Shown: piece by piece, positions 1-64,000 of the stretch
How positions within the stretch are numbered: position 1 is the first letter of the stretch
Layout: the number at the start of each line of letters is the position of its first letter
From: Oscillospiraceae bacterium
Lineage (GTDB): Bacteria > Bacillota > Clostridia > Oscillospirales > Ruminococcaceae
Reading direction: 5' to 3'
Assembly (NCBI GenBank): GCA_017848055.1
Contig: JAGALZ010000035.1
Location: 1 to 64,000 of the forward strand
Length of the DNA stretch: 64,000 nucleotides
The notes under the pieces: model-generated
What the model was told of the DNA's origin: nothing
The model's database searches: none
What the model saw: the letters and a program-made list of their open reading frames with translations, nothing else
Position numbers and translations under genes: made by a program

Positions 1-116
1 ACTCTGCAATCATGTCCTTCTGCGTTAATTGCAGCCGGCAGTGAGCCTGCTACGTCAGCAAGTCCGCCTGAAGCGATATAAGGAAGCGCTTCACTGGCAC
101 AATAAAGAATATTCAA
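1..116 (-). CDS. glgA: Glycogen synthase GlgA, N-terminal fragment cut by the window edge
   Basis: The minus strand encodes the first 38 or so residues of a GT5 ADP-glucose starch/glycogen synthase. The translation opens with MNILYCASEALPY and continues with the SGGLADVAGSLP segment, the ADP-glucose-binding N-terminal motif of the family (usually K-x-GGLADV; here the position two before the first Gly is Ala). The start is a TTG at 114-116, with a GAGGA ribosome site 8 bases upstream. It begins 30 bases after the glgD stop, so it should be the last visible gene of the glgB-glgC-glgD-glgA operon. The rest lies outside the window. Identification rests on a short but characteristic stretch. Confidence 0.85.
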   Translation of the reverse strand, partial: MNILYCASEALPYIASGGLADVAGSLPAAINAEGHDCR

Positions 117-145
117 TGTTTTGTCCTCTTTTCTTTACAGATTTG

Positions 146-1273
146 TTAAATAACAGAACCCTTTCCGATATAGAGTGGGTACTCTTCAGTGCTGGAAACA
201 ACCTTTCCTTCACTTACAGTAACATCCTTATCGGTAATGATGTTAGTAACAACGGCATTATCTTCGATAACTGTATCCTGCATAAGAATAGCATTTTTAA
301 CCTTAGCGCCCTTACCTACCTTTACGCCTCTGAAGATTACGGAGTTTTCAACTTCGCCTTCGATGATACAACCATCAGCGATAAGTGAGCTCTTTACAAC
401 GCAATCAAGGTCGTACTTGGAAGGAGCATTATCTCTTACCTTTGTGTAGATAGGTCTTTTAAGATTGTAAAGTCTTCTTGAATTTGCAGGGTCAATGAGG
501 TCCATATTTGCCTTAAAGAAGCTCTGCATGCTGTAAATCTTGCTGAAATATTCATTGAACTCGAATGTTCTGATATTGAGCTCTGAAACCTTACGCTGGA
601 GAACATCTCTTTCAAAGCTGTAATGGCCTCTTGCGTTTCCGTCCTCGAGAAGCTCAATAAGGAAGTTCTTCTTCATAACGAACATGTTAAGGCAGATTGA
701 GCATTCTCCTTCAAGTGTAGGCTTATGGAGAACTTCAACAACCCTTCCTTCTGCGTCAGAATTTACTACTGTTGAAGTAGAAATTACATCAGCAGAATGC
801 TTAGCTGTATTAGTAACTACAGTAATATCAGCACCGCTTGCAACGTGAGCCTTAACTATAGGCTTGTAGTCAATTGTAGCGATGATATCGCAGTCAGAGA
901 GAATTACGTACTCAGTTCTTGAAGCCTTGAGGAAGCTGATTCCGCCGTAAAGTGCTTCAAGTCTGCCTCTGTAGAGACCTGCTTCAACGTTACCAAACGG
1001 TGGGAGAATATGAAGTCCGCCCTTCTTACGAGCGAGGTCCCATTCTCTTGCAGAACCGAGGTGGTCAAGAAGCGACTGGTAGTTTTCCTTAGTGATTACG
1101 GCAACCTCGGACACGCCGCTGTTTGCCATATTAGAGAGAGGAAAATCGATAAGTCTGTATCTTCCTCCGAAAAGCACAGAACCCATTGTTCTGGACTTTG
1201 TAATATCGTGAATTGTGTTATCGTGCATATTGGCAAAGATAATGCCCATTACACTTCCCATGTTAAGTGCCAT
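146..1273 (-). CDS. glgD: Glucose-1-phosphate adenylyltransferase, regulatory subunit GlgD
   Basis: This 375-residue protein has the ADP-glucose pyrophosphorylase fold: an N-terminal nucleotidyltransferase domain and a C-terminal left-handed beta-helix (from about residue 285) of hexapeptide-type repeats. The N-terminus lacks the glycine-rich nucleotide loop (AGGQGSRL) that GlgC carries; it reads MGIIFANMHD instead. This is the hallmark of GlgD, which in Firmicutes partners GlgC and stimulates it while being poorly active alone. The ATG is preceded by a strong AAGGAGG. The gene lies 13 bases after glgC, so the two subunits are translated from one message. The regulatory-subunit role is from family knowledge. 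Confidence 0.93.
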   Translation of the reverse strand: MALNMGSVMGIIFANMHDNTIHDITKSRTMGSVLFGGRYRLIDFPLSNMANSGVSEVAVITKENYQSLLDHLGSAREWDLARKKGGLHILPPFGNVEAGLYRGRLEALYGGISFLKASRTEYVILSDCDIIATIDYKPIVKAHVASGADITVVTNTAKHSADVISTSTVVNSDAEGRVVEVLHKPTLEGECSICLNMFVMKKNFLIELLEDGNARGHYSFERDVLQRKVSELNIRTFEFNEYFSKIYSMQSFFKANMDLIDPANSRRLYNLKRPIYTKVRDNAPSKYDLDCVVKSSLIADGCIIEGEVENSVIFRGVKVGKGAKVKNAILMQDTVIEDNAVVTNIITDKDVTVSEGKVVSSTEEYPLYIGKGSVI

Positions 1274-1286
1274 TTTCTTTTCCTCC

Positions 1287-2489
1287 TTATATGCTCTCTG
1301 AAATAATCTGCTTCGGCTTTACATAAGAGCCGGAAGAAACAGTAAGGTTATGTCCGACAACGGCAATTCCCCACTCATCTCTGTTTTCAACGTTTTCAGG
1401 TCTTGAACCTACCTGTGCGCCTTCCTCAATAACTGAGTTTTCGCCAACGATAGCGTACTCAACCTTAGCACCCTTCTTTACAACACAGCCCGGCATCAGA
1501 ATGGAGTCAATTACAACTGCACCCTCTTCGATTGTTACGCCGTTGGAAATCATTGAAAACTCAACAGCACCGTCAATGTAGCAGCCTTCTGTAACAACTG
1601 AGTTCTGAACGTGTGCGTTAGCACCGATGCTCTGTGGCGGCATTACAGGATTACGTGAGTAAATCTTCCATGAAGGGTCATAGAGGTCAATCGGAATCTT
1701 AGGATTGATAAGGTCCATATTAGCTTCCCAGAGAGAATCGATTGTTCCAACGTCCTTCCAGTAGCCATCAAATCTGTAAGCATAAACTCTTTCATTGTTT
1801 TCAAGAAGAGCAGGAATGATGTTGTTACCGAAGTCCTTGGTAGCGTCCTTATCGTTTTCATTAGCGATGAGGTACTCCTTGAGCTTTGAGTAAGTGAAGA
1901 TGTATATACCCATTGAAGCGAGTGTAGACTTAGGCTCCTTTGGCTTTTCTACGAAGTCATAAATCTCACCGTTTTCGTGAGCAAACATAATACCGAATCT
2001 TGATGCTTCTTCCAGTGGAACATCGATTACTGCGATTGTACAAGCGGCATCATTCTGCTTATGGTAAGTAAGCATCATATCGTAATCCATCTTGTAGATA
2101 TGGTCACCTGAAAGAATGATAACATACTCAGGGTCGTATCTGTCCATAAATGAGATATTCTGATAGATAGCATTAGCTGTACCTGAATACCAGTCAGAGC
2201 CGGAAGCCTTCTGGTACGGAGGAAGAACATGTACTCCACCGTTCATTCTGTCAAGGTCCCAAGGCTGACCGTTTCCGATGTACTCGTTGAGCACAAGTGG
2301 CTGGTACTGAGTAAGGACACCTACGGTGTCGATACCGGAGTTAATGCAGTTTGAGAGAGGAAAGTCAATGATTCTGTACTTTGCGCCAAATGGTACTGCA
2401 GGCTTTGCAACAGACTGTGTCAAAGCGTACAGACGGCTTCCCTGTCCTCCGGCGAGAAGCATTGCGACGCATTCTTTTTTGTTGAACAT
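1287..2489 (-). CDS. glgC: Glucose-1-phosphate adenylyltransferase, catalytic subunit GlgC
   Basis: GlgC makes ADP-glucose and pyrophosphate from glucose-1-phosphate and ATP, the committed step of glycogen synthesis. It shows the intact nucleotide loop AGGQGSRL (residues 13-20), the sugar-phosphate segment [13 protein letters not shown], and a C-terminal beta-helix. I prefer the ATG at 2487-2489 (400 residues), because an upstream in-frame GTG falls inside the AGGTGGGTG ribosome site. Its neighbours are glgB upstream and glgD downstream with short gaps, so it belongs to the glycogen operon. Confidence 0.95.
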
Positions 2490-2527
2490 TTGTGTCACCC
2501 ACCTAATATTTTTATTGCTTGGATTTA

Positions 2528-4540
2528 CTATTTTGATTTGTCAGTTTTCTTAGAAACAGTCTTTTTGGAAGCTGTCTTCTTAGAGGCTGACTTAGCCTTT
2601 GTAGCATCCGACTTTGCGGTTATAGCCTTAGGCTTTCTCTTAGGAGCCTTTTTGCACTTGAAATACATAACTGAGAAAGCAGGAATTTCGATAGAAATAG
2701 ACTGCTCATAGCCGTGCATAGGAACTTCCTGAGATTTAACACTGCCATTGAGGTAAGGACTGCCGTCTTTTGAAGTGGAGTTGAATACCTCTGTATATGT
2801 TCCGGCATAAGGAACGCCGAAGCTATAGGTTGTACGTCCGACAGGAACGAAGTTGCAGACAACGATAATCTCGTTACCCTTCTTATCAATTCTGCGGAAG
2901 ATAATGATACTCTGGCGGTAGTCGTCGTTTGAAATCCAGTTGAAGCCTTCCCAAGAGTAATCAACTTCCCAGAACGGAGAGTTTTCAATATAGAATTTAT
3001 TAAGGTTCTTAGTGAAATCGAGGAAATTTCTGTGGTTTTCAAATTCATCAATCATAAACCACTCGAGACCGTTTTCATAGTCCCATTCTCTGACCTGAGC
3101 AAACTCAGAGCCCATAAATGTAAGCTTCTTACCCGGATGAGCCATCATATATGCCATAAATGCTCTGTCCTGAGCAAATTTAGCATCCATATCGCCAAAC
3201 ATCTTGTTAACAAGTGAGCCTTTTCCGTGAACTACTTCGTCATGTGAAATCGGAAGAATGAAGTTTTCCGAGAAAGCATAGAAGAACGAGAATGTTAAGC
3301 TGTCATGGTGGAAAGCTCTATGAATAGGGTCGAGAGCCATATACTTGAGCATGTCGTTCATCCAGCCCATATTCCATTTGAAGTTGAAGCCGAGTCCGCC
3401 GATATCTGTAGGCTTAGTAACAAGCGGCCATGCTGTTGATTCCTCAGCAATCATAAGGGAATTCGGAAATTCAGAGAATACTGCGGAATTGAGCTTCTTG
3501 AAGAAATCAATTGCTTCAAGGTTCTCGTGACCACCGAACTTATTCGGAGTCCACTCACCGTCACGTCTGTCGTAGTCGAGATAGAGCATTGATGCAACAG
3601 CATCAACTCTCAGTCCGTCAATGTGGAACTTATCAAGCCAGTAGATTGCGTTTGAAATAAGGAACGAAACAACCTCATCCTTACCGTAGTCAAACACTCT
3701 TGTTCCCCAGCCGTAATGCTCACGCTTCTTAGGGTCGGTATACTCATAGCAGCAGCTTCCGTCGAATTCGTAAAGACCTGCTTCGTCCTTCGGAAAGTGT
3801 GCCGGAACCCAGTCGAGAATAACACAGATTGATGCTTCATGGAACAAATCAATCATCTTCATGAAATCCTCAGGTGTACCGAATCTTGATGTCGGAGCGT
3901 AATATCCTATACCCTGATAGCCCCAGGAGCCATCAAAAGGATATTCTGCAAGCGGCATAAACTCGATATGAGTATAATTCATTTCCTTGAGATAAGGGAT
4001 TATGCTTTCAGCAAACTTAGAATAGCTGAAGAAAGAACCGTCCGGATACTGTCTCCATGAGCTGATATGAACCTCATATATGTTCATAGGTCCGCTGTAC
4101 GGTGGATTATCTGCCTTGTACTTCTGCCATTTTGAATCATTCCATTGGTAGGAATCGATATCAAAAATCTTAGTAGCAGTACCAGGAGCAGTTTCCATAT
4201 GATGACCGTAAGGGTCAGCCTTGGAATGAAGCTTATTGTCAGCGCCGAGAATGGAATACTTATGAGTGTCATATTGCTTAAGACCGCCTATGAAGGTTTC
4301 CCACACGCCGCTGTCTCCGATAAGCTCCATCGGATTTGACTCAGCATTCCAGCCGTTAAAGTCGCCGACTACGGAAACTTTCTTGGCATTCGGTGCCCAT
4401 ACACGAAAGAAATATCCTTCGTTACCGTCTTTGACACCTTTATGAGAACCGAAGAATTCGGCACACTTGTAGTTAGTTCCCTTATGGAACAGATACAGAG
4501 GAACCTGGTAATCCTTCGGAATCTGATTAGAACCTGTCAA
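2528..4540 (-). CDS. glgB: 1,4-alpha-glucan branching enzyme GlgB with a lysine-rich tail
   Basis: This 670-residue GH13 branching enzyme transfers alpha-1,4 chains to alpha-1,6 positions. An N-terminal CBM48-like domain (about 40-110) precedes the (beta/alpha)8 barrel. The nucleophile is Asp313 in RVDAV, the acid/base Glu366 in AEES, and the transition-state His433-Asp434 in [11 protein letters not shown]-terminal beta domain ends near residue 628. The last 41 or so residues are almost only Lys, Ala, Ser and Thr, with repeated SKKT units; this is not part of the family fold. Translation starts at a TTG (4538-4540) behind GGGAGG. It is the first gene of the glg operon and has its own promoter. 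Confidence 0.95.
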
Positions 4541-4571
4541 AATTACAACCTCCCATATTTTTATATACTAT

Positions 4572-4600
4572 ATTGTACGACTTTTTTAGTTTTTTTTCAA
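4572..4600 (-). promoter_or_regulatory. Sigma-A-type promoter of the glg operon
   Basis: Read on the minus strand, TTGAAA (4595-4600) is separated by 17 bases from TACAAT (4572-4577). It lies about 30 bases upstream of the glgB start. The spacer is A-rich. Confidence 0.6.
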
Positions 4601-4677
4601 GAGTTTGGACTAATCTTCTAATAATCATACATATTTCAACAGATTCATTTGTGCATTTTGGCAAAAATATAGAAAGC

Positions 4678-4700
4678 GATTTGGGCTTTGCCCAAAAATC
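4678..4700 (-). terminator. Hairpin after spoIIE, possible weak terminator
   Basis: GATTTGGGC and GCCCAAAAATC form a hairpin with a 3-base loop just downstream of the spoIIE stop. It lacks a clear U-run on the minus strand, so termination is uncertain. Confidence 0.3.
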
Positions 4701-4706
4701 ATATAA

Positions 4707-6767
4707 TTATATTGACGTACATAACACTTTTATCACTATTATCGACATATCATCTCTGCGATTTTCGGGGATAATCTCAAAAAACTTGCTTCCAAGTGAC
4801 CTGGCAAATTTATCAGATGAACGGATATTTTCGCTTGAAGATTCAGAGATAATCTTCTTTGCGTATTCACCGATTCCGTCGGATGCAAGGATAATTACAT
4901 CTCCGTCAAACAGTTTGTACTGACGGTCTTCGAAATGTATCTCATTTATAATTCCCAGAGGCATGGATTCGACTACGATCTCATTAACTACTCCGTCACG
5001 GAGAATGAAGCTTGAAGCTGCGCCTGCTTTTATAAAATTACAAACACCCTTATAAAGGTCAAATTTTGCTATGTCAAGTGTAGCAAAGGATTCTTCCCAG
5101 CCTTTTGTTCTCAGTACAGAATTTATTATTCTGACGGACGTTGCACAAGAAATTCCAGCCTTCACAAGCTTTGATACCAGACTTGACGCAAACATTGAAT
5201 CGAGCTTTGCTCTCTTCCCTGTTCCCATTCCGTCAGACAGCACTACGTACTCTTCTCTTGCGCTTACCGGCACAATACCGATTGTGTCGCCACAGGATTT
5301 TATGTCATTTGCAGATGATTGCCATATTCCGACTCTGAGTTCGTATTCAGGCTTTGGCGAGAATGTAAGTTTTGTAATTTTATCGTTGGTAATGACTGAC
5401 GGAATATCCATTTCTGTTGAAAGTATTTCGCTTACAATCAGAGTAAGGCCAACAAGGTCTGTTTTTTTATCCGACGGGAGATAAATCTCGGCAGTAAGGT
5501 TTTCGCTTTCATCATAATACACACAAGAACCATAATCGTTTATTCCGTTATTTCTCAGCTCGTCGCGAAGTTTTTCAGAAAATTCCGTATCAACTCTTGA
5601 CATTCCGATTATTCTTGCAGACATATCGTTCAGTATATTTTCCATAGTGGAAAGCTGTTCTGTCAGGCTTTCTCTGAGCATTTCTGTGCGGATGTTTTCA
5701 CTATAGGTGTAGCGGTTTTCACTTTTTGAGTTCATTTGCTTTGTCTTTTTCTTTATTGTGTCTGATATTTCATTTATCTGGTTTTTAATTTCTGATATTG
5801 CTGATGAAACGAAAATAAGCCCCGATGAGGTTGTTTCTCCTACAGATTCGACAGATTTGACTTTAAGTCCAAGGAAATTTACTGTACGGTTTATGGCTTT
5901 CTGTGTTATGCATGAATATAAAACACATCCGATTGCACAGTCTTTGAGCATATTAAAAGAGTCTGAATTTATATGTCCCACAGCAAGAGAAAGAATTGTT
6001 ACAATCATAAATACCAGTACAGAAACGAGAATTCCCATGGATGAAACAAGACCGCATATCAGGCCCGAGGTTGCCATCAGCATTGTATTGGCAGATAACT
6101 GAGGGTTACAAAGAAATATTCCACAGGTTGACAATGCACCTACTACCGCACCGCCGGTGTGCTTATATTTCCCTGCAGCACAAAGTACAACGCATACTCC
6201 GATGACTCTTCCGATATTTATACCCCAAATACTAAGACTGCTCAGTGAACTCAATATAACAACATAAAGAACTGCAAGCGATATAATGTGTGTTTTTCTA
6301 TGCGAGAAGAAACTGCGTGATTCGATTTTATTTTTTACAAGCTCAATCAGATAAACGATTCCTGAACAGATAAGCGAAGAAAAAAGTCTGAATATTATCT
6401 CTGAAGCACTCAGCTTATAAAAGATTCCGACAATAAACAACGACAGAAGCATTGAAATCAATGTCAATATAGAGAGTGCTTCTTTGGATGCCTTTTTCTT
6501 GTCAAGCATAAAGAGAATTTTGCAGCCGCATATTATTGTTGCACCAGCTATGTAGAATATATTCCCCGATAGTGCATCTGTAATGAAAAACAAAACCATT
6601 ACGCTGATATACCCTAAGATGAATAAATTACCCGAAGAAGCAAGAAACGCTAAGAACAGCGGTGAAGCATCACCTATAAATGTTGCATTTGCACTTACAA
6701 GACACAATATAGATTCTATTATTGATTGAGCGATAAGGTATTTCTTTGTTTTTTCTTTTCTCTTCAT
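4707..6767 (-). CDS. spoIIE: Stage II sporulation protein E (PP2C-type phosphatase)
   Basis: SpoIIE dephosphorylates SpoIIAA to release sigma-F in the forespore and also acts at the asymmetric septum. The protein has an N-terminal half of about ten membrane segments (to about residue 300), a linker that is charged in places, and a C-terminal PP2C phosphatase domain. The metal-binding Asp motifs are visible as SDGMGTGKRAKLDS and ASDGIGEYAKK. I choose the ATG at 6765-6767 (686 residues): AAAGGA lies 9 bases before it, while the ATG at 6774-6776 abuts that site. It is a single gene, divergent from glnA. A Spo0A-type promoter precedes it. Confidence 0.93.
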   Translation of the reverse strand: MKRKEKTKKYLIAQSIIESILCLVSANATFIGDASPLFLAFLASSGNLFILGYISVMVLFFITDALSGNIFYIAGATIICGCKILFMLDKKKASKEALSILTLISMLLSLFIVGIFYKLSASEIIFRLFSSLICSGIVYLIELVKNKIESRSFFSHRKTHIISLAVLYVVILSSLSSLSIWGINIGRVIGVCVVLCAAGKYKHTGGAVVGALSTCGIFLCNPQLSANTMLMATSGLICGLVSSMGILVSVLVFMIVTILSLAVGHINSDSFNMLKDCAIGCVLYSCITQKAINRTVNFLGLKVKSVESVGETTSSGLIFVSSAISEIKNQINEISDTIKKKTKQMNSKSENRYTYSENIRTEMLRESLTEQLSTMENILNDMSARIIGMSRVDTEFSEKLRDELRNNGINDYGSCVYYDESENLTAEIYLPSDKKTDLVGLTLIVSEILSTEMDIPSVITNDKITKLTFSPKPEYELRVGIWQSSANDIKSCGDTIGIVPVSAREEYVVLSDGMGTGKRAKLDSMFASSLVSKLVKAGISCATSVRIINSVLRTKGWEESFATLDIAKFDLYKGVCNFIKAGAASSFILRDGVVNEIVVESMPLGIINEIHFEDRQYKLFDGDVIILASDGIGEYAKKIISESSSENIRSSDKFARSLGSKFFEIIPENRRDDMSIIVIKVLCTSI

Positions 6768-6802
6768 TGTTGTCATTCCTTTATATTTAAAATTACAATA
6801 TG

Positions 6803-6836
6803 ATTGTACCAAAATACCTTTACGCAATTTGTCGTA
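6803..6836 (-). promoter_or_regulatory. Spo0A-type promoter of spoIIE
   Basis: On the minus strand a 0A-like box TACGACA (consensus TTCGACA, 6 of 7) sits where a -35 would be, 21 bases upstream of the -10 hexamer TACAAT (6803-6808). Spo0A-activated sigma-A promoters such as Bacillus spoIIG have this long spacing. The spoIIGA promoter in this window has the same layout. Confidence 0.5.
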
Positions 6837-6936
6837 ATATGGGTGAAAAATTAAAAACTTATATTATTTTCTTAAAGAATGGATATATGGATTTCAGAAA
6901 AATATATAAAAAGTTTTTATAAATCGCATTTATATA

Positions 6937-6965
6937 TTGCATTATGATGAAAAGTATGATAAAAT
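6937..6965 (+). promoter_or_regulatory. Candidate sigma-A promoter of glnA
   Basis: TTGCAT (6937-6942), 17 bases, then TAAAAT (6960-6965), 49 bases upstream of the glnA ATG. The surrounding DNA is very AT-rich, so other choices are possible. Confidence 0.4.
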
Positions 6966-6979
6966 CTATATATAATTTG

Positions 6980-7000
6980 TGTTTACGGATTTTGTAAACA
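6980..7000 (+). promoter_or_regulatory. Perfect inverted repeat in the glnA leader
   Basis: TGTTTAC and GTAAACA flank a 7-base centre. The repeat ends two bases before the GGAGG ribosome site of glnA. It could be an operator or an RNA hairpin at the ribosome site. It does not fit the TGTNA-N7-TNACA GlnR/TnrA box because the arms and spacing differ. Confidence 0.4.
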
Positions 7001-7014
7001 ATGGAGGTAAAAAA

Positions 7015-8439
7015 ATGGCTAGAACAGTTAAAGAACTTATGGATATGATTAAAGACAATAATATCCAGATGATTGACTTCAAAATTGTAGACATCAACGG
7101 TCAGTTCCGTCATGTTACAATTCCTGCTGAACAGTTCTCTGAAGAGACATTAACAGAAGGTATCGGATTTGACGCATCTAATTACGGTTATGCAGTTGTA
7201 GAAAAGAGTGACATGGTATTTATTCCTGACCTTGATACTGCTCTTGTAGACCCATTCTGCGGAGTAACTACCCTTTCTATTACTGGTAACGCAATGGTTA
7301 TTGATTACCCGAACAACCGTCCGCTTGACCAGTATCCGAGAAATATCGTTCTTGCTGCTGAGCAGTATATGAAGGACACAGGTATTGCTGATACAATGCT
7401 TATCCTTCCTGAGTTTGAGTTCCACCTTCTCGATAATGCGGGCTGGTCTGTAACACCACAGAAAATCAGCATGCACGTTGATACTTCCCAGGCTTACTGG
7501 AACAGCGATAATGAAGGACTCGGCTGTGTAGTAGCTCATCAGAAGAACTATCACGTTGCAAAGCCGTTTGATACTTCCTATGAGTGCCGTTCAGAGATGT
7601 GTCTTGAGATGCAGAAAGCAGGTATTCCAATCAAGTACCACCACCCTGAGGTTGGCGCTGCTGGTCAGTTTGAAATCGAGCCAATGCTCGGTCAGATGTC
7701 CAAGATGGCTGACGCTACAATGATGATTAAGTACATAATTCATAATACTGCACTCAAGTACGGCAAGGTTGCTACATTTATGCCTAAGCCTGTTTTCGGC
7801 GAAGCCGGAAACGGTTTGCACGTTCATATGCTCCTTCTTAAGGATGGCGAGCCTGTATTCTCTGACGATAACGGCTACTCACACCTCAGCGAAACTGCTC
7901 ACTACTTTATGGGAGGTCTTTTGAAGCATATTTCTTCCCTTTGTGCTATCACAAACCCAAGCACAAACTCCTTCAAGAGACTTGTTCCGGGATTTGAAGC
8001 ACCTGTAACTGTTGGCTATGCTACATCAAACAGAAGTGCTGTTATCCGTATTCCTGCTTACGCTAAGACACCTAAGCTCAGAAGATTTGAAATCCGTAAC
8101 CCTGACGCTACATGTAACCCATATCTTGCTTATGCTGCTATTCTTATGGCAGGTCTTGACGGTGTAAAGAACAAGATTGACCCACACGCTAACGGCTGGG
8201 GCCCATACGATTTCAACCTTTACAAGCTCTCAGACGAAGAAAAGGCAAAGCTTTCTTCACTTCCTACAACTCTCGATGCGGCTCTTGACGCTCTTGAAGC
8301 TGACCACGACTACCTCACAGAAGGCGGCGTATTCCCTGAGCACCTTATCAGGAACTTTATTGCAAACAAGCGTAAGGAAGTATTTGAGCTTTCAAAGATT
8401 CCTCACCCTGCTGAGTTTGACAGATACTTCAATCTCTAA
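7015..8439 (+). CDS. glnA: Glutamine synthetase, type I
   Basis: Makes glutamine from glutamate, ammonia and ATP, and is the main point of nitrogen entry. The 474-residue protein begins MARTVKELMD at an ATG with GGAGGT 7 bases upstream; an upstream GTG in frame is ignored because it lies in the palindromic leader. It shows the beta-grasp N-domain, metal-ligand segments (LPEFEFHLLD, GNGLHVHMLL) and the nucleotide and glutamate-binding part NRSAVIRIPA. Around the adenylylation-site position it reads FNLYKLSDEEK, so covalent control is unclear. It is a single gene with its own promoter and a strong terminator. Confidence 0.95.
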   Translation: MARTVKELMDMIKDNNIQMIDFKIVDINGQFRHVTIPAEQFSEETLTEGIGFDASNYGYAVVEKSDMVFIPDLDTALVDPFCGVTTLSITGNAMVIDYPNNRPLDQYPRNIVLAAEQYMKDTGIADTMLILPEFEFHLLDNAGWSVTPQKISMHVDTSQAYWNSDNEGLGCVVAHQKNYHVAKPFDTSYECRSEMCLEMQKAGIPIKYHHPEVGAAGQFEIEPMLGQMSKMADATMMIKYIIHNTALKYGKVATFMPKPVFGEAGNGLHVHMLLLKDGEPVFSDDNGYSHLSETAHYFMGGLLKHISSLCAITNPSTNSFKRLVPGFEAPVTVGYATSNRSAVIRIPAYAKTPKLRRFEIRNPDATCNPYLAYAAILMAGLDGVKNKIDPHANGWGPYDFNLYKLSDEEKAKLSSLPTTLDAALDALEADHDYLTEGGVFPEHLIRNFIANKRKEVFELSKIPHPAEFDRYFNL

Positions 8440-8445
8440 AAAAAC

Positions 8446-8480
8446 AAAAAACGCTGTACGAAAACCGTACAGCGTTTTTA
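8446..8480. terminator. Bidirectional terminator between glnA and the YjbR-like gene
   Basis: AAAACGCTGTACG and CGTACAGCGTTTT form a perfect stem around a 5-base loop, with A-runs on one side and T-runs on the other. It can serve both convergent genes and overlaps the stop codon of the minus-strand gene. Confidence 0.85.
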
Positions 8481-9128
8481 TTTGTCCATATTGTTTTGGA
8501 TATCAGATATAAGATTATAAATTCCGTCCTCGGATAGTATTCCTCTTTTCAAATCCTTTGGAAGCAGACCTTTTTCATCGAGTTCAAAGTCTTTTCTCCA
8601 CTGAGTACTGTCGTAGTATGAAATAAGTTTCTGATATTTCTTAAGGATACGGTTATCGGAAGTAATAGATTGAGGATTCTCCTTCACTGCAACACAAAGT
8701 TCGTCGAAGATTTTTTCATAGGTAGTTACCCGCTTGATAACTTTGTCAATGTTCACCTTTTGCTTTTTAGGCTTTGGTGCAGTAAGAGAAAAGCTTTGAT
8801 TTATAAGCATTCTGAGTGTATCATCATCTGCTGAGCCATCAAGTGCGGCAGTAAGCCATTTTGATTTATTCATATGATATGCTGGGTAAAAGCCGTTTTC
8901 TTTAAGAATGGAGCCGAGCATCATCTCGTCGCACTTTAAGTTGACTACATAGATTATGTTGTCATCATCAAGACCAAGCTTTCTTGCGGAGATATCCATC
9001 AGGAGTGCAAACCATTTTCTGTTTTCCTTATGTCTGAAAACCTTTGTATTCGGTGTATCATCCCACGGGCAATCAGGCTTAACTCCGAACTGCTCAAATA
9101 TATATTTTTCCAGCTCTGAGTGTGTCAT
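8478..9128 (-). CDS. MmcQ/YjbR-family protein
   Basis: The 216-residue protein carries an MmcQ/YjbR (DUF419) domain in its first 115 or so residues. Visible signatures are the early PWDDTPNTKVFRH segment, a strand reading WFALLMDIS, the NLKCDE turn and the PAYHMNKSKWLTA motif typical of the family. The fold is a double-wing, CyaY-like domain with proposed DNA binding, but the biological role is not established. The C-terminal 100 residues are charged and mostly helical, and I do not recognise them. The start is an ATG after a G-rich site (GGGAGCGGCGG). It faces glnA across a shared terminator. Confidence 0.75.
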   Translation of the reverse strand: MTHSELEKYIFEQFGVKPDCPWDDTPNTKVFRHKENRKWFALLMDISARKLGLDDDNIIYVVNLKCDEMMLGSILKENGFYPAYHMNKSKWLTAALDGSADDDTLRMLINQSFSLTAPKPKKQKVNIDKVIKRVTTYEKIFDELCVAVKENPQSITSDNRILKKYQKLISYYDSTQWRKDFELDEKGLLPKDLKRGILSEDGIYNLISDIQNNMDK

Positions 9129-9196
9129 AAAACCGCCGCTCCCTTTCCTGAATCATCTTAGTCAATTATATCACAAATTGAGCAAAGTTTCAACAT

Positions 9197-9223
9197 AAAA
9201 AGCAGCCCCGAAGGACTGCTTTT
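9197..9223 (-). terminator. Terminator of the aldo/keto reductase gene
   Basis: On the minus strand AAAAGCAGTCC, the loop TTCG, then GGGCTGCTTTTT form a strong GC-rich stem with a U-tail a few bases past the stop. Confidence 0.85.
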
Positions 9224-9227
9224 AAGA

Positions 9228-10349
9228 TTACTTTTCAAGCTTTTCAGCGGCTTCTTTAAGAAGCTCAATAATGTTGAGGTGCTGTGGGCATACGCCTTCG
9301 CACTGACCGCATTCAATACAATCAGAAGCTTTTCCGGAATGACCTGTAAGACTTCCGTAGAAGAATCTCGGTCTGTTATCTCCAGGGAACTTGCGAAGTG
9401 TATTTACTGCACCGAAGATATCCGGAATCTGAATGTTCTGAGGACATCCGTTAACACAGTAACGGCAGGATGTACAGCCGATAAGCTTTGCGGCAAGCAT
9501 CTTTTCGAGAACCTTTGAAATCGCTTCTTTATCGCTGTCTGTAAGAGGCTCAAAGTTTGTAAATGTGCTAAGGTTATCTGCAACTTGCTCTTCATTGGAC
9601 ATACCACTGAGAATGGTTCCTATTCCCTCGAAACTTCCGCAGAATCTCATTGCCCAGGATGCTGTTGACTTGTCAGGTCTTGCTGTCTTGAAAATCTCGT
9701 CAAGGTCAGGTGATAGATTAGCAAGCGTTCCACCCTTTACAGGCTCCATAATAATCATCGGAATGTTTCTTCTGAGAAGAATTTCATAAAGCTTTCCGGA
9801 ATTTACAACCTGATTGTCCCAGTCTGCATAATTAAGCTGAATCTGTACAAATTCAACTTCAGGATGAAGGTCGAGTACCTTCTCTAAAAGTGCAGGTGTT
9901 CCGTGGAAGGAAAAACCGAAGTGACGGATTTTGCCCTCTTCCTTCTTTTTCATACACCAGTTAAAGCAGTCAAGCTTTTCGTAAACATCATAGTTTGAAC
10001 CGTCCTCAAGACTGTGGAGCAGATAGTAGTCAAAGTAATCAAGACCGGTTCTTTCGAGCTGTTCGTTGAATACCTTTTCTCTGTCATCTTCAGTCTTTAA
10101 TGACCATGCAGGAAGCTTTGTAGCAACAGTAAAGCTTTCTCTTGGATATCTGCCCAGAAGAGCTTCCTTGATAACTCTTTCGGAATTTCCGCCGTGGTAA
10201 ACGTAAGCTGTATCGAAATAGTTAAATCCGGCATTCATATAGCTGTCAATCATGCCCTTTACTCTTTCTATATCAATCTTACCGTCTGTTTCAGGCAATC
10301 TCATAAGACCAAAGCCAAGCTTCGGCATTTTTTTAACATCAAGTTTCAT
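9228..10349 (-). CDS. Aldo/keto reductase with C-terminal 2[4Fe-4S] ferredoxin domain
   Basis: This 373-residue protein has a TIM-barrel aldo/keto reductase domain (about 1-275), with LGFGLMRLP at the start and the DTAYVYHGGNSE segment holding the catalytic Asp and Tyr. A ferredoxin-like tail follows, with CTSCRYCVNGCP near 293 and CIECGQCEGVCP near 343, so two 4Fe-4S clusters are expected. This fusion is common in anaerobes, and the substrate is unknown. The iron-sulfur part suggests electron input from ferredoxin rather than, or as well as, NAD(P)H, which is inference. The start is an ATG behind AAGGAG. Single gene. Confidence 0.9.
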   Translation of the reverse strand: MKLDVKKMPKLGFGLMRLPETDGKIDIERVKGMIDSYMNAGFNYFDTAYVYHGGNSERVIKEALLGRYPRESFTVATKLPAWSLKTEDDREKVFNEQLERTGLDYFDYYLLHSLEDGSNYDVYEKLDCFNWCMKKKEEGKIRHFGFSFHGTPALLEKVLDLHPEVEFVQIQLNYADWDNQVVNSGKLYEILLRRNIPMIIMEPVKGGTLANLSPDLDEIFKTARPDKSTASWAMRFCGSFEGIGTILSGMSNEEQVADNLSTFTNFEPLTDSDKEAISKVLEKMLAAKLIGCTSCRYCVNGCPQNIQIPDIFGAVNTLRKFPGDNRPRFFYGSLTGHSGKASDCIECGQCEGVCPQHLNIIELLKEAAEKLEK

Positions 10350-10483
10350 TGAAAAAACACTCCTTCCAATTATGTTTCATTATAACACATCAAATCTTCG
10401 CTTTATAAATATTATTTATTAAAAACGTCAATATTTTGCACAAATTATTGAAGAAATTCTATCATTTGAAATGTAAATCGGTG

Positions 10484-10512
10484 TTGACAATTTATTTAAA
10501 AAAAGCTATAAT
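10484..10512 (+). promoter_or_regulatory. Consensus sigma-A promoter for the riboswitch and P-type ATPase
   Basis: TTGACA (10484-10489), exactly 17 bases, then TATAAT (10507-10512). Transcription would begin near 10519, just before the aptamer. The rest of the 10350-10483 spacer is AT-rich and I see nothing else in it. Confidence 0.85.
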
Positions 10513-10521
10513 TTTAATAAT

Positions 10522-10616
10522 AAAAGGGAGTAGCGGCCTAGCGTACGAAGTCGTCAGTACGGTATTATAAAACCCGGTTTCGTACTTGGAGAATTATTTC
10601 ACCAACAGCAAGACTT
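10522..10616 (+). promoter_or_regulatory. yybP-ykoY manganese riboswitch aptamer
   Basis: The 5' leader carries the conserved blocks of the yybP-ykoY family in order: AAAGGGAGTAGC at the start, AAGTCGTCA in the middle, and GCAAGAC at the 3' end, with helical arms between. Known members sense Mn2+ and control Mn2+ exporters, including P-type ATPases. The 3' block overlaps the 5' arm of a terminator (10611-10647), as expected for a transcriptional ON switch in which metal binding prevents terminator formation. Family assignment rests on recognised motifs, not a covariance search. Confidence 0.85.
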
Positions 10617-10652
10617 TTATTGCATTTTTGTTGTGCAATAAAAGTCTTTTTT
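10611..10652 (+). terminator. Riboswitch expression-platform terminator
   Basis: AGACTTTTATTGCA and TGCAATAAAAGTCT form a perfect 14-bp stem around a 9-base loop, followed by TTTTTATT. Its 5' arm shares bases with the aptamer's 3' closing helix, so the two structures are mutually exclusive. Confidence 0.85.
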
Positions 10653-10678
10653 ATTTGCACAAAAACAGGAGGAGTTCT

Positions 10679-13270
10679 ATGAATCATTACAAGCTGAGTG
10701 TTGAAGAAAGCCTCAGAGAGCTTGACACTAATGCCAAGGGATTATCCTTGCAGCAGGCTGAAAAAAGACTTTCTGAATACGGAAGAAATGAGTTGGAAGA
10801 AAAGAAGCAGGACGGTGTTTTAAAAGTATTTTTAAAGCAGTTTTCTGACTTACTTGTTATTATTTTGATTATCTGTGCTGTCATATCTGCAGTTACAAGT
10901 AACGTTGAGAGTACGGTTGTTATACTTTGTGTTATCGTGCTCAATGCTATTATCGGAACTGTTGAGCATTTCAAGGCGGAAAAATCACTTAACGCACTGA
11001 AAGCTATGTCGGCACCTCACGCAAGAGTTATGCGTGACTCAGAAGTACACGACATTCCTGCGGCTGAGGTTGTTGTCGGAGATATTTTACTGCTTGAGGC
11101 AGGAAGTATTGTCAGTGCGGATGCAAGAGTAATTGAATCTGCGGGACTTATGTCCAACGAAAGCTCCCTGACCGGCGAAAGCGACAGCGTTTTAAAAAGC
11201 ACTGATGCTATTGAATCTGATAAGGATGTTATGCTTGGTGACAGAATAAATATGGTATTCAGCGGCTCACTTATTACTGCCGGAAGAGGTGTTGCCGTAG
11301 TTACCGACACAGGTATGAACACACAGATTGGTAAGATTGCGGATATGCTCAGTACTGCAAAGGCTAACAAGACTCCCCTTCAGAAGAGCCTGAATGCTTT
11401 TTCTAAAACTTTGTCAATTGCAATTATGATAATTTGTGTTGTGGTACTCGTACTTACAATGCTTCGTGGAGAAAAGTTCCTTGACGCTATGATGTTTGCT
11501 GTAGCACTTGCTGTTGCGGCAATTCCTGAAGCACTCAGTTCGATTGTTACAATTTCTCTTGCAATCGGAACAAGAAAAATGGCGAGCGAAAATGCTGTAA
11601 TCAAAGACCTCAAGGCTGTTGAAGGTCTTGGCTGTGTAAGCATAATCTGTTCTGACAAGACAGGTACTCTTACTAAAAACAAGATGACCGTAAGAGAGGC
11701 ATTCTATGATAATAAGAATATTGTAACCGAAGAAGTCGGAATCGCTGGTACTGCTCTTATTGAAGCGATGGTTCTTTGTAATGATGCTGTATTCTCGGAA
11801 AATACTACAATTGGTGACCCTACCGAAACAGCTTTGATTGAAAATATAGGAAAAGAAACGACAGACAAGCTCAGAACCGAGTATCCAAGAATCTCAGAGC
11901 TTCCTTTTGACAGCGACAGAAAGCTGATGAGTACACTTCATATGATTGATGATAAAATTATGATGTTTACTAAGGGTGCTGTTGATAATCTTCTTCCCAA
12001 ACTTGATAGTATTCTTATAAACGGTGTTGTAAAAGAAATAAGTGAGAAGGATATTGATGAGATTAAGCAGCGTAACCTTGAGTATTCCCAGAGAGGAATG
12101 CGTGTGCTCTGCTTTGCCGCAAGAGAGTTTATTGAAGATAAAAATGAGCTTGGCTGTGAAGACGAGGAGCATTTTACTTTCATAGGTCTTTGTGCAATGA
12201 CTGACCCGCCGAGAGATGAAAGTGCACAGGCGGTTGCAGACTGCTTCAAGGCAGGAATCAAGCCAATTATGATTACCGGTGACCACAAGATTACTGCTAC
12301 AGCTATAGCGAAGGAAATCGGTATCTTCAAGGACGGAGATATTGCCCTTGACGGAGCTGAGCTTGAAGTAATTGACGACGAAAAGTTAAAGCAGATGCTT
12401 CCATCAATAAGTGTTTACGCAAGAGTAAGTCCTGCACATAAGATAAGAATTGTAACACTCTGGCAGGAGCTTGGCAATGTTGTTGCTATGACCGGTGACG
12501 GTGTTAATGACGCACCTGCTCTAAAAAAGGCAGATATAGGCGTTGCGATGGGTATTACCGGTACAGAAGTAAGTAAGGATGCTGCTTCTATGATTCTGAC
12601 AGACGATAACTTTGCAACCATAATTAAATCTGTTGCAAACGGACGAAGCATTTATGCAAACATAAAAAACAGTATCCTCTTTTTACTTTCCGGAAATCTT
12701 GCAGGTATTTTAACCGTTCTTTACACTGTTATAGCAGGTCTTTCGGCACCGTTTACAGCAGTTCAGTTATTGTTCATCAATCTCTTGACCGACTCTCTCC
12801 CCGCTATTGCTATCAGTATGGAAAAGCCGACATCAAACCTTTTAGCACAGAAGCCGAGAAAATCTGATGAAGGTATCATAAATAAGACATTTATTAAAAA
12901 CACTTCGATAATAGGTATACTGATTACTATTGCTACAGTTATTGCATATCATATTGGTTATGCAGTAAGTCCTGTATGCGCAAGCACTATGGCATTCTCT
13001 ACCCTGTGTCTTGGCAGACTCTTTGACTGCGCAAACTGCAGAGGTGAAGAGCCTGTAAATAAGCTCGGACTTTTCAGCAATAAGTTCGCGGTTCTTTCAT
13101 TTATCGTCGGAGTTATGTTCCTTTCTCTCGCACTGTTTATTACTCCGCTTCACTCTGTATTCGGAGTTTGTGTTCTTGAACTCAAGCAATTGGCAGCTGT
13201 CTTACTTCTTGCTTTAGCACCGACTGCAATAATTCAGATTGGTAAGAATATACTCTATAAGGGTAAATAG
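10679..13270 (+). CDS. P2-type cation-transporting ATPase, probable Mn2+ (or Ca2+) exporter
   Basis: The protein has 863 residues counting from the ATG at 10679, which has AGGAGG 6 bases upstream; in-frame codons further upstream lie in the riboswitch terminator and are not coding. Order of parts: N-terminal cation-ATPase domain, M1-M2, actuator loop TGES (about 165-168), M3-M4, phosphorylation site DKTGTLT (Asp326), nucleotide domain, hinge GDGVNDAPALKKAD, and six C-terminal membrane helices. The M4 ion site reads IPEALSS, where SERCA-like Ca2+ pumps have PEGLP. The Mn2+ riboswitch in its leader points to manganese export; calcium is the alternative. Confidence 0.9.
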   Translation: MNHYKLSVEESLRELDTNAKGLSLQQAEKRLSEYGRNELEEKKQDGVLKVFLKQFSDLLVIILIICAVISAVTSNVESTVVILCVIVLNAIIGTVEHFKAEKSLNALKAMSAPHARVMRDSEVHDIPAAEVVVGDILLLEAGSIVSADARVIESAGLMSNESSLTGESDSVLKSTDAIESDKDVMLGDRINMVFSGSLITAGRGVAVVTDTGMNTQIGKIADMLSTAKANKTPLQKSLNAFSKTLSIAIMIICVVVLVLTMLRGEKFLDAMMFAVALAVAAIPEALSSIVTISLAIGTRKMASENAVIKDLKAVEGLGCVSIICSDKTGTLTKNKMTVREAFYDNKNIVTEEVGIAGTALIEAMVLCNDAVFSENTTIGDPTETALIENIGKETTDKLRTEYPRISELPFDSDRKLMSTLHMIDDKIMMFTKGAVDNLLPKLDSILINGVVKEISEKDIDEIKQRNLEYSQRGMRVLCFAAREFIEDKNELGCEDEEHFTFIGLCAMTDPPRDESAQAVADCFKAGIKPIMITGDHKITATAIAKEIGIFKDGDIALDGAELEVIDDEKLKQMLPSISVYARVSPAHKIRIVTLWQELGNVVAMTGDGVNDAPALKKADIGVAMGITGTEVSKDAASMILTDDNFATIIKSVANGRSIYANIKNSILFLLSGNLAGILTVLYTVIAGLSAPFTAVQLLFINLLTDSLPAIAISMEKPTSNLLAQKPRKSDEGIINKTFIKNTSIIGILITIATVIAYHIGYAVSPVCASTMAFSTLCLGRLFDCANCRGEEPVNKLGLFSNKFAVLSFIVGVMFLSLALFITPLHSVFGVCVLELKQLAAVLLLALAPTAIIQIGKNILYKGK

Positions 13271-13318
13271 TTGCTTGAAAAATATATGATTTAGTGTTAA
13301 ATAATAGAGGTGATTTAT

Positions 13319-13751
13319 TTGAAGAAAATGTCTATTATTAAAAATCTGATTATGCTTACTGTTGCGGGTACTGTAAATGCATTTGCAGTTACTGTATTCC
13401 TCTCACCTGTTAAGCTTTACGACAGCGGAATATCAGGAACCTCTATATTCGATAATAACATACGCTGTCGGACTCAATGCGGTCGACTTTATTGTTGAAG
13501 GCTTTGACAGAGCAAAATGCGCTATGATAATTACCGAAAAACCTGATGAAGTCTGTGAAGCGCTTACTTCAACATTTGATGAAGCCAAGGGTGGTTACTC
13601 GGATGCTGACAAGACGCTTGTTTACTTTGTTGTCAAAAGATTCCAGGTTACGAGAATGAAGGATATCGTACACGATATTGATACTCACTCATACATTACA
13701 ATTACCGAAGTTGCAGATGTATTTAAATCAAATCACAATAAGAATTCATAA
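13319..13751 (+). pseudogene. YitT-family membrane protein gene, internally deleted and frameshifted
   Basis: From a TTG at 13319 behind AGAGGTGA, the first reading frame gives a YitT-like N-terminus that ends in DSGISGTS. The frame then breaks, and from about 13440 a second frame gives EPLYSIITYAVG, VDFIVEGFDRAK and a DUF2179-like tail ending at 13751. Intact YitT proteins are about 280 residues with five or six membrane helices. Here the middle, some 130 codons holding most helices, is missing, and the two ends are joined out of frame within about 10 bases. The remnant cannot make a normal transporter. Each half matches the expected family position, so decay rather than a novel gene is the best reading. 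Confidence 0.8.
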
Positions 13752-13753
13752 AG

Positions 13754-13784
13754 AAAAGCCTATGCTGACCTAGCATAGGCTTTT
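13754..13784. terminator. Bidirectional terminator between the yitT remnant and the GH3 gene
   Basis: AAAAGCCTATGCT and AGCATAGGCTTTT form a perfect 13-bp stem with a short loop, placed between convergent genes. Confidence 0.85.
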
Positions 13785-13789
13785 GAGTT

Positions 13790-16561
13790 TTATACAAGCT
13801 TAATATCAAGAATTGCTGAATTGCCGCCGATACGAAGAGCCAGAGTTCCTTCATCAGAAACATCTTGCGGAATATCAAGAGTGTACTCTGCAAAGTCATC
13901 GAGGGCATTGCTTGAAGTTACTGTTGTTTCACAAACTAGCTCCTTGTTGTTATCAAAGATTGCTGTAAGATTAACTTCGCCGACAGATGTCTGTGCTGTT
14001 ACCAGGAGCTGTTTTTTGTCCTTGAACGGCACAGCGTTATATACCGCTTGTCCGCTGTATCCGGTAACTCTGATATAGTTTCTCAGAAGATTCTTTGAAT
14101 AGAAAATCTTGATGTTTTGGCAGGATTCATAACTGTCTGCTGTAAATTCATCATTACGTGTAGAAGGCTTGATTCCGTCAACCGACACATTAACGGACAA
14201 TCTGTAATCCTCACTTGAAGAAGCTGCCGAGAATGTGTATTCCCCTTCTTCTATCATCATCTGCTTGCTTCTGACATCGTAGATTCTGAGAATATGCGAC
14301 GGAATTGATACATTGACCTTTTTTGTTTCACCTGCGTTGATTTTTACTCTTTCAAATCCGCAGAGCTTCTTAATCGGTCGTTTTACAGATGAGTTATTGA
14401 CTGTATAATAAATCTGGATAACTTCTTCGCCGTCTGTGTCGCCGACATTAGTTACATTTAACGTTGCAACATAGCCGTCTTCTGCCTTATCTACAGAAAG
14501 CCCGGAATACTCAAAGGTAGTATATGACATACCGTATCCGAATGGATAAAGTGGTTTTCCTTCGAAGTACATATATGTTGTTTTTCCGTTTTCTATATCG
14601 TATTCCATAATATCGGGAAGGTCATTTTCGCTTCTGTACCATGTGAGCGGAAGTCGTCCTGCTGGATTATATCTTCCCCAGAGAACATCAGATACAGCGG
14701 TGCCGAGGTGCTGCCCTGCATGTGTTGTATATACGATTGCAGGTACATTGTCGTTTTCTTCACAGATAGAGTAAGGATAGCTGGATATAAGCACCATAAC
14801 TGTATTTGAGTTAAGCTTTGAAAGTCTTGTAGCCATACCTTCCTGTATATTGAGTGAAAGTGTCTTTCGGTCGTAGCATTCCTTCGCAACCTGTACAGGG
14901 TGGTTACCGATGCAGTAGATAATAAGGTCATTTTCCTTTGCAACCCTGGCTGCTCTTTCGTCTGCTGAAAGCTCCACTCTGATATCAAACAAGCAATTAT
15001 CTCCAACAGCCTTATCTGTAATAACTGTCAGTGTGCCATCATCTTTGCAGATAACACGACGGTGATTGAGAAATTCCTCGACAATTGTTTTTCCGAAGTG
15101 TTCCTTGAAGTTGAATGTCTCACGGGTAAACCAGTCGTATATAACCCGATTATGTAATTTAATTGTGCTGTCATCAAACAGTCTGACATATCTTCTGTAT
15201 TTTACGGAGAAGAAATTATTCCAGTTTTCTCCCCATTTCTGAAGTTCAAATAGCTCTGATTCAGTTACTTCATCCGCATCTGCAACTACGTCGCCGTTTT
15301 CCTTGGCAGAAAGATATTTTCCGTTCGGAGCTTTTATTGAAACGATATCCCAAAGTGAATCATAATGAATTTCGCTGTTTGGACAAGCTTTTTTAATGCC
15401 TTCAAGAACAGAAATATCTCCCGATGAATATCCTGTGTACCAGTCCATAAGATTCTCATCAGCGAGTGCACCTACAACAGCTATTTTTTGAGGAGAACTC
15501 TTTAGAGGAAGGATACCGTTGTTTTTAAGAAGAACTATCTGCTCTCTTGTTGCTCTGAGATTTGAAAGTGAATATTCTTCACAGTCGATAATATCCTTAG
15601 AAATTTCATCATAAGGGCATTCGTCGAACTGTCCGAGCTTATATCTTGCAAATACGACGTTTGCAAGAGTAAGGTCTATATCAGCTTCGGTTAACTCGCC
15701 TTTTTCGAGCGAGGCTCTTGCAGCATTTCTGACAAGAATTTCATTGTCTGTCATTGTATCGGAGCCTGCTTTTATCGACATTGCAAGCGACTGAGAATGT
15801 GTTTCGCAATATCTGTGAGAAAGAACCGTCTGAGAGAAATCTCCGCCGTCGCTTACAACAAACCACAGACCCCATATATCTTTGAGTATTGACTTGATTT
15901 CGGGATTCAGGATTCCGGGAACGCCGTTAATTTCGTTGTATGCTGCCATTATACTTCTAGCACCGCCATATCTGATTGCGTTTTCAAATGCGGCATAGTA
16001 GTATTCGTATTTCAGTCTGAGCGGAAGATATGCATTGCAGTTGCCTCTTCCCTCTTCGTTGTTGTTTGCGCAGAAATGCTTAAGTGTAGGAATAGTCTTA
16101 TAAAATGTTCCGTTATCGCCTGCCATTCCTTTAGTATATTTCGCTGTAAGCTCTCCTGCAAGAAATACATCTTCGCCGTAAGCTTCTTCTGTTCTTCCCC
16201 ATCGTGGGTCTCTGACCATATCAACGGTCGGCCCCCATAGACACAGTCCGCCACGCTTTTCCTCGTTATAATACGCTCTTGCTTCGTTACCTGCGATTTC
16301 GCCGAGTGTCTGCATAAGCTCTCTGTCAAAGGTTGCAGCAAGGCCCTCAGGCTGAGGAAGGACGGTTGATATTTTATCCTTGCTTCTTCCAACATAGCCT
16401 CTTGCGACTTCAGTTCCGATATAAAACTCCGGAACTGAGAGTCTTTCAACGGCATTATGATGTGTTGTCAAAAGCATAAGCTTTTCTTCAAGTGTAAGCT
16501 TACCTATAAGTTCTTTTGCTCTTTCGTAGAATTCCTTATCGACTGTGTTTTTAATAATCAT
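13790..16561 (-). CDS. Glycoside hydrolase family 3 enzyme with a beta-trefoil-like insertion
   Basis: A 923-residue enzyme from the ATG at 16561 (GGAGG upstream), of beta-glucosidase or beta-xylosidase type. The GH3 barrel (about 20-330) contains GPTVDMVRDPRWGR, KHFCANN and the nucleophile Asp238 in VVSDGGD. The alpha/beta sandwich is interrupted at about 400-535 by a block containing APNGKYLSAKENG and LFELQKW, typical of fascin-like beta-trefoil repeats. The sandwich then resumes. A fibronectin-III-like GH3 domain follows (near IQIYYTVNN), and the last 130 residues form an extra beta-rich module. There is no signal peptide, so the enzyme probably acts in the cytoplasm on imported oligosaccharides; the substrate is not predictable. 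Confidence 0.88.
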   Translation of the reverse strand: MIIKNTVDKEFYERAKELIGKLTLEEKLMLLTTHHNAVERLSVPEFYIGTEVARGYVGRSKDKISTVLPQPEGLAATFDRELMQTLGEIAGNEARAYYNEEKRGGLCLWGPTVDMVRDPRWGRTEEAYGEDVFLAGELTAKYTKGMAGDNGTFYKTIPTLKHFCANNNEEGRGNCNAYLPLRLKYEYYYAAFENAIRYGGARSIMAAYNEINGVPGILNPEIKSILKDIWGLWFVVSDGGDFSQTVLSHRYCETHSQSLAMSIKAGSDTMTDNEILVRNAARASLEKGELTEADIDLTLANVVFARYKLGQFDECPYDEISKDIIDCEEYSLSNLRATREQIVLLKNNGILPLKSSPQKIAVVGALADENLMDWYTGYSSGDISVLEGIKKACPNSEIHYDSLWDIVSIKAPNGKYLSAKENGDVVADADEVTESELFELQKWGENWNNFFSVKYRRYVRLFDDSTIKLHNRVIYDWFTRETFNFKEHFGKTIVEEFLNHRRVICKDDGTLTVITDKAVGDNCLFDIRVELSADERAARVAKENDLIIYCIGNHPVQVAKECYDRKTLSLNIQEGMATRLSKLNSNTVMVLISSYPYSICEENDNVPAIVYTTHAGQHLGTAVSDVLWGRYNPAGRLPLTWYRSENDLPDIMEYDIENGKTTYMYFEGKPLYPFGYGMSYTTFEYSGLSVDKAEDGYVATLNVTNVGDTDGEEVIQIYYTVNNSSVKRPIKKLCGFERVKINAGETKKVNVSIPSHILRIYDVRSKQMMIEEGEYTFSAASSSEDYRLSVNVSVDGIKPSTRNDEFTADSYESCQNIKIFYSKNLLRNYIRVTGYSGQAVYNAVPFKDKKQLLVTAQTSVGEVNLTAIFDNNKELVCETTVTSSNALDDFAEYTLDIPQDVSDEGTLALRIGGNSAILDIKLV

Positions 16562-16591
16562 ACAAAAAACCTCCGAGGATTTATTGCACAT

Positions 16592-16600
16592 ATTATAACA
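16592..16600 (-). promoter_or_regulatory. Extended -10 promoter candidate of the GH3 gene
   Basis: TGTTATAAT on the minus strand is a TGn-TATAAT extended -10, about 30 bases upstream of the start codon. No good -35 is seen. Confidence 0.35.
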
Positions 16601-16661
16601 CATAGAGAAGCATATTCATATTAAAATCTTGTGAAAAATTGCAACAATCAAAGGGTATTTT

Positions 16662-17060
16662 TCAGTATCTTCGCTTTTTAGTGTTGACTCCGATAATTCC
16701 TCCTACACCACCGCAAAGCATAGTCAGAATAAGTTTACCGCCTGCAGAAAGGCTAAGCACAGCTTTTGCAAATAAGACTCCCGACAGCATTACTACCGAA
16801 AATATAACTATACCACAGATTGCGCCTCTGATAAGCCCGTTTCTTCTTCCTTTTCTTGCACAGATATAACCACCGACATAACCGCCTATGCATAGGGAAA
16901 CGGTTGCAGCAATGTTTAGTACGATATTTGACGCGTTTACTTTGCTGAGAATAACTGAAAAGCAGAAAAGAACTATCAGTATAACTGCAATTCCTGCGCT
17001 TACCGAAATGAAAAGATAAGATGAGTTTTCCCTCTTGGTTCTTCTTACATATCTGGACAA
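16662..17060 (-). CDS. TIGR04086-type small membrane protein
   Basis: A 132-residue protein with a positively charged N-terminus (SRYVRRTKRE) and four hydrophobic helices with glycine-rich faces (GGYVGGYICARKGRRNG, CGGVGGIIGV). This pattern matches the TIGR04086 family of Firmicutes, whose members often sit beside yajC; the function is unknown. Translation begins at a TTG (17058-17060) with GGAGGG 7 bases upstream. It lies 75 bases after yajC and is probably co-transcribed with it. Confidence 0.7.
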   Translation of the reverse strand: MSRYVRRTKRENSSYLFISVSAGIAVILIVLFCFSVILSKVNASNIVLNIAATVSLCIGGYVGGYICARKGRRNGLIRGAICGIVIFSVVMLSGVLFAKAVLSLSAGGKLILTMLCGGVGGIIGVNTKKRRY

Positions 17061-17135
17061 AAATAATCCCTCCTAAACAAATAAGTAGGATAACATACTC
17101 AATGTTTATTCGGGATTAAATTCAATTATTCACTT

Positions 17136-17456
17136 TTAAGCGTCATGCTCAGTGTTGCACTTAGCGATTGCCCACTTCATTACTCTTATCTTACTTCTGT
17201 CGCCGCCTGTTTCTACAACAACAGTGTCGTCCTTGATAGAGAAGATAATTCCAACAATTCCGCCTGCAGTTACTACTTCGTCGCCGACTTCAAGTTTTTC
17301 GCGCATTGCAGCGTCTTCCTTTTCCTTCTTCTTCTGAGGTCTGATGAGGAGGAAGTAGAAGATTACGAGAATTACTACAAGCCAAATTATTGAAAACCAG
17401 CCTGTGATATTGCTTGCAGATTCTTCGCCAGCGAGCATTGAGATTGCAAAATTCAT
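17136..17456 (-). CDS. yajC: Preprotein translocase accessory subunit YajC
   Basis: A 106-residue protein with an N-terminal membrane helix followed by the family hallmark FYFLLIRPQKKKEKE and a small soluble domain containing GDEVVTAGGIVG. YajC is an accessory factor of the Sec translocon, associated with SecDF. I take the ATG at 17454-17456, since the upstream codons in frame overlap the AAAGGA ribosome site. The protein is of usual length. Its own promoter lies about 70 bases upstream. Confidence 0.93.
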   Translation of the reverse strand: MNFAISMLAGEESASNITGWFSIIWLVVILVIFYFLLIRPQKKKEKEDAAMREKLEVGDEVVTAGGIVGIIFSIKDDTVVVETGGDRSKIRVMKWAIAKCNTEHDA

Positions 17457-17527
17457 TATATACATCCTTTCTTTATGCCTTTTATAACTACGCAAATTGT
17501 TTATTGCCGTTATAATCATACTATACA

Positions 17528-17556
17528 ATTATACAATATTTGCATTTAAATTTCAA
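17528..17556 (-). promoter_or_regulatory. Sigma-A promoter of yajC
   Basis: On the minus strand, TTGAAA (17551-17556), 17 bases, TATAAT (17528-17533). Confidence 0.7.
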
Positions 17557-17568
17557 GTGATTTAATGA

Positions 17569-18831
17569 TTATTTTAATATAATTTTAATTGCTTCCCTCT
17601 CTGATTCCATTTTCTCGGCAAGTTCGTCGTCATTAAACAGTACTGAATAACCATACAGAGAGATTCCGTCGACATTTTCAAGTCTGAGTGCATCGGAAAT
17701 TTGTTTTGAAATAATGTTTTCGGTGTTCATAAACTCAGATTCTTCCGAGATTTTGTAGACACCGAGTCCGATAACAAGTTTTATTGAATCATTCTCCTTC
17801 GTCATTTCGCTCCACGCATTTATTGTTTCAAGGTACGGAGAAGAACTATTATATCCAAAGTACACCTGAGGTATAATAACGTCACAAAACACATTATCGT
17901 TTTTACACCACTTCTTTACGTCTGCATACATCTGAGTATAGTTATTGGATATATTACCTTGCGGAGAGATTTCAAAAAGGACAGAAGGATTTATGTTTTT
18001 AATCTGTGCATTTATTGAAAGAACGAGATTATCAATATTTGACATTCTCCATTCACTGAGGTCAGAATGTCCTGACTGTTCAAAAGCTGATTTATCAAAG
18101 CTATCGGAAATTGTAGGATAAAAGTAGTCGTCTATGTGTATTGCATCTACGTCATACTTTGAAACAATTTCGCCGACACCGTTATAAACAAGGGCTTGTA
18201 CATCCTTGTATGCAGGATTCAACCAGAGGAACGGACTGCTTTCAACGGCAACAATTTTTTCACCGAAGCTAACGTCATACATCTTACGAACAGCATATTC
18301 CCTGGGAATTTCAAGAGTATTCTTTTCGGACTGACATCTGAGCGGGTTTATCCAGGCATGGAAAGATAGATTGCGTTTATGAGCTTCTTCAATCATAATC
18401 TGAAGAGCGTCGAATGGCTCAGAATCACCGAAAGCAGATGTTAACGGATAATATTCTGAGAAATAATATGCGTCTGAAAAGGCTCTGACATGCACATAAA
18501 CGGTGTTAGCACCAAGCGAAGATATCTTTTCGTAAGAGTTTGATATTTCATTTCTGAAGCTATCTTCGGTTGAGTTTTTCAGCATTTGGGAAAGCTCAAT
18601 GTATGAAATCCAGACACCTACCGGTGCATCATAGTTAAGTGCAGAATAATCGTTTTTTTCAAATACGGTATTAACACTCGGAATTTTAATCTGCTGATTA
18701 TAGATAGAATCGAAATCATGCTTAAATGGGCATGTTCTGTCCGGCGAGAGTCTGGATGTCGGAAAGATAAGCTCAAGCAGGATTACAGCTATCAGAAGTG
18801 ATGCAGATAGAATGATATACTTCTTTTTCAA
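17569..18831 (-). CDS. Exported GHL10-type (DUF187) glycosyl-hydrolase-like protein
   Basis: The 420-residue protein opens with a lysine-rich start and one hydrophobic helix (ILSASLLIAVILLELIF), an uncleaved anchor or signal peptide. It then has a glycosyl-hydrolase-like barrel of the GHL10/DUF187 family, seen in PVGVWISYIE, GANTVYVHVRAFSDAYY, HAWINPLRC and AIHIDDYFYP. Members are cell-surface proteins thought to act on glycans or cell-wall material, but few have a measured activity. The start is a TTG (18829-18831) with AAAGGA 7 bases before it. It stands alone between yajC and psd. Confidence 0.8.
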   Translation of the reverse strand: MKKKYIILSASLLIAVILLELIFPTSRLSPDRTCPFKHDFDSIYNQQIKIPSVNTVFEKNDYSALNYDAPVGVWISYIELSQMLKNSTEDSFRNEISNSYEKISSLGANTVYVHVRAFSDAYYFSEYYPLTSAFGDSEPFDALQIMIEEAHKRNLSFHAWINPLRCQSEKNTLEIPREYAVRKMYDVSFGEKIVAVESSPFLWLNPAYKDVQALVYNGVGEIVSKYDVDAIHIDDYFYPTISDSFDKSAFEQSGHSDLSEWRMSNIDNLVLSINAQIKNINPSVLFEISPQGNISNNYTQMYADVKKWCKNDNVFCDVIIPQVYFGYNSSSPYLETINAWSEMTKENDSIKLVIGLGVYKISEESEFMNTENIISKQISDALRLENVDGISLYGYSVLFNDDELAEKMESEREAIKIILK

Positions 18832-18889
18832 GTTCTTGTCCTTTCAATAGGTTCTTATTACATATTATTATGCAATTAAAGAAATAATG

Positions 18890-18915
18890 CAAAAGCCACA
18901 TCAAAAGATGTGGCT
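18890..18915 (-). terminator. Terminator after psd
   Basis: AGCCACATC and GATGTGGCT form a stem around a 4-base loop, followed by TTTTGC on the minus strand, a few bases beyond the psd stop. Confidence 0.8.
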
Positions 18916-18921
18916 ATAGTT

Positions 18922-19797
18922 TTAAAGCTTTTTGCCGATATGCTCGCCGAGTTTAATCGGTGTTTCTTTGCTGTCGATAGTGTTCATAAAGATGTCAGAG
19001 TCGGGCATAACGGTGTCTTTTTCAAAAAGCTGAATTATAGTGGAGCCACCAAATTCAAACATACCCTTCTCTTCTCCACGCTTATACCTATGCTTCTCGT
19101 GAAGATTTGAAATCTTACCTACACAAAGTGCACCGACTTCAATCTGTATAACGTCACCGAAGTTTTCGGTTTTAAGCATACAGAACTCTCGGCAGTTTTG
19201 TTTGAAAACCTTGATTCTGTTGACGGCAATCGGCTGGACAGTATGAAGAACGCCGTTAATATAGCAGTTTCTTGTCTTTACACCGTTGTCAATATAAGAG
19301 TATCTGTGGTAATCGTTTGGTGAGAGTCGGTAGATGAAGCACCAGCCATCTTTATACTTCTTGGAAAGCTTATTGCTTTTCAGAAGCTCTGCTATAGTAT
19401 ATGATACGTCTTTGATGTTAAAGACGCTATCCTCGTCAATTTTATACACAGTAAGCTTACAGTCACACGGACTGCAAAGCACACTCGGTGTCATATCAAA
19501 ATCACGATATCCGGTCTTAAGCTTTCTTGTGAAAAAGTCGTTGAAGGACTTAAAACTTGATTTTTCGCACTGTGAAAGGTCAATATTATACTCTCTGACA
19601 TACTTTTCAATCATTGGCTTTGAAAATCTGCTGTCAAGAAAAATTCTGGAAGCTTTGGAAACCCAGACAGCTGTAACAGGTTTAAGCAAAAATCTTCCGA
19701 CAGCTGATTTGTACATCAGCTTCATAAATGCATTGGTGTTGTTTTCGTCAATCTTGATTCCTTCACGGAAAACATTTAAATCCATAGTATGCTCCAT
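18922..19797 (-). CDS. psd: Phosphatidylserine decarboxylase proenzyme
   Basis: Psd converts phosphatidylserine to phosphatidylethanolamine at the membrane. The 291-residue protein has the family segments SFNDFFTRKL, SPCDCKL and DYHRYSY, and the self-cleavage site GGST (Ser252), where cleavage would create the pyruvoyl cofactor and split the chain into beta and alpha subunits. Many family members read LGST, and the Gly variant is a known alternative. The start overlaps the pssA stop by one base (TAATG); an internal ATG four codons on has a better placed GGAG. Co-transcribed with pssA, the preceding step. Confidence 0.92.
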   Translation of the reverse strand: MEHTMDLNVFREGIKIDENNTNAFMKLMYKSAVGRFLLKPVTAVWVSKASRIFLDSRFSKPMIEKYVREYNIDLSQCEKSSFKSFNDFFTRKLKTGYRDFDMTPSVLCSPCDCKLTVYKIDEDSVFNIKDVSYTIAELLKSNKLSKKYKDGWCFIYRLSPNDYHRYSYIDNGVKTRNCYINGVLHTVQPIAVNRIKVFKQNCREFCMLKTENFGDVIQIEVGALCVGKISNLHEKHRYKRGEEKGMFEFGGSTIIQLFEKDTVMPDSDIFMNTIDSKETPIKLGEHIGKKL

Positions 19798-20426
19798 TAA
19801 ACCTTTGTAAAATCAATAAGCACCATAAAGAACTCTGCAAGTCCGATAAGCGCAAGGACAAGCATTCCGACTGAATGAGGCTTTCTTATACGAAGTGGTG
19901 TAATATATGCGATTGCCATAACAAACAGCGCAACTGTATATAAAAGCGAAAAGTTCGGAATAGGTGCGTATGTAGCAAGGCAGTATACAAGCGGAACAAT
20001 AAGAGAAGATGAAGTTATAGGCAGACCTTTAAAATACTTTCTGTTCTCGTCTGTTTCGTCCTGACGTTCCTCTTCTGTTACGTTGTAGTACGCAAGTCTG
20101 ATAAGTCCTGCAAGCACGAATACACATGCTACGATACCATAAAGCTTGCTGACCTTATTGATATTATATCCGATTACAGCCGGAAGAACACCAAAGCAAA
20201 CAAGGTCACAAAGCGAGTCAATCTGGATACCGAAACGCTTTTCCTGCTTGGTTCTTGTCTTTTTGGTTCTTGCAATTTTGCCGTCGAACATATCACAAAA
20301 GCCTGAAAGCATAAGGCAAATTACTGCTTCCTGCAAATTACCGTCACAAGCACTGAAAATACCTGTAACAGAAATAAATAAGCTTACATAAGTAACAATT
20401 ACTGTATAATCATAAAATCCTATCAT
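19797..20426 (-). CDS. pssA: CDP-diacylglycerol--serine O-phosphatidyltransferase
   Basis: PssA makes phosphatidylserine from CDP-diacylglycerol and serine. The 209-residue integral membrane protein carries the CDP-alcohol phosphotransferase signature, with the Asp/Gly-Ala-Arg block CDMFDGKIAR followed by GIQIDSLCD, so all metal-binding Asp residues are present. About six hydrophobic helices are visible. It directly precedes psd, forming a phosphatidylethanolamine operon. An AT-rich leader of about 110 bases precedes it; TATAAT is seen near 20478, but I cannot choose a -35 with confidence. Confidence 0.92.
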   Translation of the reverse strand: MIGFYDYTVIVTYVSLFISVTGIFSACDGNLQEAVICLMLSGFCDMFDGKIARTKKTRTKQEKRFGIQIDSLCDLVCFGVLPAVIGYNINKVSKLYGIVACVFVLAGLIRLAYYNVTEEERQDETDENRKYFKGLPITSSSLIVPLVYCLATYAPIPNFSLLYTVALFVMAIAYITPLRIRKPHSVGMLVLALIGLAEFFMVLIDFTKV

Positions 20427-20539
20427 ATTTATTCAGAAAACCTGATTTCCCCCTGTAAATTTTCTCTATAATATTATACTGCAAAACAAGCTCTTTGTAA
20501 AGTCAATTTCAGAAAATTGTCTGTATTTTGTCAAACTTA

Positions 20540-22600
20540 TCAATATTCGATAAGCTTCAAAGCACCGGTAGGACAAGCATCAAGACATTTTCTGCATCCT
20601 GCACAACCGGAAACAGTGTCAGGATTATCAAATTCAGGCTTGATGACAGTTGAGAATCCTCTTCCGACAAATCCGAGTATTCCCTTTCCTGCTACATCAT
20701 CACAAATTCTTACACAAAGACCGCAAAGAATACACTTTGAAGGATTGCGCTCAATAGCGACAAGCTTTCTTTCAACGGGAGCTACGTTTTTCTTGCCAGT
20801 AAATCTGATGTTTTCGATTCCTACGCCGTCTGCATATTTTATAAGCTTGCAGTCACCATAATCGTGGCAACCACACTCAAGACAACGTTTTGCTTCACTG
20901 ATGACCTTGTTTTCGTCACCAAAGCCGAGATTTACCTCGTTGAAATCCTGCTTTCGTTCATCGGCAGGTCTGGAAGGCATAGCTATTCTCTGCTTCTTTT
21001 CATATGATGTGAAATCAACGTCCTCATCCTTACGTCTTGAAACAAATGGCTTTCTGTAGCCTACGATGTTGCCGTTCAGGAAGCTGTCCACAACGTCGGC
21101 ACACTTTCTTGCTTCGCCTATAGCTTCAATTGCAATAGATGCACCCTTGTTTGTAGCATCACCGACAGCAAAGATTTTTTCGTCTGATGTTCTGAAAGTG
21201 GACAAATCAGCTGATATAGTTCCTTTTTTTGTCTTTTCGATGATGTCAAGACCGCTTGCGTTTATTGTCTGTCCGATTGCCATAATGACCATATCAACCG
21301 GCAGGTATTCAAATTTTCCTTCTACGGGCACCGGTGAGCGTCTTCCGCTAGCGTCGGGTTCGCCAAGCTCCATAATCTGAAGCTTAATCTGAGTTACTTT
21401 ACCGTTCTCGCCGATAATTTCAGACGGATTAGTAAGAAACTTGAAGTCAACGCCTTCTTCGATTGCTTCTTCGATTTCGATATCCTCGGCAGGCATTTCA
21501 CTGCGTGTTCTGCGGTAGATTACATAAACCTCATCAGCACCGCATCTTATGGCTGTTCTGCAAGCGTCCATAGCGGTATTACCACCGCCGCAGACTGCGA
21601 CCTTCTTACCCTTGAGATTTGGTGTTTCAGCCTCTCCCGAAGAAATATCACGGAGAAAATCGATTCCGCCGATTACGCCTTCGAGTCCTTCGCCTTCGAC
21701 TCTCATCTGCATACTCTTCCAAGCGCCTACAGCGACAATTACTGCGTCGTTATCAGCTTTGAGCTGTTCGAGAGTAATATCCTTACCTACAGAAACGTCG
21801 TTTACAAGCTTTACTCCAAGGCTTTCTATGAGCGAGATTTCCTTATCGAGAATCGACTTTGGAAGTCTGTATGCAGGGATGCCGTATCTAAGCATACCGC
21901 CCATTTTCTTCATAGAATCGTAGACAGTAACGCTGTGTCCCATAAGTCTGAGATAGTACGCACTTGTAAGACCTGCAGGACCACCGCCGATTACAGCGAT
22001 ATTCTTTCCCGTATCAGGCTTTACCTGCGGAATATAGGTGTCGCCATTCAAATCCTTATCGGCAGCGTATGATTTTAAAAATGCAATGGAGAGAGGCTCA
22101 TCCACAAAACGTCTGCGACAGTTCTGCTCACATGGATGAGGACAGATTCTGCCGATTGAAGCAGGGATAGGAATAACCTGCTTGATAGTTTCAACTGCAC
22201 CCTTGTAATCAGCATTTGAAATCTGCTTCAAATACTTCTGAACATCTGTTCCGGCAGGACAATTGAGTTTACAAGGACCAAGGCAATCACCTTCGTGGTC
22301 GCTCATAAGTAGCTCAAGAGCTACTTTTCTTGAACGCAGCACTCTCTGAGAATCTATGCTTACTACATAGCCGTTTCTTGCCTTGGTAGCACAGGCTCTC
22401 ATAAGTTTCGGAATAGCTTTACCATTTCCGTCATCTATAATTTCAACTGCACATACACCGCAAGCGCCGAATGCCGCAACGCTCTCGTGGTCGCAGAGGT
22501 TAGGAATTTCAATTCCGTTATCCTTGGCAACCTTGAGTATGTAGTCATTTTCTGTGCAAAGACACTCTTTGCCGTTTATAGTTATTTTAATCTGTTCCAT
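20540..22600 (-). CDS. GltD/NfnB-like flavoprotein with N-terminal 2Fe-2S and C-terminal ferredoxin domains (StnC-like)
   Basis: The 686 residues contain a plant-type 2Fe-2S domain (Cys36, Cys47, Cys50, Cys70), then a NuoG-like His/Cys cluster site (SDHEGDCLGPC), and a GltD-type linker with CPHPCEQNCRR. Two dinucleotide folds follow: FAD at GGGPAGLTSAYY and NAD(P) at GGGNTAMDACR. The tail has a Cys-rich segment (CLECGC) and a 2[4Fe-4S] ferredoxin (CILCGLCVRICDD, CAGCRKCLDACP). With the NuoF-like and NuoE-like proteins encoded just upstream, this matches the layout I recall for Sporomusa-type electron-bifurcating transhydrogenase StnABC. The alternative is another NAD(P)-linked ferredoxin oxidoreductase. 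It lies 12 bases after the NuoF-like gene. Confidence 0.85.
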   Translation of the reverse strand: MEQIKITINGKECLCTENDYILKVAKDNGIEIPNLCDHESVAAFGACGVCAVEIIDDGNGKAIPKLMRACATKARNGYVVSIDSQRVLRSRKVALELLMSDHEGDCLGPCKLNCPAGTDVQKYLKQISNADYKGAVETIKQVIPIPASIGRICPHPCEQNCRRRFVDEPLSIAFLKSYAADKDLNGDTYIPQVKPDTGKNIAVIGGGPAGLTSAYYLRLMGHSVTVYDSMKKMGGMLRYGIPAYRLPKSILDKEISLIESLGVKLVNDVSVGKDITLEQLKADNDAVIVAVGAWKSMQMRVEGEGLEGVIGGIDFLRDISSGEAETPNLKGKKVAVCGGGNTAMDACRTAIRCGADEVYVIYRRTRSEMPAEDIEIEEAIEEGVDFKFLTNPSEIIGENGKVTQIKLQIMELGEPDASGRRSPVPVEGKFEYLPVDMVIMAIGQTINASGLDIIEKTKKGTISADLSTFRTSDEKIFAVGDATNKGASIAIEAIGEARKCADVVDSFLNGNIVGYRKPFVSRRKDEDVDFTSYEKKQRIAMPSRPADERKQDFNEVNLGFGDENKVISEAKRCLECGCHDYGDCKLIKYADGVGIENIRFTGKKNVAPVERKLVAIERNPSKCILCGLCVRICDDVAGKGILGFVGRGFSTVIKPEFDNPDTVSGCAGCRKCLDACPTGALKLIEY

Positions 22601-22612
22601 ATCAAAGTCACC

Positions 22613-24358
22613 TCAGTTTTTGGAAATTGCTCCGAATTTACAATTTGCGATACACTGTCCGCACTTGATGCAAACAGCAGTATCTATAGAATGTGCAGAC
22701 TTAAGCTCGCCAGAAATTGCACTTACCGGACACTTCTTAGCACACATAGTACATCCTATACACTTGTCCTTGTCAATTTCATAAGTGAGAAGCTGAGTAC
22801 ACTCCTTTGCTGGACATTTCTTATTGTTGATATGTGCTTCATATTCATTTCTGAAATACTTGATTGTAGTAAGTACAGGGTTAGGAGCTGTTTGTCCCAA
22901 ACCGCAAAGTGCGCCATCTTTGATGGCTTCGCAAAGCTCCTCTAAAAGCTCAATATCGCCATCCTTACCCTCTCCGTTTACAATACGGGTAAGAATCTCC
23001 TGCATACGCTTTGTGCCGATTCTGCAATGCACACACTTGCCGCAGGATTCCTTTGCAGTAAAGTCGAGGAAGAATTTTGCCATACCAACCATACATGTTG
23101 ATTCGTCCATAACAACCATACCGCCGCTTCCCATAATAGCACCTGTTGCAGAGAGCTTTTTATAGTCAATTACAGTATCTAAAAGACTCTCAGGGATGCA
23201 TCCGCCTGAAGGGCCGCCCATCTGAACAGCCTTAAACTGTTTATCCTCCTTGATACCGCCGCCGATATCAAAGATTACTTCACGCAGAGTTTTACCCATC
23301 GGAATTTCGACAAGTCCGCCACGCTTGACTTTGCCGGTAAGCGCAAACACCTTTGTACCCTTTGAATCCTCGGTTCCCATATCAGAAAATGCTTCACCGC
23401 CGTTTGAAATAATCCAAGCGACATTTGCAAAGGTTTCGACGTTATTTATGTTGGAAGGTTTATGCCAGTAGCCCTCCTGTGCAGGAAACGGTGGTTTGAG
23501 TCTTGGCATACCACGGCTTCCCTCAAGCGATTCGATAAGTGCTGTTTCCTCGCCACACACGAATGCACCTGCACCTGCTTTAATTCTGAAATCACAAGTA
23601 AAACCGCTGCCGAGAATGTTTTCACCGACGAAGCCTGCATTCCTTGCTTGTTCAATAGCGTTTTGGAGTCTTATAATTGCAAGCGGATATTCGGCTCTGA
23701 CATAGACAACAGCTTCCTTGGCACCGATTGCGTACGCACCGATAAGCATACCTTCAATAAGAGAATGCGGGTCGCTTTCGATAACTGCTCTGTCCATGAA
23801 TGCACCAGGGTCACCCTCATCGGCGTTACAGATGAGATACTTTTCTTCGCCCTTTGACTGCTTGGCAGCATTCCACTTAAACCAGGTCGGGAATCCTGCA
23901 CCGCCTCTGCCTGCAAGTCCTGATGCCTTGATTTCATTAATTACATCATCCTGAGTCATACTGCTCAAAACTTTTTTTAGAGCAGAATAACCGCCTACGG
24001 ATACATATTCGTCTATATTTTCAGGATTGATAATTCCGCAGTTTCTCAGAGCAATTCTTGTTTGCTTTTCAAGAAACAGCTTATCTTCGTCAGAAATTTC
24101 ATATTCACAAGCTTTTGCAAAGTCGCTTGATAATACAGCCTCAGCAATAGCTTTTGCAATATCTTCTGATACCTTTACATATCTATGCAGGTTGTTGTTA
24201 TCATCATAGACATCAACAATCGGCTCCAGCCAGCACATACCGATACAACCGGTAATTCCGATAGGATATTTACCTTCAACAGACTGTTCTAGGACAGCTT
24301 TGATTTTTCCGGCACCGGCAGCAATGCCGCAGCTACCTTGACCAACAATTATTTTCAT
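22613..24358 (-). CDS. NuoF/HydB-like NADH-binding flavoprotein (StnB-like)
   Basis: This 581-residue subunit has a shortened N-terminal thioredoxin-like 2Fe-2S domain (cysteines in GSCGIAAG and GCIGMCW). The NADH/FMN domain follows, with GRGGAGFPTWFKW and the nucleotide segment NADEGDPGAFMDR. A 4Fe-4S site is present in ESCGKCVHCRIGTKRM, and the C-terminal 2[4Fe-4S] ferredoxin contains CIGCTMCAKKCP and CIKCGQCIANC. HydB-type proteins with this layout form the electron-bifurcating core of hydrogenases and related transhydrogenases. No hydrogenase or formate dehydrogenase catalytic subunit lies next to it. The ferredoxin tail would pass electrons to the GltD-like partner. Confidence 0.9.
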   Translation of the reverse strand: MKIIVGQGSCGIAAGAGKIKAVLEQSVEGKYPIGITGCIGMCWLEPIVDVYDDNNNLHRYVKVSEDIAKAIAEAVLSSDFAKACEYEISDEDKLFLEKQTRIALRNCGIINPENIDEYVSVGGYSALKKVLSSMTQDDVINEIKASGLAGRGGAGFPTWFKWNAAKQSKGEEKYLICNADEGDPGAFMDRAVIESDPHSLIEGMLIGAYAIGAKEAVVYVRAEYPLAIIRLQNAIEQARNAGFVGENILGSGFTCDFRIKAGAGAFVCGEETALIESLEGSRGMPRLKPPFPAQEGYWHKPSNINNVETFANVAWIISNGGEAFSDMGTEDSKGTKVFALTGKVKRGGLVEIPMGKTLREVIFDIGGGIKEDKQFKAVQMGGPSGGCIPESLLDTVIDYKKLSATGAIMGSGGMVVMDESTCMVGMAKFFLDFTAKESCGKCVHCRIGTKRMQEILTRIVNGEGKDGDIELLEELCEAIKDGALCGLGQTAPNPVLTTIKYFRNEYEAHINNKKCPAKECTQLLTYEIDKDKCIGCTMCAKKCPVSAISGELKSAHSIDTAVCIKCGQCIANCKFGAISKN

Positions 24359-24377
24359 ATCTTAAGCACCGCCTTTT

Positions 24378-24869
24378 TTAGCTTCTGCTTTTCAGCTCAG
24401 CGATTATTTCTCTTACTTTTTTCGGAGTAAGAGAGCCGTATGTTTCGTCGTTTATCATCATTACAGGTGAAAGGCTGCAGCATCCAAGACAAGCGACACA
24501 GCTAAGAGTAAACAAACCATCATCGGTTGTTTCGCCATCTGAAATACCAAGCTCCTCATTAATTGTCTGAGCAATCATTTCACTGCCGTTAACATGACAA
24601 GCGGTACCCTGACAAAGCATAATGAGATACTTTCCGACCGGTTTGAATCGAAACTGCGTATAGAATGTCGCAACGCCCATAACCTTAGCAGGGGTATTTC
24701 CTGTAGCACTTGCTACTTCGTAGATAACCTCTGTAGGAAGGTATCCATAGATTTCCTGGGCATTCTGTAAAATTGTGATAAGGCTGCCCTTGACGTTCGA
24801 ATACTTATCAAGCACAGGTTTTAAAAGGTTCAAATCTATATTAGAATCAGAACAATTACACTTGCACAT
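24378..24869 (-). CDS. NuoE/HydC-like 2Fe-2S subunit (StnA-like)
   Basis: The 163-residue protein is a thioredoxin-like 2Fe-2S carrier of the NuoE family. Its four cluster cysteines are visible in CQGTACHVNG and CVACLGCCSLSP. The helical N-terminus contains the LITILQNAQEIYGYLP segment common to the family. I choose the ATG at 24867-24869, 8 bases after GAGGAG, over an in-frame GTG overlapping that site. A short Cys-rich start (MCKCNC) is unusual. It is the first gene of the three-gene operon and has a clear promoter. Confidence 0.9.
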   Translation of the reverse strand: MCKCNCSDSNIDLNLLKPVLDKYSNVKGSLITILQNAQEIYGYLPTEVIYEVASATGNTPAKVMGVATFYTQFRFKPVGKYLIMLCQGTACHVNGSEMIAQTINEELGISDGETTDDGLFTLSCVACLGCCSLSPVMMINDETYGSLTPKKVREIIAELKSRS

Positions 24870-24902
24870 TTCTGTCACTCCTCATAAGATAAATACATAT
24901 TT

Positions 24903-24931
24903 ATTTTATCATATTCTTTATCATTTGACAA
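24903..24931 (-). promoter_or_regulatory. Sigma-A promoter of the NuoE/NuoF/GltD-like operon
   Basis: On the minus strand, TTGTCA (24926-24931), 17 bases, TAAAAT (24903-24908), about 35 bases upstream of the start codon. Confidence 0.65.
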
Positions 24932-24951
24932 CACAAATACAAAAATTTCAT

Positions 24952-24980
24952 AAAAAAAACACCTGCAAACTGCAAGTGTT
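24952..24980 (-). terminator. Terminator of the tRNA operon
   Basis: On the minus strand, ACACTTGC and GCAGGTGT pair (one G-U), followed by a run of eight U, a few bases past the tRNA-His CCA end. Confidence 0.85.
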
Positions 24981-24983
24981 TTG

Positions 24984-25060
24984 TGGGGTGGGTGGTGGGA
25001 TTCGAACCCACGGTCTTCGGGACCACAATCCGACGCTTTAACCAACTAAGCTACACCCAC
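24984..25060 (-). tRNA. tRNA-His (anticodon GUG)
   Basis: A complete cloverleaf can be folded on the minus strand. The acceptor GTGGGTG pairs with CACCCAC, the anticodon loop is TTGTGGT, and the T-loop is TTCGAAT. The discriminator base is C with an encoded CCA. The G at 25061 supplies the extra G-1 that pairs with C73, as is typical of histidine tRNAs. Confidence 0.97.
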
Positions 25061-25094
25061 CATATAACAAATGCTGAACTAAATTCAGCATTTG

Positions 25095-25171
25095 TGGCGC
25101 GTCTTGCAGGACTCGAACCTGCGGCCTACTGCTTAGAAGGCAGTTGCTCTATCCAGCTGAGCTAAAGACGC
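25095..25171 (-). tRNA. tRNA-Arg (anticodon UCU)
   Basis: The minus strand folds as a 77-base tRNA. The acceptor is GCGTCTT/AAGACGC, the anticodon loop is CTTCTAA, the T-loop is TTCGAGT, the discriminator is G, and CCA is encoded. It reads AGA codons. Confidence 0.97.
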
Positions 25172-25178
25172 ATAATAA

Positions 25179-25252
<74 letters not shown>

Positions 25253-25281
25253 ATTACTTATCTCTTCAAGCAACGATAATT

Positions 25282-25310
25282 ATTATACCATCATTCCTTG
25301 AAGATGTCAA
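25282..25310 (-). promoter_or_regulatory. Consensus promoter of the tRNA operon
   Basis: On the minus strand, TTGACA (25305-25310), exactly 17 bases, TATAAT (25282-25287), about 30 bases upstream of tRNA-Gly. Confidence 0.9.
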
Positions 25311-25350
25311 GTAATTTTTAAGAAAAAATTCGATTTTTTGCAAATTTGGG

Positions 25351-26091
25351 CTATTTGCTTTTAATCTTTTCGATACGGCGCTGAATTTTGGACATTATTC
25401 TTCCTCTGAATATAAGACCGAGTGCTGTGATTGCAATTACAATTACAGAAGCCACTACAGCGACAACAAAATGTTCATTTCTGATGCTTGCACCGACTAC
25501 TCCGCTTATGATAATTGCAGGGATTCTTGCCGGAATTATAACATAGAAAAAGTCACGTTTTTTAATTTTTGTCAGAGGAAGAAGATAGGTCAGGATATCC
25601 TTCGGGAATCCCGGAAGAAGATATAACAGCGCAAATCCTGTTACGACCTTTTCCTCATCCTGCAAAAATTTATACTTAGAAATTTTCTTCTCATCAAAGA
25701 AGAGCTGAACTATAGGATAACCTATAAGCTTTACAAGAACAAAAACCACGAGAGAGCCTGCAAAAATTCCTATTATCGAGTATATAGAACCCCAGAATGC
25801 TCCGAAAAGCATTCCACCGAGAATCTGAAGCGGTGGAACTACACCCAGGATTATCTGAGCTGCCTGCAAAGCTGTGAATAGAATTGCACCCTTTACTTCG
25901 TTACGCTCGATTACTTCTTTAAGACTATCTCTTCCCTCTTTTGTTTTTAACAATGCTGCATATGGATAAAGCTTTATAGTCGCATAGCAAAGTGCACCGA
26001 CTACAAGTACGAGCAAAATAATTTTAGTTGCAAGTCTTCTCTTGTAGGTGGCACTGTTTTTATCCAGATGGAGCTTATCGTATTCCCCCAA
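25351..26091 (-). CDS. TVP38/TMEM64-family (VTT domain) membrane protein
   Basis: The 246-residue protein has an N-terminal helix and then the VTT/SNARE-associated domain. The glycine and proline-rich re-entrant segment is visible in ILGGMLFGAFWGSIYS and again in LLYLLPGFPKDILTYLLP, which contains the conserved FPKD motif. Relatives are DedA-like membrane proteins linked to lipid scrambling or membrane homeostasis, but the bacterial role here is not fixed. It lies 24 bases downstream of another membrane-protein gene and probably ends the DUF5685 operon. Confidence 0.85.
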   Translation of the reverse strand: MGEYDKLHLDKNSATYKRRLATKIILLVLVVGALCYATIKLYPYAALLKTKEGRDSLKEVIERNEVKGAILFTALQAAQIILGVVPPLQILGGMLFGAFWGSIYSIIGIFAGSLVVFVLVKLIGYPIVQLFFDEKKISKYKFLQDEEKVVTGFALLYLLPGFPKDILTYLLPLTKIKKRDFFYVIIPARIPAIIISGVVGASIRNEHFVVAVVASVIVIAITALGLIFRGRIMSKIQRRIEKIKSK

Positions 26092-26115
26092 TTTTACATT
26101 TACACCTTCCGTTTT

Positions 26116-26667
26116 TTATTTATCAAGATGCCGTATAACTTTCTTTCTGAACCATTTGATGTACATGGTTATCAGATTAGTTACGGCTATGTCATAGATG
26201 ACAAACACTACATTTGCCGCCCCAATCAGCAAAGGTAATGCAAATTTGCCTATCTCGTCGATGCTTTGTTTAAGCTCCGGTGAGCTTACAAGCAGCATTA
26301 CAAGATTATAATACACAACAAGTGCTATGTTAAACAGTATAATCTTTACAAACCACTGAAGTGGCCTTGCTTTGATTTTTGTTTCAAACACAGATTTAAT
26401 TATAGGATAATACCCCATAAAGGTAATGAATAACAAACTCGCTTCTTTATTAGGAACCACAAAGAATGATAAAAGTGCAACTCCTGCATAAGTAAGAAAA
26501 GCCCAGCTCATACCTATCTCGATAACGATAATTACAAGAACGATTCCCGCAAAAGCCGGAATTGCGTATTCAAGTCCGGGAATCACCCCAGACATAATCA
26601 TTGCAACAAGACTGAGAGCTGAAACAATTCCGCCGAGCGCAACCTTATAGCTAACCTTTTTTCTCAT
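26116..26667 (-). CDS. Unrecognised multi-pass membrane protein
   Basis: The 183-residue product from the ATG at 26667 is almost all hydrophobic, with about five helices, a basic start (MRKKVSYK) and a basic end (WFRKKVIRHLDK). The arrangement resembles small integral membrane proteins such as substrate-binding components of ECF transporters, but I see no diagnostic motif. No other ECF genes are nearby, so I leave the function open. An upstream in-frame start would overlap the J-domain gene; this one starts 3 bases after that gene's stop, suggesting coupled translation. Confidence 0.7.
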   Translation of the reverse strand: MRKKVSYKVALGGIVSALSLVAMIMSGVIPGLEYAIPAFAGIVLVIIVIEIGMSWAFLTYAGVALLSFFVVPNKEASLLFITFMGYYPIIKSVFETKIKARPLQWFVKIILFNIALVVYYNLVMLLVSSPELKQSIDEIGKFALPLLIGAANVVFVIYDIAVTNLITMYIKWFRKKVIRHLDK

Positions 26668-26669
26668 AA

Positions 26670-27299
26670 TCAGCAGCAGGAAATAAGGTCTCCGCCCATG
26701 CATTCACAGCAACAGTCTGCACAGATGAGTCCCTGGCATATATCACAGCCGGAGCATCCGGAGCCTGAGGAGGTATTATAATGCTGTGAAGGATTACCGT
26801 TCATATAACCGCCTCTCTGAGAGTTCATCTGAGAAAGTGCGGCAGCGTATTCTCTGTTATTCGGTTCCATGGAACAAGCTCTTGAGAAGCAAGTATATGC
26901 ATCGTTGAGCCAACCTCTTGAATAAGCTACGCTACCCTTGAGGAAGTACCATTCAGCATTTCTGTAGCCTTCGGAAATTTCAGAAAGGATTGCATCGGCC
27001 TCGGTGATATTTCCGCTCTGGATAAGGAATCTTACCTGAGAGAAGTTTGATGATGAGCTTCCGGAATATGAAGAACCGCTAAAGCAGTAAGAAGAGCTTG
27101 ACTCTCCTCCTCTTCTCATATTCATGATTGCGTCAAATGCGGCATTGATTTCGGTCATTTTTTCATTTGCAAGGTCACCGAGAGGATTATTTGCATAGTT
27201 ATCAGGATGATATTTCTTAGCAAGCTCTCTGTAGGCAAGCTTGATTTCTTCATCACTTGCTGATGGTGAAACGCCTAAAACCTTGTATGGGTCTGTCAT
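26670..27299 (-). CDS. J-domain protein with a cysteine-rich C-terminus
   Basis: The 209-residue protein starts with a complete J domain (about 2-62). It includes the HPD triad in KKYHPDNY, so it should stimulate a DnaK ATPase. A Ser/Gly-rich linker and a segment with TPR-like spacing (AEWYFLKGSVAYSRGWLNDA) follow. The last 25 or so residues hold ten cysteines, grouped as CSGCDICQGLIC, CCCEC and a final CC. It lacks the classic DnaJ zinc fingers and client domains, so it is a specialised co-chaperone. It lies 2 bases after the DUF5685 gene. The Cys tail suggests metal binding, which is inference. Confidence 0.85.
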   Translation of the reverse strand: MTDPYKVLGVSPSASDEEIKLAYRELAKKYHPDNYANNPLGDLANEKMTEINAAFDAIMNMRRGGESSSSYCFSGSSYSGSSSSNFSQVRFLIQSGNITEADAILSEISEGYRNAEWYFLKGSVAYSRGWLNDAYTCFSRACSMEPNNREYAAALSQMNSQRGGYMNGNPSQHYNTSSGSGCSGCDICQGLICADCCCECMGGDLISCC

Positions 27300-27301
27300 A
27301 A

Positions 27302-28186
27302 TTAATTCTCCTTTTCTTTATTATACTTATTTTCAATTATTGTAGAAAGACTGTTTTTGAGTCCAAGATATATTATATTATCAAGTATTGGCTTATATTT
27401 TTTAATAGAAAGCAAAGTATAGCAATTAGCAAGTTCTCCCAGAGTAAGATTTACAGATTGTATTACGTACTCTTTGATTTTAATCATCTGTTCTTCGTCG
27501 GGCTGCGAAGAAAGAGAAAACTCATTGATAATAGGATTAAAATTCTTTTTCCTTATATCATCTTGCAGGTCGTCAAATGCATCACAGAGATAAATATATC
27601 TACCTAAAAAGTACCCGAATCTTCGAAGAACACGAGAAGTATTCTCGTCATCTGTAATGTTATCTGCGATTGCTTCCATCATTTTAGCTGACGGCTCCGC
27701 CGCAAGGTCAATAGAACAGTCAGGAAGCATCTCTACCCTTTTTTGTTCCTGCATCTGAAGTTCGATACATTGCGCAAGCTCAGGATATACAGCCCTTGCT
27801 TTTTTGTATCCTTTTTTCAGGAACATAAGCATAAAACGTGCGGCAAGTTTTTTGAAAAATCCCTTATCGGAAACATCGTCACGAAGCTTATGATATATTA
27901 GTATTTCAGCAGCAGCGGCTGGATATCCAAGACCGTCGTCACAGCTGACACAGATTGTTTTTTTAAAAGGATGGGCAACACATCTGCACTTATTCGCACT
28001 TGCACAGTAATCATTTATCCCCGAATTCATCAGTGATAAAAATGCGAAATCGTAGCTCAGAGTCAATGTTGCAGTAAATCCGTATTCTTTTTTGATTTTC
28101 TTACATAGTCCACAGTAGAAAGCCTTGTATGTGTCATACTCACACACTCTCAGCTGAGGCTTGAATATACGAACATAACCGAACAT
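27302..28186 (-). CDS. DUF5685-type protein of unknown function
   Basis: The 294-residue protein matches a clostridial conserved family I know as DUF5685. It begins MFGYVRIFKPQLRVCEYDTY, followed by CGLCKKIKKEYG and the Cys-rich CRCVAHPFKKTICVSC region (about 66-83). The rest is helical, with many charged residues and no membrane segment. The paired cysteines could bind a metal or cluster. It is the first gene of a tight operon with the J-domain protein and two membrane proteins, so it may be the client or partner of that chaperone. Function unknown. Confidence 0.75.
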   Translation of the reverse strand: MFGYVRIFKPQLRVCEYDTYKAFYCGLCKKIKKEYGFTATLTLSYDFAFLSLMNSGINDYCASANKCRCVAHPFKKTICVSCDDGLGYPAAAAEILIYHKLRDDVSDKGFFKKLAARFMLMFLKKGYKKARAVYPELAQCIELQMQEQKRVEMLPDCSIDLAAEPSAKMMEAIADNITDDENTSRVLRRFGYFLGRYIYLCDAFDDLQDDIRKKNFNPIINEFSLSSQPDEEQMIKIKEYVIQSVNLTLGELANCYTLLSIKKYKPILDNIIYLGLKNSLSTIIENKYNKEKEN

Positions 28187-28209
28187 TGTCCCACCTCACA
28201 ATCGTTTAT

Positions 28210-28238
28210 ATTGTACCATACTTTCACTTTTATGTCAA
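28210..28238 (-). promoter_or_regulatory. Consensus promoter of the DUF5685 operon
   Basis: On the minus strand, TTGACA (28233-28238), 17 bases, TACAAT (28210-28215), about 20 bases upstream of the start codon. Confidence 0.8.
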
Positions 28239-28254
28239 CTGTATTTACAATAAA

Positions 28255-28286
28255 TTAACAGCGGTATCAAAAGAAACCGCTGTTAA
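28255..28286 (-). terminator. Terminator after the Cys-rich gene
   Basis: TTAACAGCGGT and ACCGCTGTTAA form a perfect 11-bp stem with a 10-base loop, followed by TTTATT on the minus strand. Confidence 0.75.
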
Positions 28287-28291
28287 TAAAT

Positions 28292-29077
28292 CTATTCTGT
28301 TACTTCTGATGAACACGCTGAACAGTCCTTATCGCTAAGACTCTTTGGAAAGAATTCATTTACCGGGAAATTAAGCTTATCAAAGATTTCACATGGACTA
28401 TCGGTATTTGTCGTGCATTCCTTTGTCGGAACACAATAATCGTATGTCGGAACCATAATGGTTACTCTTCTTGAAAGCTGAATAATTGAGAACATACCTA
28501 TTGTCACGTAGACATACTTCGTACCTACTACCGGCGGTTCTGTTTCGCATACAAGACACTGTTCCGATGAAGAGCTTGTCGGGATAGGTCTGCAAGTAAG
28601 CTTAATATCGAGGACAATCGGCTCTACGACATTAACGCTTGCGATTGGAAGTGAATTCTTACAACCGCATCCATCAGGAGTATACTGGGTATCTTCGTTA
28701 GAGTAAAATGTCTTTGTGTGTCCGTCGCTTCCGAAAAGAATGACTTTCTTTGTAAATGTTGCGGTTCCCTGCACCTGCTGAGGTGTTGAAGTTGCTGTCT
28801 GGTATACATCGACGGCTACATTGAATGCGTATGTGATATCAACTGCATAGAATCCGCAATGGAAAGGCACGGGTTCAATTGAGAATGTAACATTTACAAT
28901 CTCAACACAGCTGCTTTTTACAAAGCAGGCAGAGTTGATAAGCTGCTGGTCTGCTGCTGTAAATGTAACTGCCAGGTCTTCAAGACAGTCCTTATCAGAG
29001 CAGGAATCGAAGATTTTCATTACATCGATACAGCCGGCTTCTTTAAAGCAGTTCTGATTATTGATAATTTCGCTCAT
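28292..29077 (-). CDS. Conserved clostridial cysteine-rich protein, function unknown
   Basis: A 261-residue protein with 17 cysteines, no signal peptide and no membrane helix. The N-terminal NCFKEAGCIDVMKIFDSCS and the adjoining DKDCLEDL stretch form a signature that I recall from hypothetical proteins widespread in spore-forming Clostridia. The rest alternates beta-strand-like segments (EIVNVTFSIEPVPFHCGFY, VVEPIVLDIKLTC) and ends in DKDCSACSSE. The cysteine content and beta-rich design would suit a cross-linked spore-coat or storage protein, but that is inference. The start is an ATG after GGGAGG. It follows the his operon terminator and has its own terminator. Confidence 0.75.
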   Translation of the reverse strand: MSEIINNQNCFKEAGCIDVMKIFDSCSDKDCLEDLAVTFTAADQQLINSACFVKSSCVEIVNVTFSIEPVPFHCGFYAVDITYAFNVAVDVYQTATSTPQQVQGTATFTKKVILFGSDGHTKTFYSNEDTQYTPDGCGCKNSLPIASVNVVEPIVLDIKLTCRPIPTSSSSEQCLVCETEPPVVGTKYVYVTIGMFSIIQLSRRVTIMVPTYDYCVPTKECTTNTDSPCEIFDKLNFPVNEFFPKSLSDKDCSACSSEVTE

Positions 29078-29170
29078 AATTTTCCTCCCTAATATGTATT
29101 AGTAAAAACTATGCAAGAAGGTTTGATTCCTTGCAGATATTACATTCTATTCGGATAAGAAAAATATGTG

Positions 29171-29203
29171 CAAAAAACAGCAGGAAATTTCTCTCCTGCT
29201 GCT
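29171..29203 (-). terminator. Terminator of the histidine operon
   Basis: On the minus strand, GCAGCAGGA and TTCCTGCTG form a stem (loop about 7), followed by TTTTTTGC, shortly after the hisE stop. Confidence 0.85.
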
Positions 29204-29223
29204 TAAAATACGTGATATTATAA

Positions 29224-29562
29224 TCAGGTGTTCTTGTCAACTGTGTGGAACTGCTTGAGGTTTCCGATTTTTTCGTTTCTCTCCTCAAGAATCTTTTCAA
29301 CATCCGACCAATCAAGGCCCTGATTTGCACAGAGCACCATAACATGATAGAGAAGGTCGTTGATTTCATTTGCAAGCTCATCATTATCGTTATTCTTAGC
29401 GGCAATAACTGTTTCTGTAGCTTCTTCGCCAATCTTCTTGCAAATCTTGTCTACACCCTTTTCAAAGAGGTAACAGGTATAGGAATTCTCCTGTGCTGTT
29501 CCCTCTTCGTAAGCCTTTTTACGAGCCTTGATTACTTCAAAAATTTCCTGATATACAGTCAT
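29224..29562 (-). CDS. hisE: Phosphoribosyl-ATP pyrophosphatase
   Basis: HisE removes pyrophosphate from phosphoribosyl-ATP, the second step of histidine synthesis. The 112-residue all-helical protein shows the MazG-like metal site KKIGEEATETVIAAKN and the second acidic helix NEINDLLYHVMVL. Here it is separate from HisI; many bacteria have a HisIE fusion. Its ATG overlaps the hisI stop by one base, so it is the last gene of the his operon and is translationally coupled. Confidence 0.93.
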   Translation of the reverse strand: MTVYQEIFEVIKARKKAYEEGTAQENSYTCYLFEKGVDKICKKIGEEATETVIAAKNNDNDELANEINDLLYHVMVLCANQGLDWSDVEKILEERNEKIGNLKQFHTVDKNT

Positions 29563-29915
29563 TATTCATTCTCCTCATTATACATTTCATTGAAAAAACA
29601 GCTGTACGAGCCTGTATGGCAAGCAACGCCTGTCTGCTTTACGTTTACGAGCAAGGTATCGTTATCGCAGTCAGAATAGATAGAAACTACCTTCTGCAGG
29701 TGACCCGAGGTTGCGCCCTTATTCCAGTACTCCTGACGTGAGCGGCTCCAGAACCATGTATAGCCTGTTTCAAGTGTTTTCTTAAGACTTTCCTTGTTCA
29801 TATAGGCAAGCATAAGAACTGTTTTAGTATCTACCTCATAGCAGATTGCGGGGATAAGCTCACCCTTTTCAAAATACTTATCGAGGTCATTCAAATCAAT
29901 TTTAACTTTACTCAT
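29562..29915 (-). CDS. hisI: Phosphoribosyl-AMP cyclohydrolase
   Basis: HisI opens the purine ring of phosphoribosyl-AMP. The 117 residues include the zinc and substrate segments [28 protein letters not shown] and the [13 protein letters not shown] motif, which holds the conserved Cys-x(n)-His/Cys ligands. Its length is typical of the stand-alone enzyme. It sits between the small membrane-protein gene and hisE with no spare bases, so it is fully within the operon. Confidence 0.94.
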
Positions 29916-30215
29916 CTAGGTTCCCTTTCTTTTCTTAATGAGCGGCAATATAATCAGCATAACAGCAAAGCCGATTGCAGAACCTATTGCAGCTGTTCCG
30001 ATAATCAGAAGCAGAAGTTCCATCGCATAGTTTGTATGTAAATTTGAAATAGCTTCACAGAGTACATACAATAACAGCGAGCATCCAGTAGATATCATAA
30101 GATTTTTTCTTGACTTGATTCTACTTGCAAGAATCAAAGAAACCAACAGTCCTGCGATTAGAAAAAGAAAACTGTCTGATTCAAAAAGCTCCTGTAAAAT
30201 CGGAAGATACTTCAT
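29916..30215 (-). CDS. Small membrane protein inside the histidine operon
   Basis: A 99-residue product with three hydrophobic helices (near 17-33, 42-56 and 67-90), a basic loop (ASRIKSRKN) and a basic end (PLIKKRKGT). I recognise no family. It lies between hisF and hisI with gaps of 6 bases or fewer on both sides, so it is expressed with histidine enzymes. It could be an insertion that kept the operon open or a membrane partner; nothing in the sequence says which. The initiating ATG is fairly close to the hisF stop, with GAGGTAATGAGAT upstream as ribosome site. Confidence 0.65.
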   Translation of the reverse strand: MKYLPILQELFESDSFLFLIAGLLVSLILASRIKSRKNLMISTGCSLLLYVLCEAISNLHTNYAMELLLLIIGTAAIGSAIGFAVMLIILPLIKKRKGT

Positions 30216-30221
30216 ATCTCA

Positions 30222-30977
30222 TTACCTCACAAGCACGTTTTTGCCCTTGCAGTATTCCTTTACTTCTCCGACAGTCAGCTCCTTGAAGTGGAAAAGTGAA
30301 GCGGCAAGTGCTGCGGTTGCGTTTGTCTTTTCAAAAACCTCGTAGAAGTCATTTATCTTTCCTGCTCCGCCGCTTGCGATTACAGGGATTGTACAAGCGT
30401 CACAAACTGCCTTGAGCATTTCGATATCAAAGCCTTCCTTAGTGCCGTCTGCGTCAATGGAATTGAGGCAGATTTCACCTGCGCCAAGCTCCTGCACCTT
30501 CTTTACCCATTCAATGAGGTCGAGCTTCATATCGACTCTTCCGCCGTTTATGTAGACTGTCCACTTACCGTCGCCTATCTTCTTGGCATCAATGCCGACA
30601 CATATGCACTGTGAGCCGAAGATATCAGCTCCGTCTTTTATGAGCTGAGGGTTCTTTACAGCCTGAGAATTGACAGACACCTTATCTGCACCTGCTCTTA
30701 AAGTTTCTCTGATATCATCGACAGTTTTTATTCCGCCGCCGACTGTAAGAGGAACAAATACCTTCTTGGCAGTTTCTCTTACGACATCGAGGAAAACTCC
30801 TCTGCCTTCGTAAGAAGCGGTTATATCATAGAAAACAATTTCGTCTGCACCCTGCTTATTGTACTCCTCAGCACAAGCAACTGGGTCACCAACTTCTTTG
30901 ATTCCCTCAAAATTTACGCCCTTTACGACTTTGCCGTCACGCACGTCGAGGCATGGAATTATTCTTTTAGCAAGCAT
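30222..30977 (-). CDS. hisF: Imidazole glycerol phosphate synthase, cyclase subunit
   Basis: HisF pairs with HisH to turn PRFAR and glutamine-derived ammonia into imidazole glycerol phosphate and AICAR. The 251-residue half-barrel protein has [17 protein letters not shown] with the catalytic Asp near residue 11, the phosphate loop [11 protein letters not shown] and the second catalytic Asp in CVGIDAKK. The C-terminal phosphate site is [11 protein letters not shown]. hisA, which normally lies between hisH and hisF, is absent: only 4 bases separate hisH and hisF. Confidence 0.96.
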
Positions 30978-30981
30978 TATT

Positions 30982-31593
30982 TCACGCCTCCTTTATAAGC
31001 TTTGTAAAGTTTGAAAGTATCTTAAGACCTGTTTCGCCACTCTTTTCAGGGTGGAACTGTGCACCGAAAACATACTTTCCGTCTGTTACCATAGCGGGTA
31101 CTACACTTCCGTACTCGCTGTAGGCAATAAGATTCTTCTTGTCGCAGAATGCCTTGTACGAGTGAACAAAGTATACGTAGTCGCTATCTGTTACACCGTC
31201 AAGTATCGGGCTTTCCTGCTCTATCTCGAGTTTATTCCAGCCCATATGCGGAACGATAAGTCCCGGGTCAGTTATAAGGTCAACCTTTCCTGGGATGAGC
31301 CCCAAGCCTTCAAATTCGCCGAATTCATAGCCCCTTTCGAAAAGCACCTGCATTCCGAGGCATATTCCGAGAAACGGCTTTATTTTTGCCTGCTCTTTTA
31401 TAACCGGAATAAGTCCCGATTTTTCGAGCATGTTCATTGCCGCACCGAATGCACCTACTCCCGGAAGGATGATAGCGTCTGCGTTTCTGATTTCATCGGC
31501 ATCGGCTGTGAGCTTATTTTCTATTCCGAGGTAGTCAAGAGCGTTTTTAACGCTGAAGATGTTACCTGCGCCATATTCTATAAGTGCTACCAT
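30982..31593 (-). CDS. hisH: Imidazole glycerol phosphate synthase, glutamine amidotransferase subunit
   Basis: This glutaminase subunit supplies ammonia to HisF. The 203-residue class-I amidotransferase has the nucleophile elbow [11 protein letters not shown] with the catalytic Cys near residue 79. The oxyanion segment is [10 protein letters not shown], and the His-x-Glu pair is in [10 protein letters not shown] near 181. It sits between hisB and hisF with 3-4 base gaps, as expected for a stoichiometric complex. Confidence 0.96.
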
Positions 31594-31596
31594 AAA

Positions 31597-32178
31597 TTAT
31601 AAAACTCCCTTAGTTGAAAGAAGTGTATCTGAATTTACCTTGAGAGCTGCTTTAAGTGCATGTGCAACAGCCTTGAAGATAGCTTCAGTCTTGTGGTGGT
31701 CATTGCTTCCGTAGCATGACTTTATGTGGAGAGTGATTCCTGCATTAAAAGCAAATGCTCTGAAGAATTCTTCTGTCAGACAAGAGTCATACTCGCCGAT
31801 TCTGTAGTCGGTAAAGCTTGCATCAAATACGAGGAACGGTCTGCCGCTGATGTCAAGCGAGCAAAAGCCGAGAGCTTCATCCATTGGGATATATGCACTG
31901 CCGTATCTTGCAATGCCGCACTTATCGCCGATTGCCTTAGCAAAAGCCTGTCCGAGCACGATACCTGTATCCTCTACAGTGTGGTGTCCGTCAACATTAA
32001 GGTCGCCGTTTACCTTTACAGTAAGGGATAAACCTCCGTGTACAGCGAGAGCTGTGAGCATGTGGTCAAAAAATCCGATACCTGTATCGATGCTCACTTC
32101 TTTATTCTCAGCATCAATTGCAAGCTTAATTGAGATATCTGTTTCCTTAGTTTTTCTTTCGATAAAAGCCTCTCTCAT
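31597..32178 (-). CDS. hisB: Imidazoleglycerol-phosphate dehydratase (monofunctional)
   Basis: HisB dehydrates imidazole glycerol phosphate. The 193 residues carry the two Mn2+-binding repeats, seen as GFFDHMLTALAVHGG with DGHHTVEDTGI, and HIKSCYGSNDHHKTEAIFK. It lacks the histidinol-phosphatase domain found in enterobacterial HisB, so histidinol-phosphate phosphatase must be encoded elsewhere; none is in this window. Operon position between hisC and hisH. Confidence 0.96.
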   Translation of the reverse strand: MREAFIERKTKETDISIKLAIDAENKEVSIDTGIGFFDHMLTALAVHGGLSLTVKVNGDLNVDGHHTVEDTGIVLGQAFAKAIGDKCGIARYGSAYIPMDEALGFCSLDISGRPFLVFDASFTDYRIGEYDSCLTEEFFRAFAFNAGITLHIKSCYGSNDHHKTEAIFKAVAHALKAALKVNSDTLLSTKGVL

Positions 32179-32202
32179 AGCTATTTCCTTTCTACTTAAC
32201 CA

Positions 32203-33258
32203 CTAAGCAAGTATTTCTTCAAGACAAGCAAACATTGCATCCATCTGCTCTCTTGTTCCGACTGTTATTCTGAGATAATTGCTGATTCGTGGCTTATTCC
32301 AGTATCTTACGAAGATGTTTCTTTCCTTGAGCTTTTCAAATATTATTTTTGCATCAACTGTCTTGTGTGAAGCAAAAATAAAGTTACTCATTGAATCGGT
32401 AAATGTAAAGCCTAGGCTTGCAAGTCTTTCTTTTGAGTACTCTCTGACAGCAATAATTTCTTTGGTAGTTTTCCGGAAATACTCTTCGTCCTTTACACTT
32501 TCGGCACCTGTAAGCTGTGTCACCCAGTTCATTGTGTAGGAGTTAATCGAGAACTTAACGTCGTTCATAAACTTTATAAGCTTTTCGTTACCGAATGCAA
32601 AGCCGATTCTTGCTCCTGCCATAGAACGGGATTTTGAAAATGTCTGTACAACCAGCAGATTATCATATTTTTCAATAAGCTCAAGACAGCTTTTTCCGCC
32701 GAAATCAATGTAAGCTTCGTCAACGATAACTATACTCTGAGGATTTGCCTTCAGTATCTCCTCAAACATCTCAACACTTTCCAGGACACCGGTAGGTGCA
32801 TTTGGGTTAGGAATTACGATACCGCCGTTTTCGCAGATATAGTCATTCACATCAATTGTAAAGTCGTCTTTAAGCGGCTTTGTCTGATAAGGTATTCTGT
32901 ATACATCACACCAGACATCATAGAATGAATATGTAATGTCAGGGAAAATAACCGGCTTATCAGAATTAAAGAACGTCAGAAATGCCATTGCAAGCACGTC
33001 ATCAGAACCTACTCCGACGAAAATCTGATTCGTGTTTACTCCGTATCTTTCAGCAAGTGCATCGACAAGCACGGTAGAATCGGTATCGGGATAGAGTCTG
33101 AGCTTGTCGCTTTCAAATTCCTTTATAAGCTTTTCTACCCTCGGAGAAGGTGGAAAAGGATTTTCGTTTGTGTTGAGCTTGATTACATTTTTGTTTTTAG
33201 GCTGTTCGCCGGGGATATAGGGCTCAACCTTTCTTACGTTTTGTTCCCACAAATTCAT
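32203..33258 (-). CDS. hisC: Histidinol-phosphate aminotransferase
   Basis: This PLP-dependent class-II aminotransferase makes histidinol phosphate. The 351-residue sequence shows KLNTNENPFPPSP near the N-terminus, PNPNAPTG, the VDEAYIDF strand that contacts PLP, and the Schiff-base lysine in TFSKSRSMAGARIGF. Its length is normal. It lies 12 bases after hisD, within the operon. Confidence 0.95.
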   Translation of the reverse strand: MNLWEQNVRKVEPYIPGEQPKNKNVIKLNTNENPFPPSPRVEKLIKEFESDKLRLYPDTDSTVLVDALAERYGVNTNQIFVGVGSDDVLAMAFLTFFNSDKPVIFPDITYSFYDVWCDVYRIPYQTKPLKDDFTIDVNDYICENGGIVIPNPNAPTGVLESVEMFEEILKANPQSIVIVDEAYIDFGGKSCLELIEKYDNLLVVQTFSKSRSMAGARIGFAFGNEKLIKFMNDVKFSINSYTMNWVTQLTGAESVKDEEYFRKTTKEIIAVREYSKERLASLGFTFTDSMSNFIFASHKTVDAKIIFEKLKERNIFVRYWNKPRISNYLRITVGTREQMDAMFACLEEILA

Positions 33259-33270
33259 TGTATAGTCCCC

Positions 33271-34557
33271 TTAGTCTTCAAATCTTACCTTGATAGCATT
33301 AGCGTGAGCTGTAAGTCCTTCACGCTCTGCAACAGTTACAATATCCTTCTTAGCAGCAAAGAGCGCATCTTCTGTATAGTAGATGAAGCTCTGTCGCTTT
33401 TCAAAGCTGTTTACGCCGAGTGGTGAGAAGAATCTTGCTGTACCGCTTGTAGGGAGAACGTGGTTAGGGCCTGCGTAGTAGTCACCGAGTGGTTCAGGAG
33501 AATAGTTTCCGAGGAACATTGAACCTGCGTTATCAATCTGACCTACATACTCAAGAGGGTTTTCAAAGAGTATCTCGATGTGTTCCGGAGCAAATCTGTT
33601 AGCCATTTCTACAGCCTGGGACTTGTCCTTGCACACGATGATTGCACCGTAATCCTCGAGTGATTTTCTTATGATTTCAGCACGTGAAAGCTTCTTAAGC
33701 TGGATTTCAAGCTCCTGCATTGCCTTGTCTGCACTTTCTTCGTCGGTTGTTACAAGAATAGCAGATGCTAAAACGTCGTGTTCAGCCTGCGACATAAGGT
33801 CAGCCGCAATGTACTTAGGGTCAGCGCTGCCGTCAGAAAGCACGAGGATTTCACTCGGGCCTGCTACCATATCGATATCAACAGTACCATAGAGGAGTTT
33901 CTTGGCAGTAGCAACATAGATGTTACCAGGGCCTACGATTTTGTCTACTTTTGGAATTTCCTCTGTTCCGTATGCAAGTGCAGCTATAGCCTGAGCTCCG
34001 CCTGAGAGGAATACTCTGTCTACTCCGCAGAGTGCGGCAGCAACCAGGATATCCTTGTTAGGTGTACCGTCCTTAAGAGGTGGTGTTACCATAATGATTT
34101 CCTTAACGCCTGCAATCTTTGCTGGTACAGCGTTCATAAGAACTGAGGAAGGATAAGCCGCTGTACCGCCCGGTACATAAAGACCTACTCTTTCAAGACC
34201 TCTTACACGCTGACCGAGAATTACGCCGTTATCCTTGGTGTCAACAAAAGACTGCGACTTCTGCTTCTCGTGGAATACTCTGATATTTTCTATAGAATTG
34301 AGCAGAGCGTCTGTAAAATCGCTGTCTGCTTCAGTAAGTGCGTCATTGATAACTTCTCTTGGTACCTCATAGTACTTAGGAAGCTTTCCGTCAAACTTCT
34401 CTGTATAAGCCAGAACTGCCTTATCGCCGTTTTGCTTAACGTCGTCAATAATCTCGGTGACAATCTGAGTAACCTTCTTGTTTGTTTCGCCGTTACGCTT
34501 ATCAAGGTCGGCGAAGAACTTGTACTCATCGACACCGTTTGCATAAATCTTTTTCAT
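33271..34557 (-). CDS. hisD: Histidinol dehydrogenase
   Basis: HisD carries out the last two oxidations to histidine with NAD+ and zinc. The 428-residue protein has the PGGTAAYPSSVLMNAVPAK segment, the AQAIAALAYGT NAD site, the VGPGNIYVATAK and AGPSEILVLSDGSADP motifs, and metal and catalytic residues in SQAEHD and FAPEHIEI. The terminal region contains GPNHVLPTSGTARFFSPLG. It is the third gene of the operon, between hisG and hisC. Confidence 0.97.
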   Translation of the reverse strand: MKKIYANGVDEYKFFADLDKRNGETNKKVTQIVTEIIDDVKQNGDKAVLAYTEKFDGKLPKYYEVPREVINDALTEADSDFTDALLNSIENIRVFHEKQKSQSFVDTKDNGVILGQRVRGLERVGLYVPGGTAAYPSSVLMNAVPAKIAGVKEIIMVTPPLKDGTPNKDILVAAALCGVDRVFLSGGAQAIAALAYGTEEIPKVDKIVGPGNIYVATAKKLLYGTVDIDMVAGPSEILVLSDGSADPKYIAADLMSQAEHDVLASAILVTTDEESADKAMQELEIQLKKLSRAEIIRKSLEDYGAIIVCKDKSQAVEMANRFAPEHIEILFENPLEYVGQIDNAGSMFLGNYSPEPLGDYYAGPNHVLPTSGTARFFSPLGVNSFEKRQSFIYYTEDALFAAKKDIVTVAEREGLTAHANAIKVRFED

Positions 34558-34578
34558 AGTAATAATCCTTTCGTTTGT

Positions 34579-35217
34579 CTATATATTAGCCTCAATCTGA
34601 GAAATAAGCTTTTCAATCTCCTGCTGGCGAAGCTTCATACTTACTGTATTTACAATAAGTCTTGCTGATATAGGAGCGATAAATTCGATAACCTCGAGTC
34701 CGTTCTCCTTAAGAGTTGTGCCTGTTTCAACAATATCAACAATACCGTCAGCAAGCTCTAAAAGCGGTGCAAGTTCAACAGAGCCTTCGATTTTGACGAT
34801 TTCAACGTCCATGCCCTTGCTCTCAAAAAAACTTCTTGCAACATTAGGATACTTTGAAGCAATCTTCTTTACGTCGTAACCGCCGAAGAACTTATCGCCC
34901 TTCTTGGTTGCAAGTGCAAACTGACACTTACCGAAGCCCAGGTCGGAAAGCTCGAAATACTTGCCCTGCATTTCCATAATGGTATCCTTACCTACTACAC
35001 CGATATCACAGACACCGTGTTCAACGTATGTGATAACATCGTTTGCCTTAGCAAGAACGGCTTCCATATTGCCGTCGGTAATAGGAAGAATAAGCTTTCT
35101 TCCCTTTTCTCTGACAGCTGTACAGTCATAGCCTATTTTTTCAAAAAGGCCAACAGTATCCTTTTCAAGTCTGCCCTTTGTGAGAGCAATTCTGAGTGGC
35201 TTATTCAACGTAATCAC
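34579..35217 (-). CDS. hisG: ATP phosphoribosyltransferase, short catalytic subunit
   Basis: This enzyme joins ATP and PRPP in the first step of histidine synthesis and is the feedback-controlled point. At 212 residues it is the short HisG form, which lacks the C-terminal regulatory ACT-like domain and needs HisZ. Visible motifs are RIALTKGRLEKDT at the start, VGVVGKDTI-type Asp segment (GVVGKDTIME) and the PRPP loop DGIVDIVETGTTL. The start overlaps the hisZ end by 17 bases, consistent with coupled synthesis of the two partners. Confidence 0.96.
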   Translation of the reverse strand: MITLNKPLRIALTKGRLEKDTVGLFEKIGYDCTAVREKGRKLILPITDGNMEAVLAKANDVITYVEHGVCDIGVVGKDTIMEMQGKYFELSDLGFGKCQFALATKKGDKFFGGYDVKKIASKYPNVARSFFESKGMDVEIVKIEGSVELAPLLELADGIVDIVETGTTLKENGLEVIEFIAPISARLIVNTVSMKLRQQEIEKLISQIEANI

Positions 35218-36418
35218 CGTCCTTCAGTGTAAGAGTCTTTACTTCATCAGACACAATGTAGAGAGTCTTGATATTCTTTGATTTGCAGTAGCCGATAGTA
35301 TCGTTTAAATCCTCAAATACTGCATTTTCAGCAACTGTACCGTTTTCAGCGAGAGAAAGTGCAAATGTAATCGCATCGATGCAATGTCCATGCTCAGCAA
35401 ATACGACAGCATCAGGTGCTTTTGAAGCTGGTGAAAGTCCAAGCTTTCTTACAAGTGCGGCAACAAGGTTGATATTGATAGCAAAGCCGGTTGCAGGAAC
35501 ATTATAACCAAATTCGCTGATAAGCTTGTTGTATCTTCCGCCCTGCAGAACAGCTTCACCTACACCACTGAGATATCCCTTGAACACGATTCCTGTGTAG
35601 TAATCTGTTCTGTTTACGATACCAAGGTCGACAGAAAGCTTATCCCCAAGACCAAGCTGCTGGAGTGAATTATAGAACTCTTTTAAGTTATCAAGGATAG
35701 CCTGGATTTTATCATTTGCAACAAGTTTTGATGCCTTCTCAAAAACTTCAACGCCACCGAAGAGTGAAGGAAGCTTCTTAAGAGCCTTTGTAACGTCGTT
35801 ATGTCCGATTGAATCAAGAAGGTCGTTAAGAGCAGGATAATTCTTAGCCTCGATGAGGTATCTTATTTCCTCGCTTACTCTTTCGTCGACCTCAAGAAGA
35901 GCAACAAGCTCCTTGAAAAATCCGATATCTCCGATTTCAAGACGGAAATCAGTTCCCTTGTAAGCCTTTAAAACGCTTACAGCAATGCTCATTACTTCAA
36001 AATCTGCTCTCTTATATTCTGAACCGATAAGCTCGATACCCGACTGCACGATTTCGTCAGAGCGTCCTTTTAAAAGCTTATTGTTCTCATATACATTCTG
36101 AGTATAGAAAAGTCTGAGAGGAAGGCTCATATCACGAAGTCTTGTAGCGACAAGACGAGCAATCGGAATTGTGCTGTCAGGACGCATTGTAATAAGTCTG
36201 CCCTTTGAATCGGAAAGCTTATAGAGAGATTCCTGAGAATACTTTCTTGCACCGTGACTGAAGACATCGTAAAACTCGATTCCCGGGGTAATTACCTCAC
36301 TGTAGCCCATTCCTTTGAAAATTTTATTGTATTTATCCTCTACGTCCCTCATAGCAAGGCATTCATCAAAAAGAATATCCTTTGTTCCTTCGGGAGTAAT
36401 AAGTTCGTATGACCTCAT
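35201..36418 (-). CDS. hisZ: ATP phosphoribosyltransferase regulatory subunit HisZ
   Basis: HisZ resembles a class-II histidyl-tRNA synthetase core without the anticodon domain. It forms the allosteric hetero-octamer with short HisG and confers histidine feedback. The 405 residues start with LITPEGTKDILFDEC and contain the motif-2-like TMRPDSTIPIARLVATR, the RSDEIVQSGIELIG region, and GYLSGVGEAVLQGGRYN. It lacks synthetase-specific histidine A motifs in the usual form. It is the first gene of the his operon, with GGAG 8 bases before its ATG. Confidence 0.95.
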   Translation of the reverse strand: MRSYELITPEGTKDILFDECLAMRDVEDKYNKIFKGMGYSEVITPGIEFYDVFSHGARKYSQESLYKLSDSKGRLITMRPDSTIPIARLVATRLRDMSLPLRLFYTQNVYENNKLLKGRSDEIVQSGIELIGSEYKRADFEVMSIAVSVLKAYKGTDFRLEIGDIGFFKELVALLEVDERVSEEIRYLIEAKNYPALNDLLDSIGHNDVTKALKKLPSLFGGVEVFEKASKLVANDKIQAILDNLKEFYNSLQQLGLGDKLSVDLGIVNRTDYYTGIVFKGYLSGVGEAVLQGGRYNKLISEFGYNVPATGFAININLVAALVRKLGLSPASKAPDAVVFAEHGHCIDAITFALSLAENGTVAENAVFEDLNDTIGYCKSKNIKTLYIVSDEVKTLTLKDGDYVE

Positions 36419-36452
36419 TTGGTTGTCTCCTTAAATTTTATTGTAGTAAAGT

Positions 36453-36472
36453 GCTACTATGCTACTATAGTA
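36453..36472 (-). promoter_or_regulatory. Candidate his operator at the transcription start
   Basis: On the plus strand two GCTACTAT copies lie side by side (36453-36460 and 36461-36468). The second leads into a perfect 10-base palindrome TACTATAGTA (36463-36472). A related inverted pair, GTAG and CTAC, follows toward the gene. The block covers the expected +1, where a repressor would block transcription. A TrpR-like repressor (YerC/HisR type) is a plausible candidate but is not encoded here. Confidence 0.5.
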
Positions 36473-36474
36473 AT

Positions 36475-36503
36475 ATGATACCACGATATATGTTTTAAGT
36501 CAA
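36475..36503 (-). promoter_or_regulatory. Sigma-A promoter of the histidine operon
   Basis: On the minus strand, TTGACT (36498-36503), 17 bases, TATCAT (36475-36480). The leader is only about 50 bases, too short for a T-box or attenuator. Confidence 0.75.
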
Positions 36504-36561
36504 TTATCAATATTGCCAAATTACACAAAAGCTGTATTGCAGATGTATATATTATCAACAA

Positions 36562-39500
36562 TCAGAAGAATGAAATCTGATTTGACTCAGGAATATCGCC
36601 AAAAGCATTGCAGCGTGTAAGCACTTCGATGACTGATTTCGAAACACCGCTCTTTTTCTGAAACTCTTCAATCGAAATAAACCCGTCGTCTGAGCTTGCG
36701 GCTTCATATACAGAATCTGCGGCACTTCGTCCGACACCTGAAAGTGCTGAGAAAGGAATTCTTATCTTACCGTCTTCAATTCTGTAGATAAACGAATGTG
36801 ACTTCGATATATCAATCGGCAAGAATTCATATCCTCTTGCCATCATCTCGTTAACAAGCATCATCATATCGAGAATATCAGAATCGGTTGCTGAAATCTG
36901 GTTGCCCATATTCTTAAGCTCGTTGATTTTTGATAAGACAGCACTTCTGCCCTTCATTACGACCTCTGCATCAAAGCCGTCTGCTTTAACCGTGAAAATT
37001 GTAGCATAAAAAGCAAGCGGTATATGAACCTTGAACCAGCAGAGTCTGATAGCGGCGGTAACGTAAGCGGCAGCATGCGCTTTCGGGAACATGTACTTGA
37101 TTTTCAGACAGCTGTCGATGTACCATTCGGGTACATCGTGGTCACGCATGTTCTGCTTCATTTCCTCAGTCAGCTTGAAAGGGGCCTGGCCCTTTCTGGT
37201 AATCTCCATAATACTGAATGCAAGCTTCGGTTCAAGTCCGTGATACAGAAGATATGTCATAATACTGTCACGGGTTCCGATAACATTTGAAATGTCGCAG
37301 GTGCCGTTTTTGATAAGGTCCTGAGCATTTCCGAGCCAAACGTCTGTACCATGTGAAAGTCCGGAAATCTGCAGAAGGTCTGAGAAATTCTTAGGTCTTG
37401 CATCAAGAAGCATTTGTCTTACAAACGGTGTACCCATTTCAGGAATTGCAAGTGTACCAGTCTGACATAAAATGTCTTCTTCGGTAACACCGAGTGATTC
37501 TGTTGATGTAAAGAGCTTATAAACATCGGGGTCAGACATCGGTACGGTATTGATATCCATACCCGTCATATCTTCGAGATACTTATACATTGTCGGCACG
37601 TCGTGTCCGAGCTCGTCGAGCTTCAATATTGTATCGTGCAGAGAACGGAAGTCGTAGTGTGTTGTAACCATATCGGAATCAACTTTTTCGGCAGGATGCT
37701 GAACGGGTGTGAAGTCATAAACCTCATAATCCGCAGGAATTACAACCATTCCGCCCGGGTGCTGGCTCGTTGTACGTTTGATATCAACGCAGCCGTTTAC
37801 AAGTCTTTGTTCCTCTGCCTTTGTAACAACGATATTTCGTTCCTCAAGATACTTTTTAACGTATCCGAATGCAGTCTTGTCCTGAACTTTTCCGATAGTA
37901 CCGGCTTTGAAAACATGGTCTTCACCGAATAGCTGTTCGGTGTATTTATGAGCCATAGCCTGGTAGTCGCCTGAGAAATTAAGGTCAATATCAGGCGCTT
38001 TATCTCCGTCAAATCCAAGGAAGGTTTCGAAAGGAATATCGTGACCATCTCTGTGGAGGTCTTCGCCGCAGTTCGGGCAATTCTTCTGCGGAAGGTCAAA
38101 TCCTGAACCGACAGAACCATCTTCGATAAATTCGCTGTAGTGACATTTCTTGCAGACATAATGCGGCATAAGAGGGTTAACCTCAGAAATACCGGACATA
38201 GAAGCTACGAATGAAGAACCTACAGAACCACGTGAACCTACCTGGTAGCCGTTTTCATTGGAGTTTGCAACAAGCTTCTGAGAAATCATATAGAGTACAG
38301 CAAATCCGTGCTTTATGATAGAGTCAAGCTCTCTTTTAAGACGCTTGAATACAATTTCAGGAATACAATCTACAAAATACTGCGAAACATCGACATCCTC
38401 GCCGTCAGGGATTTCGATAGTATCCGGGTCACAGTTTCCGTAAATTGAACAGCATCTTCTCCAGCAGATAACCTGAAGCTCATGAACGGCTCCTTCGATA
38501 TACGGAGTGAATGTACCGTTCGGGAAAGGAATAAGGTCAGCGTCGCACATATCGGCAATCATATTAGTGTTCTTTACAACAACCTCGAATGCTTTTTCTT
38601 CGCCGAGATATGCAAAATCGGAAAGCATTTCCTCGGTTGTTTTAAGATACAGCGGAGCCTGATTATCGCAGTCGTCATATTTCACGCTTTGGATAATAGC
38701 TCTGAACTGTGCATCGGATTTATCGAGAAAATGAACGTCACCCGTTGCACAAACAGGAATATTAAGCTCATCGCCGAGCTTTATGACAGTTCTGTTAAAG
38801 TCACGGAGCTGTTCGAGTGATGTAACTTGTCCGCTTCTGTACATAAACTCGTTATTACCGATTGGCTGAATCTCAAGAAAGTCATAGAACGATGCAATTG
38901 CGCAAAGCTCATCCCAAGGTTGATTTGCAATAATCGCTCTGAAGAGCTCACCTGCTTCGCAAGCACTTCCGATAATAAGACCTTCACGATGCTTGATAAG
39001 CTCTGATTTAGGTACTCTCGGGAAACGCTTGAAGTACTTGAGATTTGAGTATGAAATAAGTTTATAGAGATTTTTAAGTCCTACGTTATCCTTTACAAGA
39101 ATAATCTGATGATATGTATCCTTAGGTGACATCGCCTGGACATCTACAACGCCTACGAGCTGATTGAGTTTATCGAAAGTTACCGACTTAACTCCGTACT
39201 CCTCAATAAGCTGTCTTGAAAGTGCGCAGAAGATTCCACCGCAGACCTTTGCATCATCGCATGCTCTGTGGTGTTCAAAGTCACCCAGATTAAGTCTTTT
39301 TGCAACTATATCAAGCTTATGCTTTTTCAAATCCTTGAGCATATATCTTGACATAACAAGAGTATCAACGGCACTATAGCTGAATTTTATACCCTGCCTT
39401 TTAAGGTAAGCGTTAATAAACGAAGTATCAAAATTTGCGTTATGAGCAATCAGTACCGGCTTTTCACCGCAGAATTCAAAGAATTTCTGCATTGCTTCCT

Positions 39501-41001
39501 CTTCAAGAGGAGCATCCTTGAGCATATCATCGGTAATACCGGTAAGCTCGATAATGAATGGTGTAAGCGGTTCTTCGGGGTTAACAAATATATTGAATGA
39601 ATCTACAATCTCAAGGTTTTTGATTCTTACTGCGCCGATTTCTATTATTTTGTTGACTGTTGAAGAAAGTCCTGTTGTTTCAAGGTCAAAGGCTATAAAT
39701 TCATCGGTAATCGCTCTTGAATCAACACCCCAGGAAGCTTTGATTTCGTCATTAACCTGGTAAGCTTCCATACCAAAGATTATTTTAAACTTACCGCCGG
39801 CTTTTTTTACGGCACCCATACCCTTCATAGCTTCTGTAAAGCCCTGGCAGACACCGTGGTCTGTAATTGCGATTGCCTTATGTCCCCATTCAAATGCACG
39901 TTCAACGAGCTTTCCGGCAGGAGTAAGAGCGTCCATAGCTGACATATTACTGTGGCAATGAAGCTCTACTCTCTTCTGAGGTGCGTTATCCATCAGCTTC
40001 TTCTTTTTGATTATCATAAAATCAGAAGGGATAAAATAAATCTGATGGTCGTAGTCATCTTCAGAAAGACTACCTTTAAGCATAATGGTAGTGCCCTTTT
40101 TAATTTCTTCAAGCGCAGAAGTTATCTGAGCCTTGGTTATTTTGGATTTAGAATACTTATTGACTTTTTCGCTTGCAAGAATTTTGAGAGTATGGGAGCT
40201 TGTGTAGTCGGTGAACATAATGTTCACGATAAGCATTTTGCTCTTGGTTTCTCTTGTTTCTATACCAAACACGTCGCCCCAGACAGTATATGTATTGTCA
40301 TTGATATCAATATCAGAAAGCTTTGTGAAGCGCTCATTGTCGCCAAAAGGTTGTCCGAAGACAAGCTTTGCTCCGCTTCCGATAAGAAAATCATTCGTAA
40401 GGTTTATATCAATGGTTTTCAGCTCCGCACTATCGTTTGCAGAATCTGCCTTCGGCTTTGATTCAGGAATAGCAACAGGTATGCTCGAAAGTGTCTGTTT
40501 TGTTTCTTCTCTGAACTGTTCGATATCAGTATTAAGAACGCCTCCGAAGTTTACGGAAACGGTAAGCGAGAACATATCAAACACAAGCTTCGGGATTGCG
40601 TCATCGACTCCTGCGTGCTTTAAGACGTTGTAACCACCGTTTTTAAGCTCGATTGACAGCATATTGTCAGAATAAGAAGCGGTAGCACCATCGAAAAATC
40701 CATTGACAATCGGGAAAACTCTCTTTAAAAACTTAATGAGTTCACCAAAATACTCCGAAGAAAAAAGGTCGGGAGTATACTTAACCAGCACCTTGAATTC
40801 TTTGATTCCCAGTGCATGCTTTATATCATTTTCAAAAGCTTCAAGAACGTCAAATGGCAGCAGCTTTTCAAAAGCTACTGTCATATTGACTTTATCCAAA
40901 AGCTTTGTAGCTTCAATTCTCAAAACCTTACCGCTTTCGAGTTCTCGGGGTATAAGGTTACTATATTCCTCAAACAGCGATAAAATTGTTTTTTCAGACA
41001 T
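36562..41001 (-). CDS. polC: DNA polymerase III alpha subunit, PolC type
   Basis: PolC is the replicative DNA polymerase of low-GC Gram-positive bacteria. The 1479 residues have an N-terminal domain, an OB fold (about 240-330), a PHP domain ([14 protein letters not shown] near 345) split by a DEDDh 3'-5' exonuclease ([11 protein letters not shown] near 430 through [10 protein letters not shown]), and the polymerase palm. The catalytic region includes [14 protein letters not shown] and [12 protein letters not shown] zinc-binding Cys group is present near CKKCHYSEF and CPNCGE. It lies 18 bases after ispG, the usual end of the pyrH-to-polC block. Confidence 0.97.
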
Positions 41002-41019
41002 AGATTTATCCTTTCATCC

Positions 41020-42060
41020 TTAAAGAAGTTCTATCTCCTTCAGTAATGCAGGCAAAGCATCTTCTTCAGAAACCTTGCAAATTTTCTGACCATTCTTGAA
41101 AATTACAGCACAGCCGTCGCCGCCTGCAATGCCGATGTCAGCCTCTCCTGCTTCTCCGATTCCATTAACAACGCAGCCCATTACTGCAACTGTTATATTC
41201 TTTTCAATATCTCTTGTTGCTTCTTCTACCCTCTTGGCAAGTCCGATGAGGTCAATTCTGGTTCTTCCGCAGGTTGGGCAAGAAACAATCTTTACACCCT
41301 CGCCCTTACCGATAGACTTGAGAATATCCTTTGCGGCATAAATCTCCTTAACCGGCTCATCGGTAAGAGAAACTCTGATAGTTTCGCCGATTCCGTCGCA
41401 AAGAAGAGAACCGATTCCGACAGCTGATTTGATAAGTCCCATTCTTTCGGTTCCTGCTTCAGTTACACCGAGGTGCAAAGGATAATTGCAGACCTTTGAA
41501 AGCTGTCTATATGCAGAAATCATATTAGGTACATTAGATGACTTAATTGAAATTACGATGTCATTAAAGTCACATTCCTCGAGAATCCTGACGTGTCCGA
41601 GGGCACTTTCTACAAGTGCTTCAGGAGACGGATGACCATATTGCTGCAAGAGCTCTTTTTCAAGTGACCCTGCATTTACGCCGATTCTTATAGGAATTCT
41701 ACGCTTTTGGCAAGCATCAACAACTGCTCTTACTCTGTCCATCGAACCGATATTTCCCGGATTTATACGGATTTTATCGATTCCTGCATCAGCTGATGCA
41801 AGAGCGAGCTTATAGTCGAAGTGAATATCCGCAACAAGCGGAATAGAAATTTTATCCTTTATTGCAGGAATAAGCTTTACAGCATTCATATCAGGAACTG
41901 CAATTCTAACTATCTCGCATCCTGCTTTTTCAAGTTCAACAGCCTGCTTTACACTGCCGTCAATATCATTTGAATTGACGTTGAGCATTGACTGGATATA
42001 TATCTTTTTGCCGTCAAGTGTAAGGTTACCTACCTTGACAGGTCTTACTTCTCTACTCAT
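41020..42060 (-). CDS. ispG: 4-hydroxy-3-methylbut-2-enyl-diphosphate synthase (IspG/GcpE)
   Basis: IspG reduces the cyclic diphosphate MEcPP in the MEP isoprenoid pathway with a 4Fe-4S cluster. The 346-residue protein has a TIM barrel (PVKVGNLTLDG, QSMLNVNSNDI, RINPGNIG) and a C-terminal cluster domain with CPTCGRTRIDL and the third Cys in MGCVVNGIGEAG. Its short, two-domain form is usual for Firmicutes. It is placed after rseP and before polC; dxr, another MEP enzyme, is two genes upstream in the same operon. Confidence 0.96.
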   Translation of the reverse strand: MSREVRPVKVGNLTLDGKKIYIQSMLNVNSNDIDGSVKQAVELEKAGCEIVRIAVPDMNAVKLIPAIKDKISIPLVADIHFDYKLALASADAGIDKIRINPGNIGSMDRVRAVVDACQKRRIPIRIGVNAGSLEKELLQQYGHPSPEALVESALGHVRILEECDFNDIVISIKSSNVPNMISAYRQLSKVCNYPLHLGVTEAGTERMGLIKSAVGIGSLLCDGIGETIRVSLTDEPVKEIYAAKDILKSIGKGEGVKIVSCPTCGRTRIDLIGLAKRVEEATRDIEKNITVAVMGCVVNGIGEAGEADIGIAGGDGCAVIFKNGQKICKVSEEDALPALLKEIELL

Positions 42061-42075
42061 ACAAATAACCTCTGA

Positions 42076-43140
42076 TTAAAAAATCTTTGCGATATCATTT
42101 ACCGTTATTACAATCATCAAAAGCATAAGAAGTGCAAGTCCTATAAGATGCACCATACCTTCTTTTTCGGGCGGAATCTTCTTTCTTCTGATTGCTTCGA
42201 TAATAAGAAACAGCAGTCTTCCGCCATCAAGTGCAGGAAATGGGATAAGGTTGAAAATTCCGACATTTATAGTGATAAATGCAGCAATATTCAGAACATT
42301 TGCCCAGAGTGCGTCCCAGTCGATATTGTTGTTTTCGTCCTTCTGGCTTTCAACAACATCTCCGATTACATCTACAATTCCTACAGGACCCGACAGGTCG
42401 TTGAGCTTATACTGTCCGGTTATAAGGTCGGCGAACGAAATCCATATAAGCCTGGAATAAGTTACCATCTGACCGCAGGATTCTTTTAGTACTGATATCG
42501 GTGTCAGCTTTTCACCTACAACGATAAAGTCAATATGCATAGTGCTGTCGGTCTTATCAAAAGTAACATCCTTAAGCTCGACTTTCTTTCCGTCTCTTCT
42601 TACGACCATATCAAACACGGCATCTGCATCATTCTGGAACTGATAAGACATATCCATTGCTGTAAAGATATGCATACCATTGATTTCGAGAATTTCATCG
42701 CCCTCAAGAAGTCCCGTTTGCTTTGAAGTTGCCTCTGATGTAACCCCCTCAGAAACCTGTTTATCATAGAAGCTGTGGATTGTTGTGGATGTAATTGCAT
42801 CATCGGTTGCAACCATAACAATTATCAGAATAAATCCTAAAATCAGATTCATTACTGCACCGGCGACCACAATGAGGATACGTTTAAATACAGACTTGTT
42901 TACGAATGCTCTTTCGTCGCTACTGTCCTCGTCCTCACCTTCCATGGCGCAGAAGCCACCAATCGGAAGAAGACGAAGAGCATACTTAGTTTCGCCCTTT
43001 GTGAACTTGAAAATAGCGGGGCCCATACCGAGAGCGAATTCATTGACTTTGACACCACAGAGCTTTGCAACAATAAAATGACCAAGCTCATGGACGGCTA
43101 TAATAATACCAAAAACTAAAATTGCAATAACAATACTCAA
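42076..43140 (-). CDS. rseP: RseP/RasP-type site-2 zinc metalloprotease
   Basis: This intramembrane protease trims membrane-bound regulators and signal-peptide remnants. The 354 residues include the zinc motif HELGH in the first helix (VHELGHFIVAKLCGVKV), a PDZ domain (about 120-210, with GLLEGDEILEINGMHI) and the third zinc ligand in IPFPALDGGRLLF. About four membrane helices are seen. Translation starts at TTG (43138-43140) behind GAGGTAAGG. It sits between dxr and ispG, its usual place. Confidence 0.94.
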   Translation of the reverse strand: MSIVIAILVFGIIIAVHELGHFIVAKLCGVKVNEFALGMGPAIFKFTKGETKYALRLLPIGGFCAMEGEDEDSSDERAFVNKSVFKRILIVVAGAVMNLILGFILIIVMVATDDAITSTTIHSFYDKQVSEGVTSEATSKQTGLLEGDEILEINGMHIFTAMDMSYQFQNDADAVFDMVVRRDGKKVELKDVTFDKTDSTMHIDFIVVGEKLTPISVLKESCGQMVTYSRLIWISFADLITGQYKLNDLSGPVGIVDVIGDVVESQKDENNNIDWDALWANVLNIAAFITINVGIFNLIPFPALDGGRLLFLIIEAIRRKKIPPEKEGMVHLIGLALLMLLMIVITVNDIAKIF

Positions 43141-43144
43141 AACC

Positions 43145-44311
43145 TTACCTCACAACATTCTGAGAAATCTTATTCTTTACAAATTCTCTTGCCGCCTTGT
43201 CAACTCGCAAAACGTCATCGAGATTATTTATCGGACAGTTTTCCATTTCATTTGTTACACTCATGACAAGCTCACCGATAGACAAAAAGCTGATATTACC
43301 AGCCAAAAACTGCGCTACAGCTTCTTCGTTTGCACCATTTACCATTGCCGGCATAGCGCCACCCATAGTAATCGCTTTGATGCATGCAGACAGACAATCA
43401 AATGTATCAAAGTCGGGCTTACCGAACGACAAAGTACCGTAATCGGCAAGTGACAGAGGCTTTGTCGGGCAATCTACTCTTTCAGGATACAAGAGAGCAT
43501 ACTGGATTGGTATCTTCATATCAGGTACACCCATCTGTGCAATAACAGAATGGTCGTTATATTCAACTGCTGAGTGAATTACACTTTCACGCTGGACGAT
43601 AATTTCAATCTGCTCTGGCTTTAAATCAAAAAGCCATATAGCTTCAATAAATTCAAGTCCCTTATTCATAAGCGTAGCTGAATCAATTGTAATTTTCTTA
43701 CCCATTGCCCAGTTCGGATGGTTAAGAGCCTGCTCAATTGAAACTTCACGAAGCTCATCTTTCGTTTTCTTATAGAAAGGGCCGCCGCTTGCGGTAAGGA
43801 TTATTTTAGAGAGCTGTTTTCTGTCATTACCCTGCAAACACTGGAATATTGCAGAATGCTCGCTGTCAACGGGATAGATGGTAACACCTTTTCGTTTTGC
43901 TGCTTCTGTAACAATCTGACCGCCTGCTACGAGGGTTTCCTTATTTGCAAGTGCGATATCCTTACCTGCTTCGATTGCAAAAAGTGTTGGCTGCAGTCCA
44001 ACCATTCCAACAACAGAGTTAAGTATAATATCAGCTTCGTTAAGAACCGCCATCATACAAAGTCCGTTCATACCGCTGTAAATCTTGACATCGGTACCTT
44101 CAAATGCTGCTTTTAAGGTATCAAGCTTATCCTCATCATAGATACAGACATATCTGCACTCAAATTCCTTAGCTTGTTTTATGAGCAAATCAACATTTGA
44201 TTTTGCGGCAACACCGATTACTCTTATGTTATGCTTTTTTGCGATTTCTAATGCCTGGGTACCGATAGAACCTGTTGAACCCAGTATAGAGATTGTTTTT
44301 AAATACTCCAT
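43145..44311 (-). CDS. dxr: 1-deoxy-D-xylulose-5-phosphate reductoisomerase
   Basis: Dxr makes MEP from DXP with NADPH, the first committed step of the MEP pathway. The 388-residue protein has the NADPH loop LGSTGSIGTQAL, the NKETLVAGG substrate region, the metal-binding PVDSEHSAIFQCLQG motif, and the flexible-loop segment NHPNWAMGKKITIDS. I choose the ATG at 44309-44311; an in-frame GTG three codons earlier sits on the AAAGGG ribosome site. It follows cdsA after a 97-base gap that contains a hairpin. Confidence 0.95.
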   Translation of the reverse strand: MEYLKTISILGSTGSIGTQALEIAKKHNIRVIGVAAKSNVDLLIKQAKEFECRYVCIYDEDKLDTLKAAFEGTDVKIYSGMNGLCMMAVLNEADIILNSVVGMVGLQPTLFAIEAGKDIALANKETLVAGGQIVTEAAKRKGVTIYPVDSEHSAIFQCLQGNDRKQLSKIILTASGGPFYKKTKDELREVSIEQALNHPNWAMGKKITIDSATLMNKGLEFIEAIWLFDLKPEQIEIIVQRESVIHSAVEYNDHSVIAQMGVPDMKIPIQYALLYPERVDCPTKPLSLADYGTLSFGKPDFDTFDCLSACIKAITMGGAMPAMVNGANEEAVAQFLAGNISFLSIGELVMSVTNEMENCPINNLDDVLRVDKAAREFVKNKISQNVVR

Positions 44312-44369
44312 AGTAAACACCCTTTTACGGGCATTCTCCTTTCTGAATCAAGGTGATATTAAACACCGA

Positions 44370-44396
44370 AAACCCGACACATAAAGTGACGGGTTT
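44370..44396 (-). terminator. Hairpin between cdsA and dxr, possible partial terminator
   Basis: AAACCCGTCAC and GTGTCGGGTTT pair imperfectly on the minus strand, with a tail of TTTTC. It may reduce but probably not stop transcription from cdsA into dxr. Confidence 0.45.
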
Positions 44397-44408
44397 AAGT
44401 ATGTAATA

Positions 44409-45227
44409 TCAGAACAAAAGTCCGGCTGACACGATAAAATAGATAAACGGTGCAACAAAGAGCACACTGTCAAATCTATCCATTACACCGCCATGTCCCG
44501 GCATGATATTTCCGTAGTCTTTAATTCCGCACTGACGCTTGATAAGTGAAGCGGACAAGTCGCCTGCAAGACCTACAACTGAAGAAACAACACCGGTAAG
44601 GATAACCATCAAGTAATTGAAATCAACGGCTCCGTCCCTGATTATCTTGTCATAGACAAGGCAAAGAATAAGGCAAAGAAGTCCGTTTGTTACAGCACCG
44701 CCTGCAACACCCTCAACCGTTTTCTTAGGGCTGATTGTAGGACAAAGCTTATGTTTTCCGAGGAATGTTCCTGCAAAGTATGCTCCGCTGTCTGCAAGCC
44801 AAGCACAGCAGAGTGTGAGCACAACAAGGAAAATACCGAATCTCATATTATTGAGAGAAACAAGTGTTGCAAGTGCGGCAGGAACAAGATATGCACAAGC
44901 TGCCATAAATGCAACATGATAGAAATTCATCTGAGTGTGCATCTTGAAGAAGCAAAGTGCAAGTCCGATTGCGAGCAAACCTTTAAGGCCATAGTGCCAT
45001 ACATAAGAATTATCCATCATCCCTGCAAATATATACAAGAACGAATAACCTATCGCAACATAAGAAGGAATCTTGAACTGCAGGCAATTTGCTGCTCTGA
45101 GAAGCTCGAACACAGCTCCTGCTGCTATCAAGGCAATTGCGATTTCAAAGATAATAGTCTTGTGCAGCAGAAGAACGATAAGTGCGACGACAAATGCAAC
45201 TGCTGCCGAAATAATTCTGGTTTTCAT
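44409..45227 (-). CDS. cdsA: Phosphatidate cytidylyltransferase
   Basis: CdsA activates phosphatidic acid to CDP-diacylglycerol for all phospholipids, feeding PssA encoded at 19.8-20.4 kb. The 272-residue membrane protein has about eight helices and the CdsA signature near its C-terminus, GDLSASLIKRQCGIKDYG followed by MPGHGGVMDRFDS. The position after uppS and before dxr is the usual one. The start is an ATG 2 bases past the uppS stop. Confidence 0.95.
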   Translation of the reverse strand: MKTRIISAAVAFVVALIVLLLHKTIIFEIAIALIAAGAVFELLRAANCLQFKIPSYVAIGYSFLYIFAGMMDNSYVWHYGLKGLLAIGLALCFFKMHTQMNFYHVAFMAACAYLVPAALATLVSLNNMRFGIFLVVLTLCCAWLADSGAYFAGTFLGKHKLCPTISPKKTVEGVAGGAVTNGLLCLILCLVYDKIIRDGAVDFNYLMVILTGVVSSVVGLAGDLSASLIKRQCGIKDYGNIMPGHGGVMDRFDSVLFVAPFIYFIVSAGLLF

Positions 45228-45229
45228 TT

Positions 45230-45955
45230 TTATACTCCTCCAAAGCGTCTGCTTCTGTCACCAAACTCAATTATAGCCTTATCGAAATCAGTAACAGTGA
45301 AATCAGGCCAAAGAATGTCAGTGAAATAATACTCGGCATAAGCCGACTGCCATATCATAAAGTTTGAAATTCGCATTTCCCCGCTTGGTCTGATAATGTA
45401 ATCAACCGGCGGAATATCCTGCGTATACAGTCGCTCTGTTATCATTTCCGGGGTAATATCAGAAGGCTCCAGCTCGCCTTTTTTGACAGACTGAGCAATT
45501 TCCTTGACAGCGTGACATATTTCATCACGTCCCCCGTAGTTTATAGCAAGAATCATTGTAGTATCGGTGAAATGCTCTGAAGACTTCTCGGTATTCTGCA
45601 TTTTTTCTCTGAGCGATTCAGAAAGTGCAGACCTGTCACCTATAAATCTTACTCTGATTTCTTCATCGATAAAGTCCTTGACCTCATCTAGATTCTTTTC
45701 GAAGAGCTTCATTATAGCATCGACTTCGTCCTTGGGGCGCTTCCAGTTTTCGGTTGAGAAAGCATAGAAGGTAATGTACTTGATACCAAGCTGCTTTGCC
45801 CTTCTTGTTATAGCACGGAAGGTCTTAACGCCTTCCTTATGTCCGAATTTTCTTGGTAGACCACGCTTTTTTGCCCATCTACCGTTACCGTCCATAATAA
45901 CACCAACGTGAACAGGAACGCATGAAAGCTCAGGTACAGCAATATCCTTTGCCAA
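45230..45955 (-). CDS. uppS: Isoprenyl (undecaprenyl diphosphate) transferase
   Basis: UppS condenses isopentenyl diphosphate units to undecaprenyl diphosphate, the cell-wall lipid carrier. The 241 residues show HVGVIMDGNGRWAKKRG with the catalytic Asp, YITFYAFSTENWKRP, and the C-terminal IIRPSGEMRISNFMIWQSAYAE-like block (seen as RPSGEMRISNF). Isoprenoid precursors come from the Dxr/IspG pathway of the same operon. It starts at TTG (45953-45955) after GAGGTG. Confidence 0.95.
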   Translation of the reverse strand: MAKDIAVPELSCVPVHVGVIMDGNGRWAKKRGLPRKFGHKEGVKTFRAITRRAKQLGIKYITFYAFSTENWKRPKDEVDAIMKLFEKNLDEVKDFIDEEIRVRFIGDRSALSESLREKMQNTEKSSEHFTDTTMILAINYGGRDEICHAVKEIAQSVKKGELEPSDITPEMITERLYTQDIPPVDYIIRPSGEMRISNFMIWQSAYAEYYFTDILWPDFTVTDFDKAIIEFGDRSRRFGGV

Positions 45956-45982
45956 AAGTTTTCACCTCAAAACAAATATTTA

Positions 45983-46537
45983 CTAGATGGAGAGAATCTC
46001 CTTCTCCTTAACAGCAACAACCTCATCAATGTTCTTGATGAACTTGTCATGAATCTTCTGAGTCTGCTCTTCGCAATCCTTGAGGTCGTCCTCTGTGATT
46101 TCGGAATTCTTCTTCATTGCCTTGAACTTATCCATTGTATCTCTTCTGATAGAACGGATAGCAACCTTGGACTCTTCGCCCATCTTCTTGATATCCTTAA
46201 CGATTTCCTTACGTCTTTCCTCTGTGAGCTGTGGGAATGTAAGTCTTAAAACAGTACCGTCATTTGTAGGGTTGATACCGATATCAGAAGCCTGGATAGC
46301 CTTTTCGATTGGCTTGAGCTGGGACTTATCCCATGGCTGAATGGAAAGAACTCTTGCTTCTGCAACAGATACTGTAGCCATCTGGCTTACAGGTGTAGGA
46401 GTTCCATAATAGTCAACAGTTACCTTATCGAGAACGTTTGGATTTGCTCTGCCTGCTCTGATTGCAGCAAAATCCTTTTCAAGGACACTAAGTGTCTTCT
46501 GCATTTTTTCCTTTGCGGTATTAAGTACTTCTTTCAT
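45983..46537 (-). CDS. frr: Ribosome recycling factor
   Basis: Frr, with EF-G, splits the post-termination ribosome. The 184-residue protein has the full three-helix bundle plus beta domain, with the typical segments IRAGRANPNVLDKVTVDYYG and LRLTFPQLTEERRKEIVK near the middle. Its length is the family norm. It sits between pyrH and uppS as in many Firmicutes; the start is an ATG behind AAGGAG. Confidence 0.97.
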   Translation of the reverse strand: MKEVLNTAKEKMQKTLSVLEKDFAAIRAGRANPNVLDKVTVDYYGTPTPVSQMATVSVAEARVLSIQPWDKSQLKPIEKAIQASDIGINPTNDGTVLRLTFPQLTEERRKEIVKDIKKMGEESKVAIRSIRRDTMDKFKAMKKNSEITEDDLKDCEEQTQKIHDKFIKNIDEVVAVKEKEILSI

Positions 46538-46559
46538 TGTAATTCTCCTTTATAAAAAA

Positions 46560-47270
46560 TTATCCGTTGTATACGAGTGTTCCGACCTGCTCACCCATAC
46601 ATGCATCGAAAATATTGTCAGGACGAGCCAAATCAAAAACAATTATCGGAATGTTATTATCCTTGCACATTGCAGCTGCAGTAGAATCCATAACCTGGAG
46701 TCCGTTTGCAAGTACCTCTGCAAATGTGAGCTTATCATAACGCTTTGCGTCATCAAATTTATGTGGGTCTTTGTCATAAACTCCATCAACCATTGTAGCC
46801 TTGAGGAAGATATCAGCCTCGATTTCAGCGGCTCTAAGAGCAGCAGCTGTATCGGTTGAGAAGAATGGATTACCTGTTCCGCATCCAAAGATAACTACTC
46901 TACCCTTATCAAAATGTCTGAGTGTCTTTCCTCTGATATACGGCTCAGCAACCTGACGCATAGTAATAGCAGTCTGCACTCTTGCCTCAACACCGACATT
47001 TTCGAGAACATCGGCTACAGCAAGAGCATTCATTGCAGTAGCAAGCATACCGATATGGTCGGCTCTTGTTCTGTCCATAGCGCCACTTGAACGTCCTCTC
47101 CAGAAGTTTCCGCCACCAACGACAATTCCTACTTCAACGCCTGCATCAACGCACTTTTTGATGCTTTCTGCATAAGTTGCCATAACAGAATAGTCGAGTC
47201 CGGTTTTCTTATCTCCGGCAAGTGCTTCACCGCTTAATTTAAGCAAAACTCTTTTGTACTTTGGTTCCAT
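46560..47270 (-). CDS. pyrH: UMP kinase
   Basis: PyrH phosphorylates UMP to UDP and is the amino-acid-kinase-type bacterial enzyme. The 236-residue protein shows [11 protein letters not shown] at the start, the [11 protein letters not shown] nucleotide loop, and [17 protein letters not shown]. The ATG at 47268-47270 is chosen because AAGGAG is 11 bases upstream, while an earlier in-frame GTG overlaps it. It is the first gene of the pyrH-frr-uppS-cdsA-dxr-rseP-ispG-polC block; tsf and rpsB, often upstream, are absent. Confidence 0.96.
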
Positions 47271-47316
47271 AATATTACGCACTCCTTAAATTTAGTTAGA
47301 GTTCTATACATATTTT

Positions 47317-47345
47317 ATTGTATCACAAATCAAGCAATATGTAAA
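47317..47345 (-). promoter_or_regulatory. Sigma-A promoter of the pyrH-polC block
   Basis: On the minus strand, TTTACA (47340-47345), 17 bases, TACAAT (47317-47322), about 50 bases upstream of pyrH. Confidence 0.6.
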
Positions 47346-47384
47346 GAGAATTTCAAAATTTTAAAATACAAAAGGATAAAAATA

Positions 47385-47413
47385 TTGACACATAGTGTAA
47401 AATATGTTAACAT
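47385..47413 (+). promoter_or_regulatory. Candidate promoter of the zinc-ribbon gene
   Basis: TTGACA (47385-47390), 17 bases, TAACAT (47408-47413), 30 bases upstream of the start. The -10 is weaker than the -35. Confidence 0.5.
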
Positions 47414-47442
47414 TGATTTATCATACTAAAGGGGTTGAGGTT

Positions 47443-48108
47443 ATGAACTGTCCGATATGTAATTTTGAGTGTAATGATAATGACACAATCTGCAAAAACT
47501 GTGGTTGTGACTTGCCGAAAAAGCCTGCTGCAACGGCTAATAAGCAAGAATCTACACCGTTGACTCCGGTTGATTTGACCAGAAACAGACTCCTGCAGCA
47601 GGAACAAACAAACCTTAAGATATTTATTGCACTTAAAGTAATGCTTATTGCTTCGCTGCTTTGTTTTTTCATTCCGTTTGCACGATATGAATTTGACTCT
47701 ATACTCAACGAAGATATCGCCAACGGTCTGAATGCAATTGTCGGTTACGATTATTTTGAGGCTGTCGAGATCGAGCCAGAGGATGTGACAGCCTTCAGCC
47801 TTGTTTTCGGAGAAGAATTTACAGCAAGCGACGGCACTATATTTGAAGTTTCGAGGAGTGTATATATCGTACTTGCGTTAATGTTTATCGTAGCCGCAAT
47901 AGCATTTTGTTTCGTACCTATGGCTATGGATTTGAAAATGAAAATTGTTACCTCCTTGTCAACGACGGCATTGGTTGCGGTAGTGTACCAATCATTCCAA
48001 AATCCAGTCGGGCTTTCAGATGTCAAAATGTTAATCGGGTTTTATCTGCTTTTTATACTGCTTCTTGCATCGGCTGCTGTTGCCGCATTTCTCAAATACA
48101 ACTCATAA
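47443..48108 (+). CDS. Zinc-ribbon membrane protein of unknown function
   Basis: The 221-residue protein begins with a zinc ribbon: MNCPICNFECNDNDTICKNC has two CxxC pairs 16 residues apart. A low-complexity linker follows, then a first membrane helix (about 60-75), an extracytoplasmic loop of about 60 acidic residues, and three further helices. The design resembles other clostridial zinc-ribbon membrane proteins with no known activity. The ATG has GGGG and GAGG sites upstream; earlier in-frame starts lie before the ribosome site. It is a lone plus-strand gene between minus-strand operons. Confidence 0.75.
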   Translation: MNCPICNFECNDNDTICKNCGCDLPKKPAATANKQESTPLTPVDLTRNRLLQQEQTNLKIFIALKVMLIASLLCFFIPFARYEFDSILNEDIANGLNAIVGYDYFEAVEIEPEDVTAFSLVFGEEFTASDGTIFEVSRSVYIVLALMFIVAAIAFCFVPMAMDLKMKIVTSLSTTALVAVVYQSFQNPVGLSDVKMLIGFYLLFILLLASAAVAAFLKYNS

Positions 48109-48110
48109 TA

Positions 48111-48146
48111 AAAGTCCTGCGAATTTTCGCAGGACTTTGTTTTTAT
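48111..48146. terminator. Bidirectional terminator between the zinc-ribbon gene and gpsA
   Basis: AAAGTCCTGCGAA and TTCGCAGGACTTT form a perfect 13-bp stem, then GTTTTTATTT on the plus strand. It lies between convergent genes. Confidence 0.85.
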
Positions 48147-49144
48147 TTATACAAATCTTCTTCGGCTTCGTGCTTTGATTCACGACCCATAAGATTTTTC
48201 AGAGCCTCTGAAGGATGCTGATTATTGAACAGAACATTATAAAGCTGTTCTGTGATAGGCACCTCTACACCGAGCTTTTTAGCAAGTTCATAGGTAGTCT
48301 GTGTGCAATAGTAGCCCTCAACGGTTCCTACCCTCTTAACTGCTTCGTCTGCATTTACACCCTGACCTATAAGAATACCTGCTCGTCTGTTACGGCTATG
48401 CATACTTGTGCATGTAACTATAAGGTCACCTACACCGGTAAGACCGGAAAACGTTTCAGGGTCAGCGCCCAAAACAACACCAAGTCTTTTGATTTCGGCA
48501 AGTCCTCTTGTTATCAGAGCCGCTTTAGTATTGTCGCCAAGCCCCATACCATCAAGAACACCGCAAGCAAGGGCGATAACATTCTTCATAGAACCGCCAA
48601 TTTCGCAACCAACAACATCTGAGTTGGTATATATACGGAAAGTATTATTTGAAAGCTCTTTCTGAACATATCTGGCATGCTCTATATCATCACAAGCGGC
48701 AACTATCGTTGTAGGCATTCCTCTGCCGATTTCTTCAGCGTGTGAAGGCCCTGAAAGCACAACAACAGGATTTGGAAGTACTGCTGAAACGACTTCACTC
48801 ATTCTACGCAGAGTACCGTTTTCAAAGCCTTTTGAGGTGCTGACAATTATAGCATTTTCGTTGATATAAGGCTTTGCTTGCTCGCAGACGCTACAAACAA
48901 ACTTTGTCGGTATACCGATAATAATAATCTCTGAGTCTGCAACGCAAGATATGTCGCTTGTAAGCTTGACGTTTTGAGGGATAATTACTCCCGGGAGCTT
49001 TGAACGCAGTTCGCCGGTTCTTTTTATTGCGTCAATTTCGTCCTGAAACGCAGACCATACAGTTACCTTATGCTCCATATTTGCGCACATATATGCAAGG
49101 GCAAGTCCGAATCCGCCTGAACCGAGAATTGTAATATCAGCCAT
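48143..49144 (-). CDS. gpsA: Glycerol-3-phosphate dehydrogenase [NAD(P)+]
   Basis: GpsA reduces dihydroxyacetone phosphate to sn-glycerol-3-phosphate for phospholipid synthesis. The 333-residue protein has an N-terminal dinucleotide loop (ILGSGGFGLALAYM), the VSTSKGFENGT and VLSGPSHAEE segments, and the catalytic lysine region GGSMKNVIALACG. It lies 5 bases after plsY, whose product uses G3P directly, so the two steps are encoded together. Confidence 0.96.
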   Translation of the reverse strand: MADITILGSGGFGLALAYMCANMEHKVTVWSAFQDEIDAIKRTGELRSKLPGVIIPQNVKLTSDISCVADSEIIIIGIPTKFVCSVCEQAKPYINENAIIVSTSKGFENGTLRRMSEVVSAVLPNPVVVLSGPSHAEEIGRGMPTTIVAACDDIEHARYVQKELSNNTFRIYTNSDVVGCEIGGSMKNVIALACGVLDGMGLGDNTKAALITRGLAEIKRLGVVLGADPETFSGLTGVGDLIVTCTSMHSRNRRAGILIGQGVNADEAVKRVGTVEGYYCTQTTYELAKKLGVEVPITEQLYNVLFNNQHPSEALKNLMGRESKHEAEEDLYK

Positions 49145-49149
49145 AACAA

Positions 49150-49809
49150 TTACTCCTTACTTTTTGATTTAAAGCTAAGCTTACTTTCTGTTTTGCTGAG
49201 AAGTCTTGAGATGTTTGAACGATGCTTAACAATTATCAGCAGTGCAATAAAGGAAGTGCAGACAACATTCATCCAAACGCTGTCATAATCTCTCATAGAC
49301 TGAGTGATAAATGTAATTATCGGGTATGATGTAGCCGCCAGAATAGAGCCAAGCGAAACGTATCTTGTTGCAGCTACAATAACTACAAATACTGATAAAG
49401 CAAGTCCGCAGGTCAGCGGGTCTATAGCAAGGAGTGTAGTTGCGGTAAGCAGAACACCCTTTCCGCCTCTGAAACCATAGTACAGAGGGAAAACGTGACC
49501 TATAATTACAAAAACACCTGCGATATAGCTTATGAAAAGCGGATTGGAAAACCATTCAACGTCAAATCCTATTGCAACATATTTACAAATCAAAACAGCT
49601 GCAACACCCTTGATAAGGTCGACAATCAAAGTAACGATTGCGGTTGGTTTACCAAATACTCTGAGAACATTTGTAAGTCCTGCGTTGTTACTTCCGTATT
49701 CTCTGATATCTTTTCCCTGCATAATTCTGCATACAACAATTGCAGAGTTCATACTTCCGAAAAGATAGGAAAACAAAACAGTAAAAGCAAGAACAAAAAT
49801 CTTTGTCAT
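49150..49809 (-). CDS. plsY: Acyl-phosphate:glycerol-3-phosphate acyltransferase
   Basis: PlsY transfers an acyl group from acyl phosphate to G3P, making lysophosphatidic acid. The 219-residue membrane protein has five or so helices and the three PlsY motifs, seen as SYLFGSMNSAIVVCRI, GSNNAGLTNVLRVFG and the glycine-rich FRGGKGVLLT. It lies between der and gpsA, a common arrangement in Firmicutes. The C-terminus is a Ser/Lys-rich tail. Confidence 0.95.
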   Translation of the reverse strand: MTKIFVLAFTVLFSYLFGSMNSAIVVCRIMQGKDIREYGSNNAGLTNVLRVFGKPTAIVTLIVDLIKGVAAVLICKYVAIGFDVEWFSNPLFISYIAGVFVIIGHVFPLYYGFRGGKGVLLTATTLLAIDPLTCGLALSVFVVIVAATRYVSLGSILAATSYPIITFITQSMRDYDSVWMNVVCTSFIALLIIVKHRSNISRLLSKTESKLSFKSKSKE

Positions 49810-49827
49810 AAATAAATCCCCTAATGG

Positions 49828-51159
49828 TTATTTTACGTCCTGAGTATCTCTTTCACGGACACTCATAACGATAGGCGTTGCGTCGAGCGAGAAGGTTTCT
49901 CGTATCTGATTTTCCAGATATCTCTGATATGAGAAATGGAACAAATCCTTGCGATTGACAAACACAACGAACGTAGGTGGCTTTGTAGAAGCCTGAGTCA
50001 TATAGTATATCTTGAGTCGCTTACCCTTGTCGGAAGGTGGCTGTACTCTTGCAGTAGCGTAAGCCAGGACATCATTGAGCTTTCCGGTAGAAATTCTCAT
50101 AGAATTCTGAGCAGCTACATACTTAATCATATCAAACAGTTTTTCGATACGCTGTCCGGTTTTTGCGGAAATAAACACAAACGGAACGTATGACATAAAG
50201 CTGAAGTCATCAGAGAGTTTCTTTCTGAACTCGTCCATTGTGTTTGTATCCTTCTCGATAGCATCCCACTTATTTACAGCAACTATGCAAGCCTTGCCCT
50301 TTTCGTGAGCATAACCGGCTACCTTTGAATCCTGTTCTGTAAATCCTTCGGTTGCATCGATAACAATAACAGCAACATCTGCTCTGTCAACTGCCATATA
50401 GGAACGCAAAACGCTGAACTTTTCGATGCTTTCAAGAACCTTGGACTTCTTTCTTATACCCGCAGTATCAATAAACACAAACTTTCCGTTTTCATTCTCG
50501 ACAACAGTATCAGTAGCATCTCTTGTAGTACCTGCGATGTTTGAAACGATAACTCTTTCCTCTCCGCAGATACGATTTATTATAGACGATTTACCTACGT
50601 TAGGCTTACCGATTACAGCGACCTTAATAACATCTTCGCCGTAATCCTCTTCACCCTCCTCGGGGAGATATTCAAGTACAGCATCAAGCAAATCACCGGT
50701 GCCGTGACCGTGTACAGAAGAAACAGCAACCGGGTCGCCGAGTCCCAGGTTATAGAATTCATAGAATTCCATCGGTGGCTCACCGAGAGCGTCACATTTG
50801 TTTACACACAGAACAACCGGCTTTCCGGATTTAATGAGCATTGAAGCAACTTCATAGTCATTTGCAGTTACGCCGCACTTCATATCTGTGACAAGTACCG
50901 CTACCTGGGCAGTTGTAATTGCAAGCTCTGCCTGACGACGCATCTGTGAAAGAATAACGTCATCGCTGTCAGGCTCGATTCCGCCTGTATCTACGAGCAT
51001 AAACTCTCTGCCTGACCATTCACATTTTGAATATATGCGGTCTCTGGTAACTCCCGGAGTATCTTCGACTATAGAGAGTCTTTGACCGATAAGTTTATTG
51101 AAAAGTGTTGATTTGCCGACATTAGGTCTGCCGACAATTGCAACGACAGGAAGCGCCAT
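49828..51159 (-). CDS. der: Ribosome-assembly GTPase Der (EngA)
   Basis: Der assists late 50S assembly. The 443-residue protein carries two tandem GTPase domains. G1 motifs are seen at GRPNVGKSTLFN near residue 10 and GKPNVGKSSIIN near 184, each with DTPGVTRD/IAGTTRD switch I, DTGG/DTAG, and NKCD/NKWD motifs. A KH-like domain ends the protein. It is first in the der-plsY-gpsA operon. No consensus promoter is visible in the 75 bases upstream, which contain the rpmF terminator, so some read-through is possible. Confidence 0.97.
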   Translation of the reverse strand: MALPVVAIVGRPNVGKSTLFNKLIGQRLSIVEDTPGVTRDRIYSKCEWSGREFMLVDTGGIEPDSDDVILSQMRRQAELAITTAQVAVLVTDMKCGVTANDYEVASMLIKSGKPVVLCVNKCDALGEPPMEFYEFYNLGLGDPVAVSSVHGHGTGDLLDAVLEYLPEEGEEDYGEDVIKVAVIGKPNVGKSSIINRICGEERVIVSNIAGTTRDATDTVVENENGKFVFIDTAGIRKKSKVLESIEKFSVLRSYMAVDRADVAVIVIDATEGFTEQDSKVAGYAHEKGKACIVAVNKWDAIEKDTNTMDEFRKKLSDDFSFMSYVPFVFISAKTGQRIEKLFDMIKYVAAQNSMRISTGKLNDVLAYATARVQPPSDKGKRLKIYYMTQASTKPPTFVVFVNRKDLFHFSYQRYLENQIRETFSLDATPIVMSVRERDTQDVK

Positions 51160-51181
51160 ATTTCTCTCTCCTTCCTTTTAC

Positions 51182-51215
51182 GAAAAAAGCAGAGAAGGAT
51201 TATTCCTTCCCTGCT
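51182..51215 (-). terminator. Terminator after rpmF
   Basis: On the minus strand, AGCAGGGAAGGA and TCCTTCTCTGCT pair (one G-U), followed by TTTTTTCG. Confidence 0.8.
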
Positions 51216-51234
51216 AAACTTTCGATAAACGCAA

Positions 51235-51420
51235 TTAATCCTCGTTCTTAGCGATTACCTCTACGCCCTTATAATATCCGCAAGCCTTGCAAACCTTGTG
51301 TGGAGCTGTAAGCTCACCGCAATTTGAGCACTTGCACAGAGCAGGCATGTCTAACTTCCAAACTGCAGAACGTCTCTTGTCACGTCTTGCCTTGGAAACC
51401 TTTCTCTTTGGTACTGCCAT
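51235..51420 (-). CDS. rpmF: 50S ribosomal protein L32
   Basis: A 61-residue basic protein with the L32 N-terminus AVPKRKVSKARRDKRRS. The zinc site consists of CKCSNC and CKACGYY, so it is the four-cysteine (C+) form that binds zinc. The tail after GVEVI is short, as usual. It lies 45 bases after the DUF177 gene, an old and common pairing. A GAGGTGCC ribosome site precedes the ATG. Confidence 0.96.
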   Translation of the reverse strand: MAVPKRKVSKARRDKRRSAVWKLDMPALCKCSNCGELTAPHKVCKACGYYKGVEVIAKNED

Positions 51421-51465
51421 TTTGGCACCTCCTCTTTAGGATTTAAAATCATTGTTGCTGAGCAA

Positions 51466-51909
51466 TTAACCTTCGGGACATCCGCACGGACCTTCATTGA
51501 GGTCAGCACCGCACTTGAAGCACAGTCCCTTGCAGTCATCCTTACAAAGAATCTTTGTAGGCAGCTGCAGCAACAGGTCAGAAATAGCGAGCTCATTTAT
51601 ATCCAGAGTATTGTCGGGACATTCCACAAAATCGTCACTCGACGAGCTTCTGACTAAGATATGTTCAAAGTCATACGCATACTCACGATTAAACTCACAA
51701 AGACATCTGTCGCAAAACTGGTTCATTGTGAATGAACAGGAAAAGCTGAGTGTTACTACTCCTGCCCTATTGACAATAGTGCCGTTAATTGCAATCCCTG
51801 ACACGAATTCATACTGCTGATATTCGCTGAGTTCTTCTGAAGGTATAACAAAGTCTAATTCTTTGCGTTCACCTACAATATCAAATAACTGTTTAAGCTG
51901 AATAATCAT
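51466..51909 (-). CDS. DUF177 (YceD) protein
   Basis: A 147-residue YceD/DUF177 family member, almost always encoded just before rpmF and linked to 23S rRNA/50S processing in other organisms. Metal-type cysteine motifs are visible: CDRCLCEFN near residue 67, and CKDDCKGLCFKCGADLNEGP near the C-terminus. A beta-rich middle contains NGTIVNRAGVVTLSF. A consensus promoter is upstream. Its exact function is not settled. Confidence 0.9.
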   Translation of the reverse strand: MIIQLKQLFDIVGERKELDFVIPSEELSEYQQYEFVSGIAINGTIVNRAGVVTLSFSCSFTMNQFCDRCLCEFNREYAYDFEHILVRSSSSDDFVECPDNTLDINELAISDLLLQLPTKILCKDDCKGLCFKCGADLNEGPCGCPEG

Positions 51910-51956
51910 ACAAATAATCCTTCTTTACGTGTCGAGAACAGAACATCACAAATTCC

Positions 51957-51985
51957 ATTATAGCGATAAAACGAAATAATGTCAA
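51957..51985 (-). promoter_or_regulatory. Consensus promoter of DUF177-rpmF
   Basis: On the minus strand, TTGACA (51980-51985), exactly 17 bases, TATAAT (51957-51962). Confidence 0.85.
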
Positions 51986-52009
51986 GTGATTTTCAGGATT
52001 TTTTACTTT

Positions 52010-52411
52010 TTACATAAAAGCTTTAACTTTTGCAGGAAGATTTACGTCATCCTCGGATACAGTAAATACAATCTTAACATCCTTAGCAACCATAGCGAGC
52101 TTTTCGAGCATTGCGCCAAGAGCGTCATAATCTCTGCCACCCATCTTAAGGATACCGTCTACGAATACCTGCTGAATGTCGTAGTTGCAAGCGAGCATTC
52201 CGGTAACGAAGCCATAGAATGCATCAAAGCTGCTGATACCGTACTCTTCAGCGTCAACGAGTCTAACCTTGTGTGGAATATCGTAAGTAAGCTTCATTCC
52301 TCTTTCGATACAAACTACTGCGCCTGTTGCATTGTTTGCAGCTTCAGTAATCTGTTCAATGAGAATCTTTGTCTTACCAGAACCTCTTTTACCTGTAATC
52401 AAATTAATCAT
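52010..52411 (-). CDS. Small P-loop ATP-binding protein of unknown function
   Basis: The 133-residue protein starts with a strand and Walker A motif, INLITGKRGSGKT (residues 2-14). A candidate Walker B strand IQQVFVDGI lies near 85, and a final strand is VKIVFTVSED. This is a minimal RecA or kinase-like nucleotide-binding domain with no recognisable partner domain. I recall similar short proteins in Clostridia annotated only as hypothetical. It lies 72 bases downstream of pgi, in a gap with two hairpins; GGAG precedes its ATG by 10 bases. Its role is unknown. Confidence 0.7.
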   Translation of the reverse strand: MINLITGKRGSGKTKILIEQITEAANNATGAVVCIERGMKLTYDIPHKVRLVDAEEYGISSFDAFYGFVTGMLACNYDIQQVFVDGILKMGGRDYDALGAMLEKLAMVAKDVKIVFTVSEDDVNLPAKVKAFM

Positions 52412-52429
52412 AGTATTGCACTCCGTTCT

Positions 52430-52475
52430 GCCCTGTCGGGCTTTTTCTATATCTAAGGGACTTGTCCCATAGAAA
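52430..52475 (-). repeat. Two short hairpins between pgi and the P-loop gene
   Basis: Minus-strand order: TCTATGGGAC with GTCCCTTAGA (9 of 10 pairs, at 52454-52475), then GCCC-GACA-GGGC (52430-52441) just before the ribosome site. Neither has a U-run on the transcribed side, so they may be leader or mRNA-stability structures. Confidence 0.4.
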
Positions 52476-52483
52476 CCTGAATT

Positions 52484-53812
52484 TTAGTTAAGCTTTGCTT
52501 CGAGAGCAGCCTTTGCATCTTCATAGCCAGGCTTTCCGAGAAGAGCAAACATATTCTTCTTGTAGCTTTCAACACCCGGCTGATTGAATGGGTTAACGCC
52601 GAGCATATAGCCGGAGATTGCACAAGCCTTTTCGAAGAAGTAGATGAGTTCGCCGAGGTTTTCCTCATCAATCTTATCCATTTCGATAACGATGTTCGGA
52701 ACTCCGCCTTCTGTATGAGCAAGAATTGTACCGTTCATTGCCTTCTGGTTTACAACGCTCATATTCTGGTTTGTAAGGAAGTTAAGACCGTCGAGGTTAT
52801 CTGCATCGTCTACGAGGAAGAAGTCCTGCTTAGCTTCCTTTATGTTCATTACAGTTTCGAACATGATTCTCGAACCGTCCTGAATGAACTGACCGAGAGA
52901 ATGAAGGTCTGTAGAGAATGTAGCGGATGATGGGAAAATACCCTTGTTATCCTTACCTTCGCTTTCGCCGAACAGCTGCTTCCACCACTCAGCCATCATA
53001 GTAAAGCTTGGGTCATAGGAAACGAGCATTTCAACGGACTTACCCTTACGGTAAAGAATATTTCTGATTGCTGCATATTTGTAGCAGTCATTGTCAAGAT
53101 TCATATAGCTTTCTCTTGCCTTAGCAGCACCTGCCATAAGCTTATCAATATCGCAGCCTGAAACCGCAATCGGGAGAAGACCTACTGCAGTAAGAACTGA
53201 GAATCTTCCTCCTACGTCATCAGCGATAACAAATGTTTCGTAGCCTTCAGTATCTGAAAGCTCCTTAAGAGTTCCTCTTGCCTTGTCGGTGGTAGCAAAA
53301 ATTCTTGTCTTTGCTTCTTCCTTGCCGTACTTGTCTTCAACAAGCTTCTTGAACACTCTGAATGCAAGAGCAGGCTCGGTAGTAGTACCGGACTTGGAAA
53401 TAACGTTAACACAGATATCCTTACCCTCACAGATTGAAAGAACTTCATTGAGGTATGTCGGGCTGATGTTGTTACCAACATAGTAGATATCCGGTGTATC
53501 CTTCTTCATATTGTTGTAGAATGGTGATTTTAAAAGCTCGATTGCAGCTCTTGCACCGAGGTAAGAACCACCGATACCGATTACGATAAGAATATCGCAC
53601 TTTTCCTTGATTCTCTGAGCAGCTGCCTTGATTCTTTCAAACTCTTCCTTGTCATAATCTACAGGAAGGTCAACCCATCCGAGAAAATCGTTTCCGAGAC
53701 CGGATTTGTTAACGAGAGTGTTATGAGCAGCCTCAAGCTGTGGCATCATTGCATCAATTTCATGCTGTGCAACAAAGCCCTCAAGATACTTTGAATTAAG
53801 TTTAATAGCCAA
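52484..53812 (-). CDS. pgi: Glucose-6-phosphate isomerase
   Basis: Pgi interconverts glucose-6-phosphate and fructose-6-phosphate, linking glycolysis with the glycogen pathway encoded at the left end. The 442-residue protein has the sugar-phosphate segment [14 protein letters not shown], the [11 protein letters not shown] motif, [15 protein letters not shown] and the C-terminal catalytic Lys region. I take the TTG at 53810-53812 (product [10 protein letters not shown]), 9 bases after AGGGA; an in-frame TTG at 53819-53821 directly abuts that site. Confidence 0.95.
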
Positions 53813-53868
53813 AAAAGTCAATCCCTTCGATAATAGAAACTATTTTTTAAGATATTATCTTACAATAC

Positions 53869-53897
53869 ATTTTACTATATTTCGGGTTTATTTTCAA
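53869..53897 (-). promoter_or_regulatory. Sigma-A promoter of pgi
   Basis: On the minus strand, TTGAAA (53892-53897), 17 bases, TAAAAT (53869-53874), about 55 bases upstream of the start. Confidence 0.65.
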
Positions 53898-53947
53898 GCA
53901 GTTTTAAAAAACCTACAACATTTTGTGTGTACTGCACAATTTGCACA

Positions 53948-55120
53948 CTAGATATTTAGCAATTCTAACAACAATCTTCGATACATTTCGAGCAATGACA
54001 GCTTATTGACGCTTTCGCTTGTTACTATTTGCGTTGAGAAAATAGTTTCATCCCCAAGCTTTACAGAAATATCGCCTATTACCGTCCCCTTTTTTACGGG
54101 TGCGGGAATCAAATCGACACGTTGGTAAGAAATTTCAACGTCACTACTCCGCCACTTCGGAATCAGCAGCACTGCGTCATTTTTCGCCTGCACTTTACAG
54201 GTAAGCTTTTCTCCGCAATTTACACTGCAGTCAGACAAAATTTCATCATCATATTCTGGTGTATACAATTCGAATGCTGAAAATGCTGAGTTCATAGCTT
54301 CCTTTGCCCGTGAAAACAGAATATCCTTATCAGCTTCAAATGTCTTTACATATACAACTGTCATATCGTTTCTCTTTGCTGCTGCGGATAAATAGAATAC
54401 ATTTTCTGAACTGAATGCTTTAAATCCTATGATTCCGTTATAGCTTCTGACGAGAGTATTGTTGTTTACAAGCTCTGTTTTTCCGTTTCTTACGTTATCC
54501 ATCCATGTAGTTGTATACTCAAACAACCAGTCATGCTTCGACAATTCTGCTGTCAGAACGGCTATATCATAAGCACTTGTTGTAGTTGCGTCTGAAATTC
54601 CTGTACAGTCCGCAAAATACGTCGATTCCATACCAAGCTTTGAAGCTCTGACATTCATTCTCTCGACAAAAGCTTTTTCTGATTCGGCTACTGCTTCTGC
54701 AAGAGCAACACAAGCATCATTTGCGTTACCGATGGTTATTGCTTTGATAAGTTCTCTGACCGTTATTTTTTCTCCTATATCAAGCCATATCTGCGTTCCC
54801 TGCATTGAGTTTGCATACTTTGATGTGACTACAATATCCTCAATCGAAATATCACCTTCTTCGATATACTCTGCAGTTACGAGCAAAGTCATAAGCTTAG
54901 CAAAATGACCTGCGGGAAAGATTTCATCACTATGACTTTCCGATATTACTTTCATCGATGTAGCTTCAAGAACAACTTCGCTTTGATTCCGAGGAGAAGC
55001 TACTGCAAATCGGGAAAAACTGTCATAAACGCTCTGAACATTATCCTCAAGCCAGTCAAAGGGTGAAGCAAAGATATTCGCCGAAATTATCAGCGGTAAA
55101 ATTAATTTTATCAGAAACAT
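53948..55120 (-). CDS. PBP5/DacF-like D-Ala-D-Ala carboxypeptidase homologue with altered active site
   Basis: The 390-residue exported protein begins with a signal peptide (MFLIKLILPLIISANIFA) at the ATG of 55118-55120, behind GGAGGT. Its fold follows S11 carboxypeptidases (about 35-290 plus a C-terminal beta domain). The three active-site motifs are changed: SxxK reads HFAK (His72, Lys75), SxN reads NAN (132-134), and KTG reads KAF (234-236). Surrounding sequence is well conserved, for example QIWLDIGEKITVRELIKA. I expect no acyl-serine chemistry, so a binding or structural role at the wall is more likely. It is downstream of the HPr-like gene with a terminator between. Confidence 0.85.
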   Translation of the reverse strand: MFLIKLILPLIISANIFASPFDWLEDNVQSVYDSFSRFAVASPRNQSEVVLEATSMKVISESHSDEIFPAGHFAKLMTLLVTAEYIEEGDISIEDIVVTSKYANSMQGTQIWLDIGEKITVRELIKAITIGNANDACVALAEAVAESEKAFVERMNVRASKLGMESTYFADCTGISDATTTSAYDIAVLTAELSKHDWLFEYTTTWMDNVRNGKTELVNNNTLVRSYNGIIGFKAFSSENVFYLSAAAKRNDMTVVYVKTFEADKDILFSRAKEAMNSAFSAFELYTPEYDDEILSDCSVNCGEKLTCKVQAKNDAVLLIPKWRSSDVEISYQRVDLIPAPVKKGTVIGDISVKLGDETIFSTQIVTSESVNKLSLLEMYRRLLLELLNI

Positions 55121-55173
55121 ACAAGCACCTCCGTGGTACATTTTAACGCCAAAGAGGTATGAAATTTGTCGAA

Positions 55174-55201
55174 TTAAAAAAGCCGCCAATAAGGCGGCTT
55201 A
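55174..55201 (-). terminator. Terminator after the HPr-like gene
   Basis: On the minus strand, AAGCCGCC, the loop TTAT, then TGGCGGCTT followed by TTTTAATT. Confidence 0.85.
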
Positions 55202-55207
55202 AAATGC

Positions 55208-55435
55208 TCAGACGATAAAATGCTTTATGCTTTCAAGAAATGCATCAGCGTTGTCTGTATCAAGACACAGCTCAAAGGTTTCGCTTGTGTCAAGGCTGAG
55301 AACTCCCATCATTGATTTAGCATCAATAAGGCACTTTCCTGCTCTGAGTGTAACTGTAAACAGCTGATTAGAGCTGAGCTTTACAAACTCATTTATATCT
55401 TCAACTGAACTGAGTGTAACTCTTTTTACTATCAT
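55208..55435 (-). CDS. HPr-like protein lacking the PTS histidine
   Basis: A 75-residue protein with the HPr fold pattern. The regulatory-serine region reads AKSMMGVLSLD, matching the HPr Ser46 site (normally KSIMGVMSL). The active-site loop, normally GIHARPA with His15, is replaced by VEDINEF and is a few residues shorter. It therefore cannot take phosphate from enzyme I but could still be a target of HPr kinase, somewhat like Bacillus Crh. Regulatory function is inference. The ATG follows GGGAGG; promoter and terminator make it a single-gene unit. Confidence 0.8.
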   Translation of the reverse strand: MIVKRVTLSSVEDINEFVKLSSNQLFTVTLRAGKCLIDAKSMMGVLSLDTSETFELCLDTDNADAFLESIKHFIV

Positions 55436-55465
55436 AGTGACCTCCCGAAAATTTAAGTTATAATA

Positions 55466-55494
55466 AATATATCAGTAATATGAAATTTTGTCAA
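55466..55494 (-). promoter_or_regulatory. Promoter of the HPr-like gene
   Basis: On the minus strand, TTGACA (55489-55494), 17 bases, TATATT (55466-55471). Confidence 0.7.
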
Positions 55495-55502
55495 TAAACA
55501 AA

Positions 55503-55531
55503 TTGAAATCATCGTCAGAATATAGTATAAT
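55503..55531 (+). promoter_or_regulatory. Promoter of mtaB (and probably purL)
   Basis: TTGAAA (55503-55508), 17 bases, TATAAT (55526-55531), 41 bases upstream of the mtaB start. It diverges from the HPr-like promoter with only 8 bases between the two -35 elements. Confidence 0.8.
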
Positions 55532-55571
55532 TAAATTATAGTTACACTCAAGAAAGGCAGGTGCCGTAAGC

Positions 55572-56888
55572 TTGAAAACTTACTTTGCAACATTCGGATG
55601 CAAGGTCAATCAATGTGAAACAGAGAACATAAAGCAACAGCTTATTTCTGAAGGTTTTTCTGTATGCGAAGATATAAATGAAGCGCAGCTTTGTATTGTA
55701 AACAGCTGTACTGTCACTTCGCAATCCGAGCTTAAATGCAGGCAGTTTATGCACAAGGTGAAACGTGAAAATCCGGGCTGTGCTATTCTTCTGAGAGGCT
55801 GTATGCCACAGGCTTTCCCTGACAAGGCAAAAGCTTTACACTGCAAGGGTGACATTGACATTGCCGTTGGAAATGCATCTGTTAAGGAAACCGTTAACGC
55901 AGCAATTGAATATATGAAATTTGGTAAAAAAAGCTTTTACATTACCGAACACAACAAAGGCGAGGCTTTCGATAATTTTTCCAACAGCGAATTTGCGACA
56001 AAGACCCGTGCCTATCTTAAAATCCAGGATGGATGTGACCAATACTGCACATATTGTATTATTCCATATGCCAGGGGGCATATCCGTTCAAAACCGCTTG
56101 ACAGCATAAGAGCTGAGGCATCAATCTTAGGGAAATGCGGACACAAAGAAATCATTCTTGTCGGCATAAATCTATGCTGCTACGGTAAGGATTTTAATAA
56201 CGGGACAAGACTTATAGACGCAATCGAAGCTGTATGTAGCTGCGAAGAAATCGAGAGAGTTCGTTTAGGCTCGATAGAACCTGAGATGATATCCGACGAT
56301 GATATTGACAGAATGTCAAAACTGGAAAAGCTTTGTCCACAATTTCATTTGTCACTTCAAAGCGGGTGTGACAAGACGCTGAAAGCGATGAACAGAAAAT
56401 ACACATCATGTGAATACAGAATTCTATGCGAAAAGCTCAGAGCCGCCTTCCCTTCCTGTGCAATCACAACGGACATTATGGTTGGATTCCCGGGAGAAAC
56501 ACAGGAAGATTTTGAGAAGTCCTTGAATTTTGTTTATGACATCGGATTTGCCGATGCACACATTTTTCCTTACTCGCAAAGAAGCGGCACAATTGCCGAT
56601 GCAAAAGGCGGTCAGATTGATAAGTCGACCAAGAAGCTCCGAGCAGAAATTATGAGCAGGATTTGCGCAGATTCAAGGCAGAAATTTCTATCGCAAATGG
56701 TTGGAAAAAGAGTCAGAGTTCTGTTCGAAAAAGAAAATTGCACAAGTTTTCACCAGGGATACAGCGAAAATTACACACTTATTAAAATTCGTAGAAAAAA
56801 AGTGCAAAAAAGTTTGAAAAGAGAAAGCTTTTATGTTATTATAGAAGAGGTTGCTGATGGTTTTTGCATCGGCAGAATTGTTGACTGA
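55572..56888 (+). CDS. mtaB: tRNA t6A37 methylthiotransferase MtaB-type radical SAM enzyme
   Basis: This enzyme converts t6A to ms2t6A at position 37 of tRNAs reading ANN codons. The 438-residue protein has an N-terminal UPF0004 cluster domain (FGCKVNQCETEN, NSCTVTSQSE and a third Cys in RGCMPQ), the radical SAM CxxxCxxC in DGCDQYCTYCIIPYARG near 155, and a C-terminal TRAM-like beta domain. The MtaB rather than MiaB class is chosen from the FGCKVNQ start and overall pattern. Translation starts at a TTG (55572). purL follows after 31 bases. Confidence 0.9.
   Translation: MKTYFATFGCKVNQCETENIKQQLISEGFSVCEDINEAQLCIVNSCTVTSQSELKCRQFMHKVKRENPGCAILLRGCMPQAFPDKAKALHCKGDIDIAVGNASVKETVNAAIEYMKFGKKSFYITEHNKGEAFDNFSNSEFATKTRAYLKIQDGCDQYCTYCIIPYARGHIRSKPLDSIRAEASILGKCGHKEIILVGINLCCYGKDFNNGTRLIDAIEAVCSCEEIERVRLGSIEPEMISDDDIDRMSKLEKLCPQFHLSLQSGCDKTLKAMNRKYTSCEYRILCEKLRAAFPSCAITTDIMVGFPGETQEDFEKSLNFVYDIGFADAHIFPYSQRSGTIADAKGGQIDKSTKKLRAEIMSRICADSRQKFLSQMVGKRVRVLFEKENCTSFHQGYSENYTLIKIRRKKVQKSLKRESFYVIIEEVADGFCIGRIVD
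56814..56842 (+). promoter_or_regulatory. Possible internal promoter for purL inside mtaB
   Basis: TTGAAA (56814-56819), 17 bases, TATTAT (56837-56842), within the last 75 bases of mtaB coding sequence. It could give purL extra, independent expression. Confidence 0.3.
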
Positions 56889-56919
56889 AATTGTAAATTT
56901 TAACTAAGGAGTTGTCAAT

Positions 56920-59900
56920 ATGTCAGTTTATCGAATTTACGTTGAAAAGAAGCCTGATTTCGCAGTTGAAGCAGCTTCACTCATCGGCGGTATCAAGTCT
57001 GCACTCGGACTTGAGGAGCTTGAGTCTCTCAGAGTCATTAACAGATATGATGCAGAGGGTCTTTCCAAAGAGGATTTTGACCTTGCTACACCTATCGTAT
57101 TCTCCGAGCCTGCCGTTGACGTTACCTACGAGCATCTTCCCGAAATCGAAGAGGATGAGCGTGTATTTGCTGTAGAGTATCTCCCGGGTCAGTTTGACCA
57201 GAGAGCTGATTCCTGCGCACAGTGTATTTCCCTGCTTACAGGTAGAGCACAGCCGGTTGTAAAGTCTGCAAGAATTTACATCGTAAAGGGAAATATTTCC
57301 GATGAATCATTTGACGCAATCAAGGCTTATATGATAAACCCTGTTGAAAGCCGTGAGGCTACCTTCAATCGCTTTGAAACTCTCGATGTTCAGTATGATA
57401 TCCCAACGGAAGTTGACGTTATCGACGGATTTATCTATTCCGATGATGATGACCTCAATGCTCTTATTTCCAAGATGGGACTTGCTATGGACTTTGATGA
57501 TATCAAGTTCTGCAGAGACTACTTCAAGAACACAGAAAAGCGTAACCCTACAATCACAGAAATCAAGATGATTGATACATACTGGTCTGACCACTGCCGT
57601 CACACCACATTCTCAACTATCATTGATGATGTTGATATTCAGACTGACTACATTAACGACACCTTCAAGGAATATATGGATATCCACAGAGAGCTTTATG
57701 TCGGCAGAACAGACAAGCCTGTTACACTTATGGACCTTGCTGTTATCGGTGCCAAGAAACTCAAGAAGGATGGCCTTCTCAAGGACCTCGACGAGAGTGA
57801 AGAAATCAATGCTTGTTCTGTAAAAATCAAGGTTGACGTAAACGGTCAGGACGAAGACTGGCTCCTTATGTTCAAGAACGAAACGCATAACCACCCTACT
57901 GAAATCGAGCCTTTCGGTGGTGCTGCTACTTGTCTTGGCGGTGCTATCAGAGACCCACTTTCGGGACGTTCTTATGTTTACCAGGCAATGAGAGTAACAG
58001 GCGCTGCAAATCCTCTTGTGCCTATCGAGGATACAATTGCAGGCAAGCTTCCGCAGAGAAAGATTGTTGTCGGTGCAGCTAACGGCTACTCCTCTTACGG
58101 TAACCAGATTGGTCTTGCTACAGGTAACGTTCACGAGATTTATCACCCGGGCTACGTTGCTAAGAGAATGGAAATCGGTGCTGTAATCGGTGCGGCTCCT
58201 GCTTCTAACGTGAGAAGAGAAAGACCTATCCCAAGCGACGTTATTATTCTCCTCGGCGGTAAGACAGGACGTGACGGTTGCGGCGGTGCTACAGGTTCCT
58301 CAAAGTCACATACACTCGCATCTCTCGAGAGTTGCGGTGCTGAGGTTCAGAAGGGCAACGCTCCTATCGAAAGAAAGCTCCAGCGTCTTTTCAGAAATCC
58401 TGAGGTTACAACTCTCATCAAGAGATGTAATGACTTCGGCGCAGGCGGTGTTTCCGTTGCTATCGGTGAGCTTACAGACGGTCTTATGATTGACCTTAAC
58501 CGTGTTCCTAAGAAGTATGACGGACTTGACGGCACAGAGCTTGCAATTTCCGAATCTCAGGAAAGAATGGCTGTAGTAGTAGCTAAGGAAGATGCAGAAA
58601 AGTTCATGCTTGAGGCTGCTAAGGAAAACCTCGAGGCTACAATGGTTGCGGTTGTTACTGAAGAGCCACGTCTCAAGATGCAGTGGAACGGCAAGACAAT
58701 TGTAAACCTTTCTAGAGAGTTCTTAAACTCCAACGGTGCAAGCAAGCACACCACAATCACTATCGAAGAGCCGGTAGTAATAACAAACGAAAATGTTAAC
58801 GACTCAGCTGCAATGTGGAGCGAAATGATTTCAAACCTCAACATCTGCTCACAGAAGGGACTTGTTGAGAGATTCGACTCAACAATCGGTGCAGGTACAG
58901 TTCTTATGCCATACGGCGGTAAGTACCAGAACACACCAACTCAGGCAATGGCTGCTAAGCTCCCTGTTCTCGGCGGCGAAACCAAGACAGCTTCCCTTAT
59001 GGGCTGGGGCTTCAATCCATTCCTTTCTTCACAGAGCCCTTACCACGGTGCAATTGCTGCTGTTACTGAATCAATTGCTAAGGTTGTTGCAACAGGTGGT
59101 AGCAGAAAGCACTGCTGGCTCACCTTCCAGGAATACTTTGAAAGAACACAGAACAATCCTACAAGATGGGGCAAGCCTCTCTCCGCACTTCTCGGTGCAT
59201 TCAAGGCTCAGCTTGAATACGGCATTGCTTCTATCGGCGGTAAGGACTCAATGAGTGGTACATTTGAAAACATCGATGTACCTCCTACCCTCGTTTCATT
59301 CGCTGTTTCTACAGCTAACACAGATAAGATTGTTTCACAGGAATTCAAGAAGGCAGGTTCTAAGGTTATCTACATCAAGCCACAGTATGATGACAACGGT
59401 CTCCCTGTATTCAAGAGTGTTCTCGAAGTGTTTGATAAGGTTGAAGCACTCATTGCTGAGGACAAGGTTCTCTCCTGCTGGAGCGTAGCTTACGGTGGTA
59501 TTTCCGAAGCAATCGCTAAGATGGCATTCGGTAACAGAATCGGCTTTAAATTCACTGATACAGTTGCTCCTTCTGAGCTTTACAGAGCTTGCTACGGTAG
59601 CTTCGTAATTGAGCTTGCTGACGGCGTTGAAACAGGTGAAAGAGTCATCGGTGAAACAACTTCTGAGTATACTGTTGTTACTGACAGCTACACTGTTGAC
59701 CTTGCAGAGCTTGAAGCTCTCTGGTCTGCAAAGCTTGAGCCTGTATATCCTACACAGGTAAAGCAGCCTAAAATCAGACCTGAAATGTTCAGCTTCGACG
59801 CTGCCGAAAGAAAGACATCATCTATCAAGATTGCAAAGCCAAGAGTTCTTATTCCTGTGTTCCCTGGTACAAACTGTGAATACGATACAGCTAAGGCATT

Positions 59901-60633
59901 CGAGAACGCAGGTGCTCAGGCAGATATCTTCGTTATCAAGAATCTTACAGCAGAGCAGATCAGCGAGTCTGTTGCTGAAATCGAAAAGAGAATAAAGAAT
60001 TCTCAGATTGTAATGCTCCCTGGCGGATTCTCCGGCGGTGACGAACCTGACGGAAGTGGTAAGTTCATTACAGCATTCTTCAAGAATCCAAGACTTACAG
60101 ACGCAATCCACGACCTTCTCAAGAATCGTGACGGTCTTATGCTCGGTATCTGTAACGGCTTCCAGGCACTTATCAAGCTCGGACTTGTACCTTACGGCGA
60201 AATCAGAGATATGCGTGACGATTCCCCTACACTTACTTTCAACACTATCGCTCGTCACCAGTCCAAGATGGTTAATACAAGAATTGCATCGAACAAGTCA
60301 CCATGGCTTGCTGATTCTGCAATCGGCGATATCCACACAATCGCTATTTCACACGGTGAAGGAAGATTCGTAGCTACCGCAGAGGAAATCGCACAGCTTG
60401 CTGCAAACGGTCAGATTGCTACACAGTACGTTGACTTTGACGGCAATCCAACATACGACATCCACTGCAATCCTAACACATCTATTGATGCTATCGAAGG
60501 TATCACATCACCTGACGGAAGAGTTCTCGGCAAGATGGGACACTCTGAACGTATCGGCGATAATGTTTGTCTTAATGTTCCTGGTAACAAGGACCAGCAC
60601 ATTTTCGCAAACGGCGTTAAGTACTTCGGTTAA
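56920..60633 (+). CDS. purL: Phosphoribosylformylglycinamidine synthase, single-chain
   Basis: PurL makes FGAM from FGAR, glutamine and ATP in purine synthesis. At 1237 residues it is the large fused form. Order of parts: a PurS-like N-domain (about 1-150), a linker, tandem AIRS-like ATP domains (catalytic-site segments MFKNETHNHPTEIEPFGG near 325 and GGKDSMSGTF near 780), and a C-terminal glutaminase domain (from about 970) with GICNGFQALIKLG holding the catalytic Cys and SHGEGRF with the His. Most Firmicutes have separate PurS, PurQ and PurL, so the fused form is of note, though known in Clostridia. No other pur genes are nearby. A strong terminator follows. Confidence 0.96.
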   Translation: MSVYRIYVEKKPDFAVEAASLIGGIKSALGLEELESLRVINRYDAEGLSKEDFDLATPIVFSEPAVDVTYEHLPEIEEDERVFAVEYLPGQFDQRADSCAQCISLLTGRAQPVVKSARIYIVKGNISDESFDAIKAYMINPVESREATFNRFETLDVQYDIPTEVDVIDGFIYSDDDDLNALISKMGLAMDFDDIKFCRDYFKNTEKRNPTITEIKMIDTYWSDHCRHTTFSTIIDDVDIQTDYINDTFKEYMDIHRELYVGRTDKPVTLMDLAVIGAKKLKKDGLLKDLDESEEINACSVKIKVDVNGQDEDWLLMFKNETHNHPTEIEPFGGAATCLGGAIRDPLSGRSYVYQAMRVTGAANPLVPIEDTIAGKLPQRKIVVGAANGYSSYGNQIGLATGNVHEIYHPGYVAKRMEIGAVIGAAPASNVRRERPIPSDVIILLGGKTGRDGCGGATGSSKSHTLASLESCGAEVQKGNAPIERKLQRLFRNPEVTTLIKRCNDFGAGGVSVAIGELTDGLMIDLNRVPKKYDGLDGTELAISESQERMAVVVAKEDAEKFMLEAAKENLEATMVAVVTEEPRLKMQWNGKTIVNLSREFLNSNGASKHTTITIEEPVVITNENVNDSAAMWSEMISNLNICSQKGLVERFDSTIGAGTVLMPYGGKYQNTPTQAMAAKLPVLGGETKTASLMGWGFNPFLSSQSPYHGAIAAVTESIAKVVATGGSRKHCWLTFQEYFERTQNNPTRWGKPLSALLGAFKAQLEYGIASIGGKDSMSGTFENIDVPPTLVSFAVSTANTDKIVSQEFKKAGSKVIYIKPQYDDNGLPVFKSVLEVFDKVEALIAEDKVLSCWSVAYGGISEAIAKMAFGNRIGFKFTDTVAPSELYRACYGSFVIELADGVETGERVIGETTSEYTVVTDSYTVDLAELEALWSAKLEPVYPTQVKQPKIRPEMFSFDAAERKTSSIKIAKPRVLIPVFPGTNCEYDTAKAFENAGAQADIFVIKNLTAEQISESVAEIEKRIKNSQIVMLPGGFSGGDEPDGSGKFITAFFKNPRLTDAIHDLLKNRDGLMLGICNGFQALIKLGLVPYGEIRDMRDDSPTLTFNTIARHQSKMVNTRIASNKSPWLADSAIGDIHTIAISHGEGRFVATAEEIAQLAANGQIATQYVDFDGNPTYDIHCNPNTSIDAIEGITSPDGRVLGKMGHSERIGDNVCLNVPGNKDQHIFANGVKYFG

Positions 60634-60640
60634 TAACATT

Positions 60641-60672
60641 AAAGCGACTGAGAAATCAGTCGCTTTTTATTG
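60641..60672 (+). terminator. Terminator of purL
   Basis: AAAGCGACTGA, GAAA loop, TCAGTCGCTTTTTATT. Confidence 0.9.
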
Positions 60673-60698
60673 CCAAATTATCTTTTATGTGTTATAAT
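60670..60698 (+). promoter_or_regulatory. Promoter of the DUF1294 gene
   Basis: TTGCCA (60670-60675), 17 bases, TATAAT (60693-60698). It begins directly at the end of the purL terminator. Confidence 0.65.
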
Positions 60699-60722
60699 CA
60701 TTAAAGGTATGGAGGTAGTATT

Positions 60723-61001
60723 ATGGAAAAGTTTATTATAGGCTTGCTCATAGTAATTAACATTGTTGCATTTTTAATGTATGGAATTGATAAATCAAAG
60801 GCAAAAAGAGGCGCTTGGAGAATTCCCGAAGCAACACTTCTGGGAATTGCGTTCTTCGGAGGCTCCGTCGGAGCATTTCTCGGCATGAGGGTGTTCAGAC
60901 ATAAGACAAAGCATGCTCGCTTTGTTATCGGCGTTCCTGCAATGCTTATTTTCCACATCTTAATTGCAGCCCTGGTTGTATACTTTATATTCATAAGATA
61001 G
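60723..61001 (+). CDS. DUF1294 small membrane protein
   Basis: The 92-residue protein has three hydrophobic segments and the DUF1294 core: MYGIDKSKAKRGAWRIPE, the GGSVGAFLGMRVFRHKTKH block and a final hydrophobic helix. In some bacteria this domain is fused to a cold-shock domain, but here it stands alone; its function is not known. Start ATG with GGAGGT 7 bases upstream. Convergent with sigE, sharing a terminator. Confidence 0.9.
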   Translation: MEKFIIGLLIVINIVAFLMYGIDKSKAKRGAWRIPEATLLGIAFFGGSVGAFLGMRVFRHKTKHARFVIGVPAMLIFHILIAALVVYFIFIR

Positions 61002-61004
61002 CAT

Positions 61005-61034
61005 AAAAGCTCCGTTTTTTACGGAGCTTTTTTA
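61005..61034. terminator. Bidirectional terminator between DUF1294 and sigE
   Basis: AAAAGCTCCGT and ACGGAGCTTTT form a perfect 11-bp stem with T-runs or A-runs on either side. Confidence 0.88.
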
Positions 61035-61036
61035 TT

Positions 61037-61738
61037 TCAGCTTATCTTTTCAAGATTTGTTTTAATCCTTTTAAGAATCCTTTTTTCAAGCCTGGATATA
61101 TATGATTGGGAGATACCTACTTCGTCTGCGACTTCCTTCTGTGTCTTCTCGTGATAGCCGCACAAACCAAATCTCATCTGCATTATCAGCTTTTCACGTT
61201 CCTCGAGTTTATCTATTTCTTCAAGCAATAGTCGCTTTTCTGTTTCGTTTTCAAGATTTCTGATAACTATATCATCATCAGTACCGAGAATATCTCCAAG
61301 CAACAGTTCGTTCCCGTCCCAGTCTACATTAAGCGGCTCGTCGATTGATATTTCCTTTTTTCGCTGTGAAGATTTGCGTAGATACATAAGTATCTCGTTT
61401 TCTATACACCTCGATGCGTAAGTTGCAAGCTTAATATTCTTTTGCGGACAAAAAGTCTTTACAGCTTTTATCAAGCCGATTGTACCAATTGATATTAAGT
61501 CTTCAATGCCGACACCTGTCGATTCGAATTTCTTAGCTATATACACTACAAGTCTCAGATTATGAATTATCAGCAGCTCCCGTCCCCTTTTTTCATCAGT
61601 TTTCAGAAGCTCGAATGCCTTTTCCTCTTCTTCCTTAGTAAGCGGTGGCGGCAGCGTTTCCGACCCGTTTATGTAATACAGCACCCTTTTTCCGATAAGA
61701 TTAGAAATAAGGCTCTTGATTAGTTTTAAAAAGTTCAT
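61037..61738 (-). CDS. sigE: Sporulation sigma factor SigE
   Basis: SigE directs mother-cell gene expression early in sporulation. The 233-residue protein has the short pro-sequence typical of the inactive precursor (hydrophobic N-terminus up to about residue 25, with the [12 protein letters not shown] segment after it). Region 2 is seen in [23 protein letters not shown] and its following segment, and region 4 in [13 protein letters not shown] and [21 protein letters not shown]. The ATG at 61736-61738 is preceded by GGAGGG. It directly follows spoIIGA; no sigG follows, unlike in many relatives. Confidence 0.94.
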
Positions 61739-61758
61739 TTTGCCCTCCATGGTTTAAA

Positions 61759-62565
61759 TCAGAGTAATATCTGTGGATTGAAAATAGCTATATCGTCATC
61801 ATGAGTTTCAACTATTCCGATTGTAACATCTGCTGTTTTATTAAGCCCTGAAGCACTCTTTATTATTACAGATTCTGGCTTTACAGCATACAAAATTCCC
61901 TCACCGCTTGCTGTGGAGTATGGGATAATACGAAATCCCGCTTCGAGGGCTTTGTCGAGGTCAAAAGCTTCACACATTTTCTTGCTTTTACACACTATAA
62001 CGCTTTTCAGATTAACAAAGTCCTTAACTAGATTACCTGAATCAGATAATCCTTTCAGCGAAAATCGTTTCCCTTTTATCATTATATCCAGCGAATAGAT
62101 GTCTGATTTGAATTTAACAGAATCTATTATCATCTGAAACAGCGAAATCAGAGCATATAGTGCAACAATTGAAAATATAAGCGTGAGCAATGGCAGGTCA
62201 AAATACACGGTGTAATTGATTATGTAAATAGTCTTGGATTTACTAAGATACCAGAAAATATATAAAATAGATACAAGTACCGCATTGCATATAAGATAAA
62301 CAAAAAGCTGACGCAATATTCTTCTGGGAGAAATAATGCTGAATGCAAAGACAATCATTATTATACTAAAAAAAGACTTAATAAATACAATCGCAAAAAT
62401 ATTTGACGTAACTATAGATAAGCAAGTCAGCGACCCTATCAGCGAGGAAATAAAGTGTCTTGGGCTGCTTATCTTATAGTGAGTTATATGTGCTGTAAAT
62501 CCAATCAAACAAAAGCAGAGTGCAAAATTTACAATTATAAGCACATCAATATATATTTTAGGCAT
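61759..62565 (-). CDS. spoIIGA: Pro-sigma-E processing protease SpoIIGA
   Basis: SpoIIGA is the membrane-bound aspartic protease that cleaves pro-sigma-E when signalled by SpoIIR from the forespore. The 268-residue protein from the ATG at 62563-62565 has five N-terminal membrane helices (YIDVLIIVNFALCFCLIGF and onwards) and a C-terminal protease domain. The catalytic Asp lies in LKGLSDSGNLV (DSGN; DTGN is the commoner form). GGAAGTGATG is the ribosome site. sigE starts 20 bases beyond its stop, forming the spoIIG operon. Confidence 0.92.
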   Translation of the reverse strand: MPKIYIDVLIIVNFALCFCLIGFTAHITHYKISSPRHFISSLIGSLTCLSIVTSNIFAIVFIKSFFSIIMIVFAFSIISPRRILRQLFVYLICNAVLVSILYIFWYLSKSKTIYIINYTVYFDLPLLTLIFSIVALYALISLFQMIIDSVKFKSDIYSLDIMIKGKRFSLKGLSDSGNLVKDFVNLKSVIVCKSKKMCEAFDLDKALEAGFRIIPYSTASGEGILYAVKPESVIIKSASGLNKTADVTIGIVETHDDDIAIFNPQILL

Positions 62566-62583
62566 ATCATCACTTCCAATTTG

Positions 62584-62617
62584 ATTATACAGCCTGACCG
62601 ATACTAAATATGTCGAT
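62584..62617 (-). promoter_or_regulatory. Spo0A-type promoter of spoIIGA-sigE
   Basis: On the minus strand, ATCGACA (0A box TTCGACA, 6 of 7), 21 bases, then TATAAT (62584-62589). The layout matches the Spo0A-activated spoIIG promoter of Bacillus, which also has overlong spacing, and that of spoIIE here. Confidence 0.65.
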
Positions 62618-62633
62618 TGAAAGAGGACATATA

Positions 62634-62665
62634 AAAATCCCACTAAAATTTAGTGGGATTTTAAT
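62634..62665 (-). terminator. Terminator after the M18 aminopeptidase gene
   Basis: AAAATCCCACTAAA and TTTAGTGGGATTTT form a near-perfect stem; T-run on either side. It isolates the spoIIG promoter from read-through. Confidence 0.8.
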
Positions 62666-62718
62666 TTACATTAGGTTGTAATATGCCTTTTGGGTGTATG
62701 CTCTATCAGAAAACAATA

Positions 62719-64000
62719 CTACTTTTCAGCAAAGAAGCACTTAAACGCTTTATATGCCATAAATGTATCTATCTTTGAAGTTACCTCAAACGGAGCGTGC
62801 ATTGAAAGAACAGGTACACCCACATCGATAACATCAATATCAAGATTTGCAAGATACATAGCTACAGTTCCGCCGCCACCGGCATCAACCTTGCCAAGCT
62901 CGCCTGTCTGCCACTGTACGTTTGCTTCATCAAAGAGCTTTCTGACCTTTCCGACAAACTCTGCAGAAGCATCGGATGTTCCCGACTTGCCCCTTGCACC
63001 AGTATACTTTGTAACAGTAACGCCGTGATTAATCTTAGCGCCGTTTCTGTAATCAATAGGCTCCGGGAAGGTCGGGTCAAATGCAGCATTTACGTCAGCT
63101 GAAAGTGCCTGTGTTGCTGATATAACATCGATACCTGAAAACCCGTGGGCTCTTGCTAGTCTGTAAATAAAGTACTTGAGGAAAGAACTTTCAAGACCTG
63201 TATTACCCATACTGCCGATTTCTTCCTTATCAGCAAAAACAGCAACACATGTGTATGCAGGATTTTCTGTTTCGATAATAGCTTCAAGCTGAGTATATGC
63301 ACAAACCTTATCGTCCTGGCCGTAGCCACCGATAAGACTTCTATCAAAGCCGATATCAACAGCCTTGCAAGCAGGAACAGCTTCAAGCTCAGCAGATATA
63401 AAATCGTCCTCGATAATACCGTACTTTTCGTTGAGGATGCTGAGAATATTAAGCTTTACAAGCTCAGATGCCTTATCATCCTTGAATGGTCTGGAGCCAA
63501 CGAGAATATTAAGCTCCTCACCTGTTATAATCTTGGCTGCAGGACGCTTCATCTGCTCGTCAGCAAGGTGGATAAGCAAATCGCAAACGCAGAACTGCGG
63601 GTCACCCTCATCCTCACCGATATTGACTGAAACCGAAGTACCGTCAGCTCTTACAACAACACCGTGCAGACTCATTGGGACAGTTGACCACTGGTATTTT
63701 TTGATTCCGCCGTAGTAGTGAGTTTTGAAAAATGCCATTTCCTTATCCTCATAAAGCGGATGCTGCTTGAGGTCGAGTCTAGGAGAATCAATATGAGCAG
63801 CTGTGAGTCTGATACCGTCGTCAAGCGGACGAGTACCCATTACGCACAGGATAACAGCCTTACCTCTGTTGAGTACATAGAACTTCTCACCGGCAGAATA
63901 TATCTTATTCTTGTCGTAAGGCTTAAAACCCATCTTCTGTGCTCTCTCGATGGTTTCGACGATAAATTCTCTTTCGATTTTTGCTTTTGTCAAAAAGTCT
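62719..64000 (-). CDS. M18-family metallo-aminopeptidase, start beyond the right edge
   Basis: At least 427 residues are visible, including the M18 motifs LTAAHIDSPRLDL (first zinc His/Asp), DKEEIGSMGNTGLESSFL (catalytic Glu region) and the final VLSMHAPFEVTSKID (zinc His). The frame is open to the last base of the window. The first available in-frame start, a TTG at 63991-63993, lies inside the conserved helix TKAKIEREFIVE, so the true N-terminus is off the edge; family members are about 430-470 residues. These dodecameric, cytoplasmic enzymes remove N-terminal acidic residues from peptides, but substrate preference is not known here. Confidence 0.93.
   Translation of the reverse strand, partial: DFLTKAKIEREFIVETIERAQKMGFKPYDKNKIYSAGEKFYVLNRGKAVILCVMGTRPLDDGIRLTAAHIDSPRLDLKQHPLYEDKEMAFFKTHYYGGIKKYQWSTVPMSLHGVVVRADGTSVSVNIGEDEGDPQFCVCDLLIHLADEQMKRPAAKIITGEELNILVGSRPFKDDKASELVKLNILSILNEKYGIIEDDFISAELEAVPACKAVDIGFDRSLIGGYGQDDKVCAYTQLEAIIETENPAYTCVAVFADKEEIGSMGNTGLESSFLKYFIYRLARAHGFSGIDVISATQALSADVNAAFDPTFPEPIDYRNGAKINHGVTVTKYTGARGKSGTSDASAEFVGKVRKLFDEANVQWQTGELGKVDAGGGGTVAMYLANLDIDVIDVGVPVLSMHAPFEVTSKIDTFMAYKAFKCFFAEK

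Follow-up and report, generated by a model that had tools for sequence, protein, structure and literature searches.

A DacF-type homologue with altered catalytic motifs, conserved across a family subclade and associated with sporulation

The gene, its product and its neighbours

The window, i.e. the whole stretch of 64,000 nucleotides that was analysed, carries on its minus strand a gene for a putative DacF-type protein in which all three catalytic motifs are altered. The features of the locus, and of two genes elsewhere in the window, are as follows.

52484..53821, minus strand: pgi-type gene, the conserved downstream neighbour and the source of an independent tree
53948..55120, minus strand: putative dacF-type pseudo-DD-carboxypeptidase gene, 390 aa, with ATG at 55120 and a stop codon ending at 53948
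54413..54421, minus strand: position of KTG, here K234-A235-F236 (alignment to PBP5-type enzymes)
54719..54727, minus strand: position of SxN, here N132-A-N134 (alignment to PBP5-type enzymes)
54896..54907, minus strand: position of SxxK, here H72-F-A-K75 (alignment to PBP5-type enzymes)
55127..55132, minus strand: Shine-Dalgarno GGAGGT ahead of the pseudo-DD-carboxypeptidase reading frame, read from the sequence
55176..55199, minus strand: terminator-like hairpin (GCCGCC/GGCGGC and a T run) between the HPr-like and pseudoenzyme genes, found by eye
55211..55435, minus strand: HPr-like gene, the conserved upstream neighbour (PTS-HPr 23.2 bits, barely above the cut-off)
61037-61750, minus strand: sigma-factor-like reading frame adjoining SpoIIGA, by inspection probably sigE
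61759-62643, minus strand: SpoIIGA (Peptidase_U4, 135 bits)

The product matches Pfam Peptidase_S11 (PF00768) with 138.3 bits (E 3.8e-40, against a gathering score of 27.6) and PBP5_C (PF07943) with 44.4 bits (cut-off 21.2), and in phmmer it aligns with solved PBP5-type enzymes along both domains. A signal peptide is predicted by eye at the amino terminus; the S11 domain spans residues 45-258 approximately, PBP5_C residues 283-373, and an amphipathic helix (376-389) forms the C-terminal end. An initial annotation had read the motifs as HxxK, NxN and KAF, with both lysines and the second asparagine kept, and alignment to PBP5-type enzymes shows the reading to be exact; the intact frame and strong ribosome site that it also described correspond to the 390-aa reading frame behind GGAGGT. 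None of the hallmarks of a serine DD-carboxypeptidase, i.e. the nucleophilic serine, the serine of SxN and KTG, is found in the protein. Modelling of the structure had been proposed as well, and an AF2 model from a 53-row alignment has the full two-domain PBP5 fold with a mean pLDDT of 93. Its best structural matches are P. aeruginosa PBP5 (Z 37) and E. coli PBP5 and PBP6 (both 36).

Three other S11 genes are present in the same genome. Two have all motifs intact; the third (L002, C7:17641-18369) has intact SLTK and KTG, and SAC replaces SxN. Judged by gene content and the manner of its named relatives, the source may be a Ruminococcus-like bacterium of the Clostridia.

The HPr-like gene is a conserved neighbour across many genera. 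Its product is Crh-like by eye: the phospho-His region is apparently missing and a KSIMG-like (Ser46) site is kept. The terminator-like hairpin that separates this gene from the pseudoenzyme gene implies that the latter has its own promoter.

Distribution, descent and selection

Is the altered protein peculiar to one strain? One orthologue was found in each of the 10 species of the genus examined, with 51-60% identity to the window protein, and all 10 have open frames and the motifs HxxK, NAN and KA[FYC]. In a scan of the family, 247 of 298 genomes match at E<=1e-40, essentially with one gene per genome. The 117 orthologues whose motifs were read represent the same family, further families of its order and three named records; 56 have SxxK and an SAN/SGN-type motif and 61 have NAN. 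The former are fully canonical in 54 cases. The remaining two, L015 (G019) and L094 (G123), lie outside the inactive clade and have KTG alone altered, to KTA and KYG respectively.

The NAN proteins represent 23 genus codes, all of one family, or 22 when L089 is left aside, the frame of which is disrupted at the first motif; this motif is readable in the other 60 of 61. Throughout these 60 proteins, Asn132 occupies the first position of SxN, and K75, N134 and K234 are invariant. The nucleophile position has H, Y, Q, T or A in 57 and S in three, and at KTG the lysine is kept and the threonine replaced in 59 of 60, almost always giving KA, KS or KV. There are two types. The H-type (34 rows, the window protein included) has H, Y or Q, followed by NAN and mostly by K[AS]C or KA[YF]; in the T-type (26 rows) the nucleophile position is T in most proteins, S in three, Y in two and A in one, and NAN and then mostly KAG follow. 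In the sequences compared, the clade is defined by the change from SxN to NAN, and the full combination H/N/KAF is only one local form of it. As to the proposed check whether neighbouring genera share the H/N/KAF pattern, NAN is shared clade-wide and the triplet only locally. The alternative of a single-strain mutation fails within the clade, as all 10 genus members and the 60 clade orthologues are altered.

Order- and class-wide scans for the NANDA coding pattern gave no further orthologue outside the family. They did find NAN in other S11 proteins (L156, L172 and L180-L182), the remaining pattern loci being non-S11. L180-L182 represent a different S11 protein, present in three genomes of genus g387 (family f32, same class), with AAASK as nucleophile motif and SNAND at SxN; by sequence, they apparently constitute an independent inactive S11 branch.

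A tree of the S11 proteins, built without the motif columns by a quick search with no bootstrap, places the 60 NAN proteins on one side (SH-aLRT 96), with the H-type and T-type as two subclades (99 each). This tree needs one event for the change at SxN, no fewer than eight for the nucleophile and no fewer than 10 for the KTG threonine; the direction from S to N is inferred because the canonical state is general in S11. Catalytic orthologues in other genera occupy the same locus (mtaB, HPr-like gene, S11 gene, pgi). The neighbourhood common to catalytic and inactive versions consists of divergent purL and mtaB on one side, then the HPr-like gene, the S11 gene, pgi, a small P-loop gene, a YceD-like gene and rpmF, several of these names being assigned by inspection, beyond those that were profile-tested. 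In a tree from pgi only, the same inactive genera form one 22-row clade (SH-aLRT 95) with one state change, and the split into H-type and T-type is repeated within it. The presence of the same clade in the pgi tree means that the active site was most likely lost once and inherited with the chromosome. A horizontal spread of the inactive gene is unsupported, since the pgi tree agrees, and a recent paralogue beside a retained active copy is rejected, since the genomes have a single orthologue each, at a shared locus. Copies of S11 genes average 3.9 per genome with the pseudoenzyme and 4.0 without; the number being no higher, nothing points to compensation by an extra copy.

NG86 estimates of dN/dS are 0.10-0.13 among five close genus members and 0.06-0.11 in other pairs of the inactive clade, with 0.07 and 0.15 in two canonical pairs. 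W112 has never or almost never changed in the inactive clade. Positions freed relative to the canonical proteins include 72, 74, 107, 175, 179, 233 and 236, several of them in or beside motifs, and G131, N132 and L76, which adjoin motifs, became fixed. Judged by these substitution patterns, the site is a shaped one and not a product of general decay. An ordinary gene in decay within the genus, under relaxed constraint before its loss, would also have lost all three motifs, but it would not be expected with open frames in 10/10 species, dN/dS of 0.10-0.13, residues invariant across at least 22 genera and a conserved operon position, and is highly improbable. The open frames and dN/dS also reject mutation or decay in a single strain. 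The initial description of a ‘patterned loss, not decay’ and of a ‘pseudoenzyme’ is strongly supported by conservation across the genus and clade, low dN/dS and conserved synteny.

Might the protein still be an enzyme, with altered chemistry? A threonine could serve as nucleophile in the T-type, where TxxK and KAG are kept, or a His/Cys arrangement (H72, C236, N132) could operate in the H-type, most members of which have KxC together with H72; strong purifying selection would be consistent with either. However, C236 is not conserved, being F in the window protein and Y both in its sister and in genus g61, and the catalytic Cys236-His72 pair is rejected on this ground. The nucleophile position, moreover, changes at least eight times and has Q, Y and A among its states. 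Altered catalysis is therefore very unlikely.

Another reading is that the cleft continues to bind a ligand, e.g. a stem peptide, a muropeptide or a D-amino acid, the protein being a sensor or a protector of stem peptides and not purely a protein scaffold. It draws on the invariance of both lysines and the second asparagine in 60/60 proteins while the nucleophile drifts, and on the fixation of the motif-adjacent G131, N132 and L76. Yet K75, N134 and K234 may be requirements of the fold only. The carboxylate of the substrate is contacted by the first residue of SxN and the threonine of KTG, and these are replaced in nearly all members; the KTG glycine is replaced in the H-type by C, Y, F, S, A or L, often a bulky residue. 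With these contacts gone, the proposal that the protein binds D-Ala-D-Ala stems finds no support, and a ligand-binding role in the broader sense is rather unlikely.

Association with sporulation

The spoIVA gene is present in all 80 tested genomes that carry the orthologue. Among 20 genomes of the family without a strong orthologue match, 12 have no spoIVA and eight have it. No clear orthologue was found in the 12 spoIVA-less genomes, where the best S11 genes match other paralogues and one 510-aa protein is ambiguous; three of the eight spoIVA-positive genomes do contain orthologue fragments. The association of the gene with spoIVA has a Fisher p of 6e-12, or 4e-10 with the ambiguous case counted against it, in a sample that was picked by orthologue presence or absence and includes incomplete genomes, where some absences may be assembly gaps. 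A tie between motif loss and loss of sporulation is rejected, as spoIVA occurs in all pseudo-clade genomes tested.

The octamer CATANNNT is found upstream of 74 of 115 orthologues, against 20 expected, and alignment anchored on it reveals a -35 sequence of the form (G)AATATT 14 bases from the octamer. When upstream regions were scored with published B. subtilis consensus sequences (PMC3416734), sigma-E gave z values of 12.6 in the inactive clade and 9.4 in active orthologues, compared with 1.3 and -0.5 for sigma-A; sigma-G, sigma-K and sigma-F were weaker than sigma-E. Upstream regions of five neighbouring genes, used for comparison, have sigma-E-type scores at background or slightly higher. 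The window gene's own upstream region has a weak sigma-E-type score (p=0.075 vs shuffles), at a site that is non-homologous to the conserved one of its relatives. C. difficile dacF belongs to the sporulation genes that sigma-G controls (PMC3789822), and a list of proteins needed for sporulation includes the closest DacF homologue (PMC8417463). SpoIIGA, encoded in the same window at 61759-62643, is a further point in favour of a sporulation context. Both the spoIVA association and the promoter signal of sigma-E type upstream of the orthologues lend support to the early suggestion that the protein ‘serves in spores’.

A putative non-catalytic role and known systems

The window protein is probably an ancient, vertically inherited DacF-type (S11) pseudoenzyme of the sporulation programme, which would act in the mother cell under sigma-E and, without catalysis, scaffold or regulate the enzymes of cortex synthesis. 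How might it have arisen? A catalytic orthologue at this locus most likely lost the chemistry of both SxN and KTG a single time, in the common ancestor of a family subclade, after which the nucleophile position was no longer tied to serine and could turn into His, Thr, Tyr, Gln or Ala. What the protein retained would be its fold, its secretion, a helix for membrane binding at the C-terminal end, and the cleft's framework of lysines and asparagine. Production would most likely take place in the mother cell under sigma-E, with the protein attached to the membrane on the side where spore peptidoglycan is assembled; there it could influence cortex synthesis as a scaffold or a regulator without catalysis of its own.

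That a disabled protein is kept intact at the same genome position in at least 22 genera points to a probable non-enzymatic job in spore making, and the kept fold, predicted export and amphipathic helix suggest the membrane face of the wall as its site. The best fit is a part in the assembly of spore peptidoglycan that needs no catalysis and works via protein contacts or occupancy of stem peptides. Based on the established chemistry of the S11 family, it is near certain that acyl-serine chemistry is lost in the H-type: with no serine at SxxK and SxN, there would be no acyl-serine route and no penicillin acylation of the known type. The T-type may have been disabled to a lesser degree, and weak residual activity is possible because a hydroxyl nucleophile, the lysine and KAG are kept.

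On balance, a whole branch of the PBP5/S11 family, fixed in the common ancestor of at least 22 genera of spore formers, may well have exchanged wall trimming as an enzyme for a non-catalytic part in spore morphogenesis, presumably insensitive to beta-lactams; the Csp pseudoproteases of germination would be a comparable case. If the protein is a spore-wall factor, many sporulators can do without the carboxypeptidase activity of this gene but not without the protein, and a non-catalytic role of DacF-type proteins becomes testable. Sister genera have catalytic orthologues at this locus, and there are intermediates (the T-type and serine-retaining proteins) as well as the inactive clade, so the transition from enzyme to non-enzyme is open to direct study.

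DacB (PBP5*) of B. subtilis is an active enzyme with intact motifs, and E. coli PBP5 and PBP6 and P. aeruginosa PBP5 are active enzymes with SxxK, SGN and KTG. Both domains of the latter three (PDB 1nzo, 3itb, 4k91) superpose on the model over approximately 327 residues, with Z 36-37. DacB (PDB 3mfd) has the same fold (Z 33) but is a weaker sequence match (E 3e-14); it is a sigma-E-controlled sporulation carboxypeptidase (PMC3416734). The DacF-type DD-carboxypeptidases (COG1686; B. subtilis DacF, C. difficile CD1291) resemble the window protein in domain order, predicted secretion, C-terminal amphipathic helix and link to sporulation. The promoter signal differs: it is sigma-E-like here, but B. 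subtilis dacF is controlled by sigma-F/G (PMC3416734) and C. difficile dacF by sigma-G (PMC3789822). Unlike DacF-type enzymes, the window protein is without the catalytic serine, the SxN serine and the KTG threonine.

Much work on natural pseudoenzymes has been devoted to kinases and proteases. A search of the open literature found no paper on pseudoenzymes among DD-carboxypeptidases or low-molecular-weight PBPs. The nearest idea is that of the Csp pseudoproteases of C. difficile spores: CspC and CspA (PMC6636752, PMC12880746) are likewise inactive members of an enzyme family kept for the regulation of spore biology, but they are subtilisin-like and act in germination, with a fold and pathway unrelated to those of the window protein.
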